Shown here piece by piece: positions 1 to 64,000 of a stretch of 64,000 nucleotides of DNA. Below the pieces are notes generated by a model, which was given only the letters and a program-made list of their open reading frames with translations, ran no database searches and was not told the DNA's origin. Numbering within the stretch: the first letter of the stretch is position 1; every line of letters begins with the position of its first letter. This stretch comes from Methanoregula boonei 6A8. GTDB taxonomy: Archaea; Halobacteriota; Methanomicrobia; Methanomicrobiales; Methanospirillaceae. Position numbers and translations under genes: made by a program. The stretch spans positions 62,001 through 126,000 of the forward strand of contig NC_009712.1 in NCBI RefSeq assembly GCF_000017625.1, in the 5' to 3' direction.

Positions 1-2
1 TC

Positions 3-770
3 TCCCCCGGCCAGTATACTGATGATACTCAGATCATGATCCTTGTGGCCACGCTCCTTGCCGACGGGAAATACAATGACGAGCGGTACGGCCTCGCATT
101 AAAAGAACTCTACGCACGGGAGGTTCTCCGGTTCCCGGATGGCTCGATCTCGGCTGCCTGCGATCATATGATCAGCGGGCAGGCAACATCCTGCGGGGTG
201 AAATCAACAACAGCCGGCTGTCTCCCCGCCTCACTCCCGTTTGCCCTTGTGTATCCCGATATTCACGAAGCCACCGGGCGTGCCGTGCGTGCCTGCTCGA
301 TCACCCACACCCACCCGGCGGCCCATGCCGCGGTTTCCACCTTTGTTACGCTGGTATACAGCGCCATCCATGGGCACGCAGACCCGGTGGAAAAGGCCCT
401 GGCCCAGGCACAGAATGAGGACGAGGTCCTGGGAGGCAAGATCCACAACGCGATCGAACTTGAAAAAGAGGGCATTGAGACGGATACCGCGATTCTCAAG
501 ATAGGTAACGACGTCTCCCTGTACCAGACACTTCCGATCTCGTTTTTCCTCATCAGGAGGTACCAGCGCCCTGCCGATCTTTTGACTGTTGCTGCCTACG
601 TAGGAGGCAACACCGATACGATCGGGTTCCTCTGTGGGGCATATCTTGGGGCAAGCAAAGGTGCCGGTGCCATTCCGGCGGATCTTCTGGAGGGCCTTGA
701 AGACCGCCAGCGTATCGAGATCCTGGGCCAGCGGATTTTTGACATCTACACCCGGAAGCTGGAACGATAA
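3..770 (+). CDS. ADP-ribosylglycohydrolase family protein (5' partial)
   Basis: The left window edge cuts this gene. The frame is open from base 3 and encodes the T-D-D-T-Q signature (bases 18-32) that binds one metal of the ADP-ribosylglycohydrolase (DraG/ARH) binuclear Mg site, so the ATG at 36 is internal. The second metal motif appears near the C-terminus as G-G-N-T-D-T-I-G, where most members have G-G-D-T-D. The family removes ADP-ribose from proteins or small molecules; the substrate here cannot be told from sequence. What remains is all-helical in appearance and ends at a TAA followed by a T-run. Family assignment is firm; activity is less certain because of the Asp-to-Asn change. Confidence 0.85.
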   Translation, partial: SPGQYTDDTQIMILVATLLADGKYNDERYGLALKELYAREVLRFPDGSISAACDHMISGQATSCGVKSTTAGCLPASLPFALVYPDIHEATGRAVRACSITHTHPAAHAAVSTFVTLVYSAIHGHADPVEKALAQAQNEDEVLGGKIHNAIELEKEGIETDTAILKIGNDVSLYQTLPISFFLIRRYQRPADLLTVAAYVGGNTDTIGFLCGAYLGASKGAGAIPADLLEGLEDRQRIEILGQRIFDIYTRKLER

Positions 771-773
771 ATC

Positions 774-780
774 TTTTTTT
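774..780 (+). terminator. T-run terminator
   Basis: Seven consecutive T residues lie immediately after the stop codon of the ADP-ribosylglycohydrolase gene. Archaeal RNA polymerase commonly terminates at such runs, and the next gene starts about 100 bp later. Confidence 0.45.
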
Positions 781-878
781 CTAGAATTCCCTGCCTTCGT
801 TTTGCCTTCCTGCGCCGCCGGTACCTTTGCCGCTTCTCCCGCAAAAGGTTAAGATTTCAGGAAGGAAAAGATCCTAGT

Positions 879-1865
879 ATGAAAGTTGCGATTGTCGGCG
901 CGTCCGGGTACGCCGGCGGCGAACTGGTCCGCCTGTTGTACCACCATTCTTCTGCAGAGGTAACCTGCGTTACGTCACGCAGCCTTGCAGGAATACCGCT
1001 TTCTGAGGTCCATCCCCAGCTTACGGGATTTTCTGATCTCAGGTTCGAGAACCCGGCGCCCGATGCCATCGATGCTGACGTGGCTTTCCTTGCGGTTCCG
1101 CACACGGCAGCCATGACGATCGCAGGAAAGCTGCTCTCGCGGGGGATCAAGGTTGTGGACCTCAGCGCCGACTACCGGTTGCCAAAGGATACCTTCGAGA
1201 AGGTATATGGCGTAACCCATACGGATTATTTCCCCGCCCCGTACGGTATCCCCGAGTTGCACCGGAAGGAGTGCATCAACGCAAAGTTCGTGGCAAACCC
1301 CGGTTGTTTCCCCACGGGAGCAACGCTTGCCGCAGCGCCCATTGCCTCCCGCGCACATACCATTATCTTTGATTCAAAGACCGGGGTGAGCGGGGCCGGG
1401 GACAATCCCTCGGCAACTACCCACTATCCCAATGTCGGGGACAATGTCAGCCCCTATAAATGGACCAGCCACCGCCATCTTGCGGAGATGAAACAGGAAC
1501 TCTCAAAGCTTGGCTCAAAAGCCGCCTGCTACTTCACCCCCCATCTCGTGCCGGTCAACCGCGGGATCCTCACCACCGCCCATATCCTCTTAAACGAACC
1601 CCTGGAGACAAAAGAGGTGGAAAAACTCTACCGTGAATATTACAAGGACGAATTCTTTGTCCGGTACCAGAAGCCTATGCTCTCAGCAGTCCGGGGCAGC
1701 AACTTCTGCGATATCATGGTCGAGAGCGAGGGCAAAAGGGTCGTGGTGGTCTCGGCGATCGATAACCTTGTCAAGGGCGCAAGCGGCCAGGCCATCCAGA
1801 ACATGAACCTCATGTGCGGATTTAAAGAGACTGATGGTCTCGATGCACCCGGGCTGCTGCCCTAA
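879..1865 (+). CDS. argC: N-acetyl-gamma-glutamyl-phosphate reductase
   Basis: ArgC reduces N-acetylglutamyl phosphate to the semialdehyde with NADPH, the third step of arginine synthesis, in the cytosol. The 328-residue product begins with a Rossmann nucleotide-binding motif (G-A-S-G-Y-A-G-G, residues 7-14). It carries the catalytic cysteine in P-G-C-F-P-T at residue 143 and has normal family length. It is the first gene of a same-strand arginine run: argC, a CBS-domain gene 17 bp downstream, argJ and argB. The ATG at 879 directly precedes the Rossmann strand, so the start is well fixed. Confidence 0.96.
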
Positions 1866-1882
1866 AAGAACTGGTGATTTCA

Positions 1883-2359
1883 ATGCTTGTTTCAGAAGCC
1901 ATGACTAAAAACCCCCTGACCTGTACGGTCAACACCCCCCTCCGCGACGCGGTTGCAATCCTGCGAGAACACCATATCGGGGGACTCCCGGTGCTTGACG
2001 GTGAATCTCTCGCCGGCATTATCACGGAGTCGGATATCCTTGCCCAGCTTGCGACCCACAAGCTCTCCGATGACCTCTGGCTCCCGTCGCCCCTTGAGAT
2101 CATCGAGGTCCCAATCCGGGAATATATCAACTGGGAGAAGACCAAGGATGCCCTCAGAAATATCGGGGACCTGCCGGTAAAAAAAGTGATGACTCATCCG
2201 GTGATAACGGCGACCGGAGATATGGATATCGAAGACGCAGCAGCACTTATGCTCAAAGAGCGCATCGCACGACTCCCGGTAACTGATGGTAAAAAACTAA
2301 TCGGGATTCTCACCCGCGCTGACATTGTCCAGGCGGTCGGTGCCTCCCGCTCATTATAG
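1883..2359 (+). CDS. Tandem CBS-domain protein in the arginine operon
   Basis: A 158-residue protein made almost entirely of two CBS motifs. The first covers about residues 1-57 (starting M-L-V-S-E-A-M) and the second about 97-155 (V-K-K-V-M-T-H-P). A roughly 35-residue linker containing W-L-P-S-P-L-E separates them. CBS pairs bind adenine nucleotides or SAM and usually regulate a partner. The ATG at 1883 is chosen over a GTG at 1874 because the GTG lies inside a GGTGAT ribosome binding site (1873-1878), four bases before the ATG. Its place between argC and argJ suggests a regulatory role in arginine synthesis or energy sensing, but that is inference and no catalytic domain is present. Confidence 0.9.
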   Translation: MLVSEAMTKNPLTCTVNTPLRDAVAILREHHIGGLPVLDGESLAGIITESDILAQLATHKLSDDLWLPSPLEIIEVPIREYINWEKTKDALRNIGDLPVKKVMTHPVITATGDMDIEDAAALMLKERIARLPVTDGKKLIGILTRADIVQAVGASRSL

Positions 2360-2401
2360 GTATCAAACCTCACGTGCGACAATTTCGGAGATTCGATTAT
2401 T

Positions 2402-3559
2402 ATGGCCTACAAAAGTCTCTGTGCGGTCAAAGGTGTCACCGCAAACGGCATTAAGGAAGGAAAGTTCGGCCTTGCCCTGATCCGGGCAAGCGGCACCTCG
2501 GCAGGAGTGTTTACCGCAAACCTTGCCCGGGCAGCACCCATAGAGCTGATGCGAAAACAGATCCGGAAAGGCAGGCTGGAAGCAGTTATTGCAAACAGCG
2601 GCTGCGCAAATGCCTATACCGGCAGGCGCGGGTACGACGATGCCGTCTCCATGACGGAGTATGCCGGCTCGGCGCTGGGAGTAGATACATCATCTGTTGG
2701 CGTAGCAAGTACCGGTGTCATCGGCAGGTACCTTGACCTGCCCCTGATCCGGCGCCAGTGTGCGGACGTGGCGCTCAACCTTACCTCTTCCCCGGCTGCG
2801 GAGGACCTCACGGTAAAGGCGATCATGACCACCGATCTGTATCCCAAGCACGCGCTCGTGGAAAAGGAAGACTTCACGATCGGGGCGATTGCCAAGGGAA
2901 GCGGGATGATTGCGCCCAACATGGGCACCATGCTCGCGTTCATCTATACCGATGCCGAGATTGCGGCACAACCCCTCAGGGAGGCGCTCAGGGCCGCAAC
3001 CCGGCGGACGTTCAACCGTGTTGTGGTTGACGGGGATACCAGTACAAACGACATAGCACTCTGTACTGCCACGGGAGAGTCCGGGAAGGTAAACACGACA
3101 GAATTCTCCGCAGCGCTCGAAGCGTGTTGCCGCTCGCTTGCCCAACAGATCGCAGCGGACGGCGAAGGGGCAAGCAAGCTCCTCGAAGTTACGGTCCGAG
3201 GCGCTCCCAAAGAGGAAGCGGCAGCAAAGGTTGCCCGGGTCGTAATTGAGTCCCCCCTTGTAAAAACCGCAGTATACGGCGAAGACCCCAACTGGGGCCG
3301 GGTCATTGCGGCGGCCGGGCGGGCCGGGGTAAAATTTGACCCGAACGCGGTCTCCCTCTGGATCAGCGACGGAAACGAAAAGTACCCGCTGGTGAAATCC
3401 GGGGAGATTATTGCGGATCTCACCAAGGCCAAGGCCGCGATGCACGGGAAAAAGGTTATTTTCATTCTCGATCTCGGGGCCGGGAAGGAAGAGGCAACGG
3501 CCTGGGGCTGCGACCTTACCGAAAAGTATGTTGAGATCAACGGAAGGTACACCACATGA
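2402..3559 (+). CDS. argJ: Bifunctional ornithine acetyltransferase / N-acetylglutamate synthase
   Basis: ArgJ transfers acetyl from N-acetylornithine to glutamate, recycling the acetyl group in the cyclic arginine pathway. Some members also use acetyl-CoA. The 385-residue product has the conserved [14 protein letters not shown] motif. Thr176 is the expected self-cleavage nucleophile that splits the precursor into alpha and beta chains; Gly rather than the usual Ala precedes it. The C-terminal half has D-P-N-W-G-R and ends in [12 protein letters not shown], typical of the family. It overlaps argB by 4 bp (ATGA), implying translational coupling. Whether it is bi- or monofunctional cannot be read from sequence. 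Confidence 0.96.
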
Positions 3560-4431
3560 TGAAGCGCGAAGACGTCCTCATGGAAGCTCTCCCCTACATC
3601 CAGCAGTTCCACGGCAAGACGATCGTGATTAAGCTGGGAGGCCATGCGATGGTCGATCCCGAGGTTCTTGAGAACGCCATAAAGGATGCCGTCCTCCTCC
3701 ATTACGTTGGGATTCGTGTCGTGCTGGTTCACGGTGGCGGGCCGGAGATCACCGAGAAGATGAAAGCGCTCGGGAAAGAATCGGTCTTTGTCGGGGGCCT
3801 GCGGGTCACCGATCAGGAGACGCTCGAGATCGCGCAGATGGTGCTTGTGGGCAAGATTAACAAGGGCATCATCTCGCTCATTGCAAAATGCGGTGCGAAG
3901 GGTGTCGGGCTCTCGGGAAGTGACGGGAATATTATCCTTGCAAAGAAGATGGATCTCCAGAAAGTCAACGTCCAGGGAGTGGAGCAGGAGGTGGACCTCG
4001 GGCATGTCGGCGAGATCGAATGGATCGACCCGTCGCTCCTCACCACCCTCCTTGATCGGGACTATATTCCGGTTATCTCCCCGATTGCCATTGACCGGTA
4101 TGGCGGGAGCCTCAACATCAACGCAGATACAGCAGCCGGCGATATCGCCATTGCACTCAAGGCCTACAAGCTGATCAATATGACCGATGTGGATGGCGTG
4201 ATGGATGCAAAAAGGACTCATGTCTTCCGCAAGCTCTCCATTACGGAGGCAAATGCCCTTCTGGCCTCGGGGGCCATCGGGGAGGGGATGATCCCGAAGG
4301 TCTCCTCGGTTATCAAGGCGGTCGAGAACGGTGTCAAGTACTCCCACATCATCAACGGCAATGTGGAGCACAACCTGATCCTCGAACTCTTCACCCATGA
4401 GGGGGTCGGGACAATGATCTCCCTCCAGTAG
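3556..4431 (+). CDS. argB: Acetylglutamate kinase
   Basis: ArgB phosphorylates N-acetylglutamate, the second step of arginine synthesis. The 291-residue amino acid kinase-fold protein shows K-L-G-G-H-A near residue 27, the glycine-rich V-H-G-G-G-P-E substrate loop, and the [12 protein letters not shown] nucleotide-site segment. Length is normal. The start overlaps the argJ stop by 4 bp. With argC and argJ this gives three core enzymes of the acetylated pathway; argD, argF, argG and argH are not in the window. A T-run follows the stop, so argB is probably the last gene of the transcript. Confidence 0.96.
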
Positions 4432-4432
4432 G

Positions 4433-4439
4433 TTTTTTT
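4433..4439 (+). terminator. T-run terminator after argB
   Basis: Seven T residues follow directly after the argB stop codon, consistent with intrinsic archaeal termination of the arginine operon. Confidence 0.45.
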
Positions 4440-4505
4440 GCACGCCGCGGCAACACTCACCTACGAAATAAACCGAATTTCAAAAGAGAGTACGGGAGTC
4501 GCCGG

Positions 4506-4910
4506 ATGGACAGGATCATAAAATTTGTTATTGCACTGTTAGTGGTTATCGCTGCTGCCAGCGTGGCCTATCTCGTGTTTGCTGCCTCTCCGGCCCCCTC
4601 ATCCTCATCATCAGGTGTAAACGATAGTATTGTCTACTATTTCTATGGCAATGGCTGCCCGCACTGCGCGGCTGTTGAGCCCTTTATGGAAAATATGACC
4701 AAAAAGTATCCCGATGTCGATATCCGGATGCTTGAAGTGTGGTATAACCAGACCAACCAGCAGATCGATGATCAGGTAAATGCAGAGGCTGGTATCACCT
4801 CCCCCCCGGGAGTGCCGGAGATCGTGATCGGGAAGACCGTGCTTGTCGGTGAAGTTGATATCCCGGCCAAGCTCGAAGGGTACCTCCAGGCCATTGAAAA
4901 AAAAAAGTAA
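4506..4910 (+). CDS. Membrane-anchored thioredoxin-fold protein, first half of a split thioredoxin/CcdA protein
   Basis: The 134-residue product has an N-terminal hydrophobic anchor or signal (about residues 5-27), a Ser/Pro linker, and a thioredoxin fold facing outside. Its redox motif is C-P-H-C at residues 51-54 and it has a cis-Pro segment (G-V-P-E-I-V). It ends E-K-K-K-stop exactly within and after a run of ten A residues (4897-4906). In the -1 frame the reading frame stays open past this stop and encodes a second thioredoxin domain and a CcdA-like membrane domain. Slippage or frameshifting at the A-run would therefore give one 495-residue protein; a sequencing error or a real splitting mutation is also possible. 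The likely role is passing reducing equivalents across the membrane. Confidence 0.85.
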   Translation: MDRIIKFVIALLVVIAAASVAYLVFAASPAPSSSSSGVNDSIVYYFYGNGCPHCAAVEPFMENMTKKYPDVDIRMLEVWYNQTNQQIDDQVNAEAGITSPPGVPEIVIGKTVLVGEVDIPAKLEGYLQAIEKKK

Positions 4911-5992
4911 CCCCTGAACCCCTGCCGGAAGGCACATCTCCTGCATCCAAACCCTCCTTTTCTCCTGCCTCGAACCGGCCGGTCACCGGCTATTATTTCT
5001 ATGGTGAGGGGTGCAGCCATTGCGATGCGATAAAACCGTTCATTGCTGACATCCAGTCACGGTACCCGGCGTTCGACCTTGAGCAGCTCGAAGTGTACCA
5101 CAACGCCACCAACCAGGCCTTGTTCCTTTCAATGGATCAGAACCTTGGCATCGCGTCCCCGGGTGTCCCCACTATTATTATCGGGAACCATACACTGGTC
5201 GGGGAAGACCAGATCCGGGACCAGCTGGAACAGGTGATCCTCGCAGAACAGGCCACTTCGGGTGGCCCGGCCCAGGGAAATCTCACCGTGGCGGAGAACA
5301 GTCCCGGCACGTTCTCCCACCTGACCGTCCCCCTGGTAATCGTTGCTGCAGGGATCGACAGCCTCAATCCCTGCGCCTTTACGGTCTTAATTATCCTCCT
5401 GCTCTCCATTATTGCGCTCCAGAGCCGCCGGCAGGTGCTGATAGTGGGCGTCACCTATATCGCCGCGGTTTTTTTGTTCTACTTTATCTCCGGCATTGGG
5501 GTCCTTTCGTTTGTGCACCTTTCGGGGATCTCCAGTCTCATAGCGCTTGCTGCCGCTGTCATCGCCATCGTCCTTGGGGTGGTAAATATTATTGAAGCGG
5601 CGGTGAAAAAAGACGGATTTTTCCTTGCGATCCCCGAATCGAAGAAACCGGTGATTGAGCGGTATATTACAACCGCCACACTGCCTGCCGCATTTGTGCT
5701 TGGCGTCCTTGTGGGGATTTTCGAGTTGCCCTGCACCGGGGGGATCTATCTGACCATCCTTGGCCTGATCAGCAACACCCTCACATTCACCGAGGGAATT
5801 CCTTATCTTCTTCTTTATAATTTAATCTTTGTTCTGCCGCTCATCGTCATCCTTCTCGCTGTTGTCCTGGGTATTCCCCCTGAGCGGGTGAACACCTGGA
5901 GGCTTGAGAACCGCCGGAAGCTCCGGTTTGCCATAGGGGTTGCGATGATCCTTGTCGGTGCCTTTATCCTTATCGGCCCCCGGCTCCTGTAA
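4898..5992 (+). CDS. Second thioredoxin domain plus CcdA/DsbD-type membrane domain (no start codon of its own)
   Basis: The frame opens at 4898, just after a TGA at 4895-4897. It has no ATG, GTG or TTG until a GTG at 5093, which is already past the C-S-H-C redox motif (codons 5012-5023). It therefore needs expression by frameshift or slippage from the upstream A10 run. Order: a Pro/Ser-rich linker, a thioredoxin domain closely resembling the first one (both have Y-Y-F-Y-G before the motif and a Y-N-Q-T-N-Q or H-N-A-T-N-Q segment), then a roughly six-helix membrane domain. Two conserved membrane cysteines, N-P-C (5372-5374) and L-P-C-T-G-G (5732-5734), match the CcdA/DsbD pair that shuttles electrons across the membrane. 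Confidence 0.8.
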   Translation, partial: KKKVTPEPLPEGTSPASKPSFSPASNRPVTGYYFYGEGCSHCDAIKPFIADIQSRYPAFDLEQLEVYHNATNQALFLSMDQNLGIASPGVPTIIIGNHTLVGEDQIRDQLEQVILAEQATSGGPAQGNLTVAENSPGTFSHLTVPLVIVAAGIDSLNPCAFTVLIILLLSIIALQSRRQVLIVGVTYIAAVFLFYFISGIGVLSFVHLSGISSLIALAAAVIAIVLGVVNIIEAAVKKDGFFLAIPESKKPVIERYITTATLPAAFVLGVLVGIFELPCTGGIYLTILGLISNTLTFTEGIPYLLLYNLIFVLPLIVILLAVVLGIPPERVNTWRLENRRKLRFAIGVAMILVGAFILIGPRLL

Positions 5993-6065
5993 AAAGGGGA
6001 TATTCTCCCGTTTTTTAAATCTCCCGGCGGCTGCCGGACCAAAAAAGAGAGTTGGTTTTGCGGAA

Positions 6066-6365
6066 TTATTTACGGGTACTTTTTCTCGTTGCCGGTGGGT
6101 CCATTGCCGCCCGTTGCGCTTTCTCATTCATGGAGATCAGGGTCTCAAAAATCCCCCTGATAGGCACCGGGTCGACGTGCTCTGCCTTTGCCAGTTTCAT
6201 CACGTAGTCCAGCACATCGTTCTTGCGCTGGTTGTCATGGACCGGTATCCCGCTCTCCTTTTTGATTGCGGCAATTTTTCCGGCAAGGCTTTGCCGTCGC
6301 GCGATAAGGTGGATGATCTCCTCATCAATCTGGGTGATCTCTGCCCGGATCTCCTCAATGGTCAT
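6066..6365 (-). CDS. Chorismate mutase (AroQ class)
   Basis: A 99-residue all-helical protein starting M-T-I-E-E-I-R-A-E-I, the usual start of AroQ-fold chorismate mutases. It contains the R-R-Q-S-L-A-G-K-I-A-x-I-K motif, whose Arg and Lys bind chorismate, and a later helix with E-x-L-I. It converts chorismate to prephenate for phenylalanine and tyrosine synthesis. The ATG at 6365 is preferred over an upstream in-frame ATG because the extra 65 residues look like translated intergenic DNA. The gene converges on the thioredoxin/CcdA locus and is divergent from the peptidase gene at 6478. Confidence 0.88.
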   Translation of the reverse strand: MTIEEIRAEITQIDEEIIHLIARRQSLAGKIAAIKKESGIPVHDNQRKNDVLDYVMKLAKAEHVDPVPIRGIFETLISMNEKAQRAAMDPPATRKSTRK

Positions 6366-6477
6366 AGGAAAGTACAATCGCCGGAAAAAGGGATAAACGT
6401 GCTGACAATAGTTTGTCTGGATCTCCGTACGCGGTAGACACATATCGCAGGAGCGCCCTAGTTGATCCAGTGGTTTC

Positions 6478-7116
6478 ATGCTCGGAAATATTACCCGGCG
6501 CGAAGAATACGATCTCTTTGCCGCATGGCTGGCCGTATCGCTCTCGTTTGCCATAATCAAGCTGGCGCCCTACGGTGTCCTTGGCCCTATCCAGCCCGTT
6601 AACCCGGCAACTGCCCTGACCTACCTGGTCATTGCCCTCCTGACCGCGGGAATCGGCCTTGTCCTGCACGAACTGGCCCACAAGTTTGCCGCAATAAAGT
6701 TCGGCTTCTGGGCCGAATTCCATAAGAACAATTTCATGCTGCTTGTTGCTGTGGCCCTTGCCGCGCTCGTGGGCTTTGTCTTTGCCGCTCCCGGTGCAAC
6801 CGTGATCTACAGCACAAGGCCCGATGGCCGGACAATCAACCGCGAGGAGAACGGAATGATCTCGGCAGCCGGGCCGGTCACCAACCTCGTCCTCTGCATA
6901 CCGTTTGCGGTCCTTATTTTTGCTACCGCCCCCCAGTCCCTCCTGTACCAGATCGGGATTTTCGGTGTCCAGATTAACGCCATGATCGCTGCGTTCAACA
7001 TGCTTCCGATCAGCATACTTGACGGGAACAAGGTCCTGTCCTGGAATATCCCGGCCTTTGTCCTGCTTATCGCCGCATCCTTCGCGGTGCTGGTGAGCTC
7101 TTTCTATATCCTCTGA
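6478..7116 (+). CDS. M50 (site-2 protease-type) membrane zinc metallopeptidase
   Basis: A 212-residue polytopic membrane protein with the zinc motif H-E-L-A-H (around residue 64) inside a transmembrane helix and the third-ligand segment N-M-L-P-I-S-I-L-D-G near residue 180. Together these define the compact M50B/S2P-like family that cuts membrane-spanning substrates. The loop between them includes N-G-M-I-S-A-A-G-P-V-T-N, the family N-x-x-x-x-x-x-G-P motif. No PDZ or CBS domain is present. The substrate is unknown. It is divergent from chorismate mutase over about 110 bp, and a nine-T run follows its stop. Confidence 0.88.
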   Translation: MLGNITRREEYDLFAAWLAVSLSFAIIKLAPYGVLGPIQPVNPATALTYLVIALLTAGIGLVLHELAHKFAAIKFGFWAEFHKNNFMLLVAVALAALVGFVFAAPGATVIYSTRPDGRTINREENGMISAAGPVTNLVLCIPFAVLIFATAPQSLLYQIGIFGVQINAMIAAFNMLPISILDGNKVLSWNIPAFVLLIAASFAVLVSSFYIL

Positions 7117-7125
7117 TTTTTTTTT
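7117..7125 (+). terminator. T-run terminator
   Basis: Nine T residues follow immediately after the peptidase stop codon, between convergent genes. Confidence 0.5.
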
Positions 7126-7144
7126 AAAACAGCCCCGGGGCTTT

Positions 7145-7753
7145 TCAGCTGCTCCCGGCAGTCTTCTCTAAATCCCGTACGATCTGCTGGCCTTTCTCAT
7201 AGGCTTCTTTGAGTGCGGTCGGGTGGTTTTTGATCCCGTTATACGCGTCCATGTTATTGGCCACAATGTTTTCCGTATAGTCAAACCCCGTGCCATGGAA
7301 CAGCGCGGTGATGGCAGGGAAGGCGCTGTCGAACACCCTGTCAAGGTTCTGCCCGGCAGTCGAGATAAAAACGCCCTTGTGCCGCCGGATGTGGTCCTCG
7401 GAGAACGTGAGCGTTTTGAGGATGAACTTGCGTGCCCAGAGGTACTGGGCCCGGTCAATGAAGCCTTTGAGCTGGGCAGTGATCCCCATGCTGTAGATCG
7501 GCGAAGCAACGGCAAGGATATCGGTGGCAAGGATCCTGTCATACAGGCCCGGGGCATCGTCCTTTACGATACATTCGCCGGTCTTGTGGCACGCGTTGCA
7601 TCCCCGGCACGGGGAGTAATCGATCTCCCTGAGTACCACTTTTTCGACCGTGGCACCTGCGGCCTTAGCCCCTTCAAGGAAACTGTCCAGCAGCGTCTCG
7701 GTATTCCCGTGCCGGCGCGGACTCCCGGAAATCCCGAGCACTTTTACGGTCAT
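7145..7753 (-). CDS. Iron-sulfur flavoprotein (NADPH-dependent FMN reductase family)
   Basis: A 202-residue flavodoxin-fold protein starting K-V-L-G-I-S-G-S-P-R-R-H-G-N-T, the FMN phosphate loop. A compact cysteine motif with CX2CX2CX5C spacing (around residues 49-61) matches the 4Fe-4S ligands of methanogen iron-sulfur flavoprotein (Isf). Isf-type proteins move electrons from ferredoxin and are linked to reduction of O2 or H2O2. The gene overlaps its upstream paralogue by 4 bp (7750-7753), so the pair is one transcription unit. The exact acceptor cannot be inferred. Confidence 0.88.
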   Translation of the reverse strand: MTVKVLGISGSPRRHGNTETLLDSFLEGAKAAGATVEKVVLREIDYSPCRGCNACHKTGECIVKDDAPGLYDRILATDILAVASPIYSMGITAQLKGFIDRAQYLWARKFILKTLTFSEDHIRRHKGVFISTAGQNLDRVFDSAFPAITALFHGTGFDYTENIVANNMDAYNGIKNHPTALKEAYEKGQQIVRDLEKTAGSS

Positions 7754-8376
7754 GGGATTATCCCCTCCGACAACCGCTTTTTAAGCTCGGCAATCACGGA
7801 TATCCCCAGTTTTTCCGCATCTGCTTTTGCCGTGGGGTGATGGGTGATCGCCCCCTTCTCATCCACGCCGTTTATCATCAGGTAACTGATATCTGCATCC
7901 CGGATCTCGATCACGTGGTAAAAGCACTTGACCGATGGCACGGCGCCATCAAACACATGCGGCCAGGTCTGTCCGGCGGTTGCAAGAAAGACCCCCAGGC
8001 GCTTTCCTTTGCGTTCGGGTGGGACCACGGGGAGCTTGAGGACGTATTTCCGCGAACGGAAGACCTGTGCCCTGTCCACAAGGGCCTTGACCTGCGAGGC
8101 AAGTCCCATGCAAAAAATCGGGGATGAGAGAACGATGCAGTCCGCCTCGATGATCTTGTCGTGCCAGCGATCCATGCCATCGCGCTGGATACACCGGTTG
8201 AGTTTCTCGCACGCATTGCATCCCCGGCAGGGATTGATGTCAGCCTCGGTGAGCGGGATCTTCTCGATTGTGACATCCTTTTCCTGTGCCATGGATGCAA
8301 GCATCCAGTCAAGCAGGGTCTCCGAATTGCCGGACCTGCGCGGGCTGCCGGCAAATGCGAGGACTTTTACGGGCAT
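7750..8376 (-). CDS. Iron-sulfur flavoprotein paralogue (NADPH-dependent FMN reductase family)
   Basis: A 208-residue paralogue of the downstream gene, with the same FMN loop (A-G-S-P-R-R-S-G-N-S-E-T) and the same CX2CX2CX5C 4Fe-4S motif (P-C-R-G-C-N-A-C). The two proteins align along their whole length, including the S-P-I-x-x-M-G substrate segment and the T-A-G-Q-x-x-x-x-V-F-D segment. This suggests a tandem duplication and possibly a heteromeric enzyme. It is the first gene of the pair. Confidence 0.88.
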   Translation of the reverse strand: MPVKVLAFAGSPRRSGNSETLLDWMLASMAQEKDVTIEKIPLTEADINPCRGCNACEKLNRCIQRDGMDRWHDKIIEADCIVLSSPIFCMGLASQVKALVDRAQVFRSRKYVLKLPVVPPERKGKRLGVFLATAGQTWPHVFDGAVPSVKCFYHVIEIRDADISYLMINGVDEKGAITHHPTAKADAEKLGISVIAELKKRLSEGIIP

Positions 8377-8481
8377 AGATGATGCTTGGATACGGTGAGT
8401 GAAAAACCATTGGATAGGAAACCTGCGGGAAATCTTCTCCCACGGGATTGACCGGGAATGAGCAGATGCTATCCCCCGCGA

Positions 8482-8524
8482 AAAATCAAAAAGGGAGTCC
8501 TCCCGGGAGAATCAATCCCGGGAG
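8482..8524 (-). terminator. Hairpin plus T-rich terminator
   Basis: On the minus strand, a perfect 9-bp stem (8500-8508 with 8516-8524) with a 7-base loop is followed by two T-runs. It lies just downstream of the CMD-family gene and would end the desulforedoxin-CMD transcript. Confidence 0.6.
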
Positions 8525-8546
8525 TCCCTGCCTGCGAGGCGTTGCC

Positions 8547-8954
8547 TCACTTCTTCATGACTTCATCCAGCTGTGCCTTGCCGTACACATAGGCCGGCAT
8601 GCCGGCCAGAAGGAACGAGACCCGCAGGGCCTCCTCAACCTCGGCCTTGGTAACGCCAAGGTTTGCCGCACCCATCAGCTGGGCCCGGACCGCGTGCTGG
8701 TCGCGAAGCGACGCTGCAATGGCGATCGCGATCAGCTTTTTGGTTTTCCGGGTGAGCTTGCCATCGTCCCAGATGTGGTCTTCCATCTTGATGACCAGAT
8801 CGTACATCCCGGGATCGTTTGTGGTCAGTTCCTTGAAGAATTTGGGCACTTTTCCAATCTTCTTTTCAAGCCCTTTGAGTTCCTTTACCGTCTTCTTCGC
8901 AACAGGTTTCTTTGCTACAGGTTTTGCTACAGGTTTTTTGACAACCATACTCAT
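8547..8954 (-). CDS. Carboxymuconolactone decarboxylase (AhpD-like) family protein
   Basis: A 135-residue protein. Residues 1-28 are a Lys/Pro/Val/Ala tail with repeated K-P-V-A-K units; the rest is a CMD/AhpD-type helical domain ([13 protein letters not shown] and later [13 protein letters not shown]). The C-x-x-C pair used by AhpD peroxidase partners is absent: Gln and Val stand at or near those positions. Classical thiol redox activity is therefore unlikely. It overlaps the upstream desulforedoxin gene by 4 bp, tying it to oxygen or superoxide defence by context. The basic tail resembles nucleic-acid-binding tails; its function is unknown. Confidence 0.85.
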
Positions 8955-9079
8955 TCACTCTCCAATATCATGGGTTCGCCGCAGCAGACCAGTTCTCCGC
9001 CGCCGGCCTCCTTTACGATCACAACATTCCCGCAGATCTCGCATTTGAAGATCTGCCCTTCTGTGGATACGTTTACCAT
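8951..9079 (-). CDS. Desulforedoxin-type small iron protein
   Basis: A 42-residue protein with C-E-I-C-G near residue 13 and V-C-C-G-E-P-M near residue 32. This C-x2-C ... C-C pattern, with G-G-G-E-L before it, matches desulforedoxin and the N-terminal domain of desulfoferrodoxin, which bind one Fe(Cys)4. Length also fits free-standing desulforedoxin (about 37 residues). Its stop overlaps the CMD gene start (ATGA). The likely role is electron transfer, perhaps to a superoxide reductase or flavoprotein. The catalytic Fe(His)4Cys domain of superoxide reductase is not encoded here. Confidence 0.82.
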
Positions 9080-9195
9080 TGTCTCTTCCCTTCGCGTTGG
9101 TGTTCTGCTGTGCCGTCACGATCCGGAAAAACCGGCTCTTCCCCGGTTATCCCGAAGCACACCGCCGACAGGATCCCTGCCGGAAAAATGAGCGA

Positions 9196-9435
9196 TTACT
9201 GGAAACTCTTACCGCGTCTGGGCGGATTCTTGGCATCTTCGGGAGTCTTAATATCCGGCCGGATGTGGGTCATCGGGAAACACTGGTACTCCTCGCAGGA
9301 GCAGGCCGGGCACTTGCGGAGATCCTGCTCGCTCTGGTCCAGCGTAAGTTCCTTGCCACAGTCGAGACACACATATTTTCCCGGTCCGACCTTCTGGCCT
9401 GCCGTGTACGTCTTTTGTTCGGTCAGAGATATCAC
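9196..9435 (-). CDS. Rubredoxin-like / zinc-ribbon small protein
   Basis: A 79-residue protein with two C-x2-C knuckles (V-C-L-D-C-G and K-C-P-A-C) separated by about 16 residues, the spacing of rubredoxin-like or zinc-ribbon folds. A proline-rich C-terminal tail follows. The only obvious start is a GTG at 9435; the ribosome binding site is unclear, so the start is tentative. It sits between the desulforedoxin gene and a third flavoprotein, so an iron-binding electron-transfer role is plausible, but zinc binding cannot be excluded. Confidence 0.65.
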   Translation of the reverse strand: MISLTEQKTYTAGQKVGPGKYVCLDCGKELTLDQSEQDLRKCPACSCEEYQCFPMTHIRPDIKTPEDAKNPPRRGKSFQ

Positions 9436-9568
9436 CAGACTTCACTATCATATCAAAGATATATATCAGTTGTGTTCGTACCCACGTCTGCGACATCTCC
9501 CGGCACCGCCCCTTGCGTCCTTTTTACCGGATCCAAAACTATATTGGTTTTTTTCTCCTAATCCGGGT

Positions 9569-10174
9569 ATGGCTCCCACTATCATCGGCCTTTTGGGCAG
9601 TCCTCTCCATGAGGGCAATACGGCGCAGCTTATGGCCCGGGCCGTACAGGGAGCACGGGATGCCGGCTGTACTGTGGAGCTTATCCCGGTAACGAGCCTT
9701 GATTTCCAGGGCTGCCAGGAGATGTTTTTCTGCAGGGATCACGAGACCTGCATTCTCGACGACGATATGCAGCAGGTGTACCCGAAATTCAAAGGAATGG
9801 ATGGCCTGATCCTTGCTACGCCTGTCATGACCATGGGGATCCCCGGGACGCTCAAGGCCTTCATGGACCGGTTCCAGGTCTTTTTTATGGCCAAGTACCA
9901 CCGGCACGAGTCGTTTATTCCCCGGGACCGGAAGCCTGCCCGGGCTGGCATTTTCATCTCTATCTCCGGCATGGATATTCCGGAGGTGTTTGTCGGGGCA
10001 AAACTGACAACACGGGCGTTCTTTGACATCATCGACTGCCGGTACCAGGACGAGCTGCTGGTTAACGGCATGGACGGAATCCTGGATATCACGACCCGGC
10101 CGGATCTCCTGGATGCAGCGTACAGGAAAGGGTTTGCCCTTGGCCAGTCGCTTGCCGCCCCGGCTGGTAAGTGA
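9569..10174 (+). CDS. Flavodoxin-fold NAD(P)H-dependent FMN reductase family protein with altered cysteine motif
   Basis: A 201-residue relative of the two iron-sulfur flavoproteins at 7.1-8.4 kb. It has the FMN loop G-S-P-L-H-E-G-N-T and the P-V-M-T-M-G-I-P-G-T-L-K-A-F-M-D-R segment. The cysteine cluster is changed: only three cysteines remain, spaced CX5CX5C (G-C-Q-E-M-F-F-C-R-D-H-E-T-C). The CX2CX2CX5C motif is gone and a normal 4Fe-4S site is doubtful. The ATG at 9569 begins the fold; the reading frame runs about 150 codons further upstream but that stretch has no family character. Confidence 0.82.
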   Translation: MAPTIIGLLGSPLHEGNTAQLMARAVQGARDAGCTVELIPVTSLDFQGCQEMFFCRDHETCILDDDMQQVYPKFKGMDGLILATPVMTMGIPGTLKAFMDRFQVFFMAKYHRHESFIPRDRKPARAGIFISISGMDIPEVFVGAKLTTRAFFDIIDCRYQDELLVNGMDGILDITTRPDLLDAAYRKGFALGQSLAAPAGK

Positions 10175-10196
10175 CCGGGCGTTTTTCATCTCCCGA

Positions 10197-10859
10197 TCAG
10201 ATTAGTCCTTTCTCTTTAAGGCTGGAAAAACCGGTCCGGGTCACGATAATGTGGTCCAGGAGCTGGATACCCAGAAGGGCCCCTGCCTCCTGGAGCTGCC
10301 GGGTGATTGCAATATCCTGCGGGCTTGCCTCAAGCGATCCTGAGGGGTGGTTGTGCACGCAGACAACCGATGCGGCCCGGTCCGTTATTGCCCCGGCAAA
10401 TACCTCGCGGGGATGGACCAGGCTGTGGTTGAGGATCCCGATCGTGATCACGCGGCTTGTGATCACCTCCCCGGCCCCGGAGAGCGAGATACAGATGAAA
10501 TGCTCCTGCGGCTTATCCCGGTACTGGCCTACCAGAGGCAGGACATCCTCCGGTGTACGGATTTTCACGGCATCGGACGGCCCGTACCGGCGCCGCCCAA
10601 GTTCGAGGCAGGCCATGATCTGTGCCGCCCTGGCCGGCCCTGCTCCATCGATCTCCAGCAGGTCTTCGTACCTGACCTGCCGGGCGGGATCGCTGAGCAG
10701 GAGCACGATATCGCGTGCTATCGCCCGGACATCACGGCCGGGCAGCCCCCTTCCGATAATCGCCTCGATGAGCTCCGCATCGTTGAGCGCCTGCACACCT
10801 TTGTGTGCGATCTTCTCCCGCGGCCGGTCCAGGGCGGGGAGATCTTTCATCTTTTTCAT
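10197..10859 (-). CDS. radC: RadC family protein (JAB/MPN metalloprotease-fold)
   Basis: A 220-residue protein. A helix-hairpin-helix-like N-terminal part (L-L-E-I-D-G-A-G-P-A-R-A-A-Q, about residues 67-80) precedes a C-terminal JAB/MPN domain with the metal motif V-H-N-H-P-S-G ... S-P-Q-D (about residues 168-182). The family was named for a DNA repair phenotype later disputed; its true role is open, though it is often linked to recombination or mobile DNA. It converges on the flavoprotein gene upstream. An ATG three codons in (10850) is an alternative start. Confidence 0.9.
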   Translation of the reverse strand: MKKMKDLPALDRPREKIAHKGVQALNDAELIEAIIGRGLPGRDVRAIARDIVLLLSDPARQVRYEDLLEIDGAGPARAAQIMACLELGRRRYGPSDAVKIRTPEDVLPLVGQYRDKPQEHFICISLSGAGEVITSRVITIGILNHSLVHPREVFAGAITDRAASVVCVHNHPSGSLEASPQDIAITRQLQEAGALLGIQLLDHIIVTRTGFSSLKEKGLI

Positions 10860-11012
10860 GGCCTGCCGCGGATGGGGAGAATCGATCCCCGGGCCGGTAC
10901 CTGTTTGTGCATAGATATGGGTAGTATCCCGGCATCTATAACCTCTTTCTTATGTAATTCATCTTATCCCGAATTCCGGGAAGGCCGGCCTACCCGTGCC
11001 TCATGAAGAATG

Positions 11013-11020
11013 TTTAAGTA
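11013..11020 (+). promoter_or_regulatory. TATA-like element for rubrerythrin
   Basis: TTTAAGTA lies 24 bases before the rubrerythrin ATG at 11044. Since archaeal transcription starts about 25 bp from the TATA box, the message would be nearly leaderless. No ribosome binding site is seen before the ATG, which agrees. Confidence 0.5.
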
Positions 11021-11043
11021 ACTCCCTGACTATACGTTCCCGT

Positions 11044-11547
11044 ATGACAACCGAGAAGAATGCACAGGAAGCGTTTGCCGGAGAATCCCAGGCCAGCCGG
11101 AAATACCTGGCGTTTTCCGAAAAGGCCGCCGCCGAAGGATTCACGACAATTGCCACACTCTACAAAGCGGCATCAGAGGCAGAGACGGTCCATGCAAAGA
11201 AACTCCTCAAGGTGCTCGGTGCCGTAGGCCCGACCGAGAAGAACCTGGAAGGCAGTATTGCCGGGGAGACTCACGAGTACACCGTCATGTACCCCGGCTT
11301 TATCAAGGAGGCCGAGGCCGAGAAGAAGAGTGAGGCGGTACTTGCCTTTACCCATGCTATGAAGGCCGAAGAGATCCACGCCGGCCTGTACAAAAAGGCG
11401 CTTGCCGCCATAAAAGCCGGCCATGACCTGGGCAAGGAAAAAATCTATCTCTGCCCTGTTTGCGGCAACATCGAGATCGGGAAGGCACCGGACAAGTGCC
11501 CGGTCTGCGGGGTTTTCGGGAAGCAGTTCCGCGAAATCACCCTTTAA
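11044..11547 (+). CDS. rbr: Rubrerythrin
   Basis: A 167-residue non-haem iron protein. The N-terminal ferritin-like diiron domain (about residues 1-125) has Glu and E-x-x-H ligands, including E-S-Q-A-S-R-K-Y near the start, E-A-E-T-V-H-A and K-A-E-E-I-H-A. A C-terminal rubredoxin domain has C-P-V-C-G-N-I and C-P-V-C-G-V. Rubrerythrins reduce H2O2 to water with electrons from rubredoxin or NADH-linked donors, protecting strict anaerobes. An in-frame upstream ATG at 10996 is rejected because the extra residues do not fit the family and overlap the promoter. Confidence 0.95.
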   Translation: MTTEKNAQEAFAGESQASRKYLAFSEKAAAEGFTTIATLYKAASEAETVHAKKLLKVLGAVGPTEKNLEGSIAGETHEYTVMYPGFIKEAEAEKKSEAVLAFTHAMKAEEIHAGLYKKALAAIKAGHDLGKEKIYLCPVCGNIEIGKAPDKCPVCGVFGKQFREITL

Positions 11548-11614
11548 TCCCCCCGTGATCTTTTTTACCTGTCCGGGGGCATGGCAGCAGTCCGTGCTCC
11601 CTGAAAAAATAACT

Positions 11615-12907
11615 TTATTCTTTTTTGGTGTGCCGCCGGTGGGCCCAGACGATGACCACCACAAGGGCGATCAGGGTTACCCAGGATGCCGAGTAGAACA
11701 CGATGATGGGATATTCGAGCATCTCCTTTGGCAGCGTGGAGACCGGGCTTTCCGGTGCCGCAGAGCTGGTGAAGGTAAGGATCACGCTTGCCGGGAACCG
11801 TCCCGGGCCACCAAAGTAATGGACAAGTACGGTGGCATTTCCCGATTCGATAACTCCGGCGGCCGGGGCATTGTAGGTAACCGGGAAAGCAACGATGCGG
11901 GAGAGCCGGGTATCCTGGTCTTTGAGCTCAACGTACCATTCGTCCGTATAGACATCGGGGTAGGCATCCGAGGCATCCACCGAAAGTCGTGAACCAGGGG
12001 AAACCGTTACCTGCCAGGTGCCCTGTTCGCTCTGGTTGGTAAACGTCAGCCTCCGTGTCGCTGTCTCCCCGGGAGCAAGGGAAACCGAACCCGAGGTGAG
12101 ATATACCGGTGGGAGAGGTGCAGGCAGGGAAAGGATCCCGGTTCCGGTGGCAGCAGAGCAGGCATACCGGTCATCCATCTCATCGCCGTATGAGAGTGAC
12201 CGGTTGTAGATCCTGACCTCATCGATTGCCCCGTTGAGGTATTCCGGGGCATCCGGGTCGGGCAGGTCATTTGGCCCGGCATTTGCACCGATCAGGATAT
12301 CGTTGCTGTCGGAGTACCGGATTGTACCGGTGGCATTTATCTGGTTCTTGAGAATCCCGTCCAGGTAGATCCGGGCTACCTGACCGTCGTACGATCCCGT
12401 AACCTGGTGCCACTGCCCGGGCGTGATGGCTTCATGCGGGATCACCACCGAGGCACTTCCCCGGACATTGTCAAGCCCGAGCGTCCACCAGAGGTCGTTT
12501 CCCTCATCAAATCCGAGCCGGTATCCCCCGCCGTCCGCATAGGTTGAGACAAGCGTCTGCGGGGACGTATCATTGACATAGAACCACGCCGAGACCGTGA
12601 TAGCCTCCGTGGGATGATTGGCGGGGGTATACGGTACGGAGACATAACTGCCATTGCCGGAAAGCACAAGCGCCCGTACACAGCCGCTGTTATCAATCCG
12701 GTATGCATTGCCATGAATGGTCCCGGTATTCCCGTGGCCGGACGCATCGAGTGCAAGAGCGCCGCTGCCCTCGTTGAACGTAAGGTACACCACCGGCCCG
12801 GCCGCCGTATCCAAAGCAGCCGCGGCACCGGCAGTGCAGAGAAGCAGGACCAGGATACCACACCAGAAGATTCCCCAAAAACAGGTGCGACGGGTAACGG
12901 CGGGCAT
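11615..12907 (-). CDS. Secreted LamG-domain surface protein with C-terminal membrane anchor
   Basis: A 430-residue protein. A signal peptide covers about residues 8-30. A LamG/concanavalin A-like jelly-roll domain follows (about 35-240; motifs L-D-A-S-G-H-G-N-T-G-T, V-S-A-W-F-Y-V, G-Q-W-H-Q-V-T-G-S-Y-D-G, G-A-I-D-E-V-R-I-Y). Next comes a beta-rich stretch (about 250-385). One transmembrane helix near the C-terminus ends in R-R-H-T-K-K-E. Such proteins bind carbohydrate or other surface ligands. The ATG at 12907 is preferred over 12928 because an AAGGT-type ribosome binding site precedes it. No fused enzyme domain is seen, so an adhesion role is inferred. Confidence 0.82.
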   Translation of the reverse strand: MPAVTRRTCFWGIFWCGILVLLLCTAGAAAALDTAAGPVVYLTFNEGSGALALDASGHGNTGTIHGNAYRIDNSGCVRALVLSGNGSYVSVPYTPANHPTEAITVSAWFYVNDTSPQTLVSTYADGGGYRLGFDEGNDLWWTLGLDNVRGSASVVIPHEAITPGQWHQVTGSYDGQVARIYLDGILKNQINATGTIRYSDSNDILIGANAGPNDLPDPDAPEYLNGAIDEVRIYNRSLSYGDEMDDRYACSAATGTGILSLPAPLPPVYLTSGSVSLAPGETATRRLTFTNQSEQGTWQVTVSPGSRLSVDASDAYPDVYTDEWYVELKDQDTRLSRIVAFPVTYNAPAAGVIESGNATVLVHYFGGPGRFPASVILTFTSSAAPESPVSTLPKEMLEYPIIVFYSASWVTLIALVVVIVWAHRRHTKKE

Positions 12908-12993
12908 GAGTGTACCTTCTTGTATCATGGGGTAGTGGGGTGTGCGATAAAAAGAAATTTGCGCTTTAGAGCCTATATTCCTCCTCCATAATC

Positions 12994-13000
12994 TTTATAT
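12994..13000 (+). promoter_or_regulatory. TATA box for the glutaredoxin-thioredoxin reductase gene
   Basis: TTTATAT lies about 22-25 bases before the tandem ATG codons at 13022 and 13025. This spacing predicts a transcription start at or next to the start codon, so the message is probably leaderless. Confidence 0.55.
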
Positions 13001-13021
13001 CGGCGGCAAACCTTTTCGCAC

Positions 13022-14176
13022 ATGATGAGCACGGTCACCGTTTATTCCACGAAAAATTGCCCGTACTGCCGGATGGCCAAGGCATTCCTGGAGAAGTACG
13101 GCGTTCCCTACACAGCCATTGATGTCGGCGCCGATACCGCTGCGGCTCATAAGATGATCGCGCTTTCAGGCCAGCGCGGCGTACCGGTAATTACCGTTGA
13201 TGACGAGGTGATTGTCGGCTTTGACTCCCAGAGGCTCAACGAGCTTTTCGGGACCCATGCAGCGGGAGAGACCTACGATGTCATCATCGTTGGTGCCGGC
13301 CCGGGAGGACTTACTGCCGCGGTCTACTGCGCCCGCAAACTCTTAAAAACGCTCGTTGTTTCCGAGAGTATTGGCGGGCAGGCGCTGGAATCGTGGGCCA
13401 TTGAGAATTACATGGGCTACCGGATGATCACCGGTGAAGACTTGATGAAGAAGTTCGAGGAGCAGGTCCGGACCCTTGACGTGCGCCTGGAGCTCGACCG
13501 GGTAAACGGCGTTACAATGGAGGAGAACCTGTTTGTGGTAACAACCGTTTCCGGCCTTTCCGTGAAGGCAAAGAGCCTGATCCTCACCCCGGGAAAACAG
13601 CCCCGGAAACTAGGGGTTGAAAACGAGGAGAAGTACCTCGGGCGCGGTTTGTCCATCTGCTCGACCTGCGATGGCCCGCTTTTTAAGGATAAGAAGATCG
13701 CTGTTGTGGGCGGCGGAAACTCGGCGCTCCAGACCGCCGTTGAGATGAGCAGCATCGCCTCCTCCGTGAGCCTGCTTGTCCGGAGCACAATCAAGGCGGA
13801 TCCGGTGTACGCAAAAAAGCTTGAAGGGCTAAAGAACATTACCGTGCACCTCCACACGCAGATCACCGCGCTTGCCGGCGATCCGTTCCTCCAGCATATC
13901 ACGATTGCAACCGAGGGCCAGGGGGAACAGCGCATTGATGTTGATGGCGTCTTTATCGAGGTTGGCTGGACGCCGAATACGGAGATCTTTGATGGCCTGG
14001 TGGAGCTCAACGGGAAAAAGGAGATCGTGGTGGATGTGGACGGCCACACGAGCCGGCCCGGGGTATTTGCGGCAGGCGATGTGACATCGGTAAAGAGCAA
14101 GCAGATCATTATAGCTGCCGGTGAAGGGGCAAAGGCCGCGCTCGAAGCGTACGATTACCTGATGAGCCTGGCCTGA
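13022..14176 (+). CDS. trxB: Glutaredoxin-thioredoxin reductase fusion flavoprotein
   Basis: A 384-residue fusion. Residues 1-80 are a glutaredoxin-like domain (C-P-Y-C at about 14-17, cis-Pro in G-V-P-V-I-T-V). Residues 85-384 are a thioredoxin reductase (FAD motif G-A-G-P-G-G-L-T-A-A, redox pair S-I-C-S-T-C-D-G, second nucleotide motif V-V-G-G-G-N-S-A-L-Q, and G-V-F-A-A-G-D-V-T). The fused redoxin could be the reductase's own electron acceptor. In methanogens such reductases may use F420H2 or ferredoxin-linked donors rather than NADPH; the sequence alone does not settle this. A start at the second ATG (13025) is equally possible. Confidence 0.92.
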   Translation: MMSTVTVYSTKNCPYCRMAKAFLEKYGVPYTAIDVGADTAAAHKMIALSGQRGVPVITVDDEVIVGFDSQRLNELFGTHAAGETYDVIIVGAGPGGLTAAVYCARKLLKTLVVSESIGGQALESWAIENYMGYRMITGEDLMKKFEEQVRTLDVRLELDRVNGVTMEENLFVVTTVSGLSVKAKSLILTPGKQPRKLGVENEEKYLGRGLSICSTCDGPLFKDKKIAVVGGGNSALQTAVEMSSIASSVSLLVRSTIKADPVYAKKLEGLKNITVHLHTQITALAGDPFLQHITIATEGQGEQRIDVDGVFIEVGWTPNTEIFDGLVELNGKKEIVVDVDGHTSRPGVFAAGDVTSVKSKQIIIAAGEGAKAALEAYDYLMSLA

Positions 14177-14179
14177 ATC

Positions 14180-14188
14180 TTTTTTTTT
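14180..14188 (+). terminator. T-run terminator after the thioredoxin reductase gene
   Basis: Nine T residues lie a few bases after the thioredoxin reductase stop codon, at the start of a long non-coding stretch. Confidence 0.5.
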
Positions 14189-14737
14189 ACCAGTGCCCGT
14201 GTGCGGGCAGGACTTCCGGCTGCCGGTGGTTCTAAAAAAAATTCTTTTGGGAATACCAATTTCCGCAAAAAAAAATCGATCACCCCCGCGTTGCGCTCCG
14301 CCGAAAAAATTGGCCGGACCGATCGATTCCGGAATTGATCGGGGCGACCGTTCGTGCAGCAGAATCAAGGGTAGCCCCCTCCCCCCCCAAGCCACCATCG
14401 ATCACCCCACAACAAACCGGTTTCTTCGACGTAAAATTGAAAAACGCTCATAGCGGCCTCTGGAAGGCCGATCTCCCATTTAGTTGACCTGCAGGACATC
14501 TCCAAAGACCATGCCAAAAAAAGGCCGCTATTTTGCAGGTCGAAATTGTCTTTAAATTGAGGCTTTTTTAAAAATACGCAATTAAATCAGGATTTTCTAT
14601 GCGCGTGGACACCAGTTCCTGTGGAAATGTGATCCGGGATCCTGAAACAGGAAATCGGGGGCCATATTGGGCCCGGATTTGGATGGAAAAAAGCAGGGTG
14701 GTGGGGTGGTACAGACCACGGTTACTGGATACCCCCG
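14189..14737. repeat. Non-coding repeat locus A (shares blocks with 30.76-31.65 kb)
   Basis: No convincing gene lies in this roughly 550-bp gap. It contains A-runs and T-runs, palindromic GGACCGATCGAT-type units (14314-14345), and a block ending GTAGCCCCCTCCCCCCCC (about 14371-14388). Further on are a GGCCGCTATT block (about 14523) and an AAATACGC...TTTTCTATGCG block (about 14572-14602). Near-identical pieces occur in the same order in the larger non-coding region around 30.8-31.65 kb, so this is a dispersed, probably degenerate non-coding element. No terminal repeats, target duplication or transposase were found. Confidence 0.65.
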
Positions 14738-16207
14738 TTATTCGTTCTTCTTTCCTGCCAGCCGGTCCTTCTCCCGGTAACCTTCCAGCAGCACAGTCAT
14801 GATGTTTTTCACCGGTTTATCAGAATGGCTCGCGATATGGAACTCGCAGAACGGGCAGGAAGTGATAACGATCTCTGCCCCGGTCTTTCTGATCTCTTCC
14901 CGCCGTTTTTCCCCGAGGGCCGCCGCCTCATCGGGCAGACCGGATTTCACGCCGCCGCCCGATCCGCAGCAGATAGCCGGCATTTCGATTAAATCAACTG
15001 CCTGCCGGATCAGCTGGCGCGGCTCGTCTTTCACGCCCTGTCCCCGCATCAGGTGGCAGGGATCGTGGTAGGTTGCCCGGATCGGGAGCCGTGCGGGAGG
15101 CTCGATCCCGTACTGGACCAGCACCTCGTTGATGTCCATGACCTTAAACGGCGTTACGTAATCATGCTTCAGGGTCGACCCACAGCCGGCACACATAGTC
15201 ATCACGGTGACAATACCCCGGGATTGGAACGTGTCGATGTTGCGTTTCCTGAGGGTATCGACATAGGAGAGCTGGCCGGTCCGGATCAGCGGCGAACCGC
15301 AGCAGATCTGCTCTTTGGGGATGATCACTCTGATGCCGTTTCTTTTCAGCACTTCCAGCGCATCAAGGGCAGACTGCTGCTGGCGCAGGTTGTACATGCA
15401 GCCGACAAAGAATCCGATCGTGCCCTTTACCGGGCCATAGGGCTCGATGACTTCACTCACTTTTTCCAGGAGCGACTCTGAAGTTTGTGGAACGCTGCGC
15501 CCGGTCTTCTCGATGAGCGCTGCGACCTCCTGGTGCCGGGGGAGGGTGAGCCCCTGCCGGTTGGCAAGCGCCCGGAGCTTCTCGATTGCCTTTGCCGGTA
15601 TCTTGATCTTCTTGGGGCAGGCAAGGTAGCAGGCCTGGCAGCTCGTGCAGGTAAACAGCCCGTCGCGGACTGCATCCGGCACGCGGGTGCCGGTGTCCCG
15701 GGGGTCAAGGGCAAGGCGCATCTCCTGGCGCATGGCCGTGGGCCCGAGAAATTCTGTCACGGTCATGGCCGGGCAGACCGAGACGCACGCGAGGCATTCG
15801 ATGCAGTCCCGGAGAGGTTTTATCTCATCGATCTGCGCCTTTGTGGGCAGCCGGGCGTCCGCCTCTCCGGAGGGGACAAGGGATGCAATGGCGGCAATTT
15901 TGGGGAGAAGATCGACCACGAGATCCTTTTTGACCGGCAGGTTTAAGGGAGCGATCGTGATGCCGTCGGTTGCTTCCTTCATGCACGCGAGCACTGGCTC
16001 ACCGTTCACCCGCACTGCACAGCTCCCGCACTGCCCCGAGCCGCAGCAGTACCGGTAGGAGAGCGTCGGGTCGATTTCGTCGTGGATCGCGTGCAGGACA
16101 TGCAGGACCCGGGCCCCTTCGCTGACGTTTACCGCATAGGTTTCCGCGTGGGGTGCCGGATCTTTTTTTGGGTCAAAGCGCAGGATCGTGACGCGAAGTT
16201 CCCTCAT
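14738..16207 (-). CDS. tfrB: Thiol:fumarate reductase subunit B
   Basis: TfrB passes electrons between the thiols CoM-SH and CoB-SH and the TfrA flavin, giving CoM-S-S-CoB heterodisulfide and succinate, in the cytosol of methanogens. The 489-residue product has a plant-type 2Fe-2S segment (Y-C-C-G-S-G-Q-C-G-S-C, about residues 53-63). Two 4Fe-4S clusters follow (C-I-E-C-L-A-C-V-S-V-C-P and C-T-S-C-Q-A-C-Y-L-A-C-P). Two CCG domains like those of HdrB lie in the C-terminal half (P-x-C-C-G-S and C-C-G-S-G-G-G). The ATG at 16207 is used because it overlaps the tfrA stop by 4 bp and the upstream extension lacks family character. Confidence 0.93.
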   Translation of the reverse strand: MRELRVTILRFDPKKDPAPHAETYAVNVSEGARVLHVLHAIHDEIDPTLSYRYCCGSGQCGSCAVRVNGEPVLACMKEATDGITIAPLNLPVKKDLVVDLLPKIAAIASLVPSGEADARLPTKAQIDEIKPLRDCIECLACVSVCPAMTVTEFLGPTAMRQEMRLALDPRDTGTRVPDAVRDGLFTCTSCQACYLACPKKIKIPAKAIEKLRALANRQGLTLPRHQEVAALIEKTGRSVPQTSESLLEKVSEVIEPYGPVKGTIGFFVGCMYNLRQQQSALDALEVLKRNGIRVIIPKEQICCGSPLIRTGQLSYVDTLRKRNIDTFQSRGIVTVMTMCAGCGSTLKHDYVTPFKVMDINEVLVQYGIEPPARLPIRATYHDPCHLMRGQGVKDEPRQLIRQAVDLIEMPAICCGSGGGVKSGLPDEAAALGEKRREEIRKTGAEIVITSCPFCEFHIASHSDKPVKNIMTVLLEGYREKDRLAGKKNE

Positions 16208-17832
16208 GCCGGCACCCCGTGCCGGGAAATTCCCTGGCGGTGCTTCGAGATGTACGTGTGGCCGTAGGGCGAGTGCTCCGCATCCCATTCCTGTGCGAGG
16301 TCCACCCGCATGTTTGCACCACGGGATTCCGGCCGGGCAAGAGCCGAACGGCAGATGAGCGCTGCCGTCAGGCACATGTTCTGCACTATGCAGCACTCCA
16401 CAATCCCGGCAGGAGAGGCCGCCCGGATCGGAGCTGTGAGCAGATGTTCTGCCGTGGCAAGCGCACGCTTAAGCCCGGCCTCGTCCCGGAAGATACCGGC
16501 ATCCTGCCACATTGTTTTCTGGAGTTCCTTTCTGACATGGGCCGGGTTTTTTGTTCCCGAGAGGAAGCCCTCTGTCCGTGCCCGGATCTCCGCCAGCTGT
16601 GCGGGATCGATCTTCTTTACCCGCCTCTCACCCTGCCCGGCCGCCTCCCCGGCGCGTTTCCCAAAGACCTGGGTCTCGGCAAGGGCGTTTCCTCCAAGCC
16701 TGTTTGCACCCTGCACGCCCCCGGCGGTCTCACCGCAGGCAAAGAGGCCCGGCACGGTGGTTGCACACTTCGGCGTGATCCGGATCCCGCCCATGATGTG
16801 GTGGGCGGTGGGAGCTACTTCCATGGGCTGCGTACGGATGTCCACCCCGTAGGTCAGGAACTGTTCGAGCATCAGCGGGAGCCGGGTCTCGATCTGCTCT
16901 TTTGGGAGGTGCGTGACATCCAGGTACACCCCCCCGTGCGGCGTACTCCGGCCGGCTGCAATCTCGGTAGCGATCGCCCGGGCCACCACGTCCCGGGTGG
17001 AGAGCTCCATCCGGACCGGGTCATAGCGTTTCATGAACCGCTCGCCCAGAGAGTTTTTGAGAATGCCTCCCTCGCCCCGCACGGCTTCCGTGATGAGCCG
17101 GCCCCGGGCATCGTAGGGGTACACTGCGCCGGTCGGGTGGAACTGCACCATCTCCATGTCGATGAGTTCGGCCCCGGCCCGGTAGCCCATAGCAAAGCCG
17201 TCCCCGGTGCCGCTCGACGAGTTCGTGGAAATGTCATAGACCCGGGAACCCCCTCCGGTAGCAAGGATGGTGCTGTCCGCGGTGATGATCACCTCGTCCC
17301 CGTTCTCGTCAAGGGCAAAGGCCCCGATCACCCGTCCGCTTTCCTTGAGCAGATCGATCGCGGTCACTTCTTCCATCTTTGTCGCACCCGAGGAATCGAA
17401 ACGCTCCATGAGCGTCATCATCATTTCGTGACCGGTCCGGTCACCTGCATAGCAGGTCCGGGGAAACCGCTGGCCCCCGAACGGACGCTGGGCAATCTCG
17501 CATTCATTGGTGAAATCAAAGACCGCCCCCCAGCCGACCAGCTCGTTGACCCTCTCCGGGGATTCCTGCACCAGGATCCGGACAAGTTCCGGCTCGTTGA
17601 GGAACGCCCCGCCCCGCAGGGTGTCCTCGTAATGGATCTCGCAGGAGTCGGCCTCGCGCAGCACTGCATTGTAGCCGCCTTCTGCCATCGGGGTGCACCC
17701 GCCCTTTCCCGCGAGGGTCTTTGAGAGAAGCAGGGTTGTTCCGTACCGGGCCGCCCCGATTGCAGCCCGTACTCCTGCGCCGCCGCTCCCAATTACCAGC
17801 ACATGGCAGTCCACAACCCCGTCTGCACGCAT
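16204..17832 (-). CDS. tfrA: Thiol:fumarate reductase subunit A (flavoprotein)
   Basis: TfrA is the FAD subunit that reduces fumarate to succinate for the incomplete reductive TCA path, while regenerating heterodisulfide. The 542-residue product opens with an FAD motif (V-I-G-S-G-G-A-G-V-R-A-A, about residues 12-23). It has the family covalent-FAD/substrate region H-P-T-G near residue 235, the R-G-E-G-G-I-L segment, and a C-terminal helical domain. It lies first in a two-gene operon with tfrB (4-bp overlap) and is divergent from lysC over about 60 bp. Confidence 0.94.
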   Translation of the reverse strand: MRADGVVDCHVLVIGSGGAGVRAAIGAARYGTTLLLSKTLAGKGGCTPMAEGGYNAVLREADSCEIHYEDTLRGGAFLNEPELVRILVQESPERVNELVGWGAVFDFTNECEIAQRPFGGQRFPRTCYAGDRTGHEMMMTLMERFDSSGATKMEEVTAIDLLKESGRVIGAFALDENGDEVIITADSTILATGGGSRVYDISTNSSSGTGDGFAMGYRAGAELIDMEMVQFHPTGAVYPYDARGRLITEAVRGEGGILKNSLGERFMKRYDPVRMELSTRDVVARAIATEIAAGRSTPHGGVYLDVTHLPKEQIETRLPLMLEQFLTYGVDIRTQPMEVAPTAHHIMGGIRITPKCATTVPGLFACGETAGGVQGANRLGGNALAETQVFGKRAGEAAGQGERRVKKIDPAQLAEIRARTEGFLSGTKNPAHVRKELQKTMWQDAGIFRDEAGLKRALATAEHLLTAPIRAASPAGIVECCIVQNMCLTAALICRSALARPESRGANMRVDLAQEWDAEHSPYGHTYISKHRQGISRHGVPA

Positions 17833-17893
17833 ATTATAATTCTGTGCGCCGTATAGTTACATAAATAAATGGTACAGCCAGAGTGAACCCAAA

Positions 17894-19291
17894 ATGAAAT
17901 ATCTCATGAAATTCGGCGGAACATCCGTCGCCGATGCACAGTGTATCGGGCGGGTCGTGGATATCCTTGAGCACCACCGCAGGGCAGGGGATGAGATCGC
18001 GGTCGTGGTATCAGCACAGCGGGGTGTGACCGACCAGCTCATCGATATTGCAGAAAAGCTCCCGAACGCAAAGGACTGCACTGCCGTCCTCCCGCTGATT
18101 GCCGCACTCCGTGAACGGCACGTAAAGACCCTTGAAGGAGCGGCCCCGGATTTTTCGGCCGAGACGGAAAAAGTGATTGAAAAGCGCCTTGCGAGCCTCC
18201 AGCACATCCTTGTCGCTGTCTACAATCTGCGGGAGCTCACTCCCCGCTCCAAGGACTACATCATCTCGTTTGGGGAACGCCTGCTTGCCCCGATTGTCAG
18301 TGCTGCCCTCCGCCAGCGGGGGATCCCGTCGAACGTGTTTGACGGCTGCGAGGCCGGCATCCTCACCACCCCCCAGCACGGCGAGGCGACCGCGTTGTGC
18401 GAGAGTGATGAAAGGATCAAAAAGAAGATCGACCCGCTGCTCAAAAACGAGATCCCGGTCATCATGGGTTTCATGGGCTGCACCGAGAACGGGATCATCA
18501 CGACCCTTGGGCGGAGCGGATCGGATTACTCCGCGTCCATCGTGGGCGCCGGCATCGACGCTGACGAGATCTGGATCTGGACCGATGTCGATGGCATTAT
18601 GACTTCCGATCCCCGGGTGATCAACGATGCCCGGGTCTTAAAGAGCGTGTCGTACATCGAGGTTATGGAGCTCTCCTATTTCGGCGCGAAGGTTATGCAC
18701 CCCCGCTCCATTGATCCTGCGATGAGGAAGAACATCCTTGTGCGGGTCAAAAATACGTTCAACCCGACCCACCCGGGTACCATGATCGTGAGAAACGGTC
18801 ACCGGGACAGCCGGGTGGTAAAAGCCCTCACTTACATTGACAAGGTCGCCTCAATCAACATCAACGGCGCCCAGATGATCGGGAGGCCCGGGGTGGCAAA
18901 GATGATCTTCTCGGCCCTTGCCGACAAGGAAGTCAACGTGATGATGATTACTCAGGGGTCAAGCGAAGCAAATATTTCGCTCATCGTGGACGAATCGCAC
19001 CTTCCGATTGCGGTGGCTGCATTAGAGTTCCTGGTAAAAGACGGCATTGTGCGGGAAGTAACGCACAACAAGGACGTCTGTGCGGTTGCCGTTGTCGGTG
19101 CCGGCATGGCCGGTGCCGCAGGATCGGGCGGGCGGATCTTTACCGCCCTTGGCCGGGCCGGGATCAACGTGATGATGATCTCCCAGGGCTCAAGCGAGGC
19201 CAACATCTCGTTTGTTGTGAAGCAGGCAGACGGCCCGCGTGCGGTCCGGGTGCTGCACGATGAATTCCGGCTCTCGGAGGAATGTGCATGA
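17894..19291 (+). CDS. lysC: Aspartate kinase
   Basis: Aspartate kinase phosphorylates aspartate, the first step to lysine, threonine and methionine. The 465-residue product begins M-K-Y-L-M-K-F-G-G-T-S-V-A, the kinase nucleotide loop. It has the catalytic region F-G-E-R-L-L-A and G-R-S-G-S-D-Y-S-A. It ends with two ACT domains (about residues 310-385 and 388-460), each containing M-M-I-x-Q-G-S-S-E-A-N-I-S. These usually bind lysine or threonine for feedback control. The stop overlaps purM by 4 bp, an unusual pairing of amino acid and purine genes. Confidence 0.95.
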   Translation: MKYLMKFGGTSVADAQCIGRVVDILEHHRRAGDEIAVVVSAQRGVTDQLIDIAEKLPNAKDCTAVLPLIAALRERHVKTLEGAAPDFSAETEKVIEKRLASLQHILVAVYNLRELTPRSKDYIISFGERLLAPIVSAALRQRGIPSNVFDGCEAGILTTPQHGEATALCESDERIKKKIDPLLKNEIPVIMGFMGCTENGIITTLGRSGSDYSASIVGAGIDADEIWIWTDVDGIMTSDPRVINDARVLKSVSYIEVMELSYFGAKVMHPRSIDPAMRKNILVRVKNTFNPTHPGTMIVRNGHRDSRVVKALTYIDKVASININGAQMIGRPGVAKMIFSALADKEVNVMMITQGSSEANISLIVDESHLPIAVAALEFLVKDGIVREVTHNKDVCAVAVVGAGMAGAAGSGGRIFTALGRAGINVMMISQGSSEANISFVVKQADGPRAVRVLHDEFRLSEECA

Positions 19292-20280
19292 CACAGAACG
19301 CATACAGCGAGGCCGGGGTCGATATTGATCTCGAAGCAACCGCGATCAAGGCTCTTATCAAAAACCTGACCTACCGCCGGAAAGGCAACTACACGATGCT
19401 TGGTAACGTCGGCCACTTTGCCGGCCTTATCGACTTTGGGCCAAAGGCGCTTGCCCTCACTACCGATGGCGTAGGGACAAAGATGCTCATTGCCGACAAA
19501 CTGGGGGACTGGAGCACGGTCGGAATCGACTGCATTGCGATGAACGTCAACGACCTCTACGTGATGCACATGGAGCCGGTTGCGTTTGTCGATTACATTG
19601 CCACGGACAAGCTCTCGGTGGAGAAGATGGCCCAGATCGGCATTGGCCTCAACGAGGGAGCACGGCAGGCAAACATCGATATCGTGGGCGGGGAGACCGC
19701 CTCGCTTAAGGGCCTTGTAAACGGCCTCGACCTTGCCGGCACCTGTTTTGGTATCCAGGATAAAGGGAAGATCGTGACCGGCGATAAGATCCGGCCCGGC
19801 GACAAGATCGTGGGCGTCCCGTCCACCGGTATCCACAGCAACGGCCTCTCGCTTGCGCGGATGGTGGTGGAGAAGTACGCGGACTACGACGAGAAGATCA
19901 GCACAGGAAAGACGCTTGGGCGCGAACTTTTGACCCCGACCCGGATCTACCATGAAAGCCTGAATGTCGCTGACACCTGCACGGTGCACGGTATGTGCCA
20001 TGTCACGGGCGGGGGACTCTTGAACTTCCTCCGGCTCTCCCGGTACGGGTTTCGGTTCGATACCCTGCTCCAGCCGCCCGCAATCTTTTCCTGGATCCAG
20101 GAGACAGGAAAGATCTCCGATGTGGAGATGTACCGCACCTTCAACATGGGGATGGGGTACGCCTATGTTGTGCCGCCGGCGTCCGTGGATGCGGTGACCG
20201 CTCTTTTGCCCGGTGCACAGGCTGTCGGGGAAGTAACAGAAAAACCCGGTGCATGGCTTGGGAACGTGCAGGTCACTTAA
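19288..20280 (+). CDS. purM: Phosphoribosylformylglycinamidine cyclo-ligase
   Basis: PurM makes aminoimidazole ribotide from FGAM with ATP, the fifth step of purine synthesis. The 330-residue product shows the family segments G-F-A-G-L-I-D-F-G-like (here H-F-A-G-L-I-D-F-G), T-D-G-V-G-T-K and G-V-P-S-T-G-I-H-S-N-G. The start is set at 19288 rather than 19282 because the GGAGG at 19276-19280 gives proper spacing only to the second ATG, which forms an ATGA overlap with the lysC stop. Confidence 0.95.
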   Translation: MTQNAYSEAGVDIDLEATAIKALIKNLTYRRKGNYTMLGNVGHFAGLIDFGPKALALTTDGVGTKMLIADKLGDWSTVGIDCIAMNVNDLYVMHMEPVAFVDYIATDKLSVEKMAQIGIGLNEGARQANIDIVGGETASLKGLVNGLDLAGTCFGIQDKGKIVTGDKIRPGDKIVGVPSTGIHSNGLSLARMVVEKYADYDEKISTGKTLGRELLTPTRIYHESLNVADTCTVHGMCHVTGGGLLNFLRLSRYGFRFDTLLQPPAIFSWIQETGKISDVEMYRTFNMGMGYAYVVPPASVDAVTALLPGAQAVGEVTEKPGAWLGNVQVT

Positions 20281-20329
20281 AAAAAAAGACGGTTGTTTTT
20301 CCGGCACAAATCAGGGGGTGAGGAACAAA

Positions 20330-20755
20330 ATGGCTGAGGGTTTTGGATCGGGCGACAACGCTTCCCGGCGCAGCCGGATCATCCTTTCTTCAAAGACAAA
20401 AATGCAGGTCCGGGACCTTGTCGGGAAATGTGAGTACTGCGGTTGCATGTCCGATGAACTTGAGGTTTTTTTGCTGGGGATGCTCTCCAGTTCCCTTCAC
20501 CGGCCAGAAGAGAACCCGGCCCATCTCCTGGTGGTCCTCTGCCCGGAGCATTTCCGTGAGGCTACCAAAGGAAAACTCCTGAAACCTGCCCTGCGATCGA
20601 AGATCGCAAAGCGCCCGGATAAGCTCAAAAAAGCCCTGCGGTCTCTTCTGCAGAAACACGACCGGACCTATGAAGGAACCAATGTCCGCGAGACCCATGA
20701 CCCGAACCGGTTCACGGTCGGGGCGTTTTTAAAAGAAAACCAAAAGGATCGCTGA
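20330..20755 (+). CDS. Conserved small protein with HNH-like Cys/His pattern
   Basis: A 141-residue protein with a C-E-Y-C-G-C motif (about residues 35-40), a His-containing middle (S-S-L-H-R-P-E-E), and L-C-P-E-H-F about 35 residues later. This is reminiscent of HNH-type or treble-clef zinc folds, but no full HNH signature is seen. A basic helical region and a short C-terminal tail follow. A strong GGGGGTGAGG ribosome binding site precedes the ATG at 20330. It sits just downstream of purM and may share its transcript. I do not recognise the family; nuclease or nucleic-acid-binding function is only a guess. Confidence 0.7.
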   Translation: MAEGFGSGDNASRRSRIILSSKTKMQVRDLVGKCEYCGCMSDELEVFLLGMLSSSLHRPEENPAHLLVVLCPEHFREATKGKLLKPALRSKIAKRPDKLKKALRSLLQKHDRTYEGTNVRETHDPNRFTVGAFLKENQKDR

Positions 20756-20796
20756 TCCCGGGGACAATACAGCAAGGCCTCCCGGGTGGCCGGTGT

Positions 20797-21354
20797 TTAC
20801 GGTTCGCACTCTTCCGGCTCGTCTTCCGCAACCGGCTTTTTTACCGCCTTGTCCGAGACGATCATGCTGTTTCCCATCGGGTCCTGGAGGATAAGCGTCA
20901 TGGGCAGCTTCCCGGCCTTGATGCTCGCGATCCGCTCCAGGAGGACGCGCCCGTTCTCCTTCTCGGTCTCGTCGCCGTCCCGTATTCCGGCATGTATGGC
21001 CTGGGCGATCCGGTCGAGCACCCCTTCGACATTGGACACAAAGCCCTCGCAGGCCGGGCCGGGATCGATCCGGACGCCCAGTTCCGGCACTTCGAGGTGT
21101 GCGGTCATGCTCCGTACCACGCGCACGTCGAGGTCGTCACGGGTTTCCACGGCAAGTTCGTACCGGGTCGGATCGGCGTTTTTGAGGAGCTGCGTGTCCA
21201 CATACCGGTACCCGCATGCCGGGCAGATAGCAGAGATGATGAGGATATCAGAAAAATAGGGGATATTTTCCGTCTGGTAGAGGTATTCTATTTCGGTATT
21301 GCAATAGGGACACGGCCCCGGGACAACGGTACGCACCGCGTTATGCCCCGCCAA
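20797..21354 (-). CDS. ZPR1-type zinc finger protein
   Basis: A 185-residue protein with one ZPR1 unit. A four-Cys zinc ribbon (C-P-Y-C near residue 15 and C-P-A-C about 29 residues later) is followed by the beta-rich A/B domain containing the conserved E-V-P-E-L-G-like segment (here L-E-V-P-E-L-G-V-R-I-D-P-G). Eukaryotic ZPR1 acts as a chaperone for eEF1A; the archaeal single-unit form is uncharacterised, though a translation-factor link is plausible. Its start overlaps the sepF end by 14 bp, so both are likely co-transcribed. Confidence 0.85.
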   Translation of the reverse strand: MAGHNAVRTVVPGPCPYCNTEIEYLYQTENIPYFSDILIISAICPACGYRYVDTQLLKNADPTRYELAVETRDDLDVRVVRSMTAHLEVPELGVRIDPGPACEGFVSNVEGVLDRIAQAIHAGIRDGDETEKENGRVLLERIASIKAGKLPMTLILQDPMGNSMIVSDKAVKKPVAEDEPEECEP

Positions 21355-21709
21355 TCTTGTCGCGCGAGATCTTGACCGACATCGGGGTAAGGACTACGTA
21401 TCTCTGGTCCCCAAGGCCGATGATATCCCCGTTGACATCCTTTGCAACTTCTTTTAGATCCTTTAAGACCCGCTCGTACGAGATCTTGTCCATCTTGAGA
21501 CGGGAGATATCGACGATCACGATGTTGCCGTTGTATACCTCATCCTTGACCCGGGGCGTGTCCTTGAGGTCGCCGATTGTGGCGATCTTGACCAGAAGTG
21601 CGGGGGCGTCCCGGCCGTGCTCCTCGTATGAACTGAGGTCCAGTTCCATATACTCGTCGTCGGAACTGGTGGAATTTTTCCCTAAAAGTGTATCAAAGAT
21701 CTTAACCAT
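21341..21709 (-). CDS. sepF: SepF cell division protein
   Basis: A 122-residue SepF (DUF552) protein. The N-terminal M-V-K-I-F-D-T-L-L-G-K looks like the amphipathic membrane-targeting helix, followed by an acidic linker and the SepF fold (about residues 38-120, with G-N-I-V-I-V-D-I-S and G-D-I-I-G-L-G-D-Q-R-Y). In archaea SepF anchors FtsZ to the membrane at the division site. The next gene is the ZPR1-type protein, overlapping by 14 bp. ftsZ itself is not in the window. Confidence 0.92.
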   Translation of the reverse strand: MVKIFDTLLGKNSTSSDDEYMELDLSSYEEHGRDAPALLVKIATIGDLKDTPRVKDEVYNGNIVIVDISRLKMDKISYERVLKDLKEVAKDVNGDIIGLGDQRYVVLTPMSVKISRDKIGGA

Positions 21710-21801
21710 AAAAAAACTGTACGAAGAAAATTATTTAATAGTATCGATGTAAAAGGCGGAAATGGCCCTGTTTTCCCCCCGCCTTTCTCATTTCAGAAAA
21801 G

Positions 21802-22700
<899 letters not shown>

Positions 22701-22711
22701 GGTGAAAAAGC

Positions 22712-22894
22712 ATGTCAAAAGGCACTCCGTCAATGGGCAAGATGAACAAGATGACCCACATCGCCTGCCGGCGCTGTGGCAGGATCTCGTTCCACGCCCA
22801 GAAAAAAGTCTGCTCTTCCTGTGGGTTTGGAAGAAGCACCAAGATGCAGAGCTTCAAGTGGGACACCAAGCGGCCGAAAACCCCGACGCATTAA
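22712..22894 (+). CDS. rpl37e: Large ribosomal subunit protein eL37
   Basis: A 60-residue basic zinc ribosomal protein of the 50S subunit. It starts [13 protein letters not shown] and carries the zinc site C-R-R-C-G ... C-S-S-C-G-F-G. Length and motif match archaeal and eukaryotic eL37. It lies between lsm and purF. Confidence 0.95.
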
Positions 22895-22904
22895 GAGCAG
22901 TACC

Positions 22905-24335
22905 ATGTGTGGTATCGTTGGCATCGTCGATGCTGGCGGTGTTTCCATCCAGCTCTACTATGCCCTGTATGCACTCCAGCATCGTGGCCAGGAGAGCGCC
23001 GGAATATCCACGTTTGACGGCACAAGTCTCCGCAAGTTCAAGGGACAGGGCCTTGTTGCCGACGTTTTTTCTCCTGCTGTTTTAAAAGATTTGAAAGGCA
23101 CGGCCGGTGTCGGTCATGTGCGGTACCCGACCACCGGTTCAAACCTGCCGGAAAATATCCAGCCCTTAAATTTCCAGTTCCAGGAGCACTTCATTTCCGT
23201 TGCCCATAACGGGAACCTGGTCAACACCTGCGATATCCGGCGGGAGTACGAGCAGGCCGGCCAGATCTTTACCACCACCACTGACACGGAGATCATTGCA
23301 AAGATCCTCATCCAGGAGATCAGCACCTCGGGTTCGGTGGAGGATGCAGTCCAGCTTTGCATGAAACGGATGCAGGGCTCGTACTCGGTTGTGATCATGA
23401 TCGACGGCGTCATCTACGCGTTCCGCGATCCGCTGGGAATCAAGCCGTTCTGCCTGGGAAAGATCGAGCACGGGTATATCGTGGCATCCGAGAGCGTGGC
23501 GATCGATGCGCTGGGTGGAAAATTCCTGCGCGATATCCGGCCAGGCGAGCTGATCCGGATGGATGGCGACGGGGTAAAGTGCACGCAGATCGCAGTAGCC
23601 GGGCGGTGTGCCCACTGCATCTTCGAGTACATCTATTTTGCCCGGGCAGATGCCGTTATCGACGGGGTGCTTGTATACGACGTGCGGCGGACCATTGGCC
23701 AGAAACTCCATGAAGAGGCTCCGGTATCTGCAGACTCGGTCTGCTCGGTGCCGGACTCCGGTACCGCATACGCAATCGGGTACGCTGAACGATCCCGGAT
23801 TCCCTTTGTGGAGAGCCTCATGAAGAACCGGTACATGGGCCGGACCTTCATCATGCCCACCCAGAAAGAGCGCGAACGGGCGGTCCGGATCAAGCTCAAC
23901 CCGATCCCGGCTCACCTCAAGGACAAATCGATCGTGCTGGTCGATGACAGCATCGTACGGGGGACAACCTCAAAGAGGATCATCGAGATGATGCGGGACG
24001 CCGGTGCACAGGAGATCCATATGCGGATTGGGTCGCCTGCGATCAAGGCCCCCTGCTATCTCGGTGTGGATATGCCCACGCGAAAGGAGCTGATCGCAAG
24101 CGACAAGATAGAAGAAGAGGTCCGCCGCTCGATCACGGCTACATCCCTGCACCATATCTCGCTTGATGCGCTGGTAAAAGCGATCGGGTTTGACCGCGAG
24201 GATCTCTGCACGGGCTGCCTGACCGGCTGTTACCCGCTCTTAATTGACGGAGAAACTGCAAACCCCCGCCTGGTAAACTTCGTGGACGTGACATTCCAGT
24301 CACGGCTCGAGTCGTTCGAAGCCGAGACCACGTAA
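22905..24335 (+). CDS. purF: Amidophosphoribosyltransferase
   Basis: PurF makes phosphoribosylamine from PRPP and glutamine, the committed step of purine synthesis. The 476-residue product starts M-C-G-I-V-G-I-V, so Cys1 after Met removal is the glutaminase nucleophile with no propeptide. The N-terminal Ntn glutaminase domain (about 1-230) is followed by a phosphoribosyltransferase domain with the PRPP loop I-V-L-V-D-D-S-I-V-R-G-T-T-S (about 342-355). Cysteines near the C-terminus (C-T-G-C-L-T-G-C) resemble the ligands of the structural 4Fe-4S cluster in some PurF enzymes. Confidence 0.95.
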   Translation: MCGIVGIVDAGGVSIQLYYALYALQHRGQESAGISTFDGTSLRKFKGQGLVADVFSPAVLKDLKGTAGVGHVRYPTTGSNLPENIQPLNFQFQEHFISVAHNGNLVNTCDIRREYEQAGQIFTTTTDTEIIAKILIQEISTSGSVEDAVQLCMKRMQGSYSVVIMIDGVIYAFRDPLGIKPFCLGKIEHGYIVASESVAIDALGGKFLRDIRPGELIRMDGDGVKCTQIAVAGRCAHCIFEYIYFARADAVIDGVLVYDVRRTIGQKLHEEAPVSADSVCSVPDSGTAYAIGYAERSRIPFVESLMKNRYMGRTFIMPTQKERERAVRIKLNPIPAHLKDKSIVLVDDSIVRGTTSKRIIEMMRDAGAQEIHMRIGSPAIKAPCYLGVDMPTRKELIASDKIEEEVRRSITATSLHHISLDALVKAIGFDREDLCTGCLTGCYPLLIDGETANPRLVNFVDVTFQSRLESFEAETT

Positions 24336-24434
24336 ATCCGGATCATCCGCTCCTTTTTTGGTACTGTTACTCTGCAGGGCGCTCACCTTTTTTGCCCGTC
24401 CCGGGAAATGCGGTATATACGCGAAGGAAGATGC

Positions 24435-25112
24435 ATGGAACATATCAAAAAGGCCTTTGACGCGGTGGCTACCGAGTACGATGCACAGCGCGAGCATGTC
24501 ATCCCCGATATGCGGAACTATTACGGTGCTGCGGTCTGGGCAGCAGAGAGCCCCTCTCAAGCCCCCGCAATTCTTGATGTGGGGGCGGGGACCGGGCTGC
24601 TCTCCGCTCTTCTCCTGGAAAAATACCCGGGAGCAGCGATCACTCTGCTCGATATATCAGAGAAGATGCTCGCTGTCGCAGAGGAGCGATTTTCCAAAAA
24701 AGAGAACGTCAGCTTCCGGACCGGGGATTATGCGCAGGCAGATCTCGGCGGGCCCTACGACCTTGTCTGTTCCGCGCTCTCGATCCATCACCTTGAACCC
24801 GGCGACAAGCGCCGGCTCTTTTTGAAGATCTACCGGGCCCTCTCCCCGGGCGGGATCTTTGTCAACGCCGACCAGGCCGAGGGTGAGACACCGTATTTTT
24901 CAGAGCGGTACCTTGCGTACTGGAATGATTTCCTTGCAAACGGGCCGCTTTCTGCGCACGAGCATGCCGAGATCTTAAAACGCCGCAATACGCTTGACAA
25001 AAACGAGAAACTCTCGGTCCAGCTCGCATGGCTCCGCGAGGCAGGATTTTCCGATGTCGATGTAGTGTACCGGAACCGGACATTTATTGTGACGGTGGCA
25101 GGGAAGGCCTGA
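24435..25112 (+). CDS. SAM-dependent methyltransferase (class I)
   Basis: A 225-residue Rossmann-fold methyltransferase. Motif I is I-L-D-V-G-A-G-T-G-L-L-S (about residues 47-58), motif II is L-L-D-I-S-E-K-M-L, and the post-motif segment is D-L-V-C-S-A-L-S-I-H-H-L-E-P-G-D-K. It resembles UbiE/Methyltransf_11-type small-molecule enzymes; the substrate is not evident. The ATG at 24435 has GGAAG about eight bases upstream. It stands alone between purF and the initiator tRNA. Confidence 0.85.
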   Translation: MEHIKKAFDAVATEYDAQREHVIPDMRNYYGAAVWAAESPSQAPAILDVGAGTGLLSALLLEKYPGAAITLLDISEKMLAVAEERFSKKENVSFRTGDYAQADLGGPYDLVCSALSIHHLEPGDKRRLFLKIYRALSPGGIFVNADQAEGETPYFSERYLAYWNDFLANGPLSAHEHAEILKRRNTLDKNEKLSVQLAWLREAGFSDVDVVYRNRTFIVTVAGKA

Positions 25113-25214
25113 ACGGTTCGGCGGCAATGTCCCGGGAAAAAAATTCCCTCACCTTTTCCATAAGAAAGGTGCGTATATACCCGCTTGTCCCACGGGTCTC
25201 CGGTGAGTCCCCGC

Positions 25215-25295
25215 ATGAACGTTTCCGGATGTGTCCTTGTCTTTTTGATTGCCCTGCTCGGCCTCTGCCTGATCTTCCCGGCCCATGTGGCGTAA
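25215..25295 (+). CDS. Candidate 26-residue membrane microprotein
   Basis: An ATG at 25215 opens a 26-codon frame encoding one hydrophobic helix (C-V-L-V-F-L-I-A-L-L-G-L-C-L-I-F-P) with a short polar N-terminus and ending H-V-A-stop. It has a GGTGAG ribosome binding site at 25202-25207, seven bases before the ATG, and a TATATA at 25174-25179 about 25 bases before that. All the expression signals are well placed, which makes it more than a chance frame. Function unknown; expression is unproven. Confidence 0.4.
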   Translation: MNVSGCVLVFLIALLGLCLIFPAHVA

Positions 25296-25351
25296 GGAAC
25301 GCCCGCACAAAAAGATACTGCCGTGTCCAGCAGGAAAACGACAAAAGAAAA

Positions 25352-25426
25352 TAGCGAGGGATGGATTTGAACCATCGATCTACGGGTTATGAGCCCGTCG
25401 GGATATCCTGACTACCCTACCTCGCT
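25352..25426 (-). tRNA. Initiator tRNA-Met (CAU)
   Basis: A 75-nt cloverleaf on the minus strand. The acceptor stem is A-G-C-G-A-G-G with C-C-T-C-G-C-T, discriminator A; the anticodon stem A-C-G-G-G / C-C-C-G-T encloses loop C-T-C-A-T-A-A; the T stem is G-A-T-G-G / C-C-A-T-C with loop T-T-C-A-A-A-T. The A1-U72 pair and three G-C pairs next to the anticodon loop identify the initiator rather than elongator Met tRNA. No CCA is encoded and no intron is seen. A TATA-like element lies at about 25445-25453. Confidence 0.93.
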
Positions 25427-25545
25427 TCCAGACTTAATCAGGGTTATAATATAGACGACTGGCGCAGATATACTTTACTGGATCGGGACCGGCTTTTGTG
25501 TCCCGTTCGCTAGATTCAATTAGCAGCGCCGCCTTATTCACCAGT

Positions 25546-25947
25546 ATGGACGATAACGAGCTGGAACGGGTCCGGGAGAAGCGGATGGCTGAACTCAAAG
25601 GGAAGCTGGAACGCCAGGGCGCAGGAGGCAGGGTTATCCCGGTGGATCAGCTCCATATGGAAGAGCTCCTCAAGACCCACCCGGCTCTTGTGATCGATTT
25701 CTGGGCGGAGTGGTGCGGGCCGTGCCGGAAGATTGCCCCTGCAATCGAGGAGCTTGCCGGGGAGTTTGCCGGGAAAGTGACGTTTGGGAAATGCAACACG
25801 GACGAGAACCAGCAGCTGGCCATGCAGCTCAATATTTCAGCGATTCCAAATATCGTCTTCTTCTCGCACGGCAAGATGGTAGACCGGGTAATCGGTGCGT
25901 ATCCCAAGGAAGCGATCCGGGAGAAGGTTATCCGAAACTTCCCTTGA
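25546..25947 (+). CDS. Thioredoxin
   Basis: A 133-residue cytosolic thioredoxin. Residues 1-30 form a charged helical extension; the thioredoxin fold follows, with W-A-E-W-C-G-P-C-R-K at about residues 53-62 and cis-Pro in S-A-I-P-N-I. An in-frame upstream start (25498) adds residues without family character. It likely receives electrons from a thioredoxin reductase such as the fusion at 13.0 kb, though they are 12 kb apart. Confidence 0.92.
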   Translation: MDDNELERVREKRMAELKGKLERQGAGGRVIPVDQLHMEELLKTHPALVIDFWAEWCGPCRKIAPAIEELAGEFAGKVTFGKCNTDENQQLAMQLNISAIPNIVFFSHGKMVDRVIGAYPKEAIREKVIRNFP

Positions 25948-26007
25948 AAAAAGAACAAAAAACGGGCCGGTGATAGTTGGCCCGTCAAAACCTGTTTTAA
26001 AAAAAAA

Positions 26008-26307
26008 TTATTCGCAGTATGGATCGTTGATGAACTCTTCGTACACTTTTTTGGGCGGTTTGCCCCCGCGGTGGTGCCCGCCCCGGTTCTGCCGCTGGCG
26101 TGATTCTTCGCGGTCTTCCTCATCCTCATCAGCGGCTGCACCAGCAGCACCCTCAGCGCCGGCCCCGGGTGGTGCCTGCTGGGGCGGCCGCTCTTCCTGT
26201 GCGGGGCGGGGCTGCTGCTGTGGCCGGTGATCCGGCCGGTGGTGGCGGAAGGGCCGCCGGTTATGGTGCTGCTGCTGCGGCTGTTCCGCGTGTGTCTCCT
26301 CAGCCAT
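26008..26307 (-). CDS. Low-complexity His/Gln/Pro/Arg-rich protein
   Basis: A 99-residue protein dominated by Q, H, R and P in its first 45 residues (runs such as Q-P-Q-Q-Q-H-H-N-R-R and H-H-R-P-D-H-R-P-Q-Q-Q). An Ala/Gly/Pro stretch, an acidic block (D-E-D-E-E-D-R-E-E) and a short conserved-looking end (K-V-Y-E-E-F-I-N-D-P-Y-C-E) follow. It is probably disordered; the His-rich part could bind metal or RNA. Codon composition is GC-rich like the neighbours and no alternative frame looks better. The gene call is moderate, since simple repeats can keep a frame open by chance. Confidence 0.6.
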   Translation of the reverse strand: MAEETHAEQPQQQHHNRRPFRHHRPDHRPQQQPRPAQEERPPQQAPPGAGAEGAAGAAADEDEEDREESRQRQNRGGHHRGGKPPKKVYEEFINDPYCE

Positions 26308-26394
26308 AGGTATCAGCTATCATACGGGTTTGGAATACAGAAATACCTTGTTATGTTCGGCCCGCAGTCCCCGGAAGCGCAAAGGAGACGGCGC

Positions 26395-26958
26395 TTATTC
26401 GCCGGTGTACAGGGTGCCTTCCTGGATCTCGACAATAAGGGCTCCAAGCTCTTCAACAACCTTGAGCAGTTCCGGGCCGGAAACCACTGATGGCCTGATC
26501 GTGTCGAACTCGCCGATGCACAGCGTCCATGCATTTCCCCAGACCTCGAAGCGGAACAGGTTCTTCTTCCACAGGAGACCGGCGATAACAAGGATGATAC
26601 CGAGAATTACGCACGCTACACCTCCACCAAGAGCCGGCAGGCTTCCCCCGGTAAGGCCAATCACGGTGGCAAGCGCCCCGGCAAGGAGCAGGAAGACTCC
26701 GAGCACGACTGCTGCCGGGCGGCTTCGCGCAGACTGGACCACTCCGACCCCTTTGATATCGGCGATTGCCGCATGCTGGTAGATCGACTCCGACTGCGGA
26801 TTAAAAAAACTCCTGACCGTGGAATACGCAATAAGCCTCTTGTTGGTCACCGCTATCCCGATCTTGGCCCTGACCGGGAAGTACATCCGCAGGCCGTCGT
26901 ACTCCTTGATCAGGGTCTCGTTCTGGGCAAAACCGATAAAGTTACGGATATCCGTCAT
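26395..26958 (-). CDS. Membrane protein with PH-like N-terminal domain
   Basis: A 187-residue protein. A soluble N-terminal part (about residues 1-80) has I-G-I-A-V-T-N-K-R-L-I-A-Y-S-T, a pattern common in bacterial PH-like domains. Two hydrophobic helices span about 83-140. A C-terminal soluble part ends E-E-L-G-A-L-I-V-E-I-Q-E-G. The ATG at 26958 is used because the 29 residues upstream look like translated promoter DNA. No enzyme motif is seen; function unknown. Confidence 0.72.
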   Translation of the reverse strand: MTDIRNFIGFAQNETLIKEYDGLRMYFPVRAKIGIAVTNKRLIAYSTVRSFFNPQSESIYQHAAIADIKGVGVVQSARSRPAAVVLGVFLLLAGALATVIGLTGGSLPALGGGVACVILGIILVIAGLLWKKNLFRFEVWGNAWTLCIGEFDTIRPSVVSGPELLKVVEELGALIVEIQEGTLYTGE

Positions 26959-27082
26959 CTTCCGCACACCCCTATACCAGTATCGTTGGTGAATACCTGT
27001 AACAAAAGTTGCGGTCGGATAAAAATGAACACCTATATACATCAAAGTCTCATTCGTATCATCAGATCCGATTCAAAAGTCC

Positions 27083-28642
27083 ATGTCCAACGTTACCACC
27101 CTTCTTGATGCCAAAAGCGTTCCCGAGGCCAAGGCTGCACTCGTCTGCCCGTTGCGCAACGAGACATACAGTTACCGGGAACTCAGGGACGAGATGAACC
27201 GGATTGGGTGCGGCCTTTCCGGTCTGGGAATACAAAAGGGGGACCGTGTCTGCATCTACCTTGACAGTTCTCCCGAATACCTGATCAGCTATTTTGCGAT
27301 CTGGCGGATCGGTGCGGTTGCTGTCCCGGCCAACAGCGTGTACCAGGCAGAAGAACTGCTGCACGTGGTCAGGGATGCCGGTGCCCGTGCAATTATCACA
27401 GATATTCGGGGTGCACCGGTGGCAGGGGCAGTGCAGGAGAAGGCCCCGGGCCTTGCGCATATTATCTGTGTGGCCGGTCCCGGAAACACCGATGCCATGC
27501 CCGGGGATGCTGTTGCCTGGTCGTCCTTTCCTGCGGTCCCGGCATCGGTGCGGGCGGCCAACTGCGCGATGGACGATCTCTGCCATATCCAGTACACCGC
27601 CGGGACCACCGGGAAGCCCAAGGGCGCAATGCTCTCGCACGGCAACTGGATGACGGCGCTCGATGCGGAACGCGAGGCCCTCCGGCTCCGGCCGGACGAT
27701 GTGTATCTCGGGATCTACCCGATGGGGCACGTGGGGCTCTCGTGGGGGCTTGCGGTGCTCCGGGCCGGGGGAACGTTTGTGATGATGGAGCGTTTCAACC
27801 CCGCCGAGTACCTCGCGCTTGCCGGGCGGTACAAGGTAACTGTGCTCGCCGGTATGCCACCGGTGATCCACACGCTCGTCCATGCAGAGCCGGGAATCGA
27901 AGAACACCTCCGGACCGTCCGGGTGATCATCTCGGGCGGGGGCCAGCTGCTTCCCTCGGTCTGGGCGGCGTTCGACAAACGGTTCCACATCCCGGTGGCC
28001 AACTCCTACGGCCTCTCCGAGACGATCGTGATCGGATCGGGCACCACCACCCTGCCGGAGTACCCGCACCTCACGAAGAATTACCAGAGCGTAGGGGTTG
28101 CGGTCGGGTACACCGAGGTCAGGATCGTGGACGTGGACGACCCGGAAAAGGAGCTGGGGCCCGGGGAGGCCGGGGAGATTGCCCTTCGCGGGCCTTCGGT
28201 TGCAAAAGGCTACTGGAACCTGCCCGAGGCTACTGCGACTGTGTTCCGGCATGACGGCTGGTTTTTGACCGGGGATATCGGGTACATCGATGAGGAGGGT
28301 ATCCTCTACATCACCGACCGGAAAAAGGACATGATCATCATGTCGGGCTGGAAGATCTACCCGACAGAGGTGGAGAATGTGATTGTCCAGCACCCGGCCG
28401 TTGCGGACGTGGCAGTCTTCGGTGTCCCGGACGAGCGCCGGGGGGAATCCCCGGTAGCGGCGGTGGTCTTAAAAGCCGGAGCCGCGCTTGCAGAACCGGA
28501 GTTCGAGACATTCTGCCGGCAGCACCTTGCCGGGTACAAGGTTCCGCGGACACTGGTCATTGTCGATGATCTCCCCCGGGTGCACGGCTGGAAACTCCTG
28601 CGCCGGACCCTGCGGGAAAAATTTGGGAAAATGCCAGCCTGA
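27083..28642 (+). CDS. AMP-forming acyl-CoA synthetase
   Basis: A 519-residue adenylate-forming enzyme. The P-loop Y-T-A-G-T-T-G-K-P-K-G (about residues 171-181), the S-Y-G-L-S-E-T motif, the T-G-D-I-G-Y-I-D-E-E-G hinge region, and the C-terminal G-W-K-I-Y-P-T-E-V-E motif are all present. It should activate a carboxylic acid to acyl-CoA via acyl-AMP. Length and motifs fit medium- or long-chain acyl/acetyl-CoA synthetases; the substrate cannot be fixed by reading. A C-terminal Lys expected for adenylation is probably in R-V-H-G-W-K. Confidence 0.9.
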   Translation: MSNVTTLLDAKSVPEAKAALVCPLRNETYSYRELRDEMNRIGCGLSGLGIQKGDRVCIYLDSSPEYLISYFAIWRIGAVAVPANSVYQAEELLHVVRDAGARAIITDIRGAPVAGAVQEKAPGLAHIICVAGPGNTDAMPGDAVAWSSFPAVPASVRAANCAMDDLCHIQYTAGTTGKPKGAMLSHGNWMTALDAEREALRLRPDDVYLGIYPMGHVGLSWGLAVLRAGGTFVMMERFNPAEYLALAGRYKVTVLAGMPPVIHTLVHAEPGIEEHLRTVRVIISGGGQLLPSVWAAFDKRFHIPVANSYGLSETIVIGSGTTTLPEYPHLTKNYQSVGVAVGYTEVRIVDVDDPEKELGPGEAGEIALRGPSVAKGYWNLPEATATVFRHDGWFLTGDIGYIDEEGILYITDRKKDMIIMSGWKIYPTEVENVIVQHPAVADVAVFGVPDERRGESPVAAVVLKAGAALAEPEFETFCRQHLAGYKVPRTLVIVDDLPRVHGWKLLRRTLREKFGKMPA

Positions 28643-28739
28643 TTGAAAATTGCACGGAAATTTTGCGACCGACAGGGCGGACCCTTCCACAAACCTTTTT
28701 AAATACGCCGTTTAAAATATTAGTCCGGAGCAGCTCGGC

Positions 28740-29360
28740 GTGGACACAAAATCCCAGATCGTTGATATCCCGATCTCCGTTAAGCCAAAGAAGCGTTCTA
28801 CCGGTATCGTGGGTCTCAACCTTCTTTTAGATGGCGGTTTCCCGGCAGGTACAATTGTCATGGTGTACGGGACGCCGATCTCGGGAGTCGAGCTTGCAGC
28901 AATGCAGTTCTGGAAGGTAGAGGGCGAAGAGGGCACCTACCTGATGAACGACGGGGATGTGGAGGTGGGGATGCAGGATGTTGCCGAACTCCACCCGGAC
29001 ATGTACCTGCCCCAGATGGTTGGCGGCCGGATTGTCATCGATTCGTATTCCGCGATCGTTATCCGGTACGGGATCGATGCCGCCCTTAAGTTCCTGAAGC
29101 ATGCACGCGAGAGCATGCGGGAACGCGGCGCAAACATGATGTTTATCGTCTATACCAATGTCCACACCCCGGTGGAGATCACAAGGATCATGCGTGCGGC
29201 CGACATTGTTATCGAACTCAAAACCGATGTCCACCAGAGCGAGATCGAGCGGACGCTTGCCGTGCACAAGATCCGCGATGCCGCTGCCCCCCAGCGTCTT
29301 TTACCCTTCATCATCACCGAGCGGGGGATCGAGGCGTCCACTACATCGAGAGTGGTGTAA
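28740..29360 (+). CDS. KaiC-like RecA-superfamily protein lacking a Walker A lysine
   Basis: A 206-residue single-domain KaiC/RadA-fold protein with a GTG start at 28740. Where KaiC and RadA have G-x-x-x-x-G-K-T, this protein has Y-G-T-P-I-S-G-V-E-L (residues 43-52), without the lysine and Ser/Thr that hold ATP phosphates. The Walker B-like strand R-I-V-I-D-S-Y-S (about 97-104) is kept. It may therefore bind nucleotide poorly or act as a scaffold. KaiC-like proteins in methanogens are often linked to signalling or motility. The gene stands alone, with a hairpin plus T-run after its stop. Confidence 0.85.
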   Translation: MDTKSQIVDIPISVKPKKRSTGIVGLNLLLDGGFPAGTIVMVYGTPISGVELAAMQFWKVEGEEGTYLMNDGDVEVGMQDVAELHPDMYLPQMVGGRIVIDSYSAIVIRYGIDAALKFLKHARESMRERGANMMFIVYTNVHTPVEITRIMRAADIVIELKTDVHQSEIERTLAVHKIRDAAAPQRLLPFIITERGIEASTTSRVV

Positions 29361-29385
29361 GATCCTTAGGGATCGGTTCTTTTTT
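29361..29385 (+). terminator. Hairpin plus T-run terminator
   Basis: A 5-bp stem, GATCC (29361-29365) with GGATC (29370-29374), is followed by a T-rich run to 29385, directly after the KaiC-like gene. Confidence 0.5.
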
Positions 29386-29974
29386 CAAGATTGTTCTATA
29401 CCGGGGGTCAGGCAATCCACAAACGAACGAGCACTCGCCCCCTCGCGCTCGACGGGTGGCACGGCCACACCCGTCTCGCTAGGGGGAACAACCGGAGATC
29501 CTAATTTCCAGTTTTTCATCAGATGTCCCGGGCCCTCTCGAAAATTATCGACCCTCCTAATCAGAGGGAAGATACTGCCACACCGAGACGGTTATATCCG
29601 GTAAAAGAGGAATGATCCGACCGTGCTGTATTTCAGACGCCCTCCTACATCATTAACATTAAAGTGTGGGAGGGAACTCGGTGGTGATGCAGCAGAGAGG
29701 CATACGATAGTGTAACTGTTGTAAGATGCATCTATTCTAGGCTTTCCGACTCCCTTTAGAATAAACCTCTATTATTTCTTTTATTTTTTTTAGAAGATCC
29801 ACTCATTTCACGAATTACCGTTTGGGAATCTTTTCTGCCGTCATTAGAAATTGCCTTCTGTATTTGCCCTTTCGTGGTTTTTGGTGGCATAATTGAGAGT
29901 GTTTTTGAAGAATAATAATCTTTTTGAGCTCATATATATTTCACAGAATTAGCAAAAAAATGTTAACGATTAAG
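29386..29974. other. Long intergenic region with structured segment and AT-rich transition
   Basis: No convincing gene is seen. A nested inverted repeat lies at 29438-29486: outer CCCCCT with AGGGGG, inner ACGGGTG with CACCCGT around a 9-base loop. A second imperfect inverted repeat, CCCTCCTACA at 29640 with TGTGGGAGGG at about 29665, follows. From about 29740 base composition shifts sharply to AT, marking the edge of the AT-rich islet. Either repeat could be structured RNA or a relic of mobile DNA. Confidence 0.5.
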
Positions 29975-30178
29975 TTATTTTTTAGGTGTACATTCAACGG
30001 TTATTTTACTAATTTCAATTGTATCATTAAAACGCGATTTGAGTATTTTGAATATATCCGATTCAGTAGAATGAAGTTTGAGTAATTTTATAACTTCATT
30101 CGGATCAAATATAGCTACAGATTGATTCGGGTGATCCACAGATTCGACAATTATATCACCATCACCATATACGTGCAT
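29975..30178 (-). CDS. AT-rich orphan small protein
   Basis: A 67-residue frame with many charged residues and no recognised motif (starts M-H-V-Y-G-D-G-D-I-I-V-E-S; ends T-V-E-C-T-P-K-K). Its codons are AT-rich, unlike flanking genes, so it belongs to the foreign-looking islet. Alternating polar and hydrophobic residues make a small beta-rich fold plausible. The start is uncertain and no clear ribosome binding site was seen. Confidence 0.45.
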   Translation of the reverse strand: MHVYGDGDIIVESVDHPNQSVAIFDPNEVIKLLKLHSTESDIFKILKSRFNDTIEISKITVECTPKK

Positions 30179-30441
30179 TGTGTATTTTCCAGAACGTTAT
30201 TTTATAGTCATAAATATGCATTATTAACCTACGTATATAAATTATAATCTTTCTTGTTAAATTTTAAGGAAAAAATCGCGATATCAAGATTGATACTTTC
30301 TTTTCATAATTGCAAAATTGTTATAATAATGGCAAAAGATAGGCCCATATACAATTAATTATAGCAGAATTCATCTACAATAGATTCCAACAAAGTATTA
30401 TAAAAAGAAAGATATATTTTATCGGAAACCAAATATGAATT
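30179..30441. other. AT-rich spacer
   Basis: No open frame of note. The stretch is strongly AT-rich with many A-runs and T-runs, and promoter-like TATATA strings occur (for example near 30234 and 30412). It separates two divergent small orphan genes and probably holds their promoters. Confidence 0.4.
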
Positions 30442-30726
30442 ATGTCATCAAATGGAATTAAAAATGGCTTAAACGTTCCTCAAAAAATTGATGAAATTAC
30501 TCGAAAAAAGCAAATTGAGCAAATTACTTTAGAATTAAATTTAGAATCAATGGTTTTAACTGGGGTAAGCGTTGCATCAGCTGTAGAGGTAGGTTTTATT
30601 GGAATTTTAGGTCCTTCAGATATAAGGACAATTTGTATTTCAATAGGATTTATTATTTTAATGTGCGTAATATATTATCAATACAAATGTAAATTAGCAA
30701 AAATCAAAGAAATTTTTAGAAACTAA
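30442..30726 (+). CDS. AT-rich small membrane protein
   Basis: A 94-residue protein with a charged N-terminus (K-I-D-E-I-T-R-K-K-Q-I-E-Q), two predicted transmembrane helices (about residues 38-58 and 63-82), and a basic tail (K-C-K-L-A-K-I-K-E-I-F-R-N). Codon use is AT-rich, unlike the surrounding genome, suggesting recent transfer. No family was recognised. It and the 67-residue gene are the only genes in the islet. Confidence 0.55.
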   Translation: MSSNGIKNGLNVPQKIDEITRKKQIEQITLELNLESMVLTGVSVASAVEVGFIGILGPSDIRTICISIGFIILMCVIYYQYKCKLAKIKEIFRN

Positions 30727-30759
30727 TTTTTTGATTTCTCACAGTTAAAAATGTGTTAT

Positions 30760-31650
30760 CCCGGAAAACGCTCGCCTCTCCCCTCCATCATGATCGGCAA
30801 CCCCGACCTCCAAAAAATTTGGTCACCCCCCTCCCCCACTTTACGCTCCGCAAAAAAAATTGATCGGACCGATCAATTTCAAAATCGGTCGGGGTCACCC
30901 CATTTGTTCCAGTGTTATTGCGTGTGCTTCCACTGGAGGTTCAGGCGAGCGGATTTGGTCGGTCCGATCAAATTCAAAATCGATCGGTCCGACCGTTTTC
31001 AAAAATGGTCGGGGCGACCCTCCGCACACATGGATCAAAGGTAGCCCCCTCCCCCCCATTGTATGGTCCGCAAAAAAATTGGTCGGACCGATTGATCGCA
31101 AAAACGATCGGCCCGGCTCTGTGCTCATGCAGCTGGATGGCCCCGTTTTCCTAAAAATTGTCCGGCTCAGTTGCGGAAGATTTTCAAAAAAAGTTCCGGG
31201 CATGAGCTGAGAGTTTCAAAAAAAATCCGGTTGCGATTCGGCGAGTCCGGGCAAATTCCTGCCCGTCCTGCAGGAGCGAGGGTGTATCCACCCCCCCAGG
31301 GACCTGATCTGAGATACACTATTCCGGGCCCGTATTGAGCCCGGATTACCCTTTTCCGGATTCCAGCGGTTCCCAACGGAGCCCGTATCGGGCTCCGTTT
31401 AAAAACAAGCCCGTATTGGCCGTATTTTTCCAATCGGACGAAATAAAAAGTTCTCATAAACGCGTTTTACGGGCCGATCTCAGTCAAAACAGGCAATTGT
31501 CCGATCCCGGAAAAAGATGCTGCCGGATTGGCCGCTATTGCCCGCCAAAGGGCATTATATGGGGCCCAATTTGGGCTTATTTTGGCAAATAAATCGATTT
31601 AAATGCGTATTTTCCATGCGAACCGAAAAGGAGCGTTTTACGGGCGTATT
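30760..31650. repeat. Non-coding repeat locus B (palindrome-rich, related to locus A)
   Basis: A palindrome-rich stretch with at least three copies of a unit made of GTCCGC or CTCCGC, an A-run, and a (T)GGTCGGACCGAT-type palindrome (for example 30845-30900, 30950-31018, 31066-31112). It also holds the GTAGCCCCCTCCCCCCC block (31041-31057) shared with locus A. Further on are a perfect 10-bp hairpin with TAT loop (31376-31398), GGGCCC-type palindromes (31325-31350, 31560-31580), a GGCCGCTATT block and a TTAAATGCGTATTTTCCATGCG-like block near 31600, again matching locus A in order. The short open frames inside differ between copies and look accidental. Confidence 0.7.
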
Positions 31651-32034
31651 TTTCGGGTTTTCCCGGGGAGAACGGTTATGAGATTTCGGCATATGTCTTA
31701 TTGATCAGCCCGAAGTTTCGGGACATTAATTGACGATGCATCAGCTCTTTCCACGGTCTTTGTTTTTTTTAGGAAAAGATCGGATTGCGATCTTTAAGGA
31801 TTTTCAAAAAGAACGGATCGCGAGCTTGAGAATTCCGGAAAAAGAGCGATTCAGCTGCCGGGGATTTTCAAAAATGTTTGATCACGCAGATGAGGATTTC
31901 AAAGAAAGAGTGAGTTCAGAGCTTGCGGATTCCGGAACGTCTTAGTTACTCCGCGGCCTTTTTGTCCATAATGTCTTAATATACCAAAAAGGCTAAAATG
32001 TACATTTGGCCCATAAAAAGGTGACCGGGAAAAT
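31651..32034. other. Intergenic region before the toxin-antitoxin pair
   Basis: A 71-codon frame at 31730-31945 is open but looks like translated repeat DNA (recurring GGATTTTCAAAAA and GATCG pieces) and is not called. The right end carries a GGTGACC ribosome binding site near 32020 and a TATA-like ATAATGTCTTAATATA stretch around 31967-31982, both serving the antitoxin gene. Confidence 0.4.
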
Positions 32035-32319
32035 ATGACAGATGTAATGGACAAACGTGCCGAGCTGACCGAGAAGGTCATGGTGTCTGCGGAGATCAAG
32101 CAGGTACTCTATTCATACAAAAAGCCCGGGGAACGGCTCGGGGATGTTGTCGACCGGCTTATCCGGGACCGGAAGCGGGACGAGTTTATCGAGCACCTTG
32201 ACCGTATTGCCCGGGAGGGGGATTTCGTACCTCTTGACAGCGATCCCGAAATAGCAGCGATCAAAAAAGAGGCAGCACGTGCAGGTAAACATCGACAAAA
32301 AAGCATTGCAGTACATTAA
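32035..32319 (+). CDS. Type II antitoxin-like protein
   Basis: A 94-residue charged helical protein (S-A-E-I-K-Q-V-L-Y-S-Y-K-K-P-G-E-R-L-G-D-V-V near residues 18-39). It has the look of an archaeal antitoxin with an N-terminal DNA-binding segment and a C-terminal toxin-neutralising tail. It overlaps the downstream RelE-like gene by 41 bp, the usual antitoxin-first order. A GGTGACC ribosome binding site is nearby. The exact antitoxin family is not certain. Confidence 0.7.
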   Translation: MTDVMDKRAELTEKVMVSAEIKQVLYSYKKPGERLGDVVDRLIRDRKRDEFIEHLDRIAREGDFVPLDSDPEIAAIKKEAARAGKHRQKSIAVH

Positions 32320-32542
32320 CAACCTGCCCGCCAAGGATCGCAGGATTGTAAAAACCCATCTGCTCCTGCTTGAGGACCCGCGTACCGCGCCGGATGTCGA
32401 ATTGCTGGAAAACGGGCATTGCCGGATGCACATCTCCCACTCCTATACGGCTTTTTTCGATGTCCTTCCCGGTGGGATCGTACATATTCTGGAGGTCATG
32501 ACCATTGAGGAAGCGCACAAGCGGTACAAGCGTTTCCGGTAA
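32279..32542 (+). CDS. RelE/ParE-type toxin
   Basis: An 87-residue protein with a GTG start inside the antitoxin gene. The pattern I-D-K-K-A-L-Q-Y-I-N-N-L-P-A-K-D-R-R-I-V (residues 5-24), a middle L-E-N-G-H-C-R-M-H-I, and the C-terminal I-L-E-V-M-T-I-E-E-A-H-K-R-Y is the RelE/ParE beta-barrel layout. Most RelE toxins cut mRNA on the ribosome. The pair follows directly on the repeat-rich, foreign-looking stretch, which fits lateral acquisition. Confidence 0.75.
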   Translation: MQVNIDKKALQYINNLPAKDRRIVKTHLLLLEDPRTAPDVELLENGHCRMHISHSYTAFFDVLPGGIVHILEVMTIEEAHKRYKRFR

Positions 32543-32685
32543 TGCGGCCCCGTCGCGACGATCGCCCGGTCCCCCGGGACCGGAGGTGCGAGTGGCGAGG
32601 CAGATCTCAAAAACATATTTTCACTGAAAATGATTTTTCCGGAAAAAAGGTTAACTTAGCAACCGGGTTTTATCATTAATGGCAT

Positions 32686-33588
32686 TTACAGCGCGAGCCG
32701 TACTTCCCGGGCCGCTTCTGCCATGTTCTTGAGTTTCCAGAACGCGGATTCCCGGGACCGCATCCGCAGGCCGCAGTCGGGATCGACAAGCATCGCTTTT
32801 GCCCCAAAAATTTCGACGCCTTTCTCGATCCGTTTTTTGATCTCCGCAACCGTTTCCACCGCTTCGGACGTGGAATCCACACAGCCGTACCCAATCATCC
32901 GGCCCGCGAGATCCCGGGAGCCAAAGAGGGCGAGGTTGGCTGGGTTTTTCGAGAACTCGAAGTCGAGCACGTGCACGTTGATCTTTAAGATATCGTCGAT
33001 AACGTTTCCGAGCCCGCCGCAGACATGCATGCAGGTCGGGATCTTGACTGCACCCGCGATGGCCTCAATGGCCTGCTTTCCCACAGCAAGATCGGCAACC
33101 CCGGTCGAGAAGATCGGCTCATCGATCTGGAGAAGCGTGACGCCGGCCGCTTCCAGGTGCTTTGCCTCAACGGCAAGGGCCGCTGCAAGGTCGGGCACCA
33201 GCTCTTCCTTGTTCCGGTACATCGGCGTGCCGATGTGGAGGCCGTGGGCAATGGATGACGGGCCGGTGAGGACGCCCTTGACATACGGGCTCTTGGATCG
33301 TGCGTATTTCGCGTCGCCGGCGGTGATTGCACCCGAGGCCGGCTGGACTTTCCCTACAACGTCCTGTCCCTTGATCCCGGGCAGCCGTGCAGTAAAGAGC
33401 GGGATCATATCGTTTCGCACCTGGCCGTCGGAGATGATATCGATGCCGGCATTCACCTGGTCGGCAACCGCGGTCTCTACTGCGGCCTTGAAGGGATCGA
33501 AAAAGGAGGAAATGCCCGAGCCTTTCACCACGGGGTAGCTCCCGACCACCGTTGTCGCTAAGACCTTGTTGACGAAGTACGCTTTCAT
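32686..33588 (-). CDS. metE: Methionine synthase, archaeal core-MetE type
   Basis: A 300-residue protein equal to the C-terminal catalytic barrel of MetE without the N-terminal domain. It keeps the zinc ligands (H and C in M-H-V-C-G-G, a later Glu, and C in D-P-D-C-G-L-R near the end). Archaeal core-MetE takes the methyl group from a corrinoid protein or methylcobalamin rather than from methyl-tetrahydrofolate polyglutamate. The start overlaps the aspS stop by 4 bp, so the two are co-translated. Confidence 0.9.
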   Translation of the reverse strand: MKAYFVNKVLATTVVGSYPVVKGSGISSFFDPFKAAVETAVADQVNAGIDIISDGQVRNDMIPLFTARLPGIKGQDVVGKVQPASGAITAGDAKYARSKSPYVKGVLTGPSSIAHGLHIGTPMYRNKEELVPDLAAALAVEAKHLEAAGVTLLQIDEPIFSTGVADLAVGKQAIEAIAGAVKIPTCMHVCGGLGNVIDDILKINVHVLDFEFSKNPANLALFGSRDLAGRMIGYGCVDSTSEAVETVAEIKKRIEKGVEIFGAKAMLVDPDCGLRMRSRESAFWKLKNMAEAAREVRLAL

Positions 33589-34877
33589 GGCACGAGGCGG
33601 TGCATGTCACGCGGGAAGAGGACGGCTTCGCGGACATTTGAGAGTCCGAGCATGGTCATAATCAGCCGTTCTGCGCCAAGACCCCATCCTGCATGGGGCG
33701 GCATCCCGTACCGGAACGGGCGCAGGTAGAATTCGAAGCTCTCGGGGTTGAGGCCCTTTTTCTTGATCTGCTGCACGAGAAGATCGTACTGGTGGACGCG
33801 CTGTGCCCCGCTGGAGAGTTCCATTCTCGGGTGCATGAGGTCGAACGCCTTGCAGATGGAGGGGTCGTCCTCGTACGGCATCGCGTAGTACGGCCGGATC
33901 TCGGTGGGCCAGTCCACAATGAAGTAGTGGGCGCCCATCTCGTCGCCGATCGCGTGCTCTGCCGCGGCAGAAATATCGTCGCCGTACTTGATCGGCTCGC
34001 CGGATTTCTTCTGGGCAATCCCGATTGCCTCGCCGTACGGCAGCCGGGTAAAGGGGGCCTTTGGCACGGCAAAATTGTCGATCTCAAGGTTTGCAATCTG
34101 GGTGCTGCAGGTCTTGTTCACGTACTCATAGGTAGTGACGATCAGGTGTTCGAGCGTCTTCATTACGTCATGGTGGTCGGCAAACGAGACCTCGATATCG
34201 ATACTGGTGGCTTCGTTGAGGTGCTTGGTGGTGTTGTGCTCCTCGGCCCGGAAGATTGGCCCGATCTCGTACACCTTCTCAAAGCCGCCGGCCATCATCA
34301 TCTGCTTATAGAGCTGCGGGCTCTGGTTGAGGAATGCTTCCTTGTCGAAGTACGCGATCGGGAAAAGCTCGGTCCCGCCCTCGGTTGCTGCGGCAACAAT
34401 CTTCGGGGTGGTGATGCTGATAAAGCCCTCTTTGTGGAGGAACTCGTTGACCGCAAAGAGCGCTGCGCTGCGGATCTGGAAGACCGCGGCCACCCGGGGG
34501 CGCCGCACATCAAGGAACCGGGCATCAAGCCGGGTATCGAGCTCTACCCCGACTTTTTCCGAGACATCAAGGGGAAGCGGAGTTTCTGCGAGGTTGATGA
34601 TCTCGAATTTGTCCGGGACAATCTCCCTGCCGCCCGGCGCTTTCTCCACTGCCTTTACCGTGCCGGCGATCCGGACCACGGACTCCCGCGAGACTTTCTT
34701 TGCGGCAAGAAGGACTTCTTCTGAGACTTTCTTTTTGGGGATGGTCACCTGGATGATCCCGGTACGGTCGCGGATCAAAAAGAACGCGAGTCCGCCAAGG
34801 TCCCTCTCCTCGTGGACCCATCCGCAGATCTCTGCATGGCCGCTTTGGGGTGTGACTGATTGTATGGGTATATGCAT
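33585..34877 (-). CDS. aspS: Aspartyl-tRNA synthetase (likely non-discriminating)
   Basis: A 430-residue class II synthetase. An N-terminal OB fold (about 1-100) precedes the catalytic domain with motif 2 ([14 protein letters not shown]) and motif 3 ([10 protein letters not shown]). It charges tRNA-Asp. The OB fold has G-W-V-H and K-A-P-G-G, the His and Pro found in archaeal enzymes that also charge tRNA-Asn, whereas strict enzymes have Trp and Lys there. Asn-tRNA would then be finished by an amidotransferase. The ATG at 34877 is preferred over a TTG one codon upstream. Confidence 0.92.
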
Positions 34878-35056
34878 CAAAATCCTAGTACAATGGTACG
34901 GGAGGGATAATGGATTTTATGGGCGGATATCCTGCGGGTGTATATCCGGCTGAATCTCATGGGGTAAACCGGGAAGAAGAAGGATATTATCCCTCTGTGA
35001 CGGGAAAAATCGTTCCACCCTTCATGTTTATCGCCCGTGCCGGAGAATAGGGTACT

Positions 35057-35566
35057 ATGTCCGACCCGTCTCCCCACGCACCCGGCCACAAGCCGGGTGG
35101 CACGGCGCCTCATGCCAAACTCCTGCTGGGCATTATAGCCGGCCTTGTGATTGTCATTGCGGTTGTCGGCCTCCTGACGTTTACAATGTCGGTCTCCACC
35201 GATACCACGGGGGTTTCGCTCCCGTTTGCGAACCATTATTCGGTCTCCCTGCCGGACGGGAATGCGGTTACGATCGGCAGCAGCCGGATCGCGGTGATGG
35301 CATACAACGATTCTGTGACAACCGACGTTGACGGCAACCGCGAGCAGCTGGCGGTCGGCCAGACCCGGGTCATCAGCCCGCGGCACGCCACGATCTCGAT
35401 ATTCGGGATCCCGATCTTTTCCGCCGACTTCCAGCTCACGCTACAGTATCTGGGCTCGTCCGGCTCGCTGGACAACTTCGACCTCACCGTAGCAAGCTCG
35501 CAGAAGATCCCGTCCTTCCTGCTCGACCGGCTGATCCCGTCATCGGTAAAAGCAACGCAGGCGTAA
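35057..35566 (+). CDS. Single-pass membrane protein of unknown function
   Basis: A 169-residue protein with a short His/Pro/Gly-rich cytoplasmic N-terminus, one transmembrane helix (about residues 21-45), and an extracellular beta-rich domain. The outer part has G-V-S-L-P-F-A-N-H-Y-S-V-S-L-P-D-G but no cysteines or catalytic motif. It stands alone between aspS and the F390 synthetase-like gene. Confidence 0.7.
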   Translation: MSDPSPHAPGHKPGGTAPHAKLLLGIIAGLVIVIAVVGLLTFTMSVSTDTTGVSLPFANHYSVSLPDGNAVTIGSSRIAVMAYNDSVTTDVDGNREQLAVGQTRVISPRHATISIFGIPIFSADFQLTLQYLGSSGSLDNFDLTVASSQKIPSFLLDRLIPSSVKATQA

Positions 35567-35675
35567 CGGGACATACCATTTCCCCCGGTTTTACTTTTTT
35601 CGCCGGGCTCCCGGGGCACCGGCAGCCGGACAATAACCTATAAAGCCTCTTTTTCTCCAATCTCTCTTATCTGCT

Positions 35676-37031
35676 ATGCCCGGCTACCACAACACCGCAA
35701 CCGAGACAATGGGCAGGGCGGACCTGGACGCCCTGATCGATGAGCGGATACGGTATACGGTGCAGTATGCAAACGAGCATTCGCCGTTTTACCGGCACTG
35801 GTTCCGGGAAAACGGCATTGATCCCGCCGGGATCCGGGTCCACGAGGACCTCCTCACCCTGCCGGTTATCACGGGAAAGACCATCCGCGAGCACCAGCCG
35901 CCGGCAACACCGGACTTCTCGTTTCTCTCCTCAGGCTGGGGCGACATATTCACCATCCAGGAGACGAGCGGGACAAGCGGAACCCCCAAGAGTTTCTTTT
36001 TGGCCTGGGATGACTGGAGGCGGTATGCGGAAAAATATTCCCGGAGTTTTGTCTCGCAGGGGCTCGGGGCCGGGGACCGGGTAGTTGTCTGTGCATCGTA
36101 CGGGATGAACGTGGGCGCAAACACCATGACCCTTGCGGCCCGGCGGATCGGCATGACCATCATCCCGTTTGGGAAATGCAGTTTTTCATCCCGGGTGATC
36201 ACCGCGTACCGCCCCACCGCGATTGTGGGCAGCGTATTCAAGCTCCTCCGGCTGGCCCGGAGACTTGAGGCCGAGGGGCTTGACCCAAAGGAAACTTCGC
36301 TCACCCGGCTGATTGTCGGGGGAGAGAGTTTTGCAGATGAGTCCCGGGAATACCTGGCCGGTGTGTGGGACTGCCCGGTGTACAACACGTACGGCAGCAC
36401 CGAGGGGACCATGTGCGGGGAGTGCACGGCAGTCTCGGGGCTCCACGTGCCCGAGGACCTTGTCCACCTTGATATGTACGATCCGCAGATGCAGGACTTT
36501 GTTTCCGATGGCAGTCCCGGGCGTGCGGTTCTTACCACCCTCCTGCCCAAGGGGGCAAAGGCCGGGATGCTCCTTCTCAATTACGATACGGAAGACACCA
36601 CAACGATCCTCTCCCGCACCACGTGCGCCTGCGGCCGGACGCATATGCGGATTACCCCCCCGCAGCGGGAGGCCGAGATCGTCCGGATCTTTGGCACCCC
36701 GGTGAACCGGGTGGACATCGAGGCCTCTGTCTTCCAGCACGGGAACATGGAGGCACTCACCGGGGAGTACGAAGCATTTGTGTACGGGGGAAGTGCCCCG
36801 GGAAAGGTCATCATCAAAACGGCTATGGAATGCCCGGACCCGGAAAAGATCGATCAGCGGCAGGTAGCCGAGACCTTTACCGCCTGCCTTACACGGCGGC
36901 GGCGCACGCTCGCACCGTTCCTTGCCGACCAGTCCCTTGTTCTCGAATTCTCGTTTGTCCGGCCCGGGGGCCTTGAGCTGCAGGTAGCAAAGGGGCGGCC
37001 CCGGCGGCTGACCGATCGCCGTACGGCATGA
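35676..37031 (+). CDS. PaaK / coenzyme F390 synthetase-type AMP ligase
   Basis: A 451-residue adenylate-forming enzyme of the phenylacetate-CoA ligase group, with T-S-G-T-S-G-T-P-K-S (about residues 98-107), Y-G-S-T-E-G-T-M-C, and a C-A-C-G-R-T-H segment. In methanogens this group includes coenzyme F390 synthetase, which attaches AMP or GMP to oxidised F420 as a signal of oxygen or hydrogen shortage. The C-terminal CoA-binding half looks intact, so a true acyl-CoA ligase role is also possible. Confidence 0.75.
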   Translation: MPGYHNTATETMGRADLDALIDERIRYTVQYANEHSPFYRHWFRENGIDPAGIRVHEDLLTLPVITGKTIREHQPPATPDFSFLSSGWGDIFTIQETSGTSGTPKSFFLAWDDWRRYAEKYSRSFVSQGLGAGDRVVVCASYGMNVGANTMTLAARRIGMTIIPFGKCSFSSRVITAYRPTAIVGSVFKLLRLARRLEAEGLDPKETSLTRLIVGGESFADESREYLAGVWDCPVYNTYGSTEGTMCGECTAVSGLHVPEDLVHLDMYDPQMQDFVSDGSPGRAVLTTLLPKGAKAGMLLLNYDTEDTTTILSRTTCACGRTHMRITPPQREAEIVRIFGTPVNRVDIEASVFQHGNMEALTGEYEAFVYGGSAPGKVIIKTAMECPDPEKIDQRQVAETFTACLTRRRRTLAPFLADQSLVLEFSFVRPGGLELQVAKGRPRRLTDRRTA

Positions 37032-37032
37032 T

Positions 37033-38103
37033 CTATCCGGTGAGCCGGTGTGCCTCTGCAACTGCCGCGGCTGCATCTTTTGCGTACCCGTCGGCCCCGA
37101 TCTGGTGCCACAGTGGCGGGTCTGTGGCAAACGGGCGGCCGCCCACAAGGATCTTTGCATGTGCCGTTGCCGGATCGGCCCGGAGCGAGCGGATCAGGTA
37201 ACTGAGTGCCGAAAGGTACGCGGGCATTGAACAGGAGAGCGCAATTACATCCGCTTTCCGGTCACGGGCCGCATGGATCAGGCTCTGTGCCGGGGTATTT
37301 GGCCCGATGTAATACGTATCCCAGCCATCCCGTTCAAAAAACCCGGCAACCATCTGCATCCCGATTGCGTGGAGATCCTGCTCTGCTGCGGCAACGATAA
37401 CGGATTTTCCCCGGGGAACCGTGGGGTGTTCTGCACGGGCGCGTTCGTTGAGCCGGAAGAGATCGGCGGCAGCGGCAGCCGAGATATAATGTTCCTCTGC
37501 TACGCTTGTCTCCTGCACCAGCCAGCGCCGCCCGGTCTCTTCTAAGACCGGGACAAGAACGCGGAGGGAGAGATCATCCGCCGAAACCCCGGAAGCTGCC
37601 GCATCGGCAAGGATCGTTGTGGCCGGTGCCCGGTCCGCTTTTACCAGCGCATCGAGATACTCCCGGGCGGTTCCTGACAGGGGATCGCGGTCATCAAAAC
37701 AGTCAGGAGGTACGATCGGTGTTTCCCGTGCAGCTGCGATTCCTTTTTTCAGGAATGCATCAGCATTGACCCGGAGATCCCCGGTCAGGTGCTCATCAAT
37801 TACTTCCCGCAGTGCGAGGAGGCTGTCCGGGAGATAGTGCGGCGAGAGGTGCCGGATAGAAAAAAAGATGCAGGCCCGCCGTACGTAATCCAGGAAAAGG
37901 GCCGGCCTGCCGGTGGACAGGGAATCCTGCAGCGCACCAAGGTGATCTGCGAGGTCTTCCTCTGCCCGGGCCAGCTGGTACGCGCTTGACTCCTTAAACA
38001 GCGCCGGGGAATCTTTCCGGAGCCGGTCAAAGGCCTCTTTTGAAAGCCCGGCCCGGTCCAGTTTAACCGGGTGGTATACCGCAAGAGGTCGCGCCTGTGA
38101 CAA
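37033..38103 (-). CDS. Corrinoid (B12)-binding protein
   Basis: A protein of about 356 residues. A helical N-terminal half precedes a B12-binding Rossmann domain with D-L-H-A-I-G-M (the D-x-H-x-x-G ligand motif) and a later G-G-R-P-F segment. Between them lies a cap-like helical segment (L-V-P-V-L-E-E-T-G-R-R-W). Similar proteins act as corrinoid partners or as sensors. The frame stays open upstream to 38319 but no ATG occurs outside the ppk2 gene. A TTG at 38103 preceded by AGGAG is the best start, so the N-terminus is uncertain. Confidence 0.78.
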   Translation of the reverse strand: MSQARPLAVYHPVKLDRAGLSKEAFDRLRKDSPALFKESSAYQLARAEEDLADHLGALQDSLSTGRPALFLDYVRRACIFFSIRHLSPHYLPDSLLALREVIDEHLTGDLRVNADAFLKKGIAAARETPIVPPDCFDDRDPLSGTAREYLDALVKADRAPATTILADAAASGVSADDLSLRVLVPVLEETGRRWLVQETSVAEEHYISAAAAADLFRLNERARAEHPTVPRGKSVIVAAAEQDLHAIGMQMVAGFFERDGWDTYYIGPNTPAQSLIHAARDRKADVIALSCSMPAYLSALSYLIRSLRADPATAHAKILVGGRPFATDPPLWHQIGADGYAKDAAAAVAEAHRLTG

Positions 38104-38230
38104 TCGTGCCCGCTCCTGATCAAGAATCCTTACGGGATCGATATTATCTTTGCCGTTCCCGGAAGCGATCCCGCAAAATAGCCCCCCGCGCGTTTGGCAT
38201 AGGGCAGGGAGGAAAAAATAGCAGGTCCGG

Positions 38231-39145
38231 TTATTCCCGCTCCAGGGCCGCCTTTGCTTTTTCGAGCTGCCGGATTTTTTCATCGGGAAAGACCGGGTAG
38301 CAAAGGTGGAGCCCCTCAATCGCCGAGGCGATCACTTCGGCAACCACGGTCCGGGCCACCCACTTGTGGTCCGCAGGAACGATAAACCACGGGGCATATT
38401 CGGTTGAGGTTGCCGAGAGCATCTCTTCGTACGCCACCTGGTACTGGTCCCAGTACTGCCGTTCTGCAATATCGGTAAAGGAGAACTTCCAGAATTTTTC
38501 CTGGTGGCTGAGCCGGTCCAGCAGCCGGCGCTTCTGTTCGTCTCTGGAGATGTGAAGGAAGAATTTCAAAACAACCGTGCCGTTACGGACCAGGTGCTTC
38601 TCAAAGGCATTGATGTCCTTGTATCTCCCCTCCCAGAACCCGGCATTTTCCGGCCCGATTGCCGCGGGGAGCGATTCCATCCGGTCGGGATGCACATGGA
38701 CAACGAGCACGTCCTCGTAGTACGAGCGGTTGAAGATGCCGATCATCCCGCGTTCGGGCAGCACTTTCTCGTACCGCCAGAGAAAATCGTGTGCGTGCTC
38801 TTCAGCACCGGGCACCTTGAACGAGTGGACTGCACAGCCCTGGGGATTGATCCCTGACATCACGTGCCGGATCGTACCGTCTTTTCCCGAGGTGTCCATT
38901 CCCTGGAGCACGATCAGGATGCTGTACTGGGCGGATGCGGCCAGGAGATCCTGCGCCCGTGCCAGTTCCTGGCGGTTTTTGTCCAGAAGGTCCTTGAGCA
39001 GCGCCTTTGCCTCATCATCGCTTTCTGCGCTGAGTTCCTTTCTTGGCACCCTTGCAGTATCGTACTTCTTAAGCCGGATCTTTTTTGTGGGATCTGCAAC
39101 AAACTGCCTGAGATATTTCCTGACCCTCGGTCCGCTGACGTCCAT
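38231..39145 (-). CDS. ppk2: Polyphosphate kinase 2
   Basis: A 304-residue PPK2-family enzyme with Walker A G-M-D-T-S-G-K-D-G (about residues 82-90), the lid-region N-R-S-Y-Y-E-D-V-L, and the second conserved segment H-I-S-R-D-E-Q-K-R-R-L. PPK2 enzymes phosphorylate nucleotides with polyphosphate or make polyphosphate from them. Length fits the one-domain form that usually phosphorylates nucleoside mono- or diphosphates. It lies upstream of the B12-binding gene on the same strand. Confidence 0.92.
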   Translation of the reverse strand: MDVSGPRVRKYLRQFVADPTKKIRLKKYDTARVPRKELSAESDDEAKALLKDLLDKNRQELARAQDLLAASAQYSILIVLQGMDTSGKDGTIRHVMSGINPQGCAVHSFKVPGAEEHAHDFLWRYEKVLPERGMIGIFNRSYYEDVLVVHVHPDRMESLPAAIGPENAGFWEGRYKDINAFEKHLVRNGTVVLKFFLHISRDEQKRRLLDRLSHQEKFWKFSFTDIAERQYWDQYQVAYEEMLSATSTEYAPWFIVPADHKWVARTVVAEVIASAIEGLHLCYPVFPDEKIRQLEKAKAALERE

Positions 39146-39193
39146 GACTGCCTCCCTTTGTCGCTGTACCTCTGATCAGCCCGGAAGAACCGG

Positions 39194-39787
39194 TCAGAAC
39201 CAGAAGTTCCTCACAAAGACCTTTGATTTTTCAGCCCGGGGTGTGTACCGGCTGAGCACCAGCGGGGCAATGATGATGGTAAAGATCGCATTTCCTGCAA
39301 ACCACGGTACGAACGCGGCCATAATACCGTTCCAGCCAATTACGCCGCCCACCGCAAGCGAGATCGAACCCCATGCGGCCGCGATGATGTTGTTGAGGAT
39401 TGCCCCAAAGAGGACAAGGTGGAAGAGATCGCGCCGGGATTCAATGGCCGCGTTTGCCTCAAAGATGCGGAATGCGGCAAGCGGAACCAGCACCATCCAG
39501 AGATTTGCAAGCGAGAGGTAGAGCGCAACCGAACCGGACATTCCGCCGAAGATACTGGCGCCAAACAGGCCCCCCACGTATGCGGCTATTGCACCGTACA
39601 TGCCAAACCAGAGCGTGAAGATCACCATGAACGCGGCGGCAAGCGCGATCACGGCAACGCCGGCGGGAAGGGTGGGGCTGATGAGATGCGATATCCCGGC
39701 AGAGACCCATGCCAGCAGCGTGTCGATGACAATGAGCCCGATCACAAGGATGAGGTACGAGTACGTCGGACGACTGACATTCTTCAT
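39194..39787 (-). CDS. Multi-pass membrane protein resembling ECF transporter S components
   Basis: A 197-residue protein with five to six hydrophobic helices and few charges. The middle segment F-G-M-Y-G-A-I-A-A-Y-V-G-G-L-F-G and the N-A-I-F-T-I-I-I-A-P-L-V-L ending resemble substrate-binding S components of energy-coupling-factor importers. No ECF ATPase or T-component genes are adjacent, so it may share a common module. The ligand is unknown. Confidence 0.55.
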   Translation of the reverse strand: MKNVSRPTYSYLILVIGLIVIDTLLAWVSAGISHLISPTLPAGVAVIALAAAFMVIFTLWFGMYGAIAAYVGGLFGASIFGGMSGSVALYLSLANLWMVLVPLAAFRIFEANAAIESRRDLFHLVLFGAILNNIIAAAWGSISLAVGGVIGWNGIMAAFVPWFAGNAIFTIIIAPLVLSRYTPRAEKSKVFVRNFWF

Positions 39788-39923
39788 GGATAACCACTAC
39801 ACCCTTATTATCATCCCGCCTACATAGAACTTATCCCCCGCGTCCCGTGGATTATTTTAAAAAACAGAGGATTTTATGGGCAGGTATCGTAACAGTAGAT
39901 AGGATCCGGGGACTTTTTCGGGC

Positions 39924-40394
39924 ATGATGGTCATTGGCATTGATCCGGGGCTTGCGCGGCTCGGCTACGGGGTGATCCGGGCGGAGCGGGGCACTGCCGT
40001 CCCCCTCTGCTACGGCTGCCTGGAGACCCGGGCCGGGGCCCGGCCGGGCGAACGCCTGCTGGAGATTTCCCGCGGCCTTGCCTCCCTGTTCGAACGCTAT
40101 CCTCCTGATGCCCTTGCAGTGGAGAAACTCTTTTTTTCAAAGAACGTCACCTCCGCAATGGGGGTAAGCGAGGTCCGGGGGATTGTCCTCCTCGCCGCTG
40201 AGGAACGGGGGATCCCGGTCACCGAATATACGCCAAACCAGGTCAAGCAGGCAGTGACCGGATCGGGCCGGGCGGACAAGGCGCAGGTGCAGCAGATGAT
40301 CACCCGCCTCCTCCGCCTCCACGAGGTACCGCAGCCGGACGATGCGGCGGACGCCCTTTCGATTGCCTTATGTCATATCCACGTCATGAGATAG
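39924..40394 (+). CDS. ruvC: Holliday junction resolvase RuvC (bacterial type)
   Basis: A 156-residue RNase H-fold nuclease. The four acidic catalytic positions are visible: Asp in G-I-D-P-G (residue 7), Glu in A-V-E-K-L-F-F, and two Asp in D-D-A-A-D-A. RuvC cuts Holliday junctions after RuvAB branch migration. It heads a ruvC-ruvA-ruvB operon with spacings of 4 bp and a 4-bp overlap. Most archaea use Hjc instead, so this looks like a bacterial import. An ATG one codon later is an alternative start. Confidence 0.93.
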   Translation: MMVIGIDPGLARLGYGVIRAERGTAVPLCYGCLETRAGARPGERLLEISRGLASLFERYPPDALAVEKLFFSKNVTSAMGVSEVRGIVLLAAEERGIPVTEYTPNQVKQAVTGSGRADKAQVQQMITRLLRLHEVPQPDDAADALSIALCHIHVMR

Positions 40395-40398
40395 TACA

Positions 40399-41004
40399 AT
40401 GATCGCGTACCTGGAGGGGACACCGGCCGCGACCGGCGACCGGTGGGTCGTGCTGGATGTCAATGGTATCGGGTACCGGGTCCATGTGCCGGAACCTGAG
40501 GTCCGTGAGATCGCGGGTGCGGGCACAAAGGTAAAACTCCACACATACATGGCAGTGCGCGAGGACGCGATTACTCTCTACGGGTTCCTGCACGAGAGCG
40601 AACTCGAACTCTTTACGGTCATTATCGGCGTCTCGGGGATCGGCCCGCAGATCGCGCTCAACATCCTTTCCCAGATCTCCCTTGAGGATTTCGTGCTTGC
40701 CATTCTTTCTGGCGATGAGAAGAGCCTTACCCGAATCTCCGGCATCGGGCCGAAAGGTGCAAAGCGGCTGATCCTCGAACTCCGGGACAAGATGAAGAAG
40801 GTGCAGGACGCAATGACCCATACACCCGCCGGCCGCCAGGATGCAACCCTTCGCGATGCGGCAAGTGCTCTTGTCTCACTCGGGTTTGCCGAAGCGGCCT
40901 CGTACGATGCGGTTGCCTCTGCCGCACGGGGACTGGCTGCGCCCACGGTCCAGGAGATCGTAAAGGCCGCGCTCCGGCTCCTCAAGGAGGGAGAGCACCG
41001 GTGA
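40399..41004 (+). CDS. ruvA: Holliday junction DNA helicase subunit RuvA
   Basis: A 201-residue protein with the three RuvA parts: an N-terminal OB fold (M-I-A-Y-L-E-G, G-I-G-Y-R-V), two helix-hairpin-helix motifs ([10 protein letters not shown] and [12 protein letters not shown]), and a C-terminal helical domain (A-L-V-S-L-G-F) that contacts RuvB. It binds the four-way junction as a tetramer. The stop overlaps ruvB by 4 bp. Confidence 0.95.
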
Positions 41005-42008
41005 GCGAACGGGTCATCTCCCCGGAGCCGGTCCCGGATGATGCCGACGAGATCACGCTCCGCCCCTCCACGCTCGAGGCTTTTGTCGGGCAGGAGCCGG
41101 CAAAGAATGCGCTCCGGATCGCGATCGCGGCGGCCCGGAAGCGTGGCGAACCCATTGATCATATCCTCTTTGCCGGTCCGCCGGGACTCGGGAAGACCAC
41201 GCTCGCCCATATCATAGCACGGGAAATGGGGGCAGCGATCCGGACCACGACCGGCCCGGTGCTCGAAAAAACCGGTGACATGGCTGCCATTGCTACCGCG
41301 CTCCAGAACGGCGACGTGCTCTTTATCGACGAGATCCACCGGATGAACCCGGTGGTCGAAGAGATCCTGTACCCGGCCATGGAGGATTTCTTTATCGATG
41401 TGATGATCGGCGAGGGGCCCAGTGCCCGCTCGATCAAGCTTACCCTTGAACGTTTCACGCTGATCGGGGCCACAACCCGGCAGGGCCTTCTCTCCTCACC
41501 GTTCCGGGACCGGTTCGGGCTGTTAATACGCTTAAACCTGTATTCCCCGGAGGACCTGGAGAAGATCGTAACGCGGAGTGCAGAGATCCTCCGGATCCCG
41601 ATCACCCCGAAGGGAGCAGCGGTGATCGCGTCCCGGAGCCGGGGCACTCCACGGATCGCAAACCGCCTTCTCCGCCGGGTCCGGGACTATGCCGTGGTGG
41701 AAGGGGACGGGACGATCACCGCGGAGATTGCAGGGGCCGGCCTTGCCCTGCTCCAGATCGACGAGCTGGGCCTTGACGATATAGACCGGCGCATCCTCTC
41801 GGTGATTGCCGGGGATTTTGGCGGCGGGCCGGTGGGCGCAAAGACGATCGCGATCTCGGTGGGTGAAGAGGTCCGGACCATCGAGGAGGTGTACGAACCC
41901 TACCTCATCCAGATAGGGTTTGTGAAGCGCACCCCGCAGGGCCGCGAGACAACACCGGCGGCCCTTGCACACCTCAAACTGAATCACTCGCAGAAGACCC
42001 TTTTTTAA
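41001..42008 (+). CDS. ruvB: Holliday junction branch-migration ATPase RuvB
   Basis: A 335-residue AAA+ motor with Walker [10 protein letters not shown], Walker B L-F-I-D-E-I-H-R, sensor 1 in G-A-T-T-R, the arginine-finger region F-R-D-R-F-G, and a C-terminal winged helix ending in [15 protein letters not shown]. These are the bacterial RuvB hallmarks. A GTG start overlaps the ruvA stop (GTGA). T- and A-runs follow the stop. Confidence 0.95.
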
Positions 42009-42068
42009 AAAAAACCTATGGCTTTTTTTTTAAATTACGGGCTTCCATGCCCGCGAAAATGGCGGGTA

Positions 42069-42728
42069 TCAGGCCGGGGACGCCCTTTTTGCGGCCCGCC
42101 GGGAATGGATATACCACATCACGATCCTCATCAGGAGCGGGAAGATCAGGTACATGTACATGGAAGAGATCGGTCCGTTTGCAAGGACAACGGCCATACC
42201 GACCAGGGCGGCAACAATGATCGGGACCCGGTCCATGACCGCATCCAGGATCCGGTCGGGATGGATAGGTCCGGTGAGAAGGGCCGGCTGCCGGATGATA
42301 TACTGCCAGTGGATAAGGAAAAGGGTGCTGAGTATCAGCATGTTTGCATGGAAGATGAGGGGCGCGATTGGGACATGCGGATAATCCCCGGAAAGGTTGG
42401 TGGAGAACGGCACCAGTACCACGAAGATCAGGATCAGGATATTGAGCCAGAGCACGATCTTGTCAACCGACCGGAGAAAATGGAAGTGTTCGTGGTGGAC
42501 GATCCAGAGGCTGGCGAGGATAAAAAAGGCGATCAGGAAGCTGAGGAACTGCGGGAACATGGAGGCCACGTACGCGGGCAGTTCGGTTGCAGCCTCGGCC
42601 TTGGGGATGGTGGGAACGCTTAAGCCAACCACAAGCAGGGTCATGGCAAAGGCAAAAACCCCGTCCACCAGTGCCTCGAGCCGGTTCTTCGAGATGAGGG
42701 TATCGCTCAGGATCTCTTCTGATTCCAT
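42069..42728 (-). CDS. TMEM175-type potassium channel family protein
   Basis: A 219-residue protein with six hydrophobic helices. The first contains N-R-L-E-A-L-V-D-G-V-F-A-F-A-M-T-L-L, the R-x-x-x-F-S-D-like signature of TMEM175 channels, with Val for the Phe and Ala-Leu changes. Helix 3 has I-V-H-H-E-H-F-H. TMEM175 homologues form tetrameric potassium channels. The ATG at 42728 has AGGAAT just upstream; the longer reading frame adds residues without family character. Confidence 0.82.
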   Translation of the reverse strand: MESEEILSDTLISKNRLEALVDGVFAFAMTLLVVGLSVPTIPKAEAATELPAYVASMFPQFLSFLIAFFILASLWIVHHEHFHFLRSVDKIVLWLNILILIFVVLVPFSTNLSGDYPHVPIAPLIFHANMLILSTLFLIHWQYIIRQPALLTGPIHPDRILDAVMDRVPIIVAALVGMAVVLANGPISSMYMYLIFPLLMRIVMWYIHSRRAAKRASPA

Positions 42729-42945
42729 GTGATTCCTTCCACTCCGGAATGGATCTTTTCTTTTTTTAGGTATTTCCCTTTGTTCCCCGGTTTCCGGTCC
42801 TCTCTTGCTGCCGGGGCGCGCTGCTCCTGCCAAGCACCTCGTCATCCGCCGGCTATTTTCAGCGAAAAGATGCAGAGAACGACCCGGTCTCTGTTGTCCG
42901 GGTTCCCGATGTGCCGGGCTGCCCCGGGGTATCTTAAAAAAAAAG

Positions 42946-44133
42946 TTATGGATTATTTCGTTTCTTGATCATTTCCAGCGCTTCGAACGCCTCGCGCCGG
43001 ACAGAGACATTCTCATCGGAGAGCAGGCCGTTTAAGTGGTCTGCGGCCTTGGCATCGCCGATCTCTCCGAGGAGGAGGGCCGCACGTTTGCGCACATCGC
43101 TCTGGTCGTCCTTGAGAACCATAATGAGCGGTGTGGTTGCCGGCTGGCCAAGCATCCAGAGCGCTTCCATTGCACCCGTGCGCATCCGCACATCCCCTTC
43201 CCGGAAGACCTGCATGAGCGGGGCGATCGCAGGCACGCCAAGCGCAGCAAGCGCCCTGACAACCTCGATTCTTACCTGGCGTTCGGGATCGGAGAGTTTC
43301 TCGATGAGTGCGGGGATGGCCGTGGTGTTCCCGATCTGGCCAAGGATACCTGCTGCCTCCTTGCGGATCCCCGCATTCTGGCTGGCCAGTGCGGCTATCA
43401 GCGGCTCGACCGCGGATTCTCCGATGGTGGTAAGTGCCAGGGCTGCACGGCGGGACACATCCTCGTTCTTGTCCACCAGCGCCTGGATCAGGGGCTCGAT
43501 CGATACCTGGCCAAGCGAGCAGAGCGTTGCCATTGCAGCCATCCGCACATGCTCAAGCGGGTCGTTCAAGGCCTCGATCAGGGGGGTGACGGCACGCGGA
43601 TCCCCGATCCTCCCCAGGGCCACTGCGGCTTCATGCCGGACCCACGGGTCAGCATCCCTGAGGGTCTCAACGATGTTGGGCACCGCACGGGTTTCTCCCA
43701 TGACCCCGAGGGCCTGGACCGCCCCGCGCCGGATGAACGGGTGGTTATGCTTAAGAGCCTGGATAAGAGGAGTGACCGCCGGTTCTCCGATCAGCTGGAG
43801 TGCCCGGATCGTTTCCTGCCGGACATCGTCGCCCGGCTCGGCAAGCGCCCCGATCAGAGGCACGACAGCGGGTGCCCCGATCTTGCCCAGGGTATCCGCA
43901 GAACCCCGCCGGATGATCCAGAACTCGTCCTTAAGCCCGCCAATGAGCGGTTCGATGAACGGTTCCCCGAGATCGCCAACGGAGCGCACTGCATTCCAGC
44001 GGGTGTCCAGATCGCCACTGGTCAGTGCCCTGAGGAAGTTTTCATAGCGCTCCTTCTGGGCACGCAGCCGGGCCTCCTCTTCCTCACGGTTCCCGGATTT
44101 AAAGATGTTGAGTATTTTTTTAATGATCGCCAT
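42946..44133 (-). CDS. HEAT-repeat (PBS lyase-like) protein
   Basis: A 395-residue protein made of about eleven 31-residue HEAT-like repeats with the recurring core A-V-x-P-L-I-x-A-L plus R-x-x-A-A-x-A-L-G. An N-terminal charged helix comes first (I-I-K-K-I-L-N-I-F-K-S-G-N-R-E-E-E-E). The repeats form a protein-binding solenoid. Some such proteins in archaea help attach prosthetic groups, but no lyase evidence is present. A much shorter relative lies at 52.8 kb. Confidence 0.88.
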   Translation of the reverse strand: MAIIKKILNIFKSGNREEEEARLRAQKERYENFLRALTSGDLDTRWNAVRSVGDLGEPFIEPLIGGLKDEFWIIRRGSADTLGKIGAPAVVPLIGALAEPGDDVRQETIRALQLIGEPAVTPLIQALKHNHPFIRRGAVQALGVMGETRAVPNIVETLRDADPWVRHEAAVALGRIGDPRAVTPLIEALNDPLEHVRMAAMATLCSLGQVSIEPLIQALVDKNEDVSRRAALALTTIGESAVEPLIAALASQNAGIRKEAAGILGQIGNTTAIPALIEKLSDPERQVRIEVVRALAALGVPAIAPLMQVFREGDVRMRTGAMEALWMLGQPATTPLIMVLKDDQSDVRKRAALLLGEIGDAKAADHLNGLLSDENVSVRREAFEALEMIKKRNNP

Positions 44134-44281
44134 GGATCTTCTGCCTCGGGTTCAGTGTTTGTATAAAATCCCTCAAATAGGTATCGGATGTCCATGGAAT
44201 GTCTTAAAAAGCCAGCCAAATGGAAAAATCCCCTCCTTCTCTGACTGCTTCAAAAATGTGGGAGACCCGGATAAAACGGTG

Positions 44282-45214
44282 CTAATTGTTCAGCTGGATA
44301 TTTGTTGACGCTGATGCAGTGTGCTGCAGATCGCTTACGGTCATTGTATACGTGCCGGCCGGGCGGGAGATATCAAACGTGTAACTGTAGGAATACGTAT
44401 TGTCCGGGTTCAGGGTCAGGGTTGCCAGCTGTATGCCGCTTGCCAGCTGTCCCGGGCCGTATAACGTCAGGGTTATCCCGCTTGATCCTGTAGTACACAG
44501 GCCCGTAAGTGTCACGGTCCCACCGGGGCTTGTTGTGATGGGGGTCGCAATGACACTGACACTGCCTCCCCCGACAACAGAGAACGGTGCGGTAGCCGAA
44601 ACGGTCTTATTCTTGTCCAGGGCAACGAGGGTGTACGAGCCGGATATTATCCTGTATCCCGGGTTCCATGTGTAATTCCAGGTATTAACCACACTGACAG
44701 GAACCTGCGCAAGTAGTACTCCGTTGGTATATGCGCCCGGGCCGGAGAGATAAAGAAGAACGGTATCGCTCCCTGTGCAGGTACCGGTGAATGCCTGGGC
44801 AGTGCCAATGGTCATTGTTTTTTGTCCTGCCTGGATCGTTAAAGTTGGCTGGATCCCGCTTGTGGAACCCTGGGAAACTGATCCTCCTGTCACAGCCGAT
44901 GTCGGCTGGACCGTCTGTGATGCGAGCAGAGTAAGGGCTGCATAATAGTTCGATGTGCCTGAAGCGACCGTAATATTGGTGATATAACTCTGGTAGCCGG
45001 CGTCGCGGAACTCAAGTATATGGGATCCCGTGGCAACCCCGGTGAGGGTGCTGGGCGTTGTACCCTGGTACTGGTTATCAAGGTAGATCTGTGCTCCCGC
45101 AGGAGAGCTCGAAAACTGCAGAGTACCTTTTTCCTGGGCAGGGGCCGGGATCGAGGTGCATCCTGCAATAAGAATACAGGCAATCAGGGCCAAAACGATG
45201 AGAAGCCGCTTCAT
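44282..45214 (-). CDS. PEGA-domain lipoprotein
   Basis: A 310-residue protein with a signal peptide and lipobox (I-L-I-A-G-C, Cys19), then a PEGA domain (about residues 30-95; F-S-S-S-P-A-G-A-Q-I-Y-L-D-N-Q-Y-Q-G-T-T-P). A Ser/Thr linker and two further beta-sandwich-like repeats follow. It should be attached to the outer face of the membrane. PEGA modules are common in archaeal surface proteins and are thought to bind cell-surface polymers. Confidence 0.85.
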   Translation of the reverse strand: MKRLLIVLALIACILIAGCTSIPAPAQEKGTLQFSSSPAGAQIYLDNQYQGTTPSTLTGVATGSHILEFRDAGYQSYITNITVASGTSNYYAALTLLASQTVQPTSAVTGGSVSQGSTSGIQPTLTIQAGQKTMTIGTAQAFTGTCTGSDTVLLYLSGPGAYTNGVLLAQVPVSVVNTWNYTWNPGYRIISGSYTLVALDKNKTVSATAPFSVVGGGSVSVIATPITTSPGGTVTLTGLCTTGSSGITLTLYGPGQLASGIQLATLTLNPDNTYSYSYTFDISRPAGTYTMTVSDLQHTASASTNIQLNN

Positions 45215-45329
45215 TTCTTCTCCTTTACACTGGAGAGGTTATCATGATGATCGATTAAAATACTTATGTAAACGGACCCGGGCTGGATGACAAAGAGGTA
45301 TACTAAAAAAGAGAGCGGATTTACAGAAA

Positions 45330-46238
45330 TTACGCTTTTGCCCTCTTTGCAAGGGCAAGGATCTGCTCTGCGAGCCCGATACTTTTCTCTTCCCCGGTCA
45401 TCAGCGTATCCAGCCGGATCGCCTCTCGCATCTCCACCGGGTCGCGGATGTCGTGGATAAAAAGATCGACGAGATCCTTGTAACATGCTGCGGTGCCTGC
45501 CGAGGTCGGTTCAAAACCCGATGCCTGCATCAGGGCCGCAGCCGGGCCGCTGACCGGGACATTCCCGATAAACGGGCTCACGGCGATGACGTACTTGTCC
45601 TCCATGGCCTCCCGGATCCCTTTGCATTCGAGGATGGGGGTGATGCTCGTGATGGGGTTGGAGGGACCGATAACCACCACATCGCTTGCTTCGACTGCCT
45701 GGATCACCTCTTCGGAGCTCTCTGGGGGGACTTTTGAGCAGCGCACCACATCCTCGATCCGGATCTGGCCCCGGGACCGGATCCAGTACTCCTGGTAATG
45801 GATAAGACCAAGCTCGGTCTTTACCCGGGTAGTCACTTCGGTATCCGACATGGGGAGTACGTTCTCCCGGACACCGAACCGCTCGCAGAGGGTCCGGGTG
45901 GCATTCGTGAGCCGCATTCCCTCACGGAGCATGTTCCCGCGTGCAATATGCACCGCCCGGTCCCTGTCGCCAATTGCGATGTACTCCCCCAGGCCCAGGT
46001 GCAGGATCTCCTCGTGGGTGACAAAAGTGTCGTTTCTGATCCCCCACCAGGTATCGGTATTGAGAACCCCGGCAAACAGGTACATGACCGTGTCGACATC
46101 GGGGGATATGTGGTTGCCGGAGATCCAGATGTCCTCTGCGGTATTGACCACGACCGAGATCTCGTGCCGGTCCGTCACTTTCTGCATCCCGCGGAGCAGC
46201 TTGGGGGTACCGGTGCCCCCGGAAAGGAACGTAATCAT
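45330..46238 (-). CDS. cofD: 2-phospho-L-lactate transferase
   Basis: CofD joins the lactyl-phosphate-type moiety to Fo to give F420-0, a core step in F420 synthesis. The 302-residue product starts [15 protein letters not shown], the family signature. It also contains [16 protein letters not shown] and G-P-S-N-P-I-T-S-I. The reading frame continues about 400 codons upstream, opposite the HD gene, but the family begins at the ATG at 46238. It is divergent from the HD gene across about 40 bp. Confidence 0.95.
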
Positions 46239-46280
46239 TACTAGAATACTTTTATGCGATGTATATGAAGATTCTTTAGA

Positions 46281-47486
46281 GTGAGTCCCAAGATCATCAA
46301 GGACCCGGTTCATGGCTATGTGGAGGTGGACGAGGATATCCTCCCTCTCCTCGACGCCCCCGGCATCCAGCGCCTGCGCTATATCCGGCAGCTCGGCTTT
46401 TCGTACCTTGTGTATCCCGGCGCCACCCACACGCGCTTTGAGCATTCGGTAGGCACCATGCACCTGGCCGGAATTGCCTGCCGGGAATTCGATCTTGCAG
46501 ACGACGAGCGCCGGCTGGTGGTGGCCGCCGCCCTCCTCCATGATGTGGGACACGGCCCCTTCTCCCATGCAAGCGAACCTCTCATGGAAGCATGGCTCGG
46601 ACGCACCCACGATGATATTGCCGGGATCGTGGAAGTGCAGTTCGGCTCGCTCCTTGAACCTCTCGGGATCAGCCCGGGCGAGATCGGAGATGTGGTCAGG
46701 GGCCGCCACCGGCTTTCGGGGATCATCCACGGGGATCTCGATGTAGACCGGATGGATTACCTGCTCCGCGATGCGTACTATACCGGTGCACCGTACGGCA
46801 CGGTGGATGCCCACCGTCTCATTATGAACCTGCACCTGACACCTGACGGTGTCGTACTTGATGAAAATGGTATCAATGCCGCAGAATCCCTGCTCATTGC
46901 CCGGACCCTGATGCGCCCGACAGTATACTACCATCATGTCAGCCGTATCGGTGAATGCATGTTCCAGCTGGCCTTGCTCAGTCATATGGCGACCGATCCG
47001 GCCGGAGGCTTTGAACGTATCTGCGCCCTTGACGATGGGGAATGTATGCTTGACCTTCGGCGATCGCAAAGCACCCTTGCCCGGGAGATTGCCGGCAGGC
47101 TGTACGAACGACGGCTTTACAAACGGGCCGTGTATGCCGGGCAGGACCAGGTGAACGCGGCTGCATTCCAGACCGGCTGGACCCTGGATCGGGCCCGCGA
47201 TGTGGCAAGGGAGATTGCCGAAACGGCCGGTTGCCGTGAAAACGATGTGCTGGTGGATATCCCGCCGCCTCCGGGGGAGATGACGCTTGAGGTACAGGTA
47301 AAGAACCGGGATACCACCACCGGGTTTGCAGAGTTCTCTCCCCGCCTGCAGATGCTCAATGAGACCCGGCGGGAGCAGTGGCGGCTGGGGGTGTATACCC
47401 TTCCGGAGCACCGGGCGGCAGTGGCCGATGCCGCCACAGAGATCCTGCATGTGAAAAAACCCACCCGTCAGGGTACCCTTTTCTGA
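46281..47486 (+). CDS. HD-domain phosphohydrolase
   Basis: A 401-residue HD-superfamily enzyme with a GTG start. The metal motif is visible as H-T-R-F-E-H-S-V-G (about residues 49-57), [12 protein letters not shown] (about 88-99), and a later Asp in D-V-D-R-M-D-Y. It resembles dGTPase/SAMHD1-like hydrolases that cleave dNTPs or other nucleotides. No SAM or nucleotide-sensor domain is seen. It is divergent from cofD. Confidence 0.88.
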
Positions 47487-47558
47487 TTTCTCTGCACCAA
47501 CTGCCCGGGCCGAAAAATGAATACTCTCAAATAGTCGTTTTTTCCAACACTATCGCAG

Positions 47559-48047
47559 ATGAATCGTTACCTGATCCCCAGCATGATCCTTGTGATCTTT
47601 GCTCTCTTCTGTGCAGGGTGTACAGAAACCGGATCCCAGGGAACGGGGATAACTGCAACACCAACACCACTGCCTCTCACCACGGCGGTGCCGAGCGTTT
47701 CCCCGTCAGCCATTACGACCCTGCCGACGCTTTCGCTGGGTAATCAGTACCTGTCCCGCTCGTATGCATTCTCCGGTTTGAATAATACGTACTCCGAGCA
47801 GATCAGGATTGCCGATCCTTCGTGGGCGATCTCGTATAAGGTCACCGAACTCACCAACACTTCCCAGGACTGCCAGTTCGCGATCAAGGTAACCAACCTC
47901 GACAGCATGAACTCCCAGACCTACACCTGGACATATCTTAATGACTCATTCCAGCAATACCCCATGTATACGCCGGGACTCTACAAGTTTGCCCTGACCG
48001 GCTCCCTGGTCAAGGTAGACCTGACAGTGGCACAACGGCTTCCCTAG
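47559..48047 (+). CDS. Lipoprotein of unknown function
   Basis: A 162-residue protein with a signal peptide and lipobox (L-F-C-A-G-C, Cys20), a Thr/Pro/Ser-rich linker to about residue 60, and a beta-rich domain. It should sit on the outer membrane face. The next gene (48062) follows 14 bp later and encodes another membrane protein, so they are probably co-transcribed. Confidence 0.78.
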   Translation: MNRYLIPSMILVIFALFCAGCTETGSQGTGITATPTPLPLTTAVPSVSPSAITTLPTLSLGNQYLSRSYAFSGLNNTYSEQIRIADPSWAISYKVTELTNTSQDCQFAIKVTNLDSMNSQTYTWTYLNDSFQQYPMYTPGLYKFALTGSLVKVDLTVAQRLP

Positions 48048-48061
48048 GGTGGACACGAACC

Positions 48062-48514
48062 ATGGCAGATATCACAGGAGACACGCTGGTTATAACGGGC
48101 GGGTTTATTCTCGTAATTATTATCGTGGCGATTACCTTCCTGCGGCTCCGCACTGCGGAGCGGAGGATGCATGAGAGCAGCTACAAACTCAGGACCTATA
48201 CCGACCTGCTCAATGCCGTGACCGACATCAACCTTGCCGGTAATGACAGCTACAAGCTGGATATCGCAAAACGGAACCTGGCGCTCACCCTCAACCGCCT
48301 CAACCTGATCGCAAGCTCGGGTGTCCTCAAAAGCGTGAGTGACCTGCTCGATTTCTTAAACGAACACAAGGAAAAAGACTTCGATACCCTCAGGCTCCAC
48401 AATATCCTCAATACCCTCGTAATTGAGGCCCGCCGGGATCTCAACCCGTCCCATGCCCGCAATATCGAGGAATCCAAGGTAAGGTACCGGTTCTTTGGCC
48501 CGGTCCGGAAATAA
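48062..48514 (+). CDS. Membrane-anchored helical protein
   Basis: A 150-residue protein with one N-terminal transmembrane helix (about residues 9-27) and a long charged helical remainder (R-L-R-T-A-E-R-R-M-H through R-D-L-N-P-S-H-A-R-N). The soluble part faces the cytoplasm by the positive-inside rule. No known domain was recognised. It likely pairs with the lipoprotein gene upstream. Confidence 0.72.
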   Translation: MADITGDTLVITGGFILVIIIVAITFLRLRTAERRMHESSYKLRTYTDLLNAVTDINLAGNDSYKLDIAKRNLALTLNRLNLIASSGVLKSVSDLLDFLNEHKEKDFDTLRLHNILNTLVIEARRDLNPSHARNIEESKVRYRFFGPVRK

Positions 48515-48615
48515 TACCTCTTTGCTGTTCTCTCTTTTTTGCGGACAAATTTTGCATAAACCCTTTTTACCTTGCGGCCCCGACATTGGTACCACAGGAG
48601 AGCGCGAGGGTTGGT

Positions 48616-49170
48616 ATGAAAAAGGAATACGTGGTCGGTGTGACCGGCGCAAGCGGGATCTGCTATGCCCGGCGCCTGCTCGAAGTGCTGTGCCAAAACG
48701 CACAGGTGCACCTGATCATCTCTGATGTTGCCCGGGAGATCTCCCGCCATGAGAGAATAGACCTGACAGGGTTTGATGCGATCTATCACGATGCCGATGC
48801 CATCAGCGCCGATATTGCGAGCGGGTCCCACCCGCACAACGGGATGGTGATCATCCCCTGCAGCGCAAAGACGCTCTCGGCGATTGCCACCGGCTATGCG
48901 GATAACCTGATCACCCGGACTGCCGATGTCTGCCTCAAGGAGCGCCGGAAGTGCATCCTTGTCACCCGGGAGATGCCGCTCTCGCGGATCCATTTGCAGA
49001 ATATGCTTACCGCCCATGATGCCGGCGCAACGATTATGCCGGCAAGCCCCGGGTTTTACCATCACCCGCAAAAGATCGACGATCTCGTGGACATGGTGGT
49101 GGCCCGGGTGCTCGATCACCTCGGGGTTGCCCATACGCTCTCGGAACGCTGGAGTGGTTACGATGCGTGA
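48616..49170 (+). CDS. ubiX: Flavin prenyltransferase UbiX
   Basis: UbiX attaches a dimethylallyl group to FMN to make prenyl-FMN, the cofactor of UbiD-family decarboxylases. The 184-residue product shows the FMN loop G-V-T-G-A-S-G-I, the P-C-S-A-K-T-L-S-A-I-A-T-G motif, and the R-E-M-P-L-S region. It overlaps the ubiD-type gene by 8 bp, and that gene overlaps an aconitase X gene, so the cofactor maker and its user are translated together. Confidence 0.94.
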   Translation: MKKEYVVGVTGASGICYARRLLEVLCQNAQVHLIISDVAREISRHERIDLTGFDAIYHDADAISADIASGSHPHNGMVIIPCSAKTLSAIATGYADNLITRTADVCLKERRKCILVTREMPLSRIHLQNMLTAHDAGATIMPASPGFYHHPQKIDDLVDMVVARVLDHLGVAHTLSERWSGYDA

Positions 49171-50404
49171 GTTTATCGAACGGATGCGTAGAAAAGGGCT
49201 TGTTATCGATATAACCGAGCCGTCTTCCCCCGATGATATGAAAGCGGCACAGCATGCGGCCGGGACGGATAAGCTGCTCTTTTTCCATAACGTGGGCGGG
49301 GCGCGGGCAGTGATGAATGTGACCGCGGACCGGCAGGCACTTGCGCTTGCCCTTGGCATGGACGAAAAGGAGATGGTAAAAAAGCTCGCGGATGCAGCGT
49401 TCGACGGGAAGATCGTCCATGACGGGAAACTGTCGATGAAAAAACCGGATCTTTCCCTCATCCCGGTCATGCACTTTTTCCCCAAAGACGCCGGCCGGTA
49501 CTTTACCGCCGGCATTGTCTTCTCGAAATGGGATGGCGTAGAGAATGCGTCCATCCACCGTATGCTTGTGCTCGACGACACCAGAGTTGCTGCCCGGCTC
49601 GTGGAAGGCCGGCATACTCATGTAATGCACAAAAAGGCCCTTGCCTGCGGCGAGCGCCTGCCGATCGCGGTGGTGGTCGGGGTGCATCCGGCCGTGACGT
49701 TTGCCAGCTGTACCCGGGTCCCGGCCGGGAAGGAACTGGCGTATGCGGCAGAACTCATGGGCGGGACGATCCATGTAAAGGAATGCAGCAATGGCGTGCT
49801 CGTTCCTGCCGACGCGGAGATAGTACTCGAAGGGTTCATCGGTCCAGATGTCACCGATGAGGGCCCGTTTGTCGATATCACGGGCACCTACGACCCGGTC
49901 CGGCGCCAGCCGGTGATCGAGTTCACCGGGATGCATGTAAAACCGGACTTCATCTACCACAGCATCCTGCCCGGGGGCGACGAGCACAAGATCCTGATGG
50001 GATGCCCCTACGAGCCTAAGATCTACCGGGCCGTTGCCGGTGTAACCGAGGTCAGAAATGTCGTACTCACCAAGGGTGGCTGCGGGTACCTCCATGCAGT
50101 GATCCAGGTAAAAAAGAGCACGCAGGGCGATGGCAAGAACGCAATCATGGCAGCCTTTGCCGCCCATACTTCGCTCAAACACGTAGTCGTCGTGGATGAG
50201 GATATTGACCCGAGCGATCCGAGCGAGGTCGAGTACGCGATTGCAACTAGAGTGAGCGGCGACCGGGACGTGATGGTGGTCACGGGCGTCCGGGGGTCAT
50301 CGCTCGATCCCTGCCAGAAAGAGGATGGCACCAACGTGAAGATCGGTGTAGACGCGACCATGGTGATGGGCCACGAAGACGAGTTCCGGCGTGCAACATG
50401 GTAG
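49163..50404 (+). CDS. UbiD-family decarboxylase, likely anhydromevalonate phosphate decarboxylase
   Basis: A 413-residue UbiD-fold enzyme. Conserved segments include the metal/prenyl-FMN region I-H-R-M-L-V-L-D and V-P-A-D-A-E-I-V-L-E-G, with G-P-F-V-D-I-T-G after it. Placed between ubiX and an aconitase X gene, it best fits the archaeal enzyme that decarboxylates trans-anhydromevalonate 5-phosphate to isopentenyl phosphate. A 4-hydroxybenzoate-type role is less likely in a methanogen. Confidence 0.86.
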   Translation: MREFIERMRRKGLVIDITEPSSPDDMKAAQHAAGTDKLLFFHNVGGARAVMNVTADRQALALALGMDEKEMVKKLADAAFDGKIVHDGKLSMKKPDLSLIPVMHFFPKDAGRYFTAGIVFSKWDGVENASIHRMLVLDDTRVAARLVEGRHTHVMHKKALACGERLPIAVVVGVHPAVTFASCTRVPAGKELAYAAELMGGTIHVKECSNGVLVPADAEIVLEGFIGPDVTDEGPFVDITGTYDPVRRQPVIEFTGMHVKPDFIYHSILPGGDEHKILMGCPYEPKIYRAVAGVTEVRNVVLTKGGCGYLHAVIQVKKSTQGDGKNAIMAAFAAHTSLKHVVVVDEDIDPSDPSEVEYAIATRVSGDRDVMVVTGVRGSSLDPCQKEDGTNVKIGVDATMVMGHEDEFRRATW

Positions 50405-51576
50405 CCGGTATGCACCTTGACCAGGAGGACGAGCAGATCCTTGCCGGCGAGCAGGGGGAGACCCGGCAGAAAATGCTCGAGCTGCTTGTTGCACTCGGGA
50501 AGGTATTCGGGGCCGAACGGCTCGTCCCCATCAAAAGTGCACAGGTGAGCGGGGCATCTTACAAGACGATCGGGAAGTATGGCCTGGAATGGCTCTCAAG
50601 CCTTGATGCAAAGGCGGTAGTCCCGGCTGTACTCAACCCGATCGGAATGCCCCGGGGGCGGTGGGAAGAGATGGGGATCGACCCGGACTTTGCAGAAAAG
50701 CAGCAGGCTGTTGTCGCCGCGTACGAGCGCCTCGGTATCCGGCTTGACTGCACCTGTACTCCTTACTACCTGTACGAGACCCGGTACGGCGATCACCTGG
50801 CCTGGTCGGAGTCATCTGCTGTCAGCTATGCAAACTCTGTGCTCGGGGCCCGGACCAACCGGGAGGGAGGCCCGAGTGCCCTTGCTGCAGCGCTCGTGGG
50901 AAAGACTCCCTGCTATGGCCTGCATCTGGACAAAAACCGCGTGCCGCAGATGGTGATCGATGTCCATGCCGATACTGCCGGCTGGGGGATTGCCGAGTAC
51001 GGCGCCCTCGGGTTTCATGCAGGTAAACTCGCGGGTAACCGGATCCCGTACTTCCGCGGGATCCGGCCTGAACCCGACCAGCTCAAGGCTATCGGTGCTG
51101 CAATGGCGGCAACCGGCGCCGTCGCGCTCTACCATGTTGAGGGAGTAACCCCCGAGGCGCAGAAGATCGGGTACGATCTTTCCGGTCTTGATACCGTTCC
51201 TGTTGAACAGGCCGAGATCGCCTCCGTGTTCTCGGAGATCCCGGTGGATGCGGTTGCAGTCGGCTGCCCCCACTGCTCCCCGGCGGAACTTGCCGAGATC
51301 GCCCGGCTTCTCACCGGCAAAGTGGTGACAAAACCCCTCTATGTCTTTGCGGCACAAGGTGTGATCGAGCAAAACGCGAGGGTGGTTGATTCGATCGAGA
51401 AGAGTGGGGCCCGGGTCTTTGCCGACACCTGCATGGTGGTCTCGCCGGCCATGGAACAGTACCGTTCGATCATGGTAAACTCCGGAAAAGCCCTTGCCTA
51501 CGTGCCCAACATGTGCGGGGGGCAGGCCCGGATCGGGACGATTGCAGACTGTATCCGGGTTGCAACGGAATGGTGA
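50398..51576 (+). CDS. Aconitase X large subunit, likely phosphomevalonate dehydratase catalytic subunit
   Basis: A 392-residue AcnX (DUF521) protein. It has the iron-sulfur and active-site segments C-T-C-T-P-Y-Y (about residues 119-125), S-E-S-S-A-V-x-Y-A-N-S-V-L-G-A-R-T-N-R-E-G-G, D-T-C-M-V-V and Y-V-P-N-M-C-G-G. In archaea AcnX dehydrates mevalonate 5-phosphate. The small swivelling subunit (DUF126) is not adjacent and must be elsewhere. It overlaps the UbiD-type gene by 7 bp; an ATG at 50410 is an alternative start. Confidence 0.88.
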   Translation: MVAGMHLDQEDEQILAGEQGETRQKMLELLVALGKVFGAERLVPIKSAQVSGASYKTIGKYGLEWLSSLDAKAVVPAVLNPIGMPRGRWEEMGIDPDFAEKQQAVVAAYERLGIRLDCTCTPYYLYETRYGDHLAWSESSAVSYANSVLGARTNREGGPSALAAALVGKTPCYGLHLDKNRVPQMVIDVHADTAGWGIAEYGALGFHAGKLAGNRIPYFRGIRPEPDQLKAIGAAMAATGAVALYHVEGVTPEAQKIGYDLSGLDTVPVEQAEIASVFSEIPVDAVAVGCPHCSPAELAEIARLLTGKVVTKPLYVFAAQGVIEQNARVVDSIEKSGARVFADTCMVVSPAMEQYRSIMVNSGKALAYVPNMCGGQARIGTIADCIRVATEW

Positions 51577-51626
51577 CCTCATACCCGATCGGGGATTCCT
51601 CTCGCCAGTCTTTAAGGTGAATATCC

Positions 51627-52745
51627 ATGGATGGAGTGGTGACCCTTGGCCTGTTTGCGATCTTCTGCGCAGTGCTTATCCTCCCCTTCACGGTCAAAAA
51701 GATCGAGGAGAACCTTGAGATCTTCCTCTTCTGCTGCGGGGTTCTTGCGCTTACGCTCTCCGGTTTTGCCCTGCTCCCCGGGGAAGAGACCGGCTGGAGC
51801 CTCTCAATTGTCACCGAGGCCCTGACCAGTCCCCTGGATATCGCCTCGATAGGCGGGATCCCGATCGGGATTGTCCAGATCGTCCTTGTGGTCGGTCTTC
51901 TCATCTATTTTTTCCACCATCATGTGGAGCGGGGGATTAACAGGATGGTTGAATCCTTCTCCCTGAAGCTGATCGTGCCGCTGCTGATCATCATCCTTGG
52001 GCTGGTATCCAGTATCATTTCAGCCATCATTGCGGCAATTATCCTGGTCGAGATTGTCAATGCCCTTCCCCTGGTAAAAGAAGCCAGAATCGAGATCACG
52101 GTCATTGCCTGCTTTGCCATCGGAATCGGCGCCGGTCTCACTCCGCTTGGAGAGCCACTCACAACCATTGTCATTTCCAAGCTCTCCGGGGATCCTTATC
52201 ACGCGGATTTCCTGTTCCTGGCAGACAAGCTGGCGATCTATATCGTCCCTGCGGTTATCTTTTTGGGGATTCTTGGGCTTCTTGCCCTCAAGAAACGGCA
52301 GACCGATGAGACAAACCTGAAATGCGTGGTTGAACGCGAAGAGATACGCAACGTTGTCATCCGTGCCGGCAAGGTCTATCTCTTTATCATGGCGCTGGTC
52401 TTCCTTGGAGACGGATTTAAGCCCCTGATCCTCAACTATGTGGTCCTCATTCCTTCCTGGGGGCTTTACTGGATCAACATGGTCTCTGCGGTGCTCGATA
52501 ATGCAACGCTAGCGGCTGCCGAGATCAGCCCGGCGCTTTCGCTCTCCCAGATCACAAGCGCACTCCTCGCACTCCTCATCTCGGGCGGTATGCTGATCCC
52601 GGGAAACATCCCCAATATCATTGCTGCAGGAAAGACCGGGATCACAAGCCGGGAATGGGCGCGACGGGGGATCCCGCTTGGCCTTGGCCTTATGGCGGTG
52701 TTCTTCTGTATCCTCTTTGTCCCGGCGTTTGCCGGCCTTGCCTGA
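51627..52745 (+). CDS. DUF1646-type ion-transporter family membrane protein
   Basis: A 372-residue protein with about ten transmembrane helices. It has the A-I-G-I-G-A-G-L-T-P-L-G-E-P-L-T-T-I motif and a matching L-D-N-A-T-L-A-A-A-E half-motif, typical of ion-transporter (ArsB/NhaD-like) superfamily members grouped as DUF1646. The two re-entrant loops suggest cation-coupled transport. The substrate is unknown. It follows the mevalonate genes by 50 bp and may be in the same operon. Confidence 0.8.
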   Translation: MDGVVTLGLFAIFCAVLILPFTVKKIEENLEIFLFCCGVLALTLSGFALLPGEETGWSLSIVTEALTSPLDIASIGGIPIGIVQIVLVVGLLIYFFHHHVERGINRMVESFSLKLIVPLLIIILGLVSSIISAIIAAIILVEIVNALPLVKEARIEITVIACFAIGIGAGLTPLGEPLTTIVISKLSGDPYHADFLFLADKLAIYIVPAVIFLGILGLLALKKRQTDETNLKCVVEREEIRNVVIRAGKVYLFIMALVFLGDGFKPLILNYVVLIPSWGLYWINMVSAVLDNATLAAAEISPALSLSQITSALLALLISGGMLIPGNIPNIIAAGKTGITSREWARRGIPLGLGLMAVFFCILFVPAFAGLA

Positions 52746-52829
52746 CGGCCGGTCCCGGGCGTGAAGAGATCGAAGTCGCAACACAAATGAACTGCGGCAT
52801 ACAAATTCTTTTGATATACCGGTGATCCC

Positions 52830-53366
52830 ATGACTCCTGATACACCTGCGGATGGCAGCGACAATATCGCCTTCCAGATTGGCCAGCTCGATGATCCTTC
52901 CATCGACAACCGCCACCATGCGATCCTTGTACTGGCAGAGGCCGGGGAGGCTGCCATAGGGCCCCTGATCCAATCCCTTGCCGACGCAGACAGCGACGAT
53001 AGCCGCTGGTACCGGGCAGTCGCGCTTGCCCGGATCGGCGTGCCTGCGATCGCCCCGGTTATTGCAGCCATGAAGGGCAATACCGGTTTTGAGTTCCGGC
53101 GTTACGCTGCATCCGCGCTCGGCGAGCTCGGAGAACCGGCGGTGGAACCACTCATTGACGCCATGGGAAGCGATGATAAGGAACTGCGGGGTTTTCTCTC
53201 CAAGGCGCTGTGCCGGATCGGGAAGCCTGCGGTAGCCCCGCTCACGCGGCGCCTCTCGGATGCGGACGAGATCATACGCTCCTGCGCCACGCTCACTCTC
53301 TGGCAGATGGGCGAGACCGGCCTGCCTTCTGTAATTGATCAGATCCACAAGGAAAAACCGGACTGA
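52830..53366 (+). CDS. Short HEAT-repeat protein
   Basis: A 178-residue protein with about five HEAT-like repeats ([36 protein letters not shown]). It is related in style to the longer solenoid at 42.9 kb. It lies directly before the DP2 gene. No catalytic motif is seen; a protein-binding role is likely. Confidence 0.82.
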
Positions 53367-53448
53367 TCCCCCGGTTATCCCTCTCTTTTCCCGGCGGCCG
53401 GGTACCGGATCCTACAGTATAAATTCCCGGCCACCGGATTATACCACG

Positions 53449-56400
53449 ATGCTGAAGATCTCCCCCGAGATGGAGCAGTACGGGAACGGCCTGATGGACG
53501 GCCTTAACCGTGCCATCGCACTTGCAAAAGAGGCGCGGGCGCGGGGCCTTGACCCAAGCATGGAGGTCGAGATCCCGATCGCAAGCGATCTTGCCGACAG
53601 GGTCGAAGTACTGGTCGGGATCAAGGGAGTGGCGGCCAGGATCCGGGAACTTGAGTCGCAGATGTCCCGTGAGGAGGCGGCACTCAAGATCGGCGATGAC
53701 TTTGTCGCAAAAATGTTCGGGGAGAAGAACAATAACGAAATTCTTGACCATTCTATCCGCACCGCGATGGCTCTCCTCACCGAAGGCGTGGTCTCGGCGC
53801 CAACCGAAGGTATCGCAAAAGTAGGGCTTGGCAAGAACGACGATGGCAGCCAGTACCTGATGATCTATTATGCCGGCCCGATCCGGAGCGCCGGCGGGAC
53901 GGCACAGGCGCTCTCGGTGCTTGTCGGGGACTATGTGCGGGCCAAACTGGGGATCGGGCGTTACCGCCCCCGCCCGGTCGAAGTCGAGCGGTACATCGAG
54001 GAGATCCGGCAGTACAACACCATCATGAGCCTCCAGTATCTCCCCAGCGAAGCGGAGATCCGGCTGATCGTGGAGAACTGCCCGGTCTGCATTGACGGCG
54101 AGGCAACGGAAAAAGAGGAGGTCTCGGGACACCGTAACCTCGAACGCGTGGAGACAAACGCGGTGCGGGGCGGCATGGCGCTTGTGCTTGCAGAAGGGAT
54201 TGCGGGAAAAGCCCGCAAGCTCAAGAGCAAAGTCGAGAAGATGAACATGGCCGGCTGGGACTGGCTGGACAAGCTCATCGCCGGCGCGGGAAAACCGAGC
54301 GCCGATGATGAAAGCCATGCCCCCGGTGTCAAGCCGCTGGACAAGTACCTCCGGGATCTTATTGGCGGCCGCCCGGTATTTTCGTACCCGATGAGGAAAG
54401 GTGGCTTCCGGCTCCGGTACGGGCGTTCGCGGAACACCGGCTTTGCAACGGCGGGGTTTAACCCGGCAACGCTCCACATCCTCGGGGGATTTCTCGCGGT
54501 CGGCACCCAGATGAAACTGGAACGGCCGGGCAAGGCATGCGGGGTTGTCCCGGTCGACACCATCGAGGGTCCGACCGTGCGCCTTACCGGGGGCGAGGTC
54601 ATCCGGGTGGATGACGAGAAGACCGCCCTTGCAGTTGCTTCAAAGGTAGAGCGGATTCTCGATGTCGGGGAGATCCTGATCGCGTACGGGGAATTTTTGG
54701 AGAACAACCACCCGCTTGTGCCCGCCGGTTACTGCGAGGAATGGTGGCTGCTCGAAGTGCCCCCGGGCACAAAGCCGCCGCAGGATGAATCCGAGGCACT
54801 TGTCCAGGCAAAGAAGGGGGCATACCTGTACCCGGCCTATACGTGGTTCTGGGATGACATCTCCGTTGACCAGATCCGGCTCCTTGCCGATGCGGTTTCC
54901 GGCACCGGTGCGATCGAAGAGGAAACACTCGTTTTTCCACTCGATTCCACGGCAAAAGAGGCGCTTGAGCTCCTGCTCATCCCCCATAAGGTAAACGGCG
55001 GAATGATCCGGATCAAAACATTCCGGGCATTTATCGCCGGCCTGGGCCTTGACGGGAATTTAAAGAAATGCGAAACGTGGAAGACGGCACCGGCCGATGC
55101 CCAGCCTCTTGCTCTTGTCATGCACCTGAGCGGTCTCTTGCTCCGCTCCCGCTCGGGGCTCCGGATCGGGGGAAGGATGGGCAGGCCCGGCAAGTCCAAG
55201 CCGCGCAAGATGAGCCCGCCGCCTCACGGGCTCTTCCCGCTCGGGGAGTCCGGGGGTGCCCGGCGGTCGTTCCAGGAAGCGTCGATCCATACCGAGGAGT
55301 CGGATGCTCATGCCACGGAGATCGATTTCGAGAAAGAAGGGGGCATCATCGAGATCGAAGTGGGGCGCCGGCGCTGCCCCGGATGCGGTGAGATTACGTA
55401 CCTGAACCGGTGCCAGAAGTGCGGGACGCACACCACGCCGATCAATACCTGCCCCAAATGCGGCCACGAGGTGCCCGGGGAGCGCTGCCCCAACTGCGAT
55501 GTCCCGGCCACCTGCAGCCAGCGGATCACCTTAAACGTGAAAGCGGAGTATGCGCAGGCCATGGAGCGCCTCGGGATCAAAAAAGAGAGCATCGCGCTTG
55601 TCAAGGGAGTCAAAGGCGTTATCTCTCGGGAGAAGACGGTCGAGGCCATGGAGAAAGGCATTCTCCGCGCCCAGCAGGACATCTACGTCTTCAAGGATGG
55701 CACAACGCGCTTTGACATGATCGACCTCCCGCTCACCCACATCCGGCCGGACGAGGTCCGGGTCCCGGTTGAAAAGATGCGTGAGCTCGGGTATGTCCAA
55801 GACATCAACGGCTACGATCTCCAGAACGGGAAGCAGGTGATCGAGCTGCACGCGCAGGATATCCTCCTCTCCGATTCGTGCGCCGACTACATGATCAAGG
55901 TCACGCAGTTCATCGATGACGAACTCACCCGGCTCTATGGTCTCCCGACCTTTTATAATGTAAAAACCCGGGATGATCTGGTCGGCCACCTGGTGATCGG
56001 CCTTGCCCCCCATACGAGCGCCGGGGTGCTTGCCCGAATCGTTGGTTTTACCCGGGCAAATGTCGGGTACGCCCACCCGTTTTTCCATGCGGCCAAGCGC
56101 CGGAACTGCTTCTACGGCGAGACAAAGATCGAAATTTTCGATGGGAGATCGTGGGCAACCTTCCCTATCCGGAAATTTGTGATGGAGAACTTCGATGTCA
56201 GCCGGCCCGGCCTTGACCGGCTGGGCACGTACTACTCCGATCCGGTGCGCCCGTACTACACGCGGACCGTGGACACAAATGGCGGCATGCATCTGCGCCG
56301 GATTACCTCGGTTTCCATCCACCGTTCGCCGGCGAGCATGATCCGGTTTGTCACGGCCCGGAACCGCGAACTGACGGTCACCCCGGATCACGCGATGGTG

Positions 56401-57372
56401 GTCTGGGATACCGGGTACCTGCGGAAGATAAAAGCGCTGGAGATCAAGGCAGGCGATGCGGTGCCCATTCTTGAAGGCGGGGTGGTAATTGCGGACCGGA
56501 TCGTTACGGCCGAGACGGTTGCCTCCCTTGAGGACCGGGTGTACTGCCTGACCGTGGCCGAGGACCATACACTTGTTGCAAACGGCGTCTTCACCGGCCA
56601 GTGCGATGGCGATGAGGACTGCATCATGCTCCTCATGGACGGCCTGTTAAATTTCTCCCGCTCGTTCCTGCCCCAGAACCGGGGCGGCACGATGGATGCG
56701 CCGCTTGTGCTCACGAGCCGTATCGACCCGGCGGAGATCGACAAGGAGTCCCTGAACGTGGACGTTGGGAAAAGTTACCCGAAGGAATTGTATGAGGCGG
56801 GCCTTGTGTATGCCAAAGCAAAAGATGTCGAGCCGCTCATTGACCGGGTGGAGCGGAGGCTTGGGACGCCGCGGCAGCTCGAAGGGTTCTTCTTCACCCA
56901 CGATACCTCGGACATCTCGGCCGGGCCCCTGGAATCCACCTACACCCAGCTCAAGACCATGGCTGAGAAACTCGAGGCCGAGCTCGACCTTGCCGAAAAG
57001 ATCCGAGCGGTGGATGCCGATGATGTGGCCGAGCGCGTACTTAACACGCATTTTATCCGCGACCTGATGGGCAACCTCTCCGCGTTCTCCAAGCAGAAGT
57101 TCCGGTGCACCAAGTGCAACACGAGCTACCGGCGGATGCCGCTTGCCGGCAAGTGCACGAAGTTTAAGGGCAAGGGGATCTGCAACGGCAACATTATCCC
57201 GACTGTGCACGAGGGATCGGTCAAGAAATACCTTGAAGTCTCCCGTGCAATGGTCAAAAAATACAAGGTGTCGGAATACTGCCGGCAGCGGGTCGAGGTG
57301 CTCGACCTTGCCATCGAGTCGACCTTTGGCGAGGAGAAACAGGAGCAGCTGGGCTTAGCGGATTTCATGTGA
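53449..57372 (+). CDS. polC: DNA polymerase D large subunit DP2, interrupted by an intein
   Basis: A 1307-residue precursor. DP2 is the catalytic subunit of the archaeal replicative polymerase PolD. The frame opens [11 protein letters not shown] and includes the [12 protein letters not shown] segment, a multi-cysteine zinc region (about residues 640-690), and a C-terminal zinc module (C-T-K-C-N ... [10 protein letters not shown]). The active-site motif N-C-D-G-D-E-D is split by a 165-residue intein, leaving about 1142 extein residues, the normal DP2 size. The ATG at 53449 directly precedes the family N-terminus. The small subunit DP1 is not in the window. Confidence 0.95.
56107..56601 (+). 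other. Mini-intein with C-terminal Gln inside DP2
   Basis: Residues 887-1051 of DP2 (165 residues) form an in-frame intein. Block A starts C-F-Y-G-E-T-K-I, block B is [10 protein letters not shown], block F is [20 protein letters not shown], and the last residue is Gln before the +1 Cys of C-D-G-D-E-D. Size leaves no room for a homing endonuclease. It splits the catalytic motif after Asn, so splicing is needed for activity. Inteins normally end in Asn; a Gln ending is a known but uncommon variant, described before for a Pyrococcus DP2 intein. Confidence 0.88.
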
Positions 57373-57614
57373 TCCTGTTTTTTTGCAACCTGAGTATTCG
57401 TATAACCAATGACAAATCGAAAAACAGATTTGCAATTTGTCCACTAGTACGGATTTTCTGTGGATCTCCGGTCGCACGAATGCGCTTTTTCCAAGGATGT
57501 CTGATGCGGTACAGAAGTACTGGGGCATGTGTCGGGAGAGGGGGCCCTGCTCTGGCGTGAAGATACTTTCCCGTCAAAGCCTTTTACTATCCTTCAGGCC
57601 AATACACTTAGTGC

Positions 57615-57697
57615 GCGAGAATATCTAAGTGGCCAACAGAGGCGGACTCAAGATCCGTTCCCGAAGGGGTTCGCAGGTTCGACTCCTGCTTCTCGCA
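57615..57697 (+). tRNA. tRNA-Leu (CAA)
   Basis: An 83-nt type II tRNA. The acceptor stem is G-C-G-A-G-A-A with T-T-C-T-C-G-C, discriminator A; the anticodon loop is C-T-C-A-A-G-A (anticodon CAA); a long variable arm T-C-C-C-G-A-A-G-G-G-G marks Leu; the T stem is G-C-A-G-G / C-C-T-G-C. CCA is not encoded. A TATA-like TTTTACTA lies about 30 bp upstream (57582-57589) and a T-run follows. Confidence 0.92.
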
Positions 57698-57908
57698 TCA
57701 AGATTGTTTTTCTTGCATCAAACTATACCCACCAACAGGTATTGAGTGGCTGTGGCGGAGCCGCTGCCCGCAACGTTCCGGCTAAGGCTCATATTTGAAC
57801 GGGGATATTGTATTTTTCCCGGTTGCAACCGATTTTCCGATAAAAAAATCCTAAACCAGTAATACCGGGTCCCCCTTTAAAGGTGACAGCTGTTTATCGC
57901 AAAAAAAA

Positions 57909-60900
57909 TTACTGGAGTCTGATAAACGCTTTCGGGGAGAGCCCGAGTTGAATTCCGGTTGGGATGATCTCTTTGCCGCTGTTTGCATCATGGGCATATG
58001 CGATCAATTCAACGGAATAGGTTCCCGCCGGGAGACCTCCTACGTTCCAGTCATAGGCTTGTGTCCAGTTCCCCGGATTGACCGGCTGCTGGTAGATATA
58101 TCTCCATGTCGGATCGGCCTGGGAGTTATAATACAGGGTTTCCGTGGCATACTGGCTGCCCGGGTAACTGATATTCCATTGTAAGGGTACAATATTTGTA
58201 GACTGACTCTCTTCGAATGCCTGGAGATCAGTGATGCTGATCGTTGGCATGGAAAAACCGGTATTGGAATAGTTATATACTCCGTTAATAGTCCCCTGAT
58301 TTGGCGACATGCATTCTCCGGTATTAAAACATATTGTTGAAAGGTTTCCTGGAACATTTACTGTACCCGGTTTCAGCAGTTGCAACTCAAATGTCGTACT
58401 CCAGGTTTGCCCTACGGTCATCTTGCCTATATTGAATATCAGGGTCTGGTTATTGTTCCACTGATCCGTCTGGTTGATCACCGTGGTAATTCCATTTTGA
58501 TCGATGACTTGGGTTGACGAAGGAGTATCATTTGCATCATATACGTATGAGAATACCTCATTTCCCGGATAAGTAGTGGAAACGTTGTTGTAATTGACGG
58601 CAACACTCTGCAGGTTAAATGCCATCGTTGTATTTACTCCTGCGGTATTCTGAATTTGCCCCTCAATCTGCTGGAATATCCCGGTCATCGTTGTCGGATC
58701 CGGCGCATAGTACCATGTGCTTGTCGGTGATGACACCATTTGCTGGAAGAATGCAGTATCGTTGATGTTATGGCCGTAATTGTCTGGTGTCGGGAACTGG
58801 ATCCCATAGATGGTGATACCCAGGTTTTTTGCCGTCGTTGATGCATTCAATGCTGCTGCTTTTCCAACGTCGCTTTCGTCCAAATACCAAAGGTTGGGGC
58901 CTTCAGAGATACCGGTCCCGTTCCGGGGGTTCCAGTCCGATGGCCAGTATGATTCAAAGGATCCCGGTGCGATCGGGGCCATCATGTTGACACCATCTCC
59001 CATAATAATGATGGTCTGGTTATGGGAGGGATTGCCTTTGCTCTGGAGCTCCTGGAGGGCAGCATTAATTCCTGCTGCATAATCCGTCCCTCCGTACGCT
59101 GTATATGCATTGACTGTATTGACAAGAGCGTTCTGGTTGGTGGTCTTATAGGTGGGTCCGGCGTTCATCAGATCAGCATCTATTTTTGAATCAGACCAGG
59201 GGTTGAGGTAGGTGTACCCATAGGGGCTTGTGGCATTCACACAGGCCCTCAGACCCAAGCTTTGACTGGACGGATTTTTCTGCGAACTTGAATTAAAACA
59301 ATATGCAGTCGAACTTGAGATACTGTTCCAGTTAGCGGGATTGACCAGATTGTAATCCCAGACATTGCCATAGGGGTTGAAGGGTCTGTATGTATACGTA
59401 GTATTGGATTTGGAGAGCTGGAGGTTCCAGAGGTTCTGGGTATCTGAGGAGTCATAGGGTGTAGATCCTGCATTGGGAGCGCTTCCAAAGGAAGCAAGGG
59501 CGACATAGGTGTTGTCAGTGGCATTTTTAATAAAGCCGACCTCTGCAGCTTTTGTGTGGGTCAGCCTGGTCGCTCCTCCGATACCTGCCGCGAGATCAGA
59601 TACTATCACGACATCTGCCGGTGTTCCGGTCAGGTTCCATCCGTCAGCGGTGAGGCTGACCGTAACATAGAATTTTCCGTTGACGTTAACATTCTGGGAT
59701 GATATTGTGGTCAGTTCGCTCAGGTAGGGATAGTTCTTCCAGCTCAGCTGGAGCGGTTGGCTGATCGAACTCCAGGTTGCCGTTGCCGTAACGTATCCGG
59801 AATCTGTTGCATCATAACTGACGTTCTCCTTGTTCGTATCAAATCTTCCGGGAACAAAAAGGACTGTGGCCGTTCCGTTTATATTGGTGACCGCTGTCGT
59901 ATTGAGGAGCTGTGGTCCGGCAAGCGAACTGTTCGCGTAGGTGTATGTGGGCGTTCCCAGACTGAATGTAACCGTCTGGTTAGCCACCGGGTTACCCATG
60001 GTATCTACCACTTTTGCGACAAGCTGTGCAGTCTGCCCGGATTTTGCATCAAGACTTGGCATGACCTGAGGTGTTGCCGAGAAGAGCATGTTTACCGGTG
60101 CGGTGTTATAGAATTGGACGGTCTTGGAGATACTGACCGATGAATTCGCTACTGAGGTAGCTGTTAAGACAACGTAGCCGGATGCGCTGTGAGGACCATA
60201 CGTATACATGATCTGACCATAGGGGTTTGACAGCATAGTTGCGGAAGGATCTCCTGCCCAGTTCGATTGCACCAGGATCCCTTGATTTTCCGTAGGGTTA
60301 CCGTACTTATCGTATACCGTATTGTTGATGGTAAAAACGTGGTCCACTCCATTATCTGCCGGCTGGGTCAGAGAGGACGGTAAAACAGATTCATCTATCG
60401 AATAGGGTACACCGTTATTTATGCCATAGATAAACTGCGGTAACCCCCATGGGATACCGACATTGCCGAAGTGAGAGAGCAGGATCTCGTTTTCTCCCGG
60501 GGCAGTGTCAGTCACAACGCTGACAGAAATATTCCCGTTGGCATCAAGCTCCTGCGATGTATACTGGACATGGCTTCCGCTGATATTGAAAGCCGCCATG
60601 TTGTCCGAGGATGCCGATATCCACAATGATATGATGGGGGGATTATAGGGATTCCTGTTATCAATCGGGTTACCGTACTGGTCGGTAAAGCTGATGTTGA
60701 AGGGTGTTTCTGTTCCCACGGTCACTTCATTCTGGAAATCGAACACTGCATTCTGTGCAACATCGTGATCGATATTCTGGGTATAGACTTTGGTCACCGA
60801 AACGAGGTTTCCATTATCATTGTAGGTTATCGTGGCCGTGATATTGACTGCTCCGGTTTTTGTTCCTGCCAAAAAAGGAAAGTTTACCTGGCCGGTGGTA

Positions 60901-61154
60901 TCCGTTGTCCCGCTGCTTACCGTCAGCGATCCCAGAGTTGTCGAGTTAAGCGTCGCCGTTACGGAGGCGCCCGGGACCGGAATGGATGATGTTGTATTGA
61001 GTGCCGTAATGGTGATGGTTGCCTGGTGATTCACCACCACCCAACTGGTACTGCTGGTAATTGTTGAATTTTGATCCGGTATCGCTGCGGCACTGCCCGC
61101 CCCTGCAAGCAGGAACAGTCCGATAATCAGGATCATGAAACGATAAATCTGCAT
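57909..61154 (-). CDS. Large secreted Ig-like/vWA surface protein
   Basis: A protein of about 1081 residues. A signal peptide (to about residue 25) is followed by several bacterial-Ig-like beta domains in the first half. A von Willebrand A-like domain (roughly residues 530-860) includes A-D-V-V-I-V-S-D-L-A-A-G, A-Y-G-G-T-D-Y-A-A-G-I and I-I-I-M-G-D-G-V-N; the first MIDAS loop is degenerate. A C-terminal beta region ends without a transmembrane anchor. The ATG at 61154 is preferred over a GTG at 61163 because GTGAGGGG precedes it. It lies next to pilin-like genes on the same strand and may be their adhesin. Confidence 0.82.
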   Translation of the reverse strand: MQIYRFMILIIGLFLLAGAGSAAAIPDQNSTITSSTSWVVVNHQATITITALNTTSSIPVPGASVTATLNSTTLGSLTVSSGTTDTTGQVNFPFLAGTKTGAVNITATITYNDNGNLVSVTKVYTQNIDHDVAQNAVFDFQNEVTVGTETPFNISFTDQYGNPIDNRNPYNPPIISLWISASSDNMAAFNISGSHVQYTSQELDANGNISVSVVTDTAPGENEILLSHFGNVGIPWGLPQFIYGINNGVPYSIDESVLPSSLTQPADNGVDHVFTINNTVYDKYGNPTENQGILVQSNWAGDPSATMLSNPYGQIMYTYGPHSASGYVVLTATSVANSSVSISKTVQFYNTAPVNMLFSATPQVMPSLDAKSGQTAQLVAKVVDTMGNPVANQTVTFSLGTPTYTYANSSLAGPQLLNTTAVTNINGTATVLFVPGRFDTNKENVSYDATDSGYVTATATWSSISQPLQLSWKNYPYLSELTTISSQNVNVNGKFYVTVSLTADGWNLTGTPADVVIVSDLAAGIGGATRLTHTKAAEVGFIKNATDNTYVALASFGSAPNAGSTPYDSSDTQNLWNLQLSKSNTTYTYRPFNPYGNVWDYNLVNPANWNSISSSTAYCFNSSSQKNPSSQSLGLRACVNATSPYGYTYLNPWSDSKIDADLMNAGPTYKTTNQNALVNTVNAYTAYGGTDYAAGINAALQELQSKGNPSHNQTIIIMGDGVNMMAPIAPGSFESYWPSDWNPRNGTGISEGPNLWYLDESDVGKAAALNASTTAKNLGITIYGIQFPTPDNYGHNINDTAFFQQMVSSPTSTWYYAPDPTTMTGIFQQIEGQIQNTAGVNTTMAFNLQSVAVNYNNVSTTYPGNEVFSYVYDANDTPSSTQVIDQNGITTVINQTDQWNNNQTLIFNIGKMTVGQTWSTTFELQLLKPGTVNVPGNLSTICFNTGECMSPNQGTINGVYNYSNTGFSMPTISITDLQAFEESQSTNIVPLQWNISYPGSQYATETLYYNSQADPTWRYIYQQPVNPGNWTQAYDWNVGGLPAGTYSVELIAYAHDANSGKEIIPTGIQLGLSPKAFIRLQ

Positions 61155-61411
61155 GCCCCTCACGTGTAATAGGTATTGACGTGATCATTATATAAAAATT
61201 ATTATTTGTATCTCCCCCAAAATCGGGGCTGCATAAGGAAACTAAAGCGAAAACAGGCCGTTTTCCGCAAAACCGACTTGTGAATATGTACTGGTTTTAT
61301 ATCCCGCTGGCGCTCTTTTTTTGCGCTCCCGAGCTTTTGAATCTTCCAAAAGTGGATTACCCGGCTGCTGTCCGGAAAATTGAGAGGTTTTTCCCTGAAG
61401 TTACCGGTTCG

Positions 61412-62266
61412 TTACACGGATTCTACAGAGACCTGGTACTGGTAAATCACAACGTTAGTTGGCCGGGTTGAATCCAGGGGCCATTTGTACTCAAAGGGTG
61501 TTGCCGTAGACGCCAGATTCAGAGTACCGGTAAAGTAATTTTCCCACGCTGCGGAATAATCCGCATTGTTGTTTGGCAGATACTTTACATAGAGCATATT
61601 TCCGGCCGGGAGATTATACGAGGTGTAATTGGTCAGCCCCAGGACCATTCTCACAGTACCGACACCCGCCTGCGATGCAATATCTGTGGTAGGGGTGGTA
61701 AACCCGATAAGATAGATCACCGCCGTATTGGTCTGGCTGTCATAGTACCACCGGGGGGGTGCAAGCATGGCCGACCCGCTTTCGGCAACCATTCTTTTGA
61801 TCACTGCACCATTCTCCAGTGAAATGCCGGACTGGGCACTGGTCGATTCATATCGGAGATCCCCGGAGGGGAATAGTAACGGTGCCCCCGCTACAGCACA
61901 ATTCCCCAAAGAATTTTTGATACAGGTGTTAATATCCGTATCATCGCTGTAAACTGAGAAGTTCGATTCCGTGGCATTATCATAGGTCATGTTGTATACC
62001 GTCAGCGCACCGCTCCCCACCTTCAGTGAGGTTTCCGTGTATGGTACCGTTTTGTACGCAATGCTCTTGAGATCGTTTTGCAGGACGATCATATTCTTTT
62101 CCATGATCTGTTCGTCCGAACTGACCTGCTGCTGGACGAGCATCGGGTACCCGTACATCGTCACCATCCCGATCCCGGCAATGATAATGCCAAAAACAAT
62201 GATAAACCCGATCGCTTCAGATACTGCACGATTCGAGTCGTGCGTTCGTTTCCTTTTCTGCTGCAT
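61412..62266 (-). CDS. Pilin-like secreted protein A
   Basis: A 284-residue protein. A basic N-terminus is followed by R-A-V-S-E-A-I-G-F-I-I-V-F-G-I-I-I-A-G, close to the archaeal type IV pilin (PF07790-like) start, and then a long extracellular beta-rich domain. The ATG at 62266 sits eight codons inside the frame. It overlaps the stop end of the next gene upstream in the operon only if the longer start is used. It is the last gene of the pilin-like operon. Confidence 0.72.
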   Translation of the reverse strand: MQQKRKRTHDSNRAVSEAIGFIIVFGIIIAGIGMVTMYGYPMLVQQQVSSDEQIMEKNMIVLQNDLKSIAYKTVPYTETSLKVGSGALTVYNMTYDNATESNFSVYSDDTDINTCIKNSLGNCAVAGAPLLFPSGDLRYESTSAQSGISLENGAVIKRMVAESGSAMLAPPRWYYDSQTNTAVIYLIGFTTPTTDIASQAGVGTVRMVLGLTNYTSYNLPAGNMLYVKYLPNNNADYSAAWENYFTGTLNLASTATPFEYKWPLDSTRPTNVVIYQYQVSVESV

Positions 62267-62270
62267 CGTT

Positions 62271-62726
62271 CTAGAACCCCTCTGAATCATAACTTATCTG
62301 GTTTATTCCATTGCCCGTTGTGTTCCCGCTCACATTCCGTGTGGAGCTGATTCCGGCAAGACTGATGTTGCTGGAGATCGTGCCCTGTGAAACAAGAACA
62401 AATTGATCCGCAGGTGTGGATCCTGTATAGATCTCCACGAAATAGTTTTGTCCTCCCACATCGTCTGGCAGGTTAAACGAACTGGTGATGTTCCCGGTAT
62501 CGGGTGCAATAGCATACAAATCGACTATACGGGTAGATACCCCGTTGCCGATATCCGTAAATGCATTGTACTGCAGGGTTTCCTCCGGTCCCTGCATGAA
62601 ATTGGCATTCACCGAAAGAAGCACCACGACAAAAAGGATCACCACAATCGTGGTGATCATAACGTACTCGATGAGGGCACTTACGCCGGCCTCTGTCTGG
62701 TTGTTACGATGACACCCAGGTTTCAT
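62271..62726 (-). CDS. Pilin-like secreted protein B
   Basis: A 151-residue protein with a short polar N-terminus, then G-V-S-A-L-I-E-Y-V-M-I-T-T-I-V-V-I-L-F-V, which has the Glu within the hydrophobic start seen in class III (prepilin) signal peptides. A small extracellular beta-rich domain follows. It overlaps the upstream gene by 23 bp, so translation is coupled. Confidence 0.72.
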   Translation of the reverse strand: MKPGCHRNNQTEAGVSALIEYVMITTIVVILFVVVLLSVNANFMQGPEETLQYNAFTDIGNGVSTRIVDLYAIAPDTGNITSSFNLPDDVGGQNYFVEIYTGSTPADQFVLVSQGTISSNISLAGISSTRNVSGNTTGNGINQISYDSEGF

Positions 62727-63093
62727 TGTATGCAGTCACTCCGTTGTTGTAGTGGATGTTTACATAAGTGTGCGAATCAGCAGGAGGATTGGGCGGTGTA
62801 ATCTGATAGGAGATCACCGCCTCCTTCCTGCTTAGTTCTATTACCCTGGTATCGTTCAGGATCACCGCAGTCTGGCTCGCAGATATGTTGCCGGTTGAGT
62901 TCAGAATTGCTGCATCAATGATGACGCTCCTTACGTCACGGATATCATTTTTCGGGAAGTCGAGCACGCTCTCGGCAGTTGTCTGTCCGACCACGGTGGA
63001 CTGGTTGAGTACCATGGCAAGGAAGAACAGGCTGAAGCTCACAACAAATCCCATCATTACGATCCACTGCGCATCATCCTTTAGTCCCGCCAT
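62704..63093 (-). CDS. Pilin-like secreted protein C
   Basis: A 129-residue protein starting M-A-G-L-K-D-D-A-Q-W-I-V-M-M-G-F-V-V-S-F, a charged lead followed by one hydrophobic helix, then a beta-rich domain. It resembles the pilin-like neighbours in layout, though its leader is the least typical. It overlaps both neighbours (23 bp and 13 bp). Confidence 0.68.
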   Translation of the reverse strand: MAGLKDDAQWIVMMGFVVSFSLFFLAMVLNQSTVVGQTTAESVLDFPKNDIRDVRSVIIDAAILNSTGNISASQTAVILNDTRVIELSRKEAVISYQITPPNPPADSHTYVNIHYNNGVTAYNETWVSS

Positions 63094-63581
63094 AAAAGCA
63101 CCTCCACAAGCACCGCCCGGGGTGTACCGCTCCCCCCCGGGAACTGCTTATTGGCAATCACCAATTCGGTCACCCGGACCGGGTGTTCGACTCCGCTCAG
63201 GTTCCTGTTGAACGCAAAGGGAGGGAGGGTTACGGTGGTTTTATTGAGGATATCATAATAGGTGACTGACGCAGTATAATGGAGGTTGTCCGCCTTCGAT
63301 CCTGTCTTGTTATTTACATAATCCAAAAACACCGTGTTAAACGTGTTCCCCTCGTTATTCTCCACTATCTGCTGGAGCTGGCTTTCCGAGGTCCCGTTTG
63401 CCGGGGTGTTCATCATCTGCAGGGCATCAGTCCCGGTCTGTTCGAGCTGCATATCGCTGATATGGCTGTCCCCCGGGGTGTACACAGATGTTGCCCCCAG
63501 GACAAGATAGGTCGTAAAGAGCATAATCATACCGGCAGCGATCCCTTCGATCGTGTAGAGCTGACCCCGATCATTTACCAT
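63081..63581 (-). CDS. Pilin-like secreted protein D
   Basis: A 166-residue protein with the leader N-D-R-G-Q-L-Y-T-I-E-G-I-A-A-G, a clear class III signal pattern (R-G-Q with Glu at +5 after the expected cut). A hydrophobic stretch and an extracellular domain follow. It overlaps the genes on both sides (7 bp and 13 bp). Confidence 0.75.
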   Translation of the reverse strand: MVNDRGQLYTIEGIAAGMIMLFTTYLVLGATSVYTPGDSHISDMQLEQTGTDALQMMNTPANGTSESQLQQIVENNEGNTFNTVFLDYVNNKTGSKADNLHYTASVTYYDILNKTTVTLPPFAFNRNLSGVEHPVRVTELVIANKQFPGGSGTPRAVLVEVLLWRD

Positions 63582-64000
63582 ACTGCCACCTCCATGACCC
63601 CATTCTGCAGGTAGGGCTGGGTGATGTTGGGATTTGTGTAATTGTACTGGAATGCACCGTAGGGTGCGACCTGCGTTGTGTTGAGGTACCGGTCCGGCTG
63701 GGGATTTCCTGTTGTGACGTTCGTCAAAGAAAATTGCATTGTGACATTCAGCAGGGTGCTTGAATCGCCCTGTCCCAGGAAGCTGAGCAGGCCCGGCGGG
63801 ATAAAGAGAGTGGCATTGTTAGTTACCGGCTGGGGCAATGTGGTAACAGGTGTGCCATCAATGAACAGTTCGAACTGGCTGGGATTTGTTGCATTCAGGA
63901 CCGGGCCTTCAAATGGTGACTGGCCGGTACCCAGTGGAGCTAAAGAGACCGATCTATACACAGAGATGCTCGACAGATTCACCCTTGTATTATTATCCTG
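63575..64000 (-). CDS. Surface/pilin-operon protein E (5' partial)
   Basis: The right window edge cuts this gene; the frame is open to base 64000, so the GTG at 63982 need not be the start. The visible part is an extracellular-type beta-rich segment with many Asn, Thr and Pro residues and N-x-S/T sites, ending G-V-M-E-V-A-V-W. It overlaps gene D by 7 bp and is the most upstream visible gene of the operon. Confidence 0.65.
   Translation of the reverse strand, partial: QDNNTRVNLSSISVYRSVSLAPLGTGQSPFEGPVLNATNPSQFELFIDGTPVTTLPQPVTNNATLFIPPGLLSFLGQGDSSTLLNVTMQFSLTNVTTGNPQPDRYLNTTQVAPYGAFQYNYTNPNITQPYLQNGVMEVAVW

Follow-up and report, generated by a model that had tools for sequence, protein, structure and literature searches.

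Among archaeal cellular genes, a change of reading frame is known or suspected in very few, namely fucA1 and, by inference, the gene for Mg chelatase (PMC8211752); the reported archaeal cases are these and haloviral tail genes (PMC8211752, PMC5009743, PMC3711429). In bacteria, a run length of 9 is associated with slippage (PMC1088944; PMC5009743), and the presence of two Lys tRNAs has been offered as the reason that dnaX of Thermus thermophilus uses it (PMC5009743). Mg-chelatase cassettes containing 7, 9 and 11 A residues gave 10, 40 and 63% frameshift in E. coli (PMC3711429). In the open-access papers that were searched, we found no report of productive archaeal transcription slippage, and no earlier report of recoding in the thioredoxin/membrane-carrier family described here.

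The window analyzed is a stretch of 64,000 nucleotides from Methanoregula boonei 6A8, the genome under study (G000), which is a single closed contig of 2,542,943 bp. Two overlapping frames in this window meet at a run of ten A residues (Table 1). Frame 0 reads ..ATT GAA AAA AAA AAG TAA across the run, which includes the heptamer A_AAA_AAG, and the stop codon at 4908-4910 follows directly. The -1 frame is closed by a TGA at 4895-4897, continues as AAA AAA AAA GTA ACC, and is then open until the stop at 5990-5992. The original prediction held that the first ORF ends at this run, that the second frame has no start codon ahead of its CSHC motif, and that a one-base slip would yield a single protein of 495 residues, and all three points are borne out. 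The earliest ATG, GTG or TTG in ORF2 is a GTG located downstream of the CSHC codons, and the trans-frame product is 134 + 361 = 495 residues, with the sequence ..KKK-VTPEPLPEGTSPASK at the KKK-V junction. The ORF that begins at this GTG lacks the CSHC motif and any signal, and the codon is not conserved as a start among relatives; it is probably not a real gene start.

Table 1. Features of the two-frame thioredoxin locus, in window positions
Feature	Positions	Strand	Basis or remark
ORF1: N-terminal membrane anchor and thioredoxin domain 1	4506..4910	+	134 aa, ORF reading
CPHC active-site motif, thioredoxin 1	4656..4667	+	sequence
Putative A10 slippage run	4897-4906	+	sequence; A9/A10 at homologous codons in 19/19 recoded relatives
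ORF2, -1 frame: linker, thioredoxin domain 2, putative CcdA/DsbD-like membrane domain	4898..5992	+	
CSHC active-site motif, thioredoxin 2	5012..5023	+	sequence
Start-codon-based ORF call	5093..5992	+	GTG 5093, 299 aa
Polytopic membrane domain, NPC and PC cysteines	5303..5989	+	alignment, CcdA profile match, helical in model

The joined protein would consist of an N-terminal anchor, a thioredoxin domain (CPHC), a short linker, a second thioredoxin domain (CSHC) and a membrane domain that carries the NPC and PC cysteines, which is the order that had been proposed. ORF1 scores 24.4 bits against the Pfam Thioredoxin family (cut-off 23.5). The two cysteines of the membrane domain, C159 (codon 5372-5374, NPC) and C279 (codon 5732-5734, PC), are invariant in an alignment of 14 sequences that extends down to 33% identity. 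This region is helical in the structure model (pLDDT 76.5), and a profile search aligns positions 136-355 of ORF2 with CcdA (5vkv_A, E 3.7e-4). A match to a DsbD subfamily has an E value of 6e-5, yet is far under the cut-off, and that to SfLAP reaches 31.7 bits against a cut-off of 35. Pfam DsbD_TM has no match to the recoded locus; it finds a clear match instead in a second membrane domain of the same genome (L002, G000:C1:1602473-1603105). A fold search with the model gave no fold match with E below 1e-3, its best meaningful matches being to the thioredoxin part, and offered no support for the membrane part as a CcdA/DsbD fold. The resemblance of the membrane part to CcdA/DsbD-like carriers is an inference, which neither DsbD_TM nor the fold search confirmed.

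On its own, the two-frame geometry could be due to chance, but the comparative evidence assembled from related genomes is well beyond it. Statistics on A runs were collected from 464 kb of the M. boonei genome, comprising the window and 20 other stretches (L148-L167), and just 5 of the 112 A/T runs of at least 9, counted over the two strands, have an approximate two-frame arrangement of this kind. Within the window, an A9 at 42936-42944 lies beside a long open frame that is antisense to a minus-strand HEAT-repeat gene, and was rejected as chance; another A9, at 20279, adjoins a stop codon and is closely followed by an ATG. A search of the window with Rfam found one tRNA and nothing else. The longer an A/T run, the less often it lies in coding sequence: the share is 0.63 for runs of 7, 0.40 for 8, 0.34 for 9 and 0.25 for 10, as assessed with a rough ORF caller on stretches that were chosen for containing A9 runs. 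This depletion of genes from length 8 upward points to selection in M. boonei against runs prone to slippage; bacterial genes, too, contain fewer long slippage-prone A/T runs than expected (PMC1088944).

Protein relatives of ORF2 are present in 38 of the 39 genomes of the genus, and thioredoxins 1 and 2 are encoded in different frames in 19 of the 39, M. boonei 6A8 included. At all 19 of these recoded loci ORF2 is in the -1 frame, the switch between frames falls at the same codons, and the run there is unbroken, being A9 in 10 genomes and A10 in 9. The stop codon of frame 0 lies 0-5 codons past the run, and the +1 frame is stopped within 25 nt, again at every locus. One genome (G022, L079) was excluded from the junction counts, as there are masked bases near its junction. 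Another (G035, L016) was counted as recoded, and dropping it changes nothing. In the latter locus (G035:C3), about 25 residues of thioredoxin 1 are missing and ORF2 groups in the tree with genes that have their own start; it may be a chimera or the result of recombination. The ORF2 tree scatters the recoded loci over the genus, together with two fusion lineages and one separately started tandem lineage.

Homopolymers are common sites of sequencing error, and a misread run or a recently formed pseudogene could in principle split a frame. An assembly error in one strain would have overturned the original prediction, and is excluded, since the two frames are related in this way in 18 other genomes too. 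Both domains are conserved in them, with pairwise ORF1 identities among the recoded loci of 29-94%, and the M. boonei contig is closed, which leaves an origin in error or recent decay next to no credence. As the median of these identities is only 45%, most ORF1 comparisons are probably past synonymous saturation.

The conservation of the run is seen at the codon level. In the ORF1 codon alignment, each of the first two Lys codons has A as its third base at 19 of 19 loci, while nearly all neighboring well-filled third positions vary, even where the encoded Gly, Pro, Leu or Val is invariant. Over the rest of these genes, Lys is encoded 168 times by AAA and 88 times by AAG. With the amino acid sequence fixed, the chance of a run of at least 9 is about 0.3 per genome, and the product over 19 genomes is 2e-10, a value that is overstated owing to their shared ancestry. 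Moreover, the flanking positions compensate for each other. A codon ending in T or C before the Lys triplet (CTT, ATT or CTC; 5 loci) always goes with AAA as the third Lys codon, and whenever AAG is the third Lys codon (13 loci), the codon before the triplet ends in A. The association has a Fisher P of 5e-4, or 0.004 with near relatives thinned by hand. As a result of this compensation the run is always at least 9, never falling to 8 at the 19 recoded loci, so that its length is kept while its codon phase varies. The pattern rests on related rows and carries moderate weight.

A possible alternative is that the run is a switch at the DNA level, with changes in its length toggling the fusion on and off among cells; an A10 within coding sequence is indeed a mutable homopolymer. 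However, none of the 19 genomes has the two halves in frame with an intact run, all share the -1 relation, and the three in-frame fusions of the genus (G015, G018 and G019) lack a long run, their longest being A7. Phase variation is therefore highly improbable in our assessment. One of these fusions (L072, G018:C43) has three thioredoxin domains ahead of the membrane domain, in an open frame of 635 codons.

Relatives that do not require a frame change provide natural controls for the run. None of 13 such thioredoxin 1 relatives reaches A9 (at most A8), compared to A9 or A10 at 19 of 19 recoded loci (Fisher 2.9e-9, ancestry ignored); the 19 recoded genomes are related, and such P values are optimistic. 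Besides the fusions, these controls include seven stand-alone thioredoxin 1 genes, with a longest run of A7, and three tandem loci at which the second gene has its own ATG and a transmembrane segment, where the sequences are A8, AAAGAAACG and GAGAAACGC. Several controls retain a Lys-rich tail (LKK, LKKR), and this suggests that the tail probably came first and the A run was later built on it.

These relatives also bear on whether ORF1 and ORF2 are simply two genes, the second of which begins at a non-standard or downstream codon and is coupled to termination of the first. Separate second genes with their own ATG are found in G006, G008 and G021, and in two genomes of another genus of the same family (G048 and G103) thioredoxin 1 is unlinked from the thioredoxin-membrane gene. 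In addition, 5 of the 19 recoded loci have some ATG, GTG or TTG before the CxxC motif. However, these codons are at no position common to the genus, and the other 14 loci have no such candidate between the run and CxxC. An internal start would also lack the signal or transmembrane segment that is seen in the separately started relatives, and would probably leave thioredoxin 2 on the wrong side of the membrane, as inferred from the absence of a signal. A conserved start for the second half in relatives would have counted against the original prediction. There is none in the recoded set, and the relatives in which the second gene has its own ATG and signal or transmembrane segment have lost the long run. 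Two separately initiated genes, which would leave the A run unexplained, are very unlikely.

The A9-A10 junction is very probably a conserved recoding site giving two products, a reading for which there are no RNA or protein data. That the frame change actually occurs is inferred, in the absence of RNA or peptide data. The comparison with relatives that had been proposed, for a split frame and a conserved A run, supports both the slip on the run and the production of two proteins from one gene. The short form is not soluble-facing as first described, since its N-terminal transmembrane segment makes it membrane-anchored. The unlinked copies in G048 and G103 make the short product plausible as a protein of its own, and the in-frame fusions do the same for the long product. 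In the long form, a single chain would pass reducing power through the membrane to its two external thioredoxins, and the short form, an anchored external thioredoxin, may be reducible by the long form. The redox roles and the topology of both products are inferred.

It is highly likely that one of two processes, transcriptional or ribosomal slippage, operates at this site. We lean, with limited confidence, toward the former, which would place the slip at the RNA level and not on the ribosome, again by inference. RNA polymerase would stutter on the A9-A10 template and produce transcripts with differing numbers of A. Faithful transcripts would encode the 134-residue anchored thioredoxin, terminating just past the run. 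Transcripts that gained one A (or lost two) would read through from thioredoxin 1 into thioredoxin 2 and the CcdA/DsbD-like domain, and would give the 495-residue electron carrier, both of whose thioredoxins would lie outside the membrane. In the remaining frame, translation would terminate within 25 nt.

Programmed -1 ribosomal frameshifting, in which two tRNA-Lys slip jointly on A_AAA_AAG or A_AAA_AAA, would yield both proteins without any variation in the mRNA. A_AAA_AAR is in phase for it at all 19 loci, and there is archaeal precedent, shown for Sulfolobus fucA1 and inferred for Mg chelatase with A_AAA_AAR (both PMC8211752; PMC5009743). The heptamer alone, however, would permit A7 or A8 (for example CTT AAA AAA AAG), which is found at none of the 19 loci, and the compensation between the preceding codon and the third Lys codon preserves length and not the heptamer. 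The length that is kept would fit a threshold near that of the RNA-DNA hybrid. A downstream structure or a Shine-Dalgarno-like stimulator is usual, but not obligatory, for -1 ribosomal frameshifting. At the recoded junctions there was no sign of downstream RNA structure (mean z -0.1 to -0.5) or of a conserved upstream Shine-Dalgarno-like motif. M. boonei encodes both tRNA-Lys UUU and tRNA-Lys CUU (the latter at L110); the dnaX-type condition, in which AAG is read only by tRNA-Lys UUU, is thus not met, and the CUU tRNA should hold AAG in the A site.

Transcriptional slippage is favored on these grounds, namely a run of at least 9 despite its varying phase, the absence of a structure or Shine-Dalgarno-like element, and the presence of both Lys tRNAs. 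The slip that had been predicted may thus be made by RNA polymerase and not by the ribosome, which the conserved run length favors without proving. Run length is not a clean discriminator, because longer A runs also raised the frameshift of Mg chelatase in E. coli. In the absence of RNA and protein data, slippage of the ribosome on A_AAA_AAR cannot be ruled out; we consider it possible, and doubt it.

The locus allows one to test directly whether archaeal gene expression makes use of RNA polymerase slippage. The recoding is kept over the genus, and the natural controls (separate, fused and stand-alone genes) show the purpose of the run. It also illustrates how annotation based on start codons cuts recoded proteins wrongly. 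With some hesitation, we suggest that this is an archaeal cellular gene dependent on RNA polymerase slippage at a selected A9-A10 run, possibly the first productive case in Archaea and one that is genus-wide.

Among the described systems, dnaX of T. thermophilus (transcriptional slippage at an A9; PMC5009743, PMC1088944) shares with this locus a coding run of at least 9 over Lys codons, two products that differ at the C terminus, two Lys tRNAs and no need for stimulators. It is a bacterial DNA polymerase gene, and its genomic frame leads to the long product, whereas that of M. boonei leads to the short one. The Mg chelatase genes of bacteria, Methanocaldococcus and Methanococcus are similar in having a conserved A run with A_AAA_AAR, a -1 relation between two adjacent frames, and in-frame fusions in other organisms. 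However, the protein is unrelated, the cassettes tested had runs of 7-11, and the frameshift was reported as ribosomal. Sulfolobus fucA1 likewise lies on an archaeal chromosome and is divided, with a -1 frame, at a slippery poly-A site, but it encodes an unrelated protein and its parts are half-enzymes rather than a domain-complete short product. At the protein level, the closest likeness is to the CcdA/DsbD thiol-electron carriers, in which a conserved NPC..PC cysteine pair in the membrane domain is combined with thioredoxin partner domains. The recoded locus differs from them in being missed by Pfam DsbD_TM, and in having two N-terminal thioredoxins that would be expressed across a frame change.
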